A stretch of 33,935 nt of DNA from Gammaproteobacteria bacterium 13_2_20CM_66_19. GTDB lineage: Bacteria > Pseudomonadota > Gammaproteobacteria > Steroidobacterales > Steroidobacteraceae. A program made the position numbers and the translations under genes. Under the pieces are notes generated by a model that saw only the letters and a list, made by a program, of their open reading frames with translations, did no database searches and was not told where the DNA came from. This document shows, piece after piece, positions 1-33,935 of the stretch. The stretch covers positions 1 to 33,935 of the forward strand of contig MNCZ01000098.1 in assembly GCA_001914695.1 (NCBI GenBank). The letters run 5' to 3'. The stretch's first letter is position 1; every line of letters begins with the position of its first letter.

Positions 1-716
<716 letters not shown>

Positions 717-784
717 GAGGTGACCCGTTGACCTGAAAACAGCATGACCGACAAGCACTTACCGCGCGTGCCGGGCTTCGAAAG

Positions 785-900
785 CGGCGTATTGTACGAA
801 ATACTTGACTGCGCCACTAACCGAATATTGCCTGTTCCACACAGGCTCGATTCCGTTGTCCGCTTCGCGCTTCCTCTGCGAGCACCTGCACCAGAATCTC
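785..900 (-). ncRNA. Putative omega RNA scaffold and guide at the tnpB right end
   Basis: In this family the omega RNA overlaps the 3' end of tnpB, ends at the element boundary and takes its guide from the flanking DNA. Here the terminal hairpin GCCTGT-GTGGA-ACAGGC (830-846), the tnpB stop (817-819) and the GTCAA boundary (805-809) are in the expected order, so the guide would be about 20 nt at 804-785. The 5' end is arbitrary. This is an inference from family architecture; no promoter or conserved omega RNA fold was verified. Confidence 0.4.
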
Positions 901-2164
901 TTCCGGGCATGCATCTCCCGCATCCACGCGCAGGTCCCGGTCGTCACGACCGGCCAGCTGGCGAAGACCCTCCGCCAGCAGATTCCGTGCGGCATTGACA
1001 TCGCGGTCGTGCAAGGTCCCGCATTTCGGGCACTTCCACTGCCGCTCATCCAGCCGCAACTCATCGAGCGTGTGCCGGCATGCCGAGCAGGTCTTGCTCG
1101 AGGGGTACCAGCGATCCACCTCGACCAGGATCTTGCCGTACCACTCGCCCTTGTAGGCCAGTTGCCGGCGCACCTCGCTGAACGCCACATCATGGATCGC
1201 GCGGGCGTGTATCCCCCGACCCAGCCCCTTGACGTTCAGGTCCTCGATACAGATCAAATCGAAGTCTCGCACCAGACGCGTAGTAAGCGCGTGCAGGGCG
1301 GCCTGACGCTCTTGCCTCACGTGCGCATGCGCCCGTGCTACCCGCAGCCGTTGCTTCTCACGCCGCCGACTGCCTTTCTGCCGTCGGGCAAGACACCGCT
1401 GCTGCTGACGCAGGTATCTGAGGCGGGCGCGGTAGCGCTTGGGATTCGGGATCTTCTCCCCCGTCGAGAACGCCGCTAGATCCTTAAGTCCCAGATCCAC
1501 CCCCACCAGGCGGTGCGTGATGGGCAACAACGATGTCTCAACTTGCGAACAGAAGCTCACGTGGTAGCGCCCCGTGGCGTCGCGCGAGAGCGTCATCAGC
1601 CCCGGTCGCTCGACTTCAGGGAGCGATTCGGCGAGCTTCAGCGCACCGAGCTTAGGCAGAGTCACCAGCCCGCGCGCCCAAGCCGCCCCCACACCCTGAA
1701 ACCGCAGACTCCCGGAGGTGCTTTTCCCTTTGAACCGGGGGTAACGAGCACGGCGGGCGAAGAAGTTGCGAAATGCCGCATCCTGATCGCGCAGGCACTT
1801 AGTGAGACACGTTGCGGGCACCTGTGCGAGCCACTCGTGGCCCGGGGTTCTCTTCCACTGGGTCAGCCAGCGCGAGACATCATTCCCCGTGAGCGTAAGT
1901 CCGCACTCGCGGTACGCCTCGGAACGGATGGCGAGAGCCGTGTTCCAAAGCCAGCGAGCCGCGCCGAACCATCGGTCGAGCAGCCGGCGCTGAGCGCCGT
2001 TCGGATAGGCTCGAAGGCGGTAGCTTCGCGTGACCGTTCTGATCTGACAATTATATCCTGCCACCAAGTCACTCGCGGGCGAATTCAACGTGCGTTCGTA
2101 TAACAACCCGCGTGGGCGGTAAGAACATACATCCTGCCGCGCTTAAGGGTTAAGCCGACGGGTT
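805..2164 (-). mobile_element. tnpB-only IS200/IS605-type element
   Basis: The element carries only tnpB; no Y1 transposase (tnpA) is present. The proposed left end follows a TTGAC pentamer (minus strand, 2165-2169), a target/TAM sequence known for members of this family. Close to it is a perfect hairpin GCTTAA-CCC-TTAAGC at 2141-2155. The proposed right end is GTCAA at 805-809, preceded by a hairpin GCCTGT-GTGGA-ACAGGC at 830-846 that lies within the end of tnpB. Subterminal hairpins without terminal inverted repeats or target duplications are the family's hallmark. The exact ends are inferred from these signals and not from an empty-site comparison. The insertion lies between the M23 peptidase gene and secA. 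Confidence 0.62.
817..2106 (-). CDS. tnpB: TnpB, RNA-guided endonuclease of IS200/IS605 family
   Basis: The protein has 429 residues from a TTG start. It shows the helix-turn-helix-like N-terminal region (RLRAYPNGAQRRLLDRWFGAARWLWN, about 31-56) and a split RuvC nuclease: D204 in GVDLGLKDL, E288 in ICIEDLNVKG and D369 in HDRDVNAARN. A zinc finger of two CxxC pairs (C340/C343 and C359/C362) lies between the second and third RuvC motifs. All catalytic residues are present, so it looks intact. TnpB proteins are known to cut DNA next to a TAM using an omega RNA copied from the element's right end, which helps the element persist. The TTG at 2106 is the first start; a GTG at 2064 would give an N terminus closer to typical TnpB. 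A TATAAT is present on the minus strand at 2050-2055. Confidence 0.93.
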   Translation of the reverse strand: MLYERTLNSPASDLVAGYNCQIRTVTRSYRLRAYPNGAQRRLLDRWFGAARWLWNTALAIRSEAYRECGLTLTGNDVSRWLTQWKRTPGHEWLAQVPATCLTKCLRDQDAAFRNFFARRARYPRFKGKSTSGSLRFQGVGAAWARGLVTLPKLGALKLAESLPEVERPGLMTLSRDATGRYHVSFCSQVETSLLPITHRLVGVDLGLKDLAAFSTGEKIPNPKRYRARLRYLRQQQRCLARRQKGSRRREKQRLRVARAHAHVRQERQAALHALTTRLVRDFDLICIEDLNVKGLGRGIHARAIHDVAFSEVRRQLAYKGEWYGKILVEVDRWYPSSKTCSACRHTLDELRLDERQWKCPKCGTLHDRDVNAARNLLAEGLRQLAGRDDRDLRVDAGDACPEEILVQVLAEEARSGQRNRACVEQAIFG

Positions 2165-2290
2165 GTCAACGTACTTGGGACCGGCCGGCGCCAAATTGGT
2201 TCTGGGCCCCGGGAGCTCATTGGTCGGGGGACCGCTTCCAGGAGTCCGATTGGCGGCTCGACGCAGCGGCGAATGGAGGGCGATAGGCGC

Positions 2291-2326
2291 GATCGCGGCA
2301 CGCCCAAACGGAGCGTGGCCGCGATC
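2291..2326 (-). terminator. Strong hairpin at the stop codon of the M23 peptidase gene
   Basis: On the minus strand GATCGCGGC(C)ACGC pairs with GCGTGCCGCGATC around a 9-nt loop, giving a 13-bp stem with one bulged C. The stem starts inside the TGA stop codon. There is no U-tract after it, so it is either a weak or Rho-assisted terminator or an mRNA 3'-end stabiliser. The remainder of 2165-2290 shows no gene. Confidence 0.45.
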
Positions 2327-3242
2327 AGTGGCCGATGAAGGAGAGCGGATTCACCTGGCGGCCGTTGCGCAGCACTTCGAAGTGCACGTGCGGTCCGGTC
2401 GAGCGGCCGGTCGAGCCCATGAGCGCGACGGACTCGCCGCGCTTCACCATCTGGCCGACGGCGACCAGCGTGCGCTGGTTGTGGGCGTAGCGGGTGACGT
2501 AGCCGTCCCCGTGACTGATCTCGACGAGCTTGCCGAAGCCCGAGCGCTCGCCCGCCCAGGTGACCACGCCTTCCGCGACCGCGACCACCTTGTCGCCCAT
2601 CGCACCGGCGAAATCCACGCCCTTGTGGAAGGCCTCGCGGCCGTCGAAGGGGTCGGCGCGCTCGCCGAAGTAGGAGGAGATGAAGCCGCGGGCGACCGGG
2701 CGCCCCTCGGGATGAATGTCCTCTTTCAGCTCCTGCGCGAGAATGACGTTCTCGAGCGCGGCGAGCTGCGAGTCGCGCAGGTTCACGCGTTGCTCGAGCT
2801 GCGCGAGCATCTGCGTGAGATCGGGGATCCCGGCGCTCACGCCCTCGCCGTCGTTCTCGGGCCCGCCGCTCGGCGGGGCGACGTCGAAATTGAACTCGCG
2901 GCTGTCGATGTCGGCCATCTCGGTGAGGCGCCGGCCGAGGGCATCGAGCCGGATGACGTGCGCATTCATCGCACCGAGGCGCATCGCCATGGCGTCGACG
3001 CGCAGTTGCAGCTGTTGCTTGAGGTCTGCGAGCTGCTTCTTCTGCTCGGCCAGGACGTTCCCGAAGCGGGGAATGTCGGAGAGCATGCCGCGCTGGTGGG
3101 CGCCGAGGCCGTACTGGAGGCCGAGTGCGAAGGCGCCGCCGAGAACGAGCAGTGTCAGCGCCGCCACCACGCTCAACGTGAGCGGCCGCGCGAGATTCAG
3201 CTGTCGCGCCTTGCCCTTGCGTCTCAGGAAAATGATGTTCAT
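2325..3242 (-). CDS. Membrane-anchored LytM/M23 family peptidoglycan metallopeptidase
   Basis: The 305-residue protein has a basic N terminus, one membrane segment (about 20-42), coiled-coil-rich stretches (about 64-110 and 143-173) and a C-terminal M23 domain (about 185-303). The zinc and catalytic residues are in place: H206 and D210 in HKGVDFAG, H254 in YAHN, and H285/H287 in HVHFEV. That makes it a plausible active endopeptidase cutting peptide cross-links, anchored in the inner membrane and facing the periplasm. Homologues lie next to secA in Pseudomonas-type genomes. ATG at 3242 is the natural start. The 5' leader carries a c-di-GMP-I riboswitch, so expression is probably tied to the second messenger. 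An activator role through a degenerate site is unlikely because all ligands are conserved. Confidence 0.93.
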   Translation of the reverse strand: MNIIFLRRKGKARQLNLARPLTLSVVAALTLLVLGGAFALGLQYGLGAHQRGMLSDIPRFGNVLAEQKKQLADLKQQLQLRVDAMAMRLGAMNAHVIRLDALGRRLTEMADIDSREFNFDVAPPSGGPENDGEGVSAGIPDLTQMLAQLEQRVNLRDSQLAALENVILAQELKEDIHPEGRPVARGFISSYFGERADPFDGREAFHKGVDFAGAMGDKVVAVAEGVVTWAGERSGFGKLVEISHGDGYVTRYAHNQRTLVAVGQMVKRGESVALMGSTGRSTGPHVHFEVLRNGRQVNPLSFIGH

Positions 3243-3253
3243 GCAGTGCGTTC

Positions 3254-3282
3254 TTGCCTAAGGGTCCAAAGTCGGCAGGCAA
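3254..3282 (-). promoter_or_regulatory. Possible expression platform hairpin in front of the M23 gene
   Basis: Just upstream of the ATG (3242) the leader can form UUGCCU (3282-3277) paired with AGGCAA (3259-3254). This would mask the only AGG-type ribosome-binding sequence before the start. The aptamer's own 3' P1 strand also ends in GGUUGCC, which could compete for the same AGGCAA. This is a hand-folded proposal. Confidence 0.35.
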
Positions 3283-3347
3283 CGCCAGCTGGGGTCTACG
3301 AGCCATGCCCGAGCGTTAAGCGCCCTGTTCTCTTTCGAAACTCGATA

Positions 3348-3436
3348 CCATGCTGGCAACCCCGCTGTCATAGCTCCTCGCTTTAGACCGGTGGCTTTGC
3401 GTCCCCGCCTTTCGGCGGGTTTGCCCATTAGCAGCA
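3348..3436 (-). promoter_or_regulatory. Cyclic-di-GMP-I (GEMM-I) riboswitch
   Basis: Read on the minus strand, the leader contains the conserved GEMM core in order: GGGCAAACC, a six-pair P2 stem CCCGCC closed by a GAAA tetraloop (3404-3419), GGGACGCAAAGCC, then GGUCUAAAGC...GCUAUGACAGC (tetraloop receptor and P3) and GCGGGGUUGCC. P1 is closed by UGCU (3433-3430) with AGCA (3354-3351). These are the signature elements of the Vc2-type aptamer, and the G at the usual ligand-contact position suggests c-di-GMP rather than cGAMP, subject to alignment. The aptamer lies about 105 nt before the M23 peptidase ATG and is transcribed with it. It is antisense to the DNA just before dciA. Confidence 0.92.
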
Positions 3437-3444
3437 AGGGCAAT

Positions 3445-3810
3445 ATGCCGAAGAAGATGGCACGAAACAAGCGTGGCAGATCGGCAATGAGGACTGCGGC
3501 AGGTCCCGGCCGCACGCGGACTCATTCTGTAAAGGAGCTTTTGTCAAGCGGCGCGCCCGCTCTGACGCGCGTCACAGATCAGGCCGCGCGCGCGAGCTTC
3601 TGGAGCGGCTGGCTGTGTCGTCATCTGCCGACAGACCTCGCGCCCACCGTATCCGGCGTCGTCGAGCGCGAGGGCACGCTCGTGATTTTCGCGGCCTCGG
3701 CGGCCTGGTGTGCGCGGCTGCGTTACGCGCTCGAGGAGCTCGAGCCCGAGATCCGTGCCGACTTTCCCGCGCTCACCGCGATCAGCGTGCGTGTGCGTCC
3801 GCGCGGCTGA
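3445..3810 (+). CDS. dciA: DciA-like protein (DUF721), replicative helicase loader family
   Basis: The C-terminal part carries the DUF721 pattern: a helix-rich region around WLCRHLPTDLAPTVSGVV, then GTLVIFAASAAWCARLRYALEEL and an ending TAISVRVRPRG. DciA proteins recruit or load the replicative helicase DnaB in bacteria that lack DnaC, and the gene commonly sits between lpxC and the secA-linked M23 gene in gammaproteobacteria. From the ATG at 3445 (preceded by AAGGGC) the protein has 121 residues. A GTG at 3391 would put the start inside the riboswitch and is unlikely; an ATG at 3487 is also possible. The gene is convergent with lpxC, with 20 bp between the stops, and divergent from the M23 gene. 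Confidence 0.78.
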   Translation: MPKKMARNKRGRSAMRTAAGPGRTRTHSVKELLSSGAPALTRVTDQAARASFWSGWLCRHLPTDLAPTVSGVVEREGTLVIFAASAAWCARLRYALEELEPEIRADFPALTAISVRVRPRG

Positions 3811-3830
3811 GCGCAGCGCGCGTTTGGCAC

Positions 3831-4757
3831 TCAGCCCCGGGGCGGGTGGTGCAGAGCCGGCCCTTCGATATAGGAGATCGGTGCGTCCGCATAGCGCTCG
3901 AACACCACTTCCTCCCAGGTCGAGGCGTCCGCGAGCAGCGAGCGCAGGAGCTTGTTGTTGAGCGCGTGCCCGGACTTGTAGCCGCTGAACTCGCCGATGA
4001 GGCTGTGACCGAGCAGGTACAGGTCACCGATCGCGTCGAGGATCTTGTGTTTGACGAACTCGTCCTCGTAGCGCAAGCCGTCCTCGTTCAAGACGCGGAA
4101 GTCATCGAGCACGATCGCGTTGTCGAGACTCCCGCCGAGCGCGAGGTTCCGCGCGCGCAGCGTCTCGAGGTCCCGCATGAAGCCGAAGGTGCGCGCCCGG
4201 CTGACTTCCTTCAGGAACGAGGTGGTGGAGAAATCCATGGACGCGCGTTGCGAGCGGCGCTTGAAGACCGGGTGGTTGAACTCGATCTCGAAGTTCACCT
4301 TGAAGCCGTCGAAGGGATCGAACTGCGCCCACTTGTCCCCGTCCTCGACGCGCAGCCGCTTCTTCACGCGGATGAAGCGTTTCGGCCGGCGCTGCTCCTC
4401 GATGCCCGCCGACTGCAGCAGGAACACGAAGGGCCCCGCGCTGCCGTCCATGATCGGCACTTCCGCGGCGGAGAGCTCCACGACCGCGTTGTCGATGCCG
4501 AGTCCCGCGAACGCCGACAGCAGGTGCTCGACCGTCGAGACGCGCGACTCGCCCCGGCCGAGCGTCGTGCCGAGCACGGTATCGCGGACGTTCTCCGCAT
4601 GCGCGCGGATGTCCACGGGGTCCGGCAGGTCGGTGCGCCGGAAGATGATGCCCTCGTCGGGGCCTGCGGGGCGCAAGGTCATCAGGACCTTCTTGCCCGT
4701 GTGCAGGCCGACACCGGTGGCGCGAATCGAGTTTTTCAGCGTCCGTTGTCCGACCAT
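3831..4757 (-). CDS. lpxC: UDP-3-O-acyl-N-acetylglucosamine deacetylase
   Basis: LpxC is the zinc-dependent deacetylase that makes the first committed step of lipid A synthesis in the cytoplasm. The 308-residue product matches the family length. It opens with [19 protein letters not shown] and shows the zinc ligands H78 (VEHLLSAF), H237 and D241 ([10 protein letters not shown]), with catalytic H264 in SGHALNN. It is the last gene of the dcw block, separated from ftsZ by 129 bp. AAAGGAA lies about 14 nt before the ATG. Its position after ftsZ couples outer-membrane and septum synthesis at the gene-order level, as in E. coli. Nothing is missing. Confidence 0.97.
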
Positions 4758-4886
4758 GCGTGCTGGCGTGTTCCTTTACCGACCGCGCACTTGCGCTGCA
4801 CATCGGGGTCGATGCCGACAGAGAGACCGCCGGTACGCCGGCCCCTCCCCCAAGGCGCTCTCTATAAGGCGCGCTACCGTATCACA
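4758..4886 (-). promoter_or_regulatory. ftsZ-lpxC intergenic region with small hairpin
   Basis: This 129-bp gap holds a GC-rich hairpin GCCGG-CGTA-CCGGC (4829-4842) without a U-tract, and a TTATAG hexamer before it on the minus strand. A separate lpxC promoter or a partial attenuator could lie here, but the -35 region is poor. Evidence is weak. Confidence 0.3.
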
Positions 4887-6092
4887 TCAGTCGGCCTGCC
4901 GCCGCAGGAAAGCCGGGATATCGAGCACGTCCTCCGGGTCGGCATCGGTGCGCAGCCCGTCTCCGACCGCCCGTTGGCGCTGCACGGTCGGCTTGTCGAG
5001 CGCGGCGTAATCGCTGCTCGACAGGGGGCGCCGGACCATGCGCATGTGCGGCTCGGCGCGCAGCTCGCGCGGGTCGGCTCGGCCCGCAAACTCGCGCTCG
5101 CGGGGTTGAGTGAGGGGCGAGCGCACTGCAGCAGCGGGCCGGCCCAGACCCGTTGCCACGACGGTCACGCGCACCTGGTTGTCGAGCTCCGGATCGATGA
5201 CCGTGCCGACCACCACGGTGGCGTCGTCCGAGGCGAACTGCTTGACGATCTGACCGACTTCCTGGAATTCGCCGATCGAGAGGTCCATGCCGGCGCTGAC
5301 GTTCACGAGAATGCCGTGAGCGCCGGCGAGGTTGATGTCCTCGAGGAGCGGCGAGGAGACTGCGGCCTCGGCCGCCGCGCGCGCCCGGCCCTCCCCGCTC
5401 GCGGCGCCCGATCCCATCATCGCCATGCCGGTCTCCGCCATGACCGTGCGCACGTCGGCGAAGTCGACGTTGATCAGGCCCGGACGGGTGATGAGCTCGG
5501 CGATGCCCTGCACTGCGCCCTGCAACACCTGGTTCGCCGCCTTGAAGGCGTCGAGGAGCGTGGTCTGCGGACCCAACACGGTCAACAGCTTCTGGTTGGG
5601 AATGGTAATCAGCGAGTCGCAGAACTTGGATAGCTCGGCGATGCCGTTGTCGGCGACGCAGGCGCGCTTGTTGCCCTCCATCTCGAAGGGCTTGGTCACC
5701 ACCGCGACCGTGAGAATGCCGAGCTCATGCGCCACCTGAGCGACCACGGGAGCCGCTCCCGTGCCGGTGCCGCCGCCCATGCCGGCGGTGATGAACAGCA
5801 TGTCGCAGCCCTCGACCAGCTCGACGATGCGGTCGCGGTCCTCCATCGCCGCCTGACGGCCGACTTCCGGGTCGGCGCCCGCCCCCAGCCCCTTGGTGAT
5901 GTTGCAGCCGATCTGCAGCGCCGTCTTCACCTTGGCGTGCTTCAAGGCCTGCGAATCGGTGTTGACGCACATGAACTCCACGCCGTCGATACCGGCGGTC
6001 ACCATATGCGCCACGGCGTTGCCGCCGCCCCCACCCACGCCGATCACCTTGATCACGGCGCTCTGACTGTACGCGTCCATCAGTTCAAACAT
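4887..6092 (-). CDS. ftsZ: Cell division protein FtsZ
   Basis: FtsZ is the tubulin-like GTPase that forms the Z ring at the division site. The 401-residue protein has the tubulin signature GGGTGTG (106-112), the N-terminal Rossmann-like start IKVIGVGGGGGNAV (14-26), and a conserved C-terminal tail DVLDIPAFLRRQ that binds FtsA and ZipA-type partners. The linker between the core and the tail (about 320-380) is variable as usual. The ATG at 6092 has a good AAGGAG about 9 nt upstream. It follows ftsA after a 78-bp gap containing a tandem repeat, so it may have its own promoter as in other dcw clusters. Confidence 0.98.
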   Translation of the reverse strand: MFELMDAYSQSAVIKVIGVGGGGGNAVAHMVTAGIDGVEFMCVNTDSQALKHAKVKTALQIGCNITKGLGAGADPEVGRQAAMEDRDRIVELVEGCDMLFITAGMGGGTGTGAAPVVAQVAHELGILTVAVVTKPFEMEGNKRACVADNGIAELSKFCDSLITIPNQKLLTVLGPQTTLLDAFKAANQVLQGAVQGIAELITRPGLINVDFADVRTVMAETGMAMMGSGAASGEGRARAAAEAAVSSPLLEDINLAGAHGILVNVSAGMDLSIGEFQEVGQIVKQFASDDATVVVGTVIDPELDNQVRVTVVATGLGRPAAAVRSPLTQPREREFAGRADPRELRAEPHMRMVRRPLSSSDYAALDKPTVQRQRAVGDGLRTDADPEDVLDIPAFLRRQAD

Positions 6093-6130
6093 GGTCGTCG
6101 CTCCTTACAGGAATACAAACGGTTGGTTGA

Positions 6131-6166
6131 GTCGTTCTTGGCTCTGTCGTCGTTGTTGGCTCTGTC
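6131..6166. repeat. 18-bp tandem duplication between ftsA and ftsZ
   Basis: Two head-to-tail 18-bp units, GTCGTTCTTGGCTCTGTC and GTCGTTGTTGGCTCTGTC, differ at one base. They fill much of the short ftsA-ftsZ gap, directly upstream of the ftsZ ribosome-binding site. Confidence 0.85.
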
Positions 6167-6170
6167 AGCT

Positions 6171-7406
6171 TCAAAAGTTGCCCTGGAACCACGAACGCAT
6201 GCGCTCGAGCACCGACTTGCCGTTCCCGCCGAAGGAACGCCCGCGGTGCACGGGCAGCACGTTGTCGCGCGCGTAGAGCAGCAGCCCCACGCCGGTGGAA
6301 AAGATCGGATTGCGCACCACGTCGGTGAGGCCCCGCACGCTCTGCGGGACGCCGAGACGCACCGGCACGTGGAACACCTCCTCGGCGAGCTCGATCGCGC
6401 CTTCCATCTTGGCGCTGCCACCGGTGAGCACGACGCCGGCCGCGATCACTTCCTCCAAGCCGCTGCGCCGCAGCTCCTCGTGCACGAGTCCGAACAGCTC
6501 CTCGTAGCGCGGCTCGACGATCTCGGCGAGCGTCTGGCGCGCGAGACGGCGCGCGGGGCGCTCGCCGACGCTCGGCACCTCGATGCTCTCGTCGGGGTTG
6601 GCGAGCTGCGACAGCGCGCAGGCGTAGCGGATCTTGATGTCCTCGGCATACTGGGTCGGTGTGCGCATCGAGACCGCGATGTCGTTGGTGACCTGGTCGC
6701 CGGCGATCGGGATGACCGCGGTGTGACGGATCGCCCCGCTCGAGAACACCGCGAGGTCCGTGGTGCCGCCGCCGATGTCGACGAGACAGACTCCGAGCTC
6801 CTTCTCGTCCTCGGTGAGGACCGCGAAGCTGGACGCGAGCTGCTCGAGCACCACGTCATCCACGTCGAGCCCGCAGCGCTGGATGCACTTCTCGATGTTC
6901 TGCGCCGCGGAATCCGCCCCGGTGACGATGTGCACCTTCGCCTCGAGACGCACGCCCGACATGCCGATCGGGTCGCGGATGCCCTCCTGACCGTCGACGA
7001 TGAACTCCTGCGGCAGCACGTGCAGGATCTTCTGGTCCGCGGGTATCGCGACGGCCTTGGCGGCGTCGATGACGTGCTCGACATCGCCGTGGCTCACCTC
7101 CTTGTCGCGCACTCCGACCACGCCGTGGGAGTTGAGGCTCCTCACGTGGGAGCCCGCGATGCCGGCGAACACCGAGTGGATCTCGCAGCCGGCCATGAGC
7201 TCGGCCTCCTCGACCGCGCGCTGGATCGACTGCACGGTCGACTCGATGTTGACCACGACACCTTTCTTCAGGCCGCGCGAGGGCTGTGAGCCGAGGCCCA
7301 AGAGCTCGATCGATCCATCGAGCCCCACCTCGCCCACCAGCGCCACCACCTTCGAGGTGCCGATGTCGAGACCGACGATGAGGTTGCGTTCCGCACGCTT
7401 AAGCAT
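6171..7406 (-). CDS. ftsA: Cell division protein FtsA
   Basis: FtsA is the actin-like ATPase that tethers FtsZ to the membrane and recruits later division proteins. The 411-residue product starts MLKRAERNLIVGLDIGTSKVVALVGE, which contains the phosphate-1 motif of the actin fold. VDIGGGTTDLAVF is the phosphate-2 motif and VVLTGGSAKMEG the adenosine motif. It ends in a short amphipathic helix (VLERMRSWFQGNF) that would be the membrane-targeting sequence. The ATG at 7406 overlaps the ftsQ stop by 8 bp, which supports this start over in-frame codons further upstream inside ftsQ. Confidence 0.98.
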   Translation of the reverse strand: MLKRAERNLIVGLDIGTSKVVALVGEVGLDGSIELLGLGSQPSRGLKKGVVVNIESTVQSIQRAVEEAELMAGCEIHSVFAGIAGSHVRSLNSHGVVGVRDKEVSHGDVEHVIDAAKAVAIPADQKILHVLPQEFIVDGQEGIRDPIGMSGVRLEAKVHIVTGADSAAQNIEKCIQRCGLDVDDVVLEQLASSFAVLTEDEKELGVCLVDIGGGTTDLAVFSSGAIRHTAVIPIAGDQVTNDIAVSMRTPTQYAEDIKIRYACALSQLANPDESIEVPSVGERPARRLARQTLAEIVEPRYEELFGLVHEELRRSGLEEVIAAGVVLTGGSAKMEGAIELAEEVFHVPVRLGVPQSVRGLTDVVRNPIFSTGVGLLLYARDNVLPVHRGRSFGGNGKSVLERMRSWFQGNF

Positions 7407-8184
7407 CGTGACCACCTTCGCGACCGGGCACGCGCGCGGCGGCGCCGCGCCAGCCGATGGCAAACCCGTTCGTGTAACGCATGTCCACGTAGGCAATCTC
7501 GTCGCCGCGCTGCGTGACGAGCTTCAGCGCGGTGCTCATGAATTTCTCGAAGCGCTCGTCCACCTGGCGCCGCCCGAGCCGCACGGTGATGCCGTTGGCC
7601 AGATCGAATTCCCAGGCGCCGCGCGCATCGAGGCGCAGCGCCGTGAGCCGCAGCCCCGCCTGCGCCAGTCGCCCCTCGGCGGCGAGATAACGCTGCGCCA
7701 CCACCGACTCCTTGCCTTCGGGACCCTCGAGCCGTGCGAGCTCGGGCGGAATGTGGTGCGCGTCCGGGTCGAAGAGCTCACCGCGCGTGTTGAGGAGGCC
7801 GTGCTCGCCCCAGCGGGCTGCGGCGCTCTGCTCGACGACCAGCACGGCAAGTCCCCGCGGCCAGAATCGCTCGACACTCACCGCCTCCACCCACGGGAGC
7901 TTATGGATGGCGCGGCGCACCGCGGCGAGGTCCACCGAGAGCAGGCCCACGCCGTGCAGCGTTCCTTTCACCGCGCGCTCGACGTCGACCGGCGCGACGC
8001 GCTGGAAGCGCCCGGTGACCGCGACCGTCTCGATCGGTTGATCGAACGCCCACGACACGGCGCTTGCGAGCGCGGCAACGCCCGCCACCGTGCCGAGCGT
8101 GAGTCCCACGGCGCGCCAGTTGGTCGCGGGCGCCTTGAGCGCGCGCTCGGTGGGTCTGCGGCGGTTCCTGGGTCGTCCGAACAT
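7399..8184 (-). CDS. ftsQ: Cell division protein FtsQ
   Basis: FtsQ is the bitopic inner-membrane protein that joins FtsB and FtsL and links early and late divisome proteins. The 261-residue product has a basic cytoplasmic N terminus, one membrane segment (about 24-46), a POTRA domain beginning at IETVAVTGRFQRV, and the FtsQ beta domain with WVEAVSVERFWPRGLAVLVVEQ and, near the C terminus, IAYVDMRYTNGFAIGW. The ATG at 8184 lies 6 bp after the ddl stop. The order and close spacing fit one translational unit with ddl, ftsA and ftsZ. Confidence 0.96.
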   Translation of the reverse strand: MFGRPRNRRRPTERALKAPATNWRAVGLTLGTVAGVAALASAVSWAFDQPIETVAVTGRFQRVAPVDVERAVKGTLHGVGLLSVDLAAVRRAIHKLPWVEAVSVERFWPRGLAVLVVEQSAAARWGEHGLLNTRGELFDPDAHHIPPELARLEGPEGKESVVAQRYLAAEGRLAQAGLRLTALRLDARGAWEFDLANGITVRLGRRQVDERFEKFMSTALKLVTQRGDEIAYVDMRYTNGFAIGWRGAAARVPGREGGHDA

Positions 8185-8190
8185 GACTTC

Positions 8191-9267
8191 CTACGCCTTG
8201 CCCCGGCTTCCGGCCCTGCGCTTCGCAGCGGCCTTGCGCTTCGCAGCGGCCTTGCGCGTCGCGGAGGCTTTCGCCTTCGCGGGAGCCTTGGCTCTTGCCG
8301 GGTCCGCGGGCCGACGGGTGAAGCTGGTCTCGAGCACGCGCCACACGAGCTCATCGAAATCGACGCCGATGGCGCGCGCCGCCATCGGCACCAGGCTGTG
8401 GCTCGTCATGCCGGGAATGGTGTTGATCTCGAGGAGCAGGGGGCGCCCGGCCGCGTCCATCATGAAATCCGACCGCCCCCAGCCCGAGGCGCCCGCCGCC
8501 TCGAAGGCCGCGAGTGCGAGGCTCGCCAGGTGCGCCTCGGCGCTCGCCGAGAGGCCCGAGGGGCAGAAGTAGCGGGTGTCGTCGCGGAAGTACTTCGCCT
8601 CGTAGTCGTAGAACACTCTCGGGGTCTCGATACGGATCGAGGGCAACGCCTGATCCTTGAGGATCGAGACGGTGTACTCCGGGCCCGGAATCCAGGCTTC
8701 CGCGAACACCAGAGTCTCCAGTTTCGCGGCCACGGCGTAGGCGGCGGGCAGGTCCGCGGCGCGCTCGACCTTCGACATGCCGACGGAGGAGCCCTGGGTG
8801 GCCGGCTTCACGATCAGCGGGAGCTTGAGGCGCTCGAGCGCGTGCTCGAAATCCTCCTCCCCGCGCAGCACCACGAAGTCCGCGCTCGCGACGCCCACGG
8901 AAAGCGCGAGGCGCTTGGTGCGCACCTTGTCCATGCCGATGGCCGAGCCCATGACGCCGCTGCCGGTATACGGGACACCGAGGTACTCGAGCGCGCCCTG
9001 CAGCGTCCCGTCTTCGCCCCCCGGTCCATGCAGCGCGATCCACACGCGCGCGAAGCGCCTCAAGGGCAGCTCGTCCAGCGGCCGATCGCGCGGGTCGAAG
9101 GGGTGCGCGTCCACGCCGCGGCGCCTCAGGCCCTCCAGCACCGCGTTGCCGGAGAGGAGCGAGATCTCGCGCTCGCTGGAATCGCCGCCGTAGAGCACCG
9201 CCACGCGTCCGAACTCGCCCGGTGCGGCGACGCGGCGCTCGGCTCGAGGGTCGTAGGTGAGGCGCAT
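8191..9267 (-). CDS. ddl: D-alanine--D-alanine ligase with a lysine/alanine-rich C-terminal tail
   Basis: Ddl joins two D-alanines with ATP to supply the dipeptide for MurF. The ATP-grasp protein has 358 residues from the ATG at 9267. Motifs are GRVAVLYGGDSSEREISL, ALHGPGGEDGTLQG, KPATQGSSVGMSKV and EINTIPGMTSHSLVP. A usual Ddl ends soon after the last motif; here a tail of about 40 residues follows, rich in K, A and R (for example AKAPAKAKAS, KRKAAAKRR), resembling histone H1-like tails. The tail is encoded partly by 18-bp repeats. The gene starts 4 bp after the murB stop. Catalytic parts look complete; the tail's role is unknown. Confidence 0.96.
   Translation of the reverse strand: MRLTYDPRAERRVAAPGEFGRVAVLYGGDSSEREISLLSGNAVLEGLRRRGVDAHPFDPRDRPLDELPLRRFARVWIALHGPGGEDGTLQGALEYLGVPYTGSGVMGSAIGMDKVRTKRLALSVGVASADFVVLRGEEDFEHALERLKLPLIVKPATQGSSVGMSKVERAADLPAAYAVAAKLETLVFAEAWIPGPEYTVSILKDQALPSIRIETPRVFYDYEAKYFRDDTRYFCPSGLSASAEAHLASLALAAFEAAGASGWGRSDFMMDAAGRPLLLEINTIPGMTSHSLVPMAARAIGVDFDELVWRVLETSFTRRPADPARAKAPAKAKASATRKAAAKRKAAAKRRAGSRGKA
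8212..8265. repeat. 18-bp tandem repeats in the ddl tail coding region
   Basis: Three consecutive 18-bp units, GGCCCTGCGCTTCGCAGC, GGCCTTGCGCTTCGCAGC and a diverged GGCCTTGCGCGTCGCGGA, encode the repeated alanine/lysine/arginine hexapeptides at the end of Ddl. Slippage at such units would change the tail length in steps of six residues without shifting the frame. Confidence 0.8.
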
Positions 9268-9271
9268 GGCT

Positions 9272-10161
9272 CTACGGCACTCCCACGATCCGCACCTCGG
9301 GAGTGAGCTGGACGCCGTGCACGCGCGCGACCGTCTCGCGCACATGGGCGATGAGGCGCTCGAGGTCGGCGGCGCTCGCCTCTCCGTGGTTGATGATGAA
9401 GTTGGCGTGCTTCTCGGATACCGAGGCGCCCCCGATGCGAAAGCCCTTGAGGCCGGCCGCCTCGATGAGGCGCGCGGCGTGGTCTCCCGGCGGGTTGGTG
9501 AACACCGAGCCGCAGCTCCACTCGCCGATCGGCTGCGAGGCCCGGCGCCGCTCGAGGAGCGCGCGCACCTCGCTCTCGTGCGCCGCGGGACGGCTCTCGA
9601 AGCTCAAGCTCGCCTCGAGGAACCATTCATCAGGCTCAGGCCCGATGACCTCGCGGTAGCCGACCCGGTACTCGGACGCGGGGCGGGTGCGCGTCGCGCC
9701 GCCGCGGTCGATGGTCGTGACGGCGAGCACGTGCCCCCAGGTTTCCCCGCCGAAGGCGCCGGCGTTCATCGCGAGCGCACCTCCGAGCGTGCCCGGGATG
9801 CCCGCGAAGAATTCCGCGGGCCCAAGCCCCCACTTGATGCACTGCCGGGCGATGCGCGCACAGGCGACGCCCGCCTCGGCGCGCACCGTGCTCTCGCCGG
9901 TGCGGTCGAGGAGATCGAGCGCGCCGTGCGTGCTCACGACCACGCCCTTCAAGCCGCCGTCGCGCACCAGCAGGTTGCTCCCGAGCCCGATCCAGTGGAT
10001 GGGCACCGCGGGCGGGAGCGAGCGCAGGAACTCTGCGAGCTCGACGCGATCGCGCGGATTGAAGAAGACCTCCGCCGGGCCCCCGACGTGCCAGGAGGTG
10101 TGCCGGCTCAAGGGCTCATCGCGGCGCACCCGCTCGCGGAACTCCGGGGCGATGGCGAGGC

Positions 10162-10165
<4 letters not shown>
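9272..10165 (-). CDS. murB: UDP-N-acetylenolpyruvoylglucosamine reductase
   Basis: MurB reduces UDP-GlcNAc-enolpyruvate to UDP-MurNAc using NADPH and FAD. The 297-residue protein shows the FAD-binding SRHTSWHVGGPAEVF and GIPGTLGGALAMNAGAFGG. The catalytic serine region is CGSVFTNPPGDHAARLIEAAGLKG, and the closing motifs are SEKHANFIIN and GVQLTPEVRIVG. It appears to be a type II MurB, shorter than the E. coli type I enzyme. The GTG start at 10165 overlaps the murC stop as GTGA, so translation is probably coupled. Confidence 0.97.
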
Positions 10166-11642
<1,477 letters not shown>

Positions 11643-11646
<4 letters not shown>

Positions 11647-12728
11647 GCGGCCCTCCGTGCCCACTCGAGGCAGGAGGCGGCGAGCTCGTCCGCGGCGCGG
11701 GGCCGCGCGAGCAGCCGCGCCCGCTCGGCCATCGCGAGGAGCTGGCCGCGCCCGGCGGCGAGCCGCTCGAGCTCGGCGGCCAGCCGCTCGGCGGTGAGCT
11801 CGCGGTCCGCGATCAGCACCGCAGCTCCCGCGCGCACGAGATACTGAGCGTTGTAGGCCTGGTGGTCGTCGACGCTCGCCGGGTACGGCACGAGGATGGC
11901 GCCGACCCCCACCGCGGCGAGCTCCGACACGGTGAGGGCGCCGGCACGGCAGATCACCAGGTCCGCCCACCCATACGCCTCGCTCATGTCCTCGATGAAC
12001 GGGCGCACGTCGGCCCGCACCCCCGCCTGGGCGTAGCTCGCGCGGCCGGCGTCGATCCAGCGCTCGCCCGCCTGGTGGCGCACGTCGAAGGCGAGCGAGC
12101 CGGCGAGGCGCTTGAGCGCGAACGGCACGACCGCATTCAGGCGTGCCGCGCCCTGACTGCCGCCGATCACGAGGATCCGCACCGGTCCCGCGCGCCCGGC
12201 GAAGCGCGCCGCCGGCGGCGGCAGCGCGCTGATGTCGGCCCGCACGGGATTACCGATGACGCGCGAGTGGATGTTGCGTCCGAAGCTGCCCGGGAAGCCC
12301 TCGAGCACCTGCCGCGCGAGATGCGCGAGGATGCGGTTGGTGAAGCCGGCGATGGCGTTCTGCTCGTGGATCAGGAGCGGCCGGCGCGTGAGCCAGGCGG
12401 CAAGTCCCCCCGGTCCCGTCACAAAGCCCCCGAGACCCACCACGACGACCGGGCGGTAGCGCCACATGACACGCAGCGCCTGGATCAGCGCGAGGGTCAG
12501 CCGTATGGGCGCACCGACCCAGGCGAGGATCCCCTTGCCGCGCAGCCCCCCCACCGAGAGCCGCTCGAGCGGGATGCCTTCCGCCGGAATGACCCGCGAC
12601 TCGAGTCCGCTCGCGGTTCCGAGCCAGATGACCTCGAGCTGCTGCCCGCGCAGCAACCGCGCCAGCGCCAGCGCCGGGAATACATGTCCACCGGTGCCGC
12701 CGGCCATGATGAGGACCGGCCCGCTCAC
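11643..12728 (-). CDS. murG: Undecaprenyldiphospho-muramoylpentapeptide beta-N-acetylglucosaminyltransferase
   Basis: MurG transfers GlcNAc onto lipid I to make lipid II at the inner face of the membrane. It is a GT-B glycosyltransferase of 361 residues. Visible motifs are MAGGTGGHVFPALALA, the acceptor region LLIHEQNAIAGFTNR, the donor-binding ILVIGGSQGAARLN, and CRAGALTVSELAAVG and PYPASVDDHQAYNA near the C-terminal domain. The start is the GTG at 12728, which overlaps the ftsW stop as GTGA and places the glycine-rich loop near the N terminus as expected. Confidence 0.97.
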
Positions 12729-13918
12729 GCCGCACTCCTCGCAGTGGCCGCGCCGCGCTGCTCGCGCGTGGCCTCGTGATGGACGCGCAGCACGAGCCCC
12801 ACCCAGGCGAGCGCGACCACGAGGCTCGAGCGGCCGTAGCTCATGAGCGGCAAGGTCAGTCCCTTGGTCGGCAGCACGCCCATGTTGACGCCGATGTTGA
12901 TGAAGGCCTGGATGCCGACCCAGAGACCGAAGCCCGCCGCGAGCAGGCTCTGGAACCTCAGGTGCGCATCCGAGGCGAGGCGCGCGATGTGGAAGCTGCG
13001 CCAGATGAGGCCGAGGAAGAGCGCGAGCGTGAGCGCCACCCCGGCGAGCCCCAGCTCCTCCGCCAGCACCGCGAACAGGAAATCCGTGTGCGCCTCGGGC
13101 AGGTAGAACAGCTTCTGTACGCTGTCGCCGAGCCCGACGCCGAGCCACTGGCCGCGGCCGATGGCGATCAGCGACTGGGTGAGCTGGAAGCCGCTGTTGT
13201 AGGGATCCGCCCACGGGTCGAGGAAGGCGGTGAGGCGCCGCAGGCGATAGCTCGAGCTGACCGCCAGCACCGCAAAGCCCGCTCCGGCGAGGGCGGTCGT
13301 GGCGATCACATAGCGAAGGCGCGCACCGGCGAGGAACAGCAGCGCGAAGCCGGTGGCGAAGAGAACCGTCGCCGCGCCGAAGTCGGGCTCCGCGAGCAGC
13401 AGCGCGCTCGCGCCGGCGAGCAGCACGAGGGGCTTCCCGAGCCCGGTGAACGATTCGCGCAGCTCCGCCTCGCGCCGGACGGCGTAGCTGGCGAGATAGA
13501 CCAGCACCAGCATGCGCGAGAGCTCCGAGACCTGGAAGTTGATGCCGGCGAGCTTGAGCCAGCGGCGGCTGCCGTTCACCGCATGACCCAAGCCCGGGAT
13601 GAGCACCAGGCCGAGCAGCGTGATCGCCAGCGCCAGCAGCGGGCCGCTCGCGCGCTCGAGGAGCGGCGTCGGGATCGAGAAGAGCAGCGCCGCGCAGGCG
13701 CCACCGATGAGCGTGAGCAGGAGCTGGCGCTCGAGATAGTAGAAGGGCTCGCCCGTCGCCTGGCCCGCGATCGACACCGAGGCGGAGGTCACCATCACCA
13801 GCCCGAGCAGCACGATGCCGAGGGTGAGCGCGATGGTCACGAGGTCGAAGTGCACGCCGCCGCCGCCCCTCCCCGAGCGCGCGAATCCGAGCAGCGAGGA
13901 GTGGGCGACCGAGCTCAT
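12725..13918 (-). CDS. ftsW: Peptidoglycan polymerase FtsW (SEDS family)
   Basis: FtsW is the septal SEDS glycosyltransferase that polymerises lipid II together with FtsI. The 397-residue product has about ten hydrophobic segments. SEDS features include LGHAVNGSRRWLKLAGINFQVSE, LLLAEPDFGAA (with the conserved catalytic-loop aspartate), DPWADPYNSGFQLTQSLIAIGRG and AFINIGVNMGVLPTKGLTLPLMSYG. The ATG at 13918 overlaps the murD stop as ATGA. The partner ftsI is in the same operon. Confidence 0.97.
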   Translation of the reverse strand: MSSVAHSSLLGFARSGRGGGGVHFDLVTIALTLGIVLLGLVMVTSASVSIAGQATGEPFYYLERQLLLTLIGGACAALLFSIPTPLLERASGPLLALAITLLGLVLIPGLGHAVNGSRRWLKLAGINFQVSELSRMLVLVYLASYAVRREAELRESFTGLGKPLVLLAGASALLLAEPDFGAATVLFATGFALLFLAGARLRYVIATTALAGAGFAVLAVSSSYRLRRLTAFLDPWADPYNSGFQLTQSLIAIGRGQWLGVGLGDSVQKLFYLPEAHTDFLFAVLAEELGLAGVALTLALFLGLIWRSFHIARLASDAHLRFQSLLAAGFGLWVGIQAFINIGVNMGVLPTKGLTLPLMSYGRSSLVVALAWVGLVLRVHHEATREQRGAATARSAA

Positions 13919-15255
13919 GCCGCCAGCTCCTGCACCGCTTGCGCGAACACCGCGCCGCGATGGCTGTAGTCGCGGAACATGTCGAGGCTCGCGCACGCCG
14001 GCGAGAGCAGCACGGTGTCGCCGGGGCGCGCGGCGTGCGCGGCGGCCCTGACCGCCGCCGGGAGCGTCGCGCAGGTCTCGAGCGGGCACACGCCCGCGAG
14101 CGCACGCGCAAGGAGCGGTGCGTCACGCCCGATCAGCACCACGTGGCGCACCTTGCCGCGAAAGGCCGCGGCGAGCGGCGCGAAGTCCTGGTTCTTGCCC
14201 TCCCCGCCCGCGATCATCACGAGCGGTCCCGGGAGCCCCGCGACCGCAGCGAGCGTCGCCCCGACGTTGGTCCCCTTGGAGTCGTCGATGTAGGTGACGC
14301 CGGCGACGTCGGCCACCCACTGTGAGCGGTGCGGCAGTCCCGGAAAGGCCGCGAGCTCTTCCAGCATCCCGGGCAGCGGGAGCGAGAGCGCCTCCCCGAG
14401 CGCGAGCGCGGCGAGTGCGTTGGCCGCGTTGTGCAGTCCCTTGATCCGAAGCTGCGCGAGGGGCATCAGGGCGGCGCCCGAGCGCGCGAGCCACGATTCG
14501 CGCTCCTTGACCGAGAGCGTGTAATCGGCGCCGCCGGCCCCTCGGAGCGAAAAGGAGAGCGTGCGGGACGCGCGGCGCGGCATGGCGACAGTGAGCGGAT
14601 CGTCGAGATTGATCACCGCCGTTTCGCAGCGCTCGTAAATGCGCGCCTTGGCGGCGGCATAGCTCGCGAGCTGGGCGTAGCGGTCGAGATGATCGGGGCT
14701 GACGTTGAGCACCGTGGCGGCGCGGCAGGCGAGGCTCTGCGTCGTCTCGAGCTGGAAGCTCGAGAGCTCGAGCACGTAGAGCTCGGCGCCGCCGCCGAGG
14801 AGAGCGAGCGCGGGCTCCCCGAGGTTGCCCCCGGCGCGCACCTGCACTCCCGCGCGCTGCGCCATACGGGCGAGCAGCGTCGTGACGGTGCTCTTGCCGT
14901 TGGTGCCGGTGACGCCGGCGACCGGAGCATCGACTGCGCGCGCGAAGAGCTCGATGTCGCCGATGATGCCGAGCCCGCGGCGGCGCGCCTCGGCGAAGAA
15001 CGGGCCCTCGGGCGACAACCCGGGCGAGACGACGACGCACGTCGCGCCTTCGAGGAGCGCGGCGTCGAGCGCACCTCCGCGCACCGGGATGTCGGGCCCC
15101 AGCGCGCGCAGCGCCGAGAGCTCCGGGGGAGCTGCGCGCGTGTCGGTGACCGCGAGCCGCCAGCCCTGCGCGAGCAGGTAACGCGCGCACGAGAGCCCCG
15201 TGACGCCCAAGCCCACGATCACGGCGTACGGTGTGCTGACGGCGGGCGTGCTCAT
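13915..15255 (-). CDS. murD: UDP-N-acetylmuramoylalanine--D-glutamate ligase
   Basis: MurD adds D-glutamate to UDP-MurNAc-L-Ala. The 446-residue product has the N-terminal nucleotide-sugar domain ([18 protein letters not shown]), the ATP-binding [15 protein letters not shown], the central ELSSFQLE and [10 protein letters not shown], and the C-terminal [13 protein letters not shown] and [19 protein letters not shown]. The start at the ATG at 15255 overlaps the mraY stop as ATGA. Much longer in-frame extensions read back into mraY in another frame and are not real. Confidence 0.97.
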
Positions 15256-16337
15256 CTGAGTTTCAGCGTCGCGAGTCCCGCGAGCACGAGCAGCAGCGAG
15301 ATGATCCAGAAGCGCACGATGACCTTGGGCTCCGCCCAGCCCTTGAGCTCGAAGTGGTGGTGGATCGGCGCCATCCTGAAAACTCGCTTGCCGGTCAGCT
15401 TGAAGGAGGCGACCTGGAGGATCACGGAGGCGGTCTCGAGCACGAACACCCCGCTCATCACGAGCACGACCAGCTCCTGGCGGACGATCACCGCCAGCAC
15501 CCCGATCGCCGCTCCGATCGCGAGCGCCCCGACGTCGCCCATGAACACCTGGGCGGGATAGGAGTTGAACCACAGGAATCCGAGGCCGGCGCCCGCGAGC
15601 GAGGCGCAGAAGATCAGCAGCTCGCCGGCGCCGCGGATGTCCGGAATCTGCAGATAGTGCGCGAACACCGCATTGCCGCTCGCGTAGGCGAAGATGCCGA
15701 GCGCCGAGGCCACCAGCGCCGCCGGCATGATCGCCAGCCCGTCGAGCCCGTCGGTGAGATTCACCGCGTTGCTCATGCCGACGATCATGAGATAGGCGAT
15801 CGCGATGTAGCCGAAGGCGGTGAGCGGCGCGTGGAAGGTCTTGAAGAAGGGCAGAAAGAGTGTCGTCTGCGCGGGATCCGTGGCGGTGTAGTAGAGCGTC
15901 GCGGCGGTGGCGAGCCCGGCGACCGACTGCCAGAAATATTTCCAGCGCGGCACGAGTCCCTTGGGGTTGCGCACCATGAGCTTCAGGTAATCGTCGTAGA
16001 AGCCGATGAGCCCGAACGCGAAGGTGACGCCGAGCACCGTCCACACGAGACGATTGGTGAGCTCCGCCCAGAGCAGCGTGCTGACGAGCGTGGCGACGAG
16101 GATCAGCGCGCCGCCCATGGTCGGCGTGCCCGCCTTGAGGAGGTGGGTGGGCGGGCCGTCGTCGCGCACCACCTGTCCGATCTGACCGCGCACCAGGTGC
16201 CTGATCAGCGACGGACCGACGAGGAGCGACAGGCCGAGCGCTGAGGCCGTGGCGAGGATCGCCCGGAACGTCAGGTACGCGAACACATGCGCACCCGGGA
16301 TGCGGCCGGCGAGCTGCTGTGTGATCCAGTAGAGCAT
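15252..16337 (-). CDS. mraY: Phospho-N-acetylmuramoyl-pentapeptide transferase
   Basis: MraY transfers phospho-MurNAc-pentapeptide to undecaprenyl phosphate to make lipid I in the inner membrane. It has 361 residues and about ten membrane segments. Diagnostic motifs are [18 protein letters not shown] near the N terminus, [33 protein letters not shown], and the histidine-rich [13 protein letters not shown]. The ATG at 16337 is 1 bp after the murF stop. The gene is intact and in the usual place between murF and murD. Confidence 0.98.
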
Positions 16338-16338
16338 T

Positions 16339-17721
16339 CTAGTGTCCGTCCGTGGCCGGGGCGCCCGTCGCGGCGAGCGCCTCGACCACGCGCTCCAGCC
16401 GGTTCATGCGCGAGCCCTTGATGAGGAGCCGCACGTCCGCACCTCCCGCGCCGAGCGCCGCGGTGAGCGCCGCGGTGAGCGCGGTCGCGTCGGCGAACCA
16501 CTCGCCCCCCGGCCCGAAGCTCTGCACCGCCCGCGCCGCGAGCGCACCGGTCGCGTAGAGCCGCTCGAGGCCGTGCGCGCGCGCGAACTCGCCGACGTCG
16601 CGGTGCGCAGCCTCCGCGAACTCCCCGAGCTCCGCCATGTCTCCGAGCACCAGCCACTTGCGCCCCGCGAGCCCCGCGAGCACCTCGATCGCGGCGCGCA
16701 CCGAGCTCGGGTTGGCGTTGTAGGAGTCGTCGATGAGCCAGGCGCCGCTCGCTGCCGGCCTGAACTGCAGGCGCCCCGACACGGCGCGCACCGCGGCAAG
16801 TCCCGCCGCGATCTGCTCGAGGCCCACCCCGGCGCTGCCCGCGGCGGCCGCGGCGGCGAGTGCGTTCGCGACGTTGTGCAAGCCGCCGACCGCGAGGCGG
16901 ATCGCGATGCTCCCGCCGGGCGCATTCAGCCGGAAGCGGGTGCTGAACCCTTCGGCTCCAACCTCGCCGCGCACTTCCGCGGCGCTGTAGTCGGCCGCGG
17001 TGCGCACGCCGAAGGTGAGCACGCGCGCGGGCGTCAGCGAGCGCCAGAGCGGCGCGAACTCGTCGTCCGCGTTGATGACGGCGGTCGCCCCCTCGGCGAG
17101 GCCGGCGACCATCTCGCCCTCGGCGCGCGCCACGCCTTCGAGGCTCCCGAAGCCCTCGAGGTGCTCGGCGCCGGCATTGGTGATGAGGCCAATCGTGGGA
17201 CGCGCGATGTCGACCAGGGCCGCGACCTCGCCCGGGTGATTGGTGCCCATCTCCACCACCGCAAAGCGGTGCGTGGGCTCGAGGCGCAGCAGCGTCAGCG
17301 GCACGCCGATGTGGTTGTTGAGATTGCCGCGCGTGGCGAGACAGCTGCCCGCCTGAGCGAGGATCGAGGCGGTCATTTCCTTCGTGGTGGTCTTGCCGTT
17401 GCTGCCGGCGACCCCGATCAGCGGCCCGCGGAAGGCCGCGCGGAAGCTGCGCGCCGCGCGCTCGAGCGCCGCCTGGGTGTCGGGCACGATGATCTGCGGC
17501 AACGGCACCGGCTGCCCGGCGTCGACCAGCGCGCCGACGGCCCCCTTGCCGTGCGCGGCGGCGACGAACTCGTTGCCGTTGAAGCGCGGGCCCTTGAGGG
17601 CGACGAACAGCTGCCCGCGCTCGAGCGAGCGCGAGTCGCTCACCACGTCGGTGTAGGGGGCGTCGGCCCCCGAGAGCCGCCCGCCACAGGCGCGCGCGAA
17701 TTCGATGAGCGTGCGCTTCAT
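16339..17721 (-). CDS. murF: UDP-N-acetylmuramoyl-tripeptide--D-alanyl-D-alanine ligase
   Basis: MurF adds the D-Ala-D-Ala dipeptide made by Ddl, finishing UDP-MurNAc-pentapeptide. The 460-residue product has the Mur ligase architecture: [20 protein letters not shown] in the N-terminal domain, the ATP-binding [27 protein letters not shown] and [10 protein letters not shown] in the centre, and [21 protein letters not shown] in the C-terminal part. Its ATG at 17721 overlaps the murE stop as ATGA. Confidence 0.97.
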
Positions 17722-19247
17722 GCGGGCCGCCCCGCGAGCTCGGCGACTACCACGGCAGAATCGCGGAACGGCCGCCGCTCGCTGCCCACGATCTGGTAGT
17801 CCTCGTGCCCCTTGCCGGCGATCAGCACGACGTCGCCGGGGCCGGAGCGCCCGAGCGCCAGGTGGATGGCGAGCGCCCGATCGTGCTCGATCACGAGCGG
17901 CGCGCGCCTACCCATGCCTGCAACGATGTCGGCCACGATGCGGCGGGGATCCTCGGTGCGCGGGTTGTCGTCGGTCACGATGATCTCGTCGGCGAGCTCG
18001 GCGGCGATCTTTCCCATCAGCGGCCGCTTGCCGGCATCACGGTCGCCGCCGCAGCCGAAGACCAGGCGCAGCGTTGCGCGACAGTGCCGGCGCGCCGCGC
18101 GCAGCGCGTTGGCGAGCGCGTCCGGGGTGTGGGCGTAGTCGACGATCGCCAGCGGGCTCTTCCCGCTGCCGCCGAACATCTCCATGCGCCCGCTCGCCGC
18201 GCGGCTGCCGGCGAGGGCGCGCGCCGCCTCCTCGGGTGGGATGCTCCACGCGAGGAGTACCGCGAGCACGGTGAGGACGTTGTCGACGTTGAATTCGCCC
18301 ACGAGGCGCACCGGCAGGGAGAGCGCCCCCCAGCTCGACTCGACCTCGATGTTGAGTCCTGCCGGATCGGGGGTGGCGCGCACGGCGCGCACGAACTGCG
18401 CCCCGCGCGGCAGCGCGGCAGCGTGCGCGGCGCGGGTGGTGACGGTGAGCGGCGCGCTCGAGGGCGCTTGCGCGAGGCGCGCGCCGAAGGCGTCATCGAC
18501 GTTGATGACCCGGTGCGCGAGGCGGGCCCAGCCGAAGAGGCGCGCCTTGGCCGCCCCATAGGCCTCCATGGTGCCGTGATAGTCGAGATGATCGCGGGTG
18601 AGGTTGGTGAAGGCGGCGGTGTGAAAGCGCACGGCATCGACCCGTCCCTGGTCGAGCGCGTGCGAGGAGACCTCCATGCTCACGCATTCGGCCCCGAGGG
18701 AGCGCAGCTCTCGCAGCTGGCGCTGGATCGACACCGCATCGGAGGTCGTGTGCAGCGTCGGAGTGAGCCGCGCCGGCGGACCGAAGCCGAGCGTGCCGAT
18801 GTAGGCCGCCGGCCGCCCGCTCATCGCGAGCGCCTGAGCGAGGAGCCACGCGCAGGTGGTCTTGCCGTTGGTCCCGGTGATGGCGGCGATGGTGAGCTGC
18901 TCGGAGGGCGCGCCGAAGAAGCGATCCGCGATGAGGCCGACGCGCTCGCTCAAGGACGGCACGGCGGCGACGAAGGTCCCGGCCGCAAGCTCCGGCACGG
19001 GCTCGCCGTCCGCCGCAGCGCGCTCGTAGAGCACGGCGCGCGCGCCGCGCGAGACGGCATCGGCTGCGAACTCGAGCCCGTGATGGGTGCGGCCGCGGCA
19101 GGCGAGAAACAGCGCGCCGGGCCTGGCGGTGCGGCTGTCGAGCGTCACATCGCTCACCAGCACGTCGGCGGGCACGGCGGCAAAGCCGGCGGTGAGCTCG
19201 GCGAGCGGCCGCGCCGCAGGGCCAGCGTTCGCGCTCGCGCGGCTCAC
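17718..19247 (-). CDS. murE: UDP-N-acetylmuramoyl-tripeptide synthetase, meso-diaminopimelate type
   Basis: MurE adds the third stem residue. The 509-residue product shows VTLDSRTARPGALFLACRG, the ATP loop AITGTNGKTTCAWLLAQ, SMEVSSHALDQGRV, NLTRDHLDYHGTMEAYG and the C-terminal DDNPRTEDP. The DNPR motif marks meso-diaminopimelate specificity, as opposed to lysine. That is direct evidence for Gram-negative type peptidoglycan. The GTG at 19247 overlaps the ftsI stop as GTGA. Confidence 0.97.
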   Translation of the reverse strand: MSRASANAGPAARPLAELTAGFAAVPADVLVSDVTLDSRTARPGALFLACRGRTHHGLEFAADAVSRGARAVLYERAAADGEPVPELAAGTFVAAVPSLSERVGLIADRFFGAPSEQLTIAAITGTNGKTTCAWLLAQALAMSGRPAAYIGTLGFGPPARLTPTLHTTSDAVSIQRQLRELRSLGAECVSMEVSSHALDQGRVDAVRFHTAAFTNLTRDHLDYHGTMEAYGAAKARLFGWARLAHRVINVDDAFGARLAQAPSSAPLTVTTRAAHAAALPRGAQFVRAVRATPDPAGLNIEVESSWGALSLPVRLVGEFNVDNVLTVLAVLLAWSIPPEEAARALAGSRAASGRMEMFGGSGKSPLAIVDYAHTPDALANALRAARRHCRATLRLVFGCGGDRDAGKRPLMGKIAAELADEIIVTDDNPRTEDPRRIVADIVAGMGRRAPLVIEHDRALAIHLALGRSGPGDVVLIAGKGHEDYQIVGSERRPFRDSAVVVAELAGRPA

Positions 19248-20992
19248 AGCGGCGCCGCCGCGCGCGTGCCGCCGAGGGCGGGGCTCTGCGGCAGCTCCTC
19301 GGGGGTGTTGACGGGCCGGTCGGGCGCCACGGCCAGCAGGCGCAGCGCGCCCCCGATCACCCTGGAAAACACCGGCGCCGCCACCTGTCCGCCCATGTGC
19401 AGCCCCGCGCCCGGCTCGTCGATCACCACCACCGCGGCGAGCCGGGGTGCGCTCGCCGGGGCCACGCCGCCGAAAACGGCCATGTAGCGATCGGTCGAGT
19501 AGCCGCCGGCGGTCGCTTTCCAGGCGGTCCCGGTCTTGCCCGACACGCGGTAGCCCGGGATGGCGGCCAGCTTACCCGTGCCCTCCGCGGCCACGACCGA
19601 CTCGAGCATGCCAACGAGCTCGCGGCAGGTGCGCTCTTCCAGCGCGCGCTCGCCGGGCGGGGCGGTCTCGAGGCGCAGGAACGAGACGGGCCGGGCGAAG
19701 CCGAATGAGCCGATGGTCGCGTAGGCGTGCGCCAGCTGGAGCGGCGTGACCGACAGCCCGTAGCCGTGCGACATGGTAACGATGCCGATGGGACGCCACT
19801 GCGAGTAGGCGGGCAGCAGTCCCGCCGACTCGCCCGGGTAGCCGCTCGTGGTGACCTGGCCGAAGCCGAGCCGGGTGAGCGTGCTCCAGAGCTCGAGCGG
19901 CGAGAGCGTGAGGGCGATGTGCGCCATGCCGACGTTCGAGCTCTTGGCGAGCACCGTGGCGATGTCGATCGCGCCGTAGTTGCGCTCGTCCTCGAAGATC
20001 TTCACGCCCACCTTGAAGAAGCCGGGCGAGGTGTCGATGACGCTGCGCTCGTCGTATTTCCCGGAGGCGAGGCCCGCGGCTACGAAGAATGGCTTGATCG
20101 AGGAGCCGGGCTCGAAGATGTCCGTGGCGGCCCGGTTGCGGTAGGTCGCGGGGAGGATCTGATCGCGATCATTCGGGTTGTAGGCCGGCTGATTCACCAT
20201 GGCGAGCACCTCGCCGCTGGCGACGTCGAGCACCACCACCGAGCCGGCGCGCGCCCGCTGGTCGCGGATCGCCGCCTTGAGCTCGCGGTATGCGAGGTAC
20301 TGGATCCTCAAGTCGATCGACAGCACCAGGTCGCGTCCCGGGCGCACCGGGCGGATGCTCTCGACATTCTGAACGATGTGCCCGTGCCGGTCCTGGATGA
20401 CGCGCTTCGCGCCGTCTTCGCCCGCGAGCCAGTGATCGAAAGCGAGCTCGAGGCCCTCCTGTCCGGCGTCGTCGACGTTCGTGAATCCGAGCAGGTGCCC
20501 GCTCACCTCGCCCGCCGGGTAATAGCGGCGATACTCGCGCGAGGTGTACACGCCCGGGATGCCGAGGGCCTTGATGCGCTCGGCTTCCGCGGGCTGGCGA
20601 TGGCGCGCGAGGTACAGAAACTCGCGATCGAGGCTGCTGGTGACGCGGCGGGTGAGCTCCTGGGCGTCGAGCTTGAGCTCGGCGGCAAGGCGCGGGATCT
20701 GGTCGGTGGCGAGCGCCAGCTCGCCCGGATTCACCCACACCGAGTCGACGGGAGTGCTGACCGCGAGCGGCTCGCCGTAGCGATCCGTGATCGTGCCGCG
20801 GTGCGCGGCGATGTCCAGCACGCGCGAGAAGCGCGCCGCGCCCTCGCGGGCGAGAAAGCCGTGATCGACGAGCTGCAGATTCACCGCGCGCCAGGCGAGG
20901 GTGAGCGCCCCGCCGAAGAGCAGGGCGAAGAGCAGGCGCGCCCGCCAGCGGAACGAGCGCGGCACGGGCTCCCGTGGGCTGCGCGGTTTCAT
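19244..20992 (-). CDS. ftsI: Septal transpeptidase FtsI (PBP3)
   Basis: FtsI cross-links septal peptidoglycan in the periplasm. The 582-residue protein has a short cytoplasmic N terminus, one membrane segment (about 18-38), the class B PBP dimerisation domain starting at AAHRGTITDRYGEPLAVST, and the transpeptidase domain. The active-site triad is S297-xx-K300 in EPGSSIKPF, SSN at 351-353 and KTG at 486-488 in VSGKTGTAWK. The ATG at 20992 overlaps the ftsL stop as ATGA. FtsI works with FtsW, encoded downstream. Confidence 0.97.
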   Translation of the reverse strand: MKPRSPREPVPRSFRWRARLLFALLFGGALTLAWRAVNLQLVDHGFLAREGAARFSRVLDIAAHRGTITDRYGEPLAVSTPVDSVWVNPGELALATDQIPRLAAELKLDAQELTRRVTSSLDREFLYLARHRQPAEAERIKALGIPGVYTSREYRRYYPAGEVSGHLLGFTNVDDAGQEGLELAFDHWLAGEDGAKRVIQDRHGHIVQNVESIRPVRPGRDLVLSIDLRIQYLAYRELKAAIRDQRARAGSVVVLDVASGEVLAMVNQPAYNPNDRDQILPATYRNRAATDIFEPGSSIKPFFVAAGLASGKYDERSVIDTSPGFFKVGVKIFEDERNYGAIDIATVLAKSSNVGMAHIALTLSPLELWSTLTRLGFGQVTTSGYPGESAGLLPAYSQWRPIGIVTMSHGYGLSVTPLQLAHAYATIGSFGFARPVSFLRLETAPPGERALEERTCRELVGMLESVVAAEGTGKLAAIPGYRVSGKTGTAWKATAGGYSTDRYMAVFGGVAPASAPRLAAVVVIDEPGAGLHMGGQVAAPVFSRVIGGALRLLAVAPDRPVNTPEELPQSPALGGTRAAAPL

Positions 20993-21267
20993 GGGCTGAT
21001 GACCTCGATCTCCTTCGGGGGCGGCATCGCCATATGGAGCCTCGCGCTCGCGACGCGCTCGACGAAAGCGTGGGTGGACCATGCGCTCTGCTCGAGCTGC
21101 AGCTGGCCCCACTCGATCTCCAGATTGTCGCGCCGCGCGTTCAGAGCCTCGAGCTCGACGAAGAGCGCCCGCGCGCGATGCTTGCAGTAGATCGCTCCGG
21201 CGGCGGAGCCGAGCGCCGCCAGCCACAGCAGCGGCACGGCAATCGCGAGTGCCCGGCGGGGACTCAC
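20989..21267 (-). CDS. ftsL: Cell division protein FtsL
   Basis: FtsL is a small bitopic divisome protein forming a coiled coil with FtsB and binding FtsQ; it helps activate FtsWI. The 92-residue product has an N-terminal membrane segment (about 6-26) and a periplasmic coiled coil (about 32-62: HRARALFVELEALNARRDNLEIEWGQLQLEQ). It ends in a short tail. Sequence conservation in this family is low, so the call rests on size, topology and position between rsmH and ftsI. The GTG start at 21267 overlaps the rsmH stop as GTGA. Confidence 0.92.
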   Translation of the reverse strand: MSPRRALAIAVPLLWLAALGSAAGAIYCKHRARALFVELEALNARRDNLEIEWGQLQLEQSAWSTHAFVERVASARLHMAMPPPKEIEVISP

Positions 21268-22190
21268 GCCAGTCGCTCCGCCACGCGCAGCAGAGCGCTG
21301 CGGGCGCGTGGATTTCGCTCGAGCTCGGCGGCACTCGGGCGCGTCTTGCGCCCGATGAGCTTCAAGCGCGGCCGCGCCGCGGCCGGCAACAGCGGCAGAC
21401 GCCTGAGCGCGGGGTCGACCTGCGACTCGCGCTGCATGAAGCGCTTCACCGCGCGGTCCTCGAGAGAATGAAACGTGATCACCGCCAGCCGCCCGCCGGG
21501 CGCGAGTCGCTCGAGCGTCCCGGCGAGACCGCGCTCGAGCTGCCCGAGCTCGTCGTTGATGAACATGCGCAGCGCCTGAAAGGTGCGCGTCGCCGGATGC
21601 TTGCCGGGCTCGCGCGTGCGCACCGCGGAGGCGACGAGCGCGGCGAGCTCACGGGTGCTGTCGAGCGGCTGCTCCCGCCGCGCCGCGACGATCGCCTGCG
21701 CCACGCGGCGCGCGAACCGCTCTTCTCCGAGAGTCGCGATCACCTGACGTATCTCGTCGACGCTCGCGCGAGCGAGCCACGCAGAAACGGGTTCGCCGCG
21801 CGTCGGGTCCATGCGCATGTCGAGCGGGCCGTCGGCGCGGAAGCTGAAGCCGCGGCTCGGATCGTCGAGCTGCGGCGAGGACACCCCGAGGTCGAAGAGC
21901 ACGCCGCGGCAAGGACGATCGCGCGCGTGCGCCGGCACGAGCGTGCCGAGGTCGGCAAACGACGCGTGCACGAGCGTAAGCCGCACTTCGTCGGCAAAGC
22001 GCTTCCCGCCGGCCGCAATGGCCTGCGGATCCCGGTCGAGAGCCAGCACGCGGCCTTCCCGACCCAGCGCCTGGAGCACCAGTGCCGTGTGGCCACCTCG
22101 GCCGAACGTCGCGTCGACATAGTAACCGCCCGCCTCCACGGCCAGTCCGGCGAGCGCCTCTGCGGCGAGCACCGGTGTGTGCTCATCCAC
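21264..22190 (-). CDS. rsmH: 16S rRNA (cytosine1402-N4)-methyltransferase RsmH
   Basis: RsmH (MraW) methylates N4 of C1402 in 16S rRNA using SAM. RsmI, encoded in this window at 25001, adds the 2'-O-methyl to the same nucleotide. The 308-residue protein has the opening HTPVLAAEALAGL, the SAM-binding YVDATFGRGGHT (24-35), DLGVSSPQLDDPSRGFSFR, and the closing VITFHSLEDRAVKRFM and RNPRARSALLRVAERL. It begins with GTG at 22190, 74 bp after the mraZ stop, with a poor Shine-Dalgarno. Confidence 0.97.
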   Translation of the reverse strand: MDEHTPVLAAEALAGLAVEAGGYYVDATFGRGGHTALVLQALGREGRVLALDRDPQAIAAGGKRFADEVRLTLVHASFADLGTLVPAHARDRPCRGVLFDLGVSSPQLDDPSRGFSFRADGPLDMRMDPTRGEPVSAWLARASVDEIRQVIATLGEERFARRVAQAIVAARREQPLDSTRELAALVASAVRTREPGKHPATRTFQALRMFINDELGQLERGLAGTLERLAPGGRLAVITFHSLEDRAVKRFMQRESQVDPALRRLPLLPAAARPRLKLIGRKTRPSAAELERNPRARSALLRVAERLA

Positions 22191-22264
22191 TTGCGAAGCG
22201 GAACGGTCCCGCCCCCATGAGTGCGCTTGGCACGGCCTACGCCCACCCAGCCTCGTCGAGATCT

Positions 22265-22717
22265 CTACAGCGACAGCGACTCGAGCTCGGACGGCAGATC
22301 AGTCGAGGCGGTCTCGGTGTTCAGCCACAGGTCGCGCCGCTCGTTCCAGCGGGCCTCGTCCCACAACTCGAACCGATTGCCCTGACCGATCAGCATTCCG
22401 TGCCGGCCGAGCTTGGCGAACTCGCGCAGCTCGGGCGGCAGCAAGACCCTGCCGTGCCCGTCGAGGGGCAGATCGGTCGCATAGCCGACCATGAGACGCT
22501 GGAGCCGGCGCGCAGTCGCGTTCAGGCTCGGCAGGCTCATCAGCTTGCGTTCGGTCTGCTCCCACTCGGGCAGTGGATAGATGAGGAGGCACTGATCCCT
22601 GTCGACCGTGACGACCAGCTTCCCCTGGGCGAGTTCGGCGATCTGCGCCCGGTAGCGGGTGGGCATGACCATCCGCCCCTTGTCGTCCAGGGTGATCTTC
22701 GTTGCCCCACGCAACAT
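22265..22717 (-). CDS. mraZ: Transcriptional regulator MraZ
   Basis: MraZ is an AbrB-like DNA-binding protein that represses its own dcw operon by binding GTGGG repeats. The 150-residue product holds two SpoVT/AbrB-type repeats: LDDKGRMVMPTRYR (about 10-23) and LDGHGRVLLPPELREFA (about 85-101), each with the family GR...P core. It heads the operon. Three binding boxes lie 23-47 nt upstream of its ATG, so autoregulation is directly supported by the sequence. Confidence 0.97.
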   Translation of the reverse strand: MLRGATKITLDDKGRMVMPTRYRAQIAELAQGKLVVTVDRDQCLLIYPLPEWEQTERKLMSLPSLNATARRLQRLMVGYATDLPLDGHGRVLLPPELREFAKLGRHGMLIGQGNRFELWDEARWNERRDLWLNTETASTDLPSELESLSL

Positions 22718-22726
22718 GATCCGTCA

Positions 22727-22764
22727 GGGCGAGATTTCGCCCATTTGCCCCCACATTGCCCCAC
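22727..22764 (-). promoter_or_regulatory. MraZ operator: three 10-bp-spaced boxes plus hairpin
   Basis: On the minus strand GTGGG (22764-22760), GTGGG (22754-22750) and ATGGG (22744-22740) repeat with an exact 10-bp period, the pattern of MraZ boxes. The third box overlaps a perfect hairpin GGGCGA-AATC-TCGCCC (22742-22727) just before the mraZ start, which could also affect translation. Confidence 0.85.
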
Positions 22765-22772
22765 AAGGCGCC

Positions 22773-22801
22773 ACTATGGAATCGGGGGCGGACTATGTCA
22801 A
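22773..22801 (-). promoter_or_regulatory. Pmra-type sigma70 promoter of the dcw operon
   Basis: The minus strand has a perfect -35 TTGACA (22801-22796), a 17-bp spacer and CATAGT (22778-22773, 4 of 6 matches). Transcription would start a few bases before the first MraZ box, so MraZ binding would block the initiating polymerase. The rest of the mraZ-yraN gap (22802-22968) shows no gene and no clear U-tract terminator. Confidence 0.72.
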
Positions 22802-22968
22802 TTCAAAATAATGAGAAATTCGTCGCAGTCACAACGAGTTATGTGGAAAGCCCTTATGTTAAGAATCACAGCGCAGGGCTCTCGTGAGCGCTTTCGCTGT
22901 TGCAATCAGCGGCTTGGCCGCGAATCGGGTCGGAGCTGCGCCGCCCACGCTCAGTGTGACGCTCACGC

Positions 22969-23349
22969 TCAGCACGCCTCGAAGGCGTGCTGCAGCCATT
23001 CGATGCGCGGCGCGGCGCCGACGGCATCCCATACGACGATGACGTCGAACCGCACCGGCAATCGCGAGAGATCGGCGCGTTGCTGCAGCAGCGCTGCGGC
23101 GGCGCGCGTGATGCGCTGCTGCTTGCGCCGGTCGACGCTCGCCGCCGCGCCGCCGAAGGCGGTGCTCGAGCGCGTGCGCACCTCCGCGATCACCAGCACG
23201 CCGGCGCGCTCCGCGATGATGTCGAGCTCCCCCAGCCGCCGGCGGTAGTTGCGCTCGAGGATTTCGAAACCCTGTGAGCGCAGGAAGTCGGCGGCCAGCT
23301 CCTCGGCGCGCCGCCCGCTCTCGTGAGGCGTGCCGAGCGGGGGCGTCAC
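22969..23349 (-). CDS. yraN: YraN family (UPF0102) endonuclease-fold protein
   Basis: This 126-residue protein has the UPF0102 pattern: ESGRRAEELAADFLRSQGFEILERNYRRRLGELDIIAERAGVLVIAEVRTRSS. E, D and E-x-R residues stand where Holliday-junction-resolvase-like enzymes place their metal ligands. The biological role of the family is not established. The GTG at 23349 lies 1 nt after the lpoA stop, and yraN follows lpoA in many gammaproteobacteria, which supports this start. An upstream in-frame region inside lpoA is not likely to be translated. Confidence 0.88.
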   Translation of the reverse strand: MTPPLGTPHESGRRAEELAADFLRSQGFEILERNYRRRLGELDIIAERAGVLVIAEVRTRSSTAFGGAAASVDRRKQQRITRAAAALLQQRADLSRLPVRFDVIVVWDAVGAAPRIEWLQHAFEAC

Positions 23350-23350
23350 A

Positions 23351-24916
23351 TCACGGGGTCCCGGCGGCCGGCAGCAGACGCAACTCGCCGTTGTGCAGCT
23401 GTGCCCAGGTGATTTCGCGCCGCACGCGCCGCTCGGCATCGAGGCTCAGGTGCCCGGTCAGGCCGTCGATGCCGACACTGGAGCCGGCGCCGGGGCGGCG
23501 CAGCGCCTGAGCCAGGCGAAAGGCGTCGAAGCCGAAGGCGAAGAGCCGCCCCCGGTACGGCCCGCCGGTGGGCCACGCCCCGCGGGTGACCGCCCGCACG
23601 GCCTCCGCGAGGTCCCCGCCCAGCATCCACGGCATGTCGGGAAACATCAGGCCGTCGAGCTCCTGGTTGGCGCGCACGTCGGGCTCGAACGCGTCCGAGG
23701 TGGCGTAGGTGGGGATGTCGCCGGCGTAGTGGAAGCGCAGCTGCGGCCGCAGCAGCCGCTCGGTGCTCGGCTGCGCCGGCGCGAAGATGAACTCGACGTC
23801 CCCGCGCCGGCGCGGCTCGAACTGCAGCTTGGTGCCGATCGCGGCCTCGAGGCGCTTGAAGCGCGCCGTACTGTCGCTGAGCCCCAAGAGCTCCGTGATC
23901 GGGCCCGAGTAATCGGTGCGCGACGCATCGATGGCGGCCGTCGCGAGGAGCTCCCCGCCCCCGCTGAGCAGCTCCTGTCTGAAGGCCGCGAGCACCCGCT
24001 CGCCCCAGTCGCCCGCGGGCACGAGCGCGACGCCGCGGCGATGCTGATCCTCGAGAATGCGCCGCGCCGCGACGCGCGCCTCATCCTCCGGCGAGAGCGC
24101 GTACTGATAGAACTGCGGCGGAGCGGGCCGCTCCGCGGGCAGGAAGTTGAGAGCGAGAAGCGGCGCGTGTTGTGCCGGAAATTCCGCCGCCGCGGCGACT
24201 TCCTCGCGCGTCAGCGGCCCGACGATGAAGTCGGCGCCCTGTCGGGTGGCGAGCGTGAGCGCGTCCGCCACGCTCTGAGTCCCGGTGTCGTAAACGCGCA
24301 CGCGCGGCCGCTCCTGCGGCCGGGTCTGGTAGTACGCGGTCAGAAAGCCATCGCGCACGCTGATCGCGGCGGCAGCGGCGCGGCCGGTGACCGGCAGCAG
24401 CAGCGCGATGTGCGGTGCGGCCTCCTCCGCCAGTCCGGCAGCGGCGCCCGGACCGCCGGCGGCGAGCGCCGCCCGCGAGAGCAGCTCCCGGTAACGCGCC
24501 GCCTGGGGACCGGAGCGAGGCTCGGAGAGCGCGCTCAGCTGCTGCCACGCCTCCTTGTTCTGCCCCCGCTCGAGGGCGAGCTCGATGCCCGAGAGCGAGC
24601 GCTCGGTCGACTGCTCGGCGCTGAGCGGCCCCTCGAGCATCGCCAGCACGCGCGCCGCATCCTCGCGCGCGTGCGCGGCGAGGTAGCCGCGCGCCGCGCG
24701 CAGAGCTAAGTCGTTGCGCTCGGCGCCGCTGTTCTGGGACGCGAGCTGCTCGTACACCCGCGCCGCGCCCGTGGCATCGCCGCCGCGCTCGAGAGTCTCG
24801 GCGCGCTCGACCGACGGCGGCAGTCCCGCGCGCTCGGTAAGGCTCGGGCAGCCGCTGAGGGCGAGCGCGAGGGCGGGAGCGAGTATCAGGCGGATCAGCG
24901 GGCGTGCCAGCAGCAT
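23351..24916 (-). CDS. lpoA: Penicillin-binding protein activator LpoA (LppC family lipoprotein)
   Basis: The 521-residue product has a signal sequence with a lipobox LALSGC, so it should be lipidated at that cysteine (C23) and sent to the outer membrane. The N-terminal half has helical repeats (about 40-160). The C-terminal half, from HIALLLPVTGRAAAAAISVRDGFLTAYY, is the periplasmic-binding-protein-like domain of the LppC family. In E. coli this protein reaches through the wall to stimulate PBP1a transpeptidation. The partner class A PBP is not in the window. The gene is divergent from rsmI and followed by yraN. Confidence 0.92.
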   Translation of the reverse strand: MLLARPLIRLILAPALALALSGCPSLTERAGLPPSVERAETLERGGDATGAARVYEQLASQNSGAERNDLALRAARGYLAAHAREDAARVLAMLEGPLSAEQSTERSLSGIELALERGQNKEAWQQLSALSEPRSGPQAARYRELLSRAALAAGGPGAAAGLAEEAAPHIALLLPVTGRAAAAAISVRDGFLTAYYQTRPQERPRVRVYDTGTQSVADALTLATRQGADFIVGPLTREEVAAAAEFPAQHAPLLALNFLPAERPAPPQFYQYALSPEDEARVAARRILEDQHRRGVALVPAGDWGERVLAAFRQELLSGGGELLATAAIDASRTDYSGPITELLGLSDSTARFKRLEAAIGTKLQFEPRRRGDVEFIFAPAQPSTERLLRPQLRFHYAGDIPTYATSDAFEPDVRANQELDGLMFPDMPWMLGGDLAEAVRAVTRGAWPTGGPYRGRLFAFGFDAFRLAQALRRPGAGSSVGIDGLTGHLSLDAERRVRREITWAQLHNGELRLLPAAGTP

Positions 24917-25000
24917 CGGTTGATGGGCCTCTCGTCGGCGCGCAGGATGCGCTTACTGAACGGAGCCGCGGGATCAGGCGGCGTAAGGCGGGGATTATAC

Positions 25001-25891
25001 GTGGCGAAGATGCGCGGGCGGCTCGAGGTCGTGGCGACGCCGATCGGCAACCTCGCGGACTTGAGCGCGCGGGCGCGGGAGGCGCTCGCGAGCGCCGACC
25101 TGATCGCGGCCGAGGACACCCGCCACACGCTGAATCTCCTGCGGGCCATCGGCGTCGCGAGGCCGCTCGTGTCCCTGCACGAGCACAACGAGTCGCAGCG
25201 CGTGCCCGAGCTCCTCGCGCGTCTCGAGGCGGGCGAAACGATCGCGCTCGTGAGCGATGCCGGCACGCCGCTCCTGTCGGATCCGGGTCTCGAGCTCGTG
25301 CAGCGCGCGGCGCGCGAGGGATTCGAGGTGCACGCCATTCCCGGGCCGTCGGCGATCGTGAGCGCGCTCGCGGTCGCGGGACTGCCGACCGGGCGCTTCT
25401 GCTTCGAGGGCTTCCTGCCCGCTCGCGAGCGCGAGCGGCGCGGCGCGCTCGCCGCCCTCGCGCACGAGCCGCGGACGCTCGTGTTCTTCGAGGCCCCTCA
25501 CCGGATCGTGAAGACCCTCGAGGACATGGTGGCGGAATTCGGCGCCGGGCGCCTCGCTGCGGTGGCGCGCGAGCTCACCAAGGCGCACGAGACCGTCTAT
25601 CGCGGCACCCTCGGCGAGCTGGCCTCCCGTGCGCGCACCGAGGAGAACTTCCGGCGCGGTGAGCTGACGCTGGTCGTGCACGGCGCGGCCGCGCCCGTCG
25701 CGGGCGATGTGGACGAGGGGGAGCTGCAACGCACCGTGACGCTCCTCGCGAAGGAGCTGCCGCCGGCGCGAGCCGCAGCGCTCGCCGCGCAGCTGACCGG
25801 GGCCACCCGCGCCGCAGCGTACGCGCTCGCCACCCGCGGCGCCTCCGGCCCGGGCGAGCGGGGCGCGACCGAGGACGAGGGCATGCCCTGA
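25001..25891 (+). CDS. rsmI: 16S rRNA (cytidine1402-2'-O)-methyltransferase RsmI
   Basis: RsmI methylates the ribose of C1402 of 16S rRNA, next to the base methylation by RsmH. It is a tetrapyrrole-methylase-fold protein. Motifs: LEVVATPIGNLADLSARA at the N terminus, AAEDTRHTLNLL, SLHEHNE, IALVSDAGTPLLSDPG, AIPGPSAIVSALAVAGLP, FEGFLPAR, FFEAPHRIVKTL and ARELTKAHETVYRG. The start is uncertain. The GTG at 25001 has a G-rich stretch in front, while the ATG at 25010 fits the family N terminus equally well; in-frame starts as far as 24920 would leave almost no promoter region with lpoA. Confidence 0.95.
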   Translation: MAKMRGRLEVVATPIGNLADLSARAREALASADLIAAEDTRHTLNLLRAIGVARPLVSLHEHNESQRVPELLARLEAGETIALVSDAGTPLLSDPGLELVQRAAREGFEVHAIPGPSAIVSALAVAGLPTGRFCFEGFLPARERERRGALAALAHEPRTLVFFEAPHRIVKTLEDMVAEFGAGRLAAVARELTKAHETVYRGTLGELASRARTEENFRRGELTLVVHGAAAPVAGDVDEGELQRTVTLLAKELPPARAAALAAQLTGATRAAAYALATRGASGPGERGATEDEGMP

Positions 25892-25897
25892 TTCATC

Positions 25898-25929
25898 GCC
25901 GGGTTTTCGCATTGCCGGGTTTTCGCATT
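25898..25929. repeat. 16-bp tandem duplication after rsmI
   Basis: GCCGGGTTTTCGCATT occurs twice head to tail, immediately after the rsmI stop and before the toxin-antitoxin promoter region. It may mark the join where the module entered. Confidence 0.85.
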
Positions 25930-25937
25930 GCCTTTTG

Positions 25938-25963
25938 TGACTAGTTATGGTCATATATAGTCA
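25938..25963 (+). promoter_or_regulatory. Inverted repeat operator of the Phd/PIN module
   Basis: TGACTA (25938-25943) and TAGTCA (25958-25963) form a perfect inverted repeat with 14 bp between, spanning an AT-rich stretch (ATATATA) likely to contain the -10. The right arm touches the antitoxin ATG. Type II antitoxins usually bind such repeats to repress their own operon. Confidence 0.55.
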
Positions 25964-26223
25964 TGAAGCAGGTGCGAATTGCGGAACTCAAGGCCCGCCT
26001 GAGCGAGTTCCTGCGCACCGTTCAGCGGGGTGAGACGCTCGCCGTCCTGGATCGCAATACCGCGATCGCGCACATCGTTCCGATCCGGGAACGCACGGCC
26101 CTGCGGATCCGAAAGCCCGCATCAGGCACGCCAGCGCCCAACAGGGTCCCCCTACCGAAGACGGCGCGACTCGACCTGGATATCGTCGGCTTGCTGCTCG
26201 AAGAGCGGCAGAGCCATCGATGA
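25963..26223 (+). CDS. Phd/YefM family antitoxin
   Basis: The 86-residue protein starts MKQVRIAELKARLSEFLRTVQRGETLAVLDRNTAIAHIVP. This is the Phd/YefM fold: an N-terminal DNA-binding dimer domain followed by a flexible C-terminal tail (here 50-86, ending LDLDIVGLLLEERQS) that would cover the toxin. The stop overlaps the toxin ATG as ATGA. It probably represses its own operon through the inverted repeat at its start. Partner identity follows from position. Confidence 0.88.
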   Translation: MKQVRIAELKARLSEFLRTVQRGETLAVLDRNTAIAHIVPIRERTALRIRKPASGTPAPNRVPLPKTARLDLDIVGLLLEERQSHR

Positions 26224-26660
26224 TTGCCTATGTCGACTCATCCGTGTTGCTCCGCGTGGCCTTTGCGCAACCCAACGCGCTGCCGGAGTGGAGGCGGATT
26301 GACTGCGGCGTATCGAGCGCACTGATTACAACCGAGAGCCTGCGCACGCTCGATCGAGCGAGGCTACGCGCTCACCTTCCCGATACTGAGGTTGCGCTAC
26401 GCCGTTCGACGATCCTGGCACTCGTCGATTCGCTCGAGCTCGTCGAGGTCGACGCCATCGTTCTTGATCGCGCTGCGCAACCCATGCCAACGGAATTGGG
26501 GACTCTGGATGCGATTCATCTCGCATCCGCACTGCTTTGGAGAGATGAGATGGGCATTGATCCACTCATGGCTACTCATGACGCCGCCCTGGGGCTGGCC
26601 GCGCAGGCTCATGGGTTCGCTGTCATGGGGGCCGATCGAGTGCAGGGATCGGCTACATGA
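26220..26660 (+). CDS. PIN-domain toxin (VapC-like ribonuclease)
   Basis: The 146-residue product has the PIN acidic residues D6 (YVDSSVLLR), E39 (TTESLR), D97 (LGTLDAIHLASAL) and D121 (ATHDAALG), so it should be an active Mg-dependent RNase. Its target is unknown; VapC enzymes often cut tRNA or rRNA. It is translationally coupled to a Phd-type antitoxin, a common pairing. The codon composition is less GC-biased than the neighbouring rsmI, which is consistent with acquisition, though this was judged by eye. Confidence 0.9.
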   Translation: MIAYVDSSVLLRVAFAQPNALPEWRRIDCGVSSALITTESLRTLDRARLRAHLPDTEVALRRSTILALVDSLELVEVDAIVLDRAAQPMPTELGTLDAIHLASALLWRDEMGIDPLMATHDAALGLAAQAHGFAVMGADRVQGSAT

Positions 26661-26701
26661 AGAGCCACCCTCCTCACCCGTCGGCCCCCGCGCCAGGGCA
26701 T

Positions 26702-26729
26702 TTGACTTCAGCGCGCGGGCCCGTATCGT
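26702..26729 (+). promoter_or_regulatory. rnpB: rnpB promoter
   Basis: TTGACT (26702-26707), a 16-bp spacer and TATCGT (26724-26729) place the transcription start about 7-8 nt downstream, which is exactly where the RNase P RNA begins. Confidence 0.7.
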
Positions 26730-26736
26730 GGCTCGC

Positions 26737-27125
26737 GAGAGTCGGCCGGGCAGTCGCTGCCTCCGCCAGCGATGGCGGGAGCGGAGGAAAGTCCGGGCTC
26801 CGGCGGATCGGGTGCCAGGTAACGCCTGGGGGGCGTGAGCCCACGGAAAGTGCAACAGAGAGCAGACCGCCCAAGTCCCTCGCGGGACCGGCAAGGGTGA
26901 AACGGTGCGGTAAGAGCGCACCGCGTCGGTGGCAACACGCGACGGCACGGTAAACCCCACCTGGAGCAAGGCCAAATAGGGAAGCCGCGCCGGTCCTTTA
27001 AAAGGGGCCGGCGCAGCGCTGATCCGCGCGCGCTTCCGGGTAGGCCGCTAGAGGTCCACGGTGACGGGGACCCCAGAGGAATGACCGCCCTCGACAGAAC
27101 CCGGCTTACAGGCCGACTCTCACTC
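26737..27125 (+). ncRNA. rnpB: RNase P RNA, bacterial type A
   Basis: This is the catalytic RNA that matures tRNA 5' ends. The ends pair as P1 (AGAGTCGGCC at 26738-26747 with GGCCGACTCT at 27111-27120). Conserved blocks follow in order: GGAGGAAAGTCCGGGCTCC, GGTGCCAGGTAACGCCTGG, AGTGCAACAGAGAGCAGACC, AAGGGTGAAACGGTGCGGTAAGAGCGCACC (in 26894-26925), GGCACGGTAAACCCC, GGAGCAAGGCCAAATAGG and CGACAGAACCCGGCTTA. Length and layout are those of type A molecules. Short ORFs across this region are not genes. Confidence 0.97.
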
Positions 27126-27134
27126 TACGCGCTG

Positions 27135-27153
27135 GCGCGCGCGGGGCGCGCGC
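27135..27153. terminator. GC stem-loop between convergent rnpB and sspB
   Basis: GCGCGCGC-GGG-GCGCGCGC is a perfect 8-bp stem with a 3-nt loop between the two 3' ends. No U-tract follows on either strand, so it may stop transcription weakly or protect 3' ends. Confidence 0.45.
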
Positions 27154-27160
27154 AGGAGAG

Positions 27161-27544
27161 CTACTTCACCACTTTCAGCTGCGGGCGGCGCGCACCGCGC
27201 TCCTCGGCCGGGGGCTCCGGCCCGAGGTCCTGCTCGGAGAACACCATCCCCTCCCCCGTCTCGCGCGCGTAGATGCCGAGCACCGCGTTCACCGGAAACC
27301 TCACGTGGTGGATCACGCCGGCGAAGCGCGCGTCGAACTCGATCGCGTGGTTCCCCAGCCGCAGGCGCTGAGTGGCTCCCTCGCTCAGGTTGAGCACGAT
27401 CTTGCCGTCCTTGACGTAGGCGCGCGGCACGTCCGTGCTGTCGCGCCCGGCGTCGACGATCACGTGTGGAGTGTTGCCGCACTCGGTGATCCACTGATGC
27501 ATGGCGCGCAGCAGATAGGGACGCTTGGGCAACGTCTTGCTCAT
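27161..27544 (-). CDS. sspB: ClpXP protease specificity-enhancing factor SspB
   Basis: SspB binds the ssrA tag of stalled-ribosome products and hands them to ClpXP. The 127-residue protein has the substrate-binding domain (KRPYLLRAMHQWITECGNTPHVIVDA, DGKIVLNLSEGATQRLRLGNHAIEFDARF, then GVIHHVRFPVNAVLGIYARETGEGMVF). A short flexible acidic/proline linker leads to a C-terminal PQLKVVK, the motif that docks to the ClpX zinc-binding domain. It follows sspA by 6 bp in the same operon. Confidence 0.95.
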   Translation of the reverse strand: MSKTLPKRPYLLRAMHQWITECGNTPHVIVDAGRDSTDVPRAYVKDGKIVLNLSEGATQRLRLGNHAIEFDARFAGVIHHVRFPVNAVLGIYARETGEGMVFSEQDLGPEPPAEERGARRPQLKVVK

Positions 27545-27550
27545 GTGGTT

Positions 27551-28150
27551 CTAGAGCCGCATTTCCTGCTCGCGCTCCGACAGCCCCTCGCGAAACGCGG
27601 GGCGTGAGAACACCAGCTGTGCGTACTTCTCGATCGGCTGCGCCTGCGGCCCGAGCTCGATCTCGTAGTAAGGCAGCCGCCAGAGCACCGGCGCGATGGT
27701 GGCGTCGACCAGCGAGAACTCGTCCGACAGAAAGTACGGCTTCACCTTGAAGAGCTCGGTGCTCTGCACGATGGTGTCGCGCAGGATCTTCTTGAGCTTC
27801 ACCGTCTGCTTCTTGTCCGGCTCAGAATCGATCTGGCGCGCGAGGCCGTACCAGTCGCGCTCGATGCGATAGAGCGCGAGGCGGAACTGCGCGCGGCTTA
27901 CCGGGTCCACAGGCATCAGCGGCGGATGGGGGAAGCGCTCGTCGAGATACTCGATGATGACGCGCGAGTCGTACAGCACCAGGTCACGGTCCACCAGCGT
28001 CGGCACGCTGTGGTAGGGGTTGAGATCGAGCAGATCCTCGGGAAAGCGCCCCGCCTCGACGCTCACGATGTCGATGCTGATGCCCTTCTCGGCCAGCACG
28101 ATCCGTGTGCGATGACTCCACGGGTCGTTGGGCGCGGAAAACAGCGTCAT
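27551..28150 (-). CDS. sspA: Stringent starvation protein A (GST-fold RNA polymerase-associated protein)
   Basis: The 199-residue protein has a thioredoxin-like N-terminal GST domain (MTLFSAPNDPWSHRTRIVLAEKGI, then NPYHSVPTLVDRDLVLYDSRVIIEYLDERFPHPPLMP) and a helical C-terminal domain. SspA binds RNA polymerase holoenzyme and affects stationary-phase and acid-stress expression in E. coli. The ATG at 28150 gives the family length; longer in-frame starts reach back into petC. It sits between the bc1 genes and sspB, as in Pseudomonas. Confidence 0.95.
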   Translation of the reverse strand: MTLFSAPNDPWSHRTRIVLAEKGISIDIVSVEAGRFPEDLLDLNPYHSVPTLVDRDLVLYDSRVIIEYLDERFPHPPLMPVDPVSRAQFRLALYRIERDWYGLARQIDSEPDKKQTVKLKKILRDTIVQSTELFKVKPYFLSDEFSLVDATIAPVLWRLPYYEIELGPQAQPIEKYAQLVFSRPAFREGLSEREQEMRL

Positions 28151-28230
28151 GATGGATCGTCTGCTCGACAAGTTTCCGCTCCCGCGATCCGTCTCATGGA
28201 GGCGCCCCGCGGCCTGCGCCCAGGCGAGGA

Positions 28231-29064
28231 TCAGTGGACATCCTTCCAGTACTCGCGTTTCACCAGCCAGGCGAGCCAGCTGAACACCAGCAGAAACAGC
28301 ACCACCCATATGCCGAGAGCGCGGCGCGCCGTCTGCGTCGGCTCGCCGACGTAGTCGAGGAAGTTCACCGTGTCGCGCACGAAGCCGTCGTACTCCGCGG
28401 CGCCGAGACGCCCCGGTGCGATCTGCTCGAAGTGATCGAACACCTGCTCGTGAATTTCCGTGCCACCCTCGCCGTGCCGGACCACGTCGCGGAACACCGC
28501 GCGCTTGAGCCCCTCGAGCTCCGAGAGCACGTGCGGCATGGCGATGTTGGGCAAGCGCAGGTTGTTGGCGCCGGTTGGCCGGGTCGGGTCGACGTAGTAG
28601 GTTTTGAAGAGCTGATAGAGATAATCGCCGCCGCGTGCGCGCGCCATGAGCGCCAGATCGGGCGGCGTCTTGCCGAACCAGTTCTGCGCATCCGCCGCCG
28701 GCATGCTCGTCTGGATGTACTCGGTCGGCTGGTCACCGGGGGGCAATAGATCCGCCTGCAGCAGTCGCCCCGGAATCTCCAGGTCCTGCCCCAGGCGCGA
28801 CCAGCGCTCGTACTTGAGCGAGTGGCACCCGAGGCAGTAACTCACGAAGTTGCGCGCGCCGCGCTGGAGCGAGGCCATGTCCGAGACCTCGTTGTCGGCA
28901 CGCCAGCTCTCCCAGTCGGCGCCGGGCTTGCCGGCGCTTTCGGCACTCCCCGCCCCCTCCTCGGCCGCACCCACGCCAGGGGCGAGCGCCGCCGCCGTCA
29001 AGGCCGCCGCCAGCACAGCCGCTGCCCGCCCGGCGCGGGCGCCGGGTGCGAGCTCAGTGCGCAT
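28231..29064 (-). CDS. petC: Cytochrome c1 of the bc1 complex
   Basis: Cytochrome c1 takes electrons from the Rieske protein and passes them to soluble cytochrome c. The 277-residue product has an N-terminal signal sequence (about 1-33), the haem-binding CLGCH (C77, C80, H81), a likely axial methionine M176 in LPNIAMPHVL, and a C-terminal membrane anchor (about 248-267) ending in WLVKREYWKDVH. Its start overlaps the petB end by 11 bp. Confidence 0.96.
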   Translation of the reverse strand: MRTELAPGARAGRAAAVLAAALTAAALAPGVGAAEEGAGSAESAGKPGADWESWRADNEVSDMASLQRGARNFVSYCLGCHSLKYERWSRLGQDLEIPGRLLQADLLPPGDQPTEYIQTSMPAADAQNWFGKTPPDLALMARARGGDYLYQLFKTYYVDPTRPTGANNLRLPNIAMPHVLSELEGLKRAVFRDVVRHGEGGTEIHEQVFDHFEQIAPGRLGAAEYDGFVRDTVNFLDYVGEPTQTARRALGIWVVLFLLVFSWLAWLVKREYWKDVH

Positions 29065-30334
29065 GGTAGGTCACCCTCTCGGGCACGGGCCTCACCGGAT
29101 CGATGAGCGTGTAGAAGGGCATCAGCCAGAAGAAGGCGAAATAGAGCACCGCGAAAATGCGTGCCAACACCACGTACGCGCCGGTCGCCGGCTGGAGCCC
29201 CAGGTACCCGAGCGCGACGAACGCAACGACGAACAGCGCCAGCGCCGTGCGCGAGATCCAGCCCCGATAGCGCATGGACTTCACCGGCGAGCGGTCGAGC
29301 CACGGGAGGAAGAAGAACGACACGACGGCGAGCAGCATGAGGAGCGCCCCCATGCGCTGATCCGGCACCGCGCGCAGGAGCGCGTAGTAAGGAGTGAAGT
29401 ACCACACCGGCGTGATGTGCTCGGGCGTGGAGATGGGATTGGCCGGCTCGAAATTCGGCGCCTCGAGGAACAGCCCGCCGAGGGTGGGCTTGAAGAACAC
29501 CACCAGCGCGAACAGCACCAGGAATACGCCCACGCCGACGATGTCCTTCACCGTGTAGTAGGGATGAAAAGGAATGCCGTCGAGGGGCTTGCCGCCGGGC
29601 CCGAGTCTGGCCTTTATCTCGATGCCGTCGGGGTTATTTGAACCGGTCTGGCGCAGCGCTACCAGATGCAGCATCACGAATAAGAGTAGAGCGAGCGGTA
29701 TGGCCGCGACGTGCAGCGCAAAGAAGCGATTCAGGGTCGCATCGGCGATGCCGTAGTCGCCGCGGATCCACTCCACCAGGGGCTTCCCGATCCCGGGGAT
29801 GGTGCCGAAGAGGTTGACGATGACCTGAGCCCCCCAGAAGGACATGTTGCCCCAGGGCAGCACGTAGCCCATGAAGGCCTCCGCCATGAGCGCGAGGTAG
29901 ACCAGCATCCCGATGAGCCACAGGAGCTCCCGCGGCGCGCGGTACGAGCCGTAGAGGAGCGCCCTGAACATGTGCAGGTACACGACGATGAAGAACGCCG
30001 AGGCGCCGGTCGAGTGCAGGTAGCGGATGAGCCAGCCGTAGTCCACCTCGCGCATGATGTATTCGACGGAGTCGAACGAGGTGAGCTCGCCGGGCTTGTA
30101 GAACATGGTGAGGAAGATGCCGGTCACGAGCTGCATGACCAGCACCAGCAGTGCCAGCGACCCGAAGAAGTACCAGATGTTGAAGTTCTTCGGCGCGTAG
30201 TAGCCGATGAGCTGGCTCTCGATGAACTCGCCGATCGGCAGCCGCTTGTTGAGCCAGATCCACAGGCTCCCCCGGCCGGTTGCGTCAGCCCCCGGCAGGC
30301 GGGCCGGGGCGCCGGTCGCGGTCTTCACGCCCAT
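29054..30334 (-). CDS. petB: Cytochrome b of the bc1 complex
   Basis: This membrane subunit carries both b haems and the two quinone sites of complex III. The 426-residue product has about eight membrane segments. Haem histidines are in RYLHSTGASAFFIVVYLHMFR and ALHVAAIPLALLLFVMLHLVALR. The quinol-site motif reads PVWYF (ITPVWYFTPYYALLRA) where mitochondria and alphaproteobacteria have PEWY; the V form is known in beta- and gammaproteobacteria. The ATG at 30334 overlaps the petA stop by one base (TGATG). Confidence 0.97.
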   Translation of the reverse strand: MGVKTATGAPARLPGADATGRGSLWIWLNKRLPIGEFIESQLIGYYAPKNFNIWYFFGSLALLVLVMQLVTGIFLTMFYKPGELTSFDSVEYIMREVDYGWLIRYLHSTGASAFFIVVYLHMFRALLYGSYRAPRELLWLIGMLVYLALMAEAFMGYVLPWGNMSFWGAQVIVNLFGTIPGIGKPLVEWIRGDYGIADATLNRFFALHVAAIPLALLLFVMLHLVALRQTGSNNPDGIEIKARLGPGGKPLDGIPFHPYYTVKDIVGVGVFLVLFALVVFFKPTLGGLFLEAPNFEPANPISTPEHITPVWYFTPYYALLRAVPDQRMGALLMLLAVVSFFFLPWLDRSPVKSMRYRGWISRTALALFVVAFVALGYLGLQPATGAYVVLARIFAVLYFAFFWLMPFYTLIDPVRPVPERVTYHAH

Positions 30335-30942
30335 CAGGCCACCCCCTTCTCGTCCGCCCCGATCACGAGCGTGTGCTCGTTCGGGTATTGATAGGGCGGC
30401 ACCACGAGATTCGTCGAGGCGGGCGAGCCGGAGAACACCCGGCCGGCGAGGTCGAAGCGCGAGCCGTGGCACGGACAGAAGAAGCCGCCCGGCCAGCTGG
30501 GATACAGCTCGCCCGCGCCGAAGCGCTGCTTGGGCAGGCACCCCAGGTGCGTGCAGGTGCCGACCAGCACCAGGAACTCGGAGCTGCGCGAGCGCAGGGC
30601 GTTGTGCGCGTACGGGGGCTGGATCGAATTCTCTGAATTGGGATCCTTGAGCAGTGCGTCGTGACCTGCGATCCGGGCGATCATTTCCTCCGTGCGCCGC
30701 ACGACGTAGATCGGGGAGCGGCGCCAGACCGCGGTGGTCATCTGTCCCGGCTCGATCTTGCTCAGGTCGAGCGTGGCGGGTATGCCCTGGGCCCGCGCGC
30801 TCTCCGACGGGCTCCAGGATTCGATGAACGGAACGGTGGCGAACACAGCCCCGACCGTGCCGGTCGCGATCGTCGCCCGGGTGAGGAATTTGCGCCGGCT
30901 CAGGTCGACTTCATCCTCAGCGACGACTGCGTGCTCCGCCAT
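30334..30942 (-). CDS. petA: Ubiquinol-cytochrome c reductase Rieske iron-sulfur subunit
   Basis: The Rieske protein takes the first electron from ubiquinol. The 202-residue product starts with a twin-arginine type signal (SRRKFL at 15-20) and a membrane anchor (about 22-42), and has the 2Fe-2S motifs CTHLGC (130-135) and CPCHGS (156-161). The ATG at 30942 has GGGAGAG about 8 nt upstream; an earlier in-frame start lacks this. It is the first gene of petABC-sspAB. Confidence 0.96.
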   Translation of the reverse strand: MAEHAVVAEDEVDLSRRKFLTRATIATGTVGAVFATVPFIESWSPSESARAQGIPATLDLSKIEPGQMTTAVWRRSPIYVVRRTEEMIARIAGHDALLKDPNSENSIQPPYAHNALRSRSSEFLVLVGTCTHLGCLPKQRFGAGELYPSWPGGFFCPCHGSRFDLAGRVFSGSPASTNLVVPPYQYPNEHTLVIGADEKGVA

Positions 30943-31046
30943 CGACCACTCTCCCGCCTGACCCCGCGCTCGCTTGCCGTGCACCGCGCGCCCGCGCGGA
31001 CGAGGAGCGCATGCGGCGCGATTTCGTACCTTGCGGGGGGCGGCGC

Positions 31047-31052
31047 ATTATA
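31047..31052 (-). promoter_or_regulatory. Candidate -10 element for petABC-sspAB
   Basis: A consensus TATAAT lies on the minus strand about 105 nt before the petA ATG, inside the divergent petA-degS gap. No good -35 is visible 16-18 bp upstream. The gap (30943-31143) holds no gene. Confidence 0.35.
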
Positions 31053-31143
31053 CACAAACGAACACCCCCCTCCGGCCGCACGAGAGCGGCGCGGATGAGT
31101 AAGGATGGAAAGCCCTTTCGCGGGTTTTCCCGGAGCTCGAGCA

Positions 31144-32280
31144 ATGCTGAAGCGCGCGGGGAGCGCATTGGTCTTCGTGGCCGGATCGGTGATCGGCGGG
31201 CTGGCGCTCGCCTTCCTGGTCGTCGCGCTGCGTCCGGATCTGATTCGCGCGACGCCACGCCCGCCCGAGCCCGCCACCCCGGCTGCCGAGCGTGCGCTGC
31301 CGGCGCCGCAGCGGGTCACGTATGCGGCCGCGGTGCAGCGCGCCGCGCCCGCCGTGGTCAACATCAACACCGCGCGGCTCGTGACCGAGCGGCTCGCCCC
31401 CTCGCTCGGAGAGCTGTTCGGGGAATACATGCCGCGCTACCGGCAGCGCATCGAGCGCAGCCTCGGCTCCGGGGTCATCGTGGACGAGAGCGGTCACATC
31501 GTCACGAATCACCATGTCATCGCCAACGCTGATTCGATCCGAGTGCAGCTCGAGGACGGGCGCGAGGCGGACGCGCGCATCGTGGGTCGGGATCCCGACA
31601 CCGACCTCGCGGTGCTGAAGATCGACCTCACCCAGCTCCCGGTGGCGAGCTTTGGCCGGTCGGATCAGCTTCTGGTCGGGGACGTGGTGCTCGCGATCGG
31701 GAATCCGATCGGGCTGAGACATACCGTCACTCACGGGATCGTGAGCGCAACCAGCCGCCAGCAGCTCGGCATCGCGCCCCTCGAGGACTTCATCCAGACC
31801 GACGCCCCGATCAACTTCGGCAACTCGGGAGGCGCGCTGATCGACTCGAGCGGCGCGCTGGTGGGCATCAACACCGCCATCGTCGCCAAGAACCTCGGGG
31901 TCGAGGGCATCGGCTTCGCGATCCCCGTGAACATGGTGCGCGGGGTACTCTCCGAGATCATCGCCCACGGCCGGGTGATCCGCGGCTGGATCGGGATCGT
32001 CCCTCAGGACGTGCCGGAGGAGCAGGCGCGGCAGTTCGGGCTCCCGCAGCCGGGCGTTCTGATCGAGCAGCTGTACCTCGGCAGTCCCGCTCTGCAGGCG
32101 GGCCTGCGGCCCGGGGATCTGCTGCTCGCCATCGACGGGACTACTCCGGCGAACGCGCAGGATGCGCTCGTGCGCATCGCCAGGTGCAAGCCGGGCAGCA
32201 ACATTGTGCTGCGCGGGCTGCGCGGCGGCCGCGTGTTCGAAGTGCGGGCGCAGGTGGGTGAGCGGCCGCGGAGCGGGTAA
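31144..32280 (+). CDS. DegS/AlgW-like periplasmic serine protease (HtrA family)
   Basis: The 378-residue product has a single N-terminal membrane anchor (about 6-29), a trypsin-like domain with catalytic H124 (TNHHVIAN), D154 (DPDTDLAVLK) and S228 (NFGNSGGAL), and one C-terminal PDZ domain (about 272-370). One PDZ plus an uncleaved anchor fits DegS/AlgW, the sensor that cuts anti-sigma factor RseA/MucA in envelope stress, rather than DegP (two PDZ domains). I chose the ATG at 31144 because GGAG stands 8 nt before it; the ATG at 31105 has no properly spaced site. Confidence 0.92.
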   Translation: MLKRAGSALVFVAGSVIGGLALAFLVVALRPDLIRATPRPPEPATPAAERALPAPQRVTYAAAVQRAAPAVVNINTARLVTERLAPSLGELFGEYMPRYRQRIERSLGSGVIVDESGHIVTNHHVIANADSIRVQLEDGREADARIVGRDPDTDLAVLKIDLTQLPVASFGRSDQLLVGDVVLAIGNPIGLRHTVTHGIVSATSRQQLGIAPLEDFIQTDAPINFGNSGGALIDSSGALVGINTAIVAKNLGVEGIGFAIPVNMVRGVLSEIIAHGRVIRGWIGIVPQDVPEEQARQFGLPQPGVLIEQLYLGSPALQAGLRPGDLLLAIDGTTPANAQDALVRIARCKPGSNIVLRGLRGGRVFEVRAQVGERPRSG

Positions 32281-32316
32281 GTCGCCGTCACGCTGCCGTT
32301 GACCGCCGTGCTGCCG

Positions 32317-32345
32317 TTGATATGGGTAGCCATATCGCATACGAT
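32317..32345 (+). promoter_or_regulatory. vapBC promoter with overlapping palindromic operator
   Basis: TTGATA (32317-32322), a 17-bp spacer and TACGAT (32340-32345) form a sigma70-like promoter. A perfect inverted repeat GATATGG-GTAG-CCATATC (32319-32336) overlaps the -35 and spacer. The antitoxin ATG is at 32352, so transcription would start at or next to it. Two copies of GCTGCCGTTGA precede and overlap the promoter (32292-32302 and 32310-32320). Confidence 0.6.
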
Positions 32346-32351
32346 CGAGTC

Positions 32352-32600
32352 ATGAAGACGACGATCGAGATAGCCGACGACCTCTTCGAGCGCGTGCAGC
32401 GTCTCGCGCGTGAGCAGAAGACCACGTTTCGGGCCCTGACCGAGACCGGACTGCGGTTGGTGCTGTCCGGCGGGCAGCGCCGCCGTCTGCAGAAGGCGTC
32501 TGCGCTCGTCACTTACGGGAAAGGCGGCCTGAGCGACGAGTTCAAGGACTCGAACTGGGAGCGGATCCGCACCGAGATCTACCGCGGCCGCGGGGCATGA
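32352..32600 (+). CDS. vapB: VapB-type antitoxin
   Basis: The 82-residue protein starts MKTTIEIADDLFERVQRLAREQKTTFRALTETGLRLVL, a ribbon-helix-helix-like DNA-binding region of the VapB family. A C-terminal tail (about 52-82, KGGLSDEFKDSNWERIRTEIYRGRG) would embrace the toxin. ATG at 32352 is preferred over an upstream in-frame start at 32322, which lies inside the operator. Its stop overlaps vapC as ATGA. Confidence 0.87.
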   Translation: MKTTIEIADDLFERVQRLAREQKTTFRALTETGLRLVLSGGQRRRLQKASALVTYGKGGLSDEFKDSNWERIRTEIYRGRGA

Positions 32601-33028
32601 TCGCGATCGACACGAATCTGCTCGTCTATTCTCACCGCGCGGACAGCCCCTTCCACACTCCCGCCAGGGCGCTGCTCGATGGGCTGCGCCGCGGCCGTGC
32701 AATTTGGGCAATACCGTGGCCGTGCGTGCACGAGTTTCTCGCCATCGTCACTCATCCGCGGATATTCAAGGATCCGACGCCGCTCGCGGTTGCATTCAAC
32801 GCCATCGACTCGTGGCAGGCCTATGAGAACCTTCAGTTGCTGAGTGAAAGCGAGGGCTATCTCGACAAGCTGCGCGAGCAGTCGCGCGCGGCGCAAGCCC
32901 GTGGCCCGCTGGTCCACGACGCCCGGCTCGCGGCACTATGCCTGCATCATGGTGTTTCGGAGCTGTGGTCGGCGGATCGGGATTTCAGCAGATTTCCGCA
33001 GCTCCCGGTCCGAAACCCGCTTTCGTAG
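32597..33028 (+). CDS. vapC: VapC-type PIN-domain ribonuclease toxin
   Basis: The 143-residue product has PIN residues D5 (AIDTNLLVYSHR), E46 (CVHEFLAIV), D108 (LVHDARLAALCL) and D127/D129 (WSADRDFSRFP). It should be a Mg-dependent RNase neutralised by VapB. Its sequence differs clearly from the other PIN toxin in this window (26220-26660), so the two modules are not duplicates. No role for the downstream pgl is implied. Confidence 0.9.
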   Translation: MIAIDTNLLVYSHRADSPFHTPARALLDGLRRGRAIWAIPWPCVHEFLAIVTHPRIFKDPTPLAVAFNAIDSWQAYENLQLLSESEGYLDKLREQSRAAQARGPLVHDARLAALCLHHGVSELWSADRDFSRFPQLPVRNPLS

Positions 33029-33092
33029 CGCGCCGCGCGCGCCGCACCGCAGCCAGTGGTCACCCCCACCCGGTGCGTCCGAGCTTCGATTC

Positions 33093-33779
33093 ATGACTAC
33101 ACTGATTACGCGCCGCTTCCCCTCGCGCGCCGCGCTGGACGCGGCCCTCGCGGAGCGCCTGGCGCAGGCCCTCGCCGCGCAGGGCCCCTCGGCCGTCATG
33201 CTCGCGGGCGGCACGACGCCGCTCGCGGCGTACCGCTCTCTCGCTGAGATACCGCCGCCTCACGATGAGGGGCTGCACATCGTGTACTCGGACGAGCGCT
33301 ACGTGCCGTCCGATTCGGACGCGAGCAACTTCCATCAGACGCGGGTGCTGCTCGATGCGCTCGCGCTGCCGCCGGCGGGGGTCAAGCGGGTTCGCACCGA
33401 GCTGCCGCTCGATGAGGCCGCAGCCGACTACGAGCGGCAGCTCGCCTCGCTCATGAAGTCCGGCGTGCGCATCGGGCTCGGGCTCCTCGGGCTCGGCGCC
33501 GACGGCCACACCGCATCGCTCTTCGGCACTGCGGACCTCGAGCGAGCGCGCGGACGCCTGGCGATCGCCGTACACCGTCCGGACGGGATGTCCGCGGTGA
33601 GCGTGACGCCGGATTTTCTCGCCCGGGTCGCGGAGCCGCTGTTCGTGGTCGCGGGGAGCGGCAAGGAGGATGCGGTGCGTGCGCTCCTCGCACAGAATCC
33701 GCACCTGACGGCCTGGCGCGCCGTTGAGGCTTGCCCTCGGGTCGAGCTGTGGGTGCATACTCGCGCGGATGCACCATGA
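33093..33779 (+). CDS. pgl: 6-phosphogluconolactonase
   Basis: Pgl hydrolyses 6-phosphogluconolactone in the oxidative pentose phosphate or Entner-Doudoroff route. The 228-residue product belongs to the NagB-like family: VMLAGGTTPLAAYRSL, IVYSDERYVPSDSDASNFHQTRVLL and GLGLLGLGADGHTASLFG are the substrate-binding and catalytic segments. The ATG at 33093 gives the usual length. zwf and edd are not in this window. The stop overlaps the next gene's ATG as ATGA. Confidence 0.93.
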   Translation: MTTLITRRFPSRAALDAALAERLAQALAAQGPSAVMLAGGTTPLAAYRSLAEIPPPHDEGLHIVYSDERYVPSDSDASNFHQTRVLLDALALPPAGVKRVRTELPLDEAAADYERQLASLMKSGVRIGLGLLGLGADGHTASLFGTADLERARGRLAIAVHRPDGMSAVSVTPDFLARVAEPLFVVAGSGKEDAVRALLAQNPHLTAWRAVEACPRVELWVHTRADAP

Positions 33780-33935
33780 GCGCCGTCCCTGCCACGCTCA
33801 TACGCGAGGCCAACGCCCTGCGTGAGGCCGGTCGCCTGGCCGAAGCCGAAGCGGCATACCTCCGCATCCTTGGCCGCTGGCCGTCCCTGCCCGACTGCTG
33901 GTTCAACCTCGGCGTCGTGCAGCGTCGCAGCGGTC
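33776..33935 (+). CDS. TPR-repeat protein (5' part only; gene continues past the right edge)
   Basis: The first 53 codons read MSAVPATLIREANALREAG then RLAEAEAAYLRILGRWPSLPDCWFNLGVVQRRSG. This is one tetratricopeptide repeat (A-x-Y and W-F-N-L-G positions) and the start of another. Soluble or membrane-linked TPR proteins of many functions begin this way, so no function can be given. It overlaps pgl by 4 bp and is probably co-transcribed. Confidence 0.7.
   Translation, partial: MSAVPATLIREANALREAGRLAEAEAAYLRILGRWPSLPDCWFNLGVVQRRSG

Follow-up and report, generated by a model that had tools for sequence, protein, structure and literature searches.

The leader of a secA-linked M23/LytM peptidase gene in Gammaproteobacteria bacterium 13_2_20CM_66_19 very probably carries a genuine c-di-GMP-I riboswitch, which would match the quantity of this wall hydrolase to the c-di-GMP level of the cell. 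As a sensor it is a typical representative of a class already known; what is new is its conserved M23 target and a base change specific to that site. It lies in the window, by which we mean the whole 33,935-nt stretch of contig MNCZ01000098.1 that was analysed. When the whole window was compared with all of Rfam using cmscan, RF01051 (the c-di-GMP-I, or GEMM-I, family) and RNase P were the only families matched at gathering level. The RF01051 model was aligned over all of its positions, 1-87, running from 3435 to 3352 (E 1.5e-14; gathering score 35). This significant, full-length match on the minus strand bears out a preliminary description of the DNA, which had placed all the GEMM-I core elements there and suggested the covariance-model search; the limits it gave, 3348-3436, lie 1-4 nt from those of cmscan. 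The RNase P RNA, of bacterial class A, is found on the plus strand at 26738-27124 (293 bits).

Within the alignment, the window aptamer has both a GAAA-capped P2 (CCGAAAGG loop) and a UCUAA/UAUGA tetraloop receptor in P3, with a single non-standard pair close to the tip of P3 (cmscan). The ligand-contact bases equivalent to G20, A47 and C92 of Vc2 are also present in the alignment, where we take A47 and C92 to be the Vc2 numbers of those contacts. The P1 strands, UGCUG and CAGCA, are able to pair in the window, but the stem score did not exceed that of partner shuffles, which scored equally high in 172 of 2000 cases with 28 sequences and in 389 of 2000 with 10 sequences. The receptor bases had previously been read as differing from Vc2 in a paired way that suggested covariation. 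The bases are there as described, and the special covariation is rejected: the motif is the Rfam family consensus (guCUAA ... uAuGac), and the receptor pair is U-A in 26 of the 28 aptamers that we found before M23 orthologues and U-G in the other two.

The aptamer ends 109 nt from the M23 ATG and lies on the same strand, which gives it a sense placement in the predicted 5' leader (Table 1). Riboswitches of the c-di-GMP-I class are standard on genes for pili, adhesins and secreted proteins, and the Vibrio cholerae elements Vc1 and Vc2 are presumably members of this class (GEMM-I, RF01051). The window element resembles the class in the whole of its aptamer (GAAA-loop P2, P3 receptor, core, 3' strand and G20) and in its placement before a surface or envelope gene. 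Two things set it apart: its target is a secA-linked M23 peptidase, with a site that many members of the order have kept, and no intrinsic terminator was seen in its leader.

Table 1. Features of the M23 locus, in window coordinates.
Feature	Position	Strand	Evidence or remark
TnpB/OrfB (IS605-type) gene, between M23 and secA	817-2106	-	
secA-linked M23/LytM peptidase, C-terminal M23 domain	2325..3242	-	PF01551 118.2 bits (cut-off 28.7)
Leader, aptamer end to M23 start codon	3243..3351	-	no intrinsic-terminator-like site
Conserved hairpin GGGCG-CUUAA-CGCUC, candidate part of the expression platform	3311..3325	-	covariation, 13 leaders
c-di-GMP-I (GEMM-I) riboswitch aptamer, RF01051	3352..3435	-	cmscan 80.7 bits; G at the Vc2 G20 equivalent
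-10-like box CATATT, directly 5' of aptamer	3442..3447	-	present in 21 of 28 M23-linked leaders
dciA-like gene, divergent	3445..3810	+	PF05258 26.6 bits (cut-off 24)

By our reading, the window peptidase begins with an N-terminal membrane segment. No variation is seen across 21 aligned M23 proteins in the residues for metal binding and catalysis (H206, D210, H254 and H287), and the solved structures related to its M23 domain belong to M23 enzymes, the best being 3slu (E 1.6e-23), with ShyA at E 5.2e-22. A tblastn comparison of 52 M23 loci located secA downstream of M23 in 50 of them, lpxC upstream in 44 and dciA in divergent orientation in 34. In several families (f7, f8, f10, f11 and f15 among those carrying the aptamer) tblastn picked up no dciA, and some loci end at a contig edge. 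The secA match starts 34-388 nt past M23 in 49 of the 50 loci and 1038 nt past it in the remaining one (G026). At the window locus the SecA match (361.8 bits) starts downstream of M23, beyond the TnpB gene, which is seen at this locus only among the 52. The placement of M23 between lpxC and secA is common to relatives with and without the aptamer. Sub-cut-off matches to the Xoo8 sRNA (RF02243) occur at the outer, lpxC-side end of several loci (L058, L061, L062, L076, L079 and others). On the other side of the window aptamer, the dciA start codon (3445-3447) adjoins its 5' end. The dciA and M23 leaders probably overlap head to head across the aptamer (3352-3447), and the dciA mRNA may carry the aptamer in antisense.

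Following a suggestion in the preliminary description, the aptamer was sought before orthologous secA-linked M23 genes in a sample of 60 genomes of the order, the window's own included. RF01051 is present somewhere in 53 of the 60 genomes and an M23 orthologue in 52. The aptamer was found upstream of M23, on the same strand, in 28 of the 51 genomes with readable upstream sequence, spread over nine families: 16 of 30 in the window's genus, with the window's genome among them, and 12 of the 21 that belong to the order's other families. The rest of the 51 comprise one genome with a decayed remnant (G039) and 22 with no aptamer; because so many genomes, including 14 of the 30 in the genus, lack the element, we consider it dispensable. 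The 51 do not count second copies of M23 (L086-L088), the weak match G049:C128 or L042, which is truncated and lacks upstream sequence. The remnant in G039 occupies the orthologous place (L071 1740-1633, minus strand) and scores 24.6 bits.

The curated Rfam gathering score is reached by 26 of the 28 M23-linked aptamers, those of the window and L037 among them, and the other two match RF03167, of the same clan, at 50.1 and 43.3 bits (E 8e-9 and 7e-7; cut-off 59). These Rfam scores are independent of R1, a model that was built from the same 28 sequences. The window aptamer is nearly identical to those of its close relatives despite diverged flanks. Run on the best 80 M23 loci among the matches listed for named genomes, R1 detected an aptamer before M23 in six (55-88 bits): Woeseia OFTM247, a Woeseiaceae MAG, J054, BROCD033, palsa_1213 and a MAG labelled Rhodospirillales. 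The last of these is identical to G038, which leaves five of the six as new, and a seventh match (L155) is weak, at 12 bits, and located elsewhere. Among these 80 loci, R1 gave no match in those of Nevskia, Marinobacter, Cellvibrionales, Halieaceae, Methylophaga or Burkholderiales, and none in L104, which closely resembles G028 in its DNA. Family f7 is placed with the Woeseiaceae because the Woeseiaceae M23 and the one in G042 share 89% identity.

The survey was widened to 369 Gammaproteobacteria, with 11 candidates scored per genome for RF01051, which was detected in at least 67 genomes; an M23 orthologue (E 1e-60 or better) was present in 207. Aptamer and M23 are adjacent in all four genomes of the order that have both (G000, G042, G050 and G333), and the aptamer lies within 3 kb of M23 in none of the 38 (of 63) aptamer-bearing genomes outside the order for which M23 coordinates were listed. 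On a maximum-likelihood tree of 83 M23 proteins, the trait requires 7 changes, versus 25.8 with shuffled labels; G039 was counted as a carrier, which is generous given its decayed copy, and L108 (identical to G038) and L110 were left out. The tree puts 32 of 33 carriers inside one 54-row group with moderate support (84/91), and one clade of 14 from the window's genus is without the aptamer. The exception is L134 (BROCD033), on a long branch and without an order label, and because of it we describe the link as largely, not strictly, confined to the order. An early gain of the M23-linked aptamer, then losses, would fit these patterns best. As far as such comparisons can tell, the link appears to be old, mostly restricted to one gammaproteobacterial order and lost repeatedly.

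In the proposed mechanism, transcription would start directly 5' of the aptamer, where the -10-like box is placed. In the window and in most of its genus, the CAT of CATATT lies opposite the ATG that starts dciA. Families f7 and f10 (four genomes: G042, G056, G045 and G058) retain the box with no opposite ORF of at least 60 aa starting there, and for this reason we favour its reading as a -10 box. A scan of the leader for consensus sigma-70 promoters found none on the minus strand and did not pick up the box. The scan for intrinsic terminators also found none on the minus strand of the leader, and on this ground such a terminator was rejected as the expression platform; the plus strand has two terminator-like sites, the same number as in shuffles. 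Since no intrinsic terminator was seen, ligand binding would alter either translation or Rho-dependent termination. Masking of the ribosome site by the bound aptamer was rejected as well: 15 leaders folded with and without the aptamer gave no consistent effect or trend (mean -0.006; lower when bound in 6 of 15). The aptamer fold costs these 15 leaders a median of 2.1 kcal/mol over the unconstrained fold.

Of the 16 carriers in the genus, 13 were used to assess the hairpin between the aptamer and the M23 start codon; G032, G035 and G036 were left out, their leaders differing at this place. Across the 13 leaders, 84.6% of cells are paired, versus at most 43.6% in slid versions, and between 0 and 2 of 500 shuffles are equally high. 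Both-sided changes occur in three of the six pairs, and 8 of the 13 leaders do not form the innermost pair.

Four RF01051 matches occur in the genome that holds the window (3.14 Mb, 83% complete). Besides the one before M23, they precede pilM, a gene for a protein with a DUF11 stretch, and an unassigned gene that has a TPR gene after it. The genome also has 27 GGDEF matches, two of them within one ORF, so that c-di-GMP signalling is expected. From these matches and the G at the selectivity position, we infer that the ligand in this genome is c-di-GMP. Aptamers of the genus also recur before a second target, which encodes one cluster of proteins about 500 aa long (L007, L015, L016, L089-L098 and others). 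This cluster makes up 26 of 42 first downstream ORFs, at loci that are not a random sample, and some of its members have sub-cut-off SPOR-domain matches.

An A at position 20 (Vc2 numbering) is the hallmark of cGAMP-I (GEMM-Ib) riboswitches, and all four aptamers of the window's genome, that of the window among them, have G at this position. Elsewhere, the M23-linked aptamers are divided: six of the 28 (G001, G016, G017, G019, G045 and G058), in about four separate places of the tree as judged by eye, carry A. None of 82 other aptamers of the order does so (G in 74 by script and in 8 by eye), a comparison set that includes 20 aptamers from the six A20 genomes and that is biased towards G, as it consists of listed, mostly high-scoring matches. 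Fisher's test of A versus G, with related sequences counted singly, gives p 0.007 for the 33 resolved rows and 0.0003 with 42 more. We offer only tentatively, as a rather unlikely reading, that the M23-linked aptamers form a separately evolving branch of the c-di-GMP regulon, in which about four lineages have exchanged G for A at this site and wall cleavage has been wired to another signal (cGAMP, or both) or to another c-di-GMP threshold than pili and adhesins. The window would then represent the c-di-GMP-reading state.

It is improbable that the window aptamer itself senses 3',3'-cGAMP, or both cyclic dinucleotides, instead of c-di-GMP. The A-bearing orthologues would favour this, as would the standing of position 20 (G20 in Vc2), named in the part of PMC9262584 available to us as a factor in the selectivity between cyclic dinucleotides and not a hard filter; the G shared by the window aptamer and its three companions argues against it. 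In Geobacter, GEMM-Ib riboswitches control, among others, the pilMNOP genes and an operon called lipoprotein transpeptidases, according to the portion of PMC6456294 that we draw on. They have the same fold as the M23-linked aptamers and share A20 with the six orthologues, and the window aptamer differs from them in having G20.

We give similarly little weight to the element working mainly for a neighbour of M23, either the divergent dciA, through an antisense RNA to its leader, or secA, through read-through. The dciA start codon does adjoin the aptamer, with 5' leaders that probably overlap, and c-di-GMP riboswitches show the highest tendency to antisense placement (PMC9943018, in the section used here), but all 28 aptamers are in sense to M23, transcription of the aptamer would lead away from the dciA coding sequence, and f7 and f10 keep the element where no such opposite ORF starts at the box. 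As for secA, it follows close behind M23 in almost all loci, but the TnpB gene intervenes in the window, and because of this we judge read-through secondary; the element probably does not serve mainly to control secA. Least probable is a decayed, non-functional aptamer retained by chance: the remnant in G039 and the several losses implied by the tree show that decay happens, but the window core is intact and its sequence is preserved among close relatives whose flanks have diverged.

A c-di-GMP-I riboswitch acting on M23 is our preferred reading, and several known systems touch on it. In Erwinia, EagA is a MepM-type M23 endopeptidase that supports aggregation and biofilm and whose gene cluster responds to c-di-GMP; the abstract describes its c-di-GMP pathway as yet to be characterised, and both mentions of riboswitches in the paper, as far as its text was accessible, concern C. 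difficile (PMC7705223). The window shares with EagA the M23 domain and, by prediction, a link to c-di-GMP, whereas the eagA gene differs (znu operon, LysM domain). High c-di-GMP may turn the M23 gene on, a direction that we slightly prefer to off only because the Erwinia enzyme promotes aggregation and biofilm when c-di-GMP is high. In C. difficile, the c-di-GMP-I riboswitches include two in prophage host-lysis regions, according to the passages of PMC3649979 covered here; the riboswitch class is the same as in the window, but the genes and the phylum differ. The open-access literature, covered mostly through title listings and with the original GEMM target lists outside this scope, yielded no GEMM riboswitch on a secA-linked M23 gene, and the portions covered of PMC12452182 and PMC8835794 held no passage bearing on one.

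The observation made in the preliminary description was right, and its interpretation, which put wall cleavage under second-messenger control, was largely right as well. Given a convincing sensor before M23, and the same sensor in the same place in many relatives, the M23 wall enzyme is probably coupled to the transition between a swimming and a settled life, as far as genome comparison can indicate. Bacteria that alternate between swimming and attached life must reshape their wall too, and to our knowledge the route from the c-di-GMP signal to the wall enzymes is poorly mapped. A riboswitch kept before one LytM-type peptidase across many members of the order would provide a direct, testable wire from c-di-GMP to such an enzyme. 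The site-specific change between G and A would also provide a natural series for how a riboswitch shifts its ligand or its threshold at one gene.
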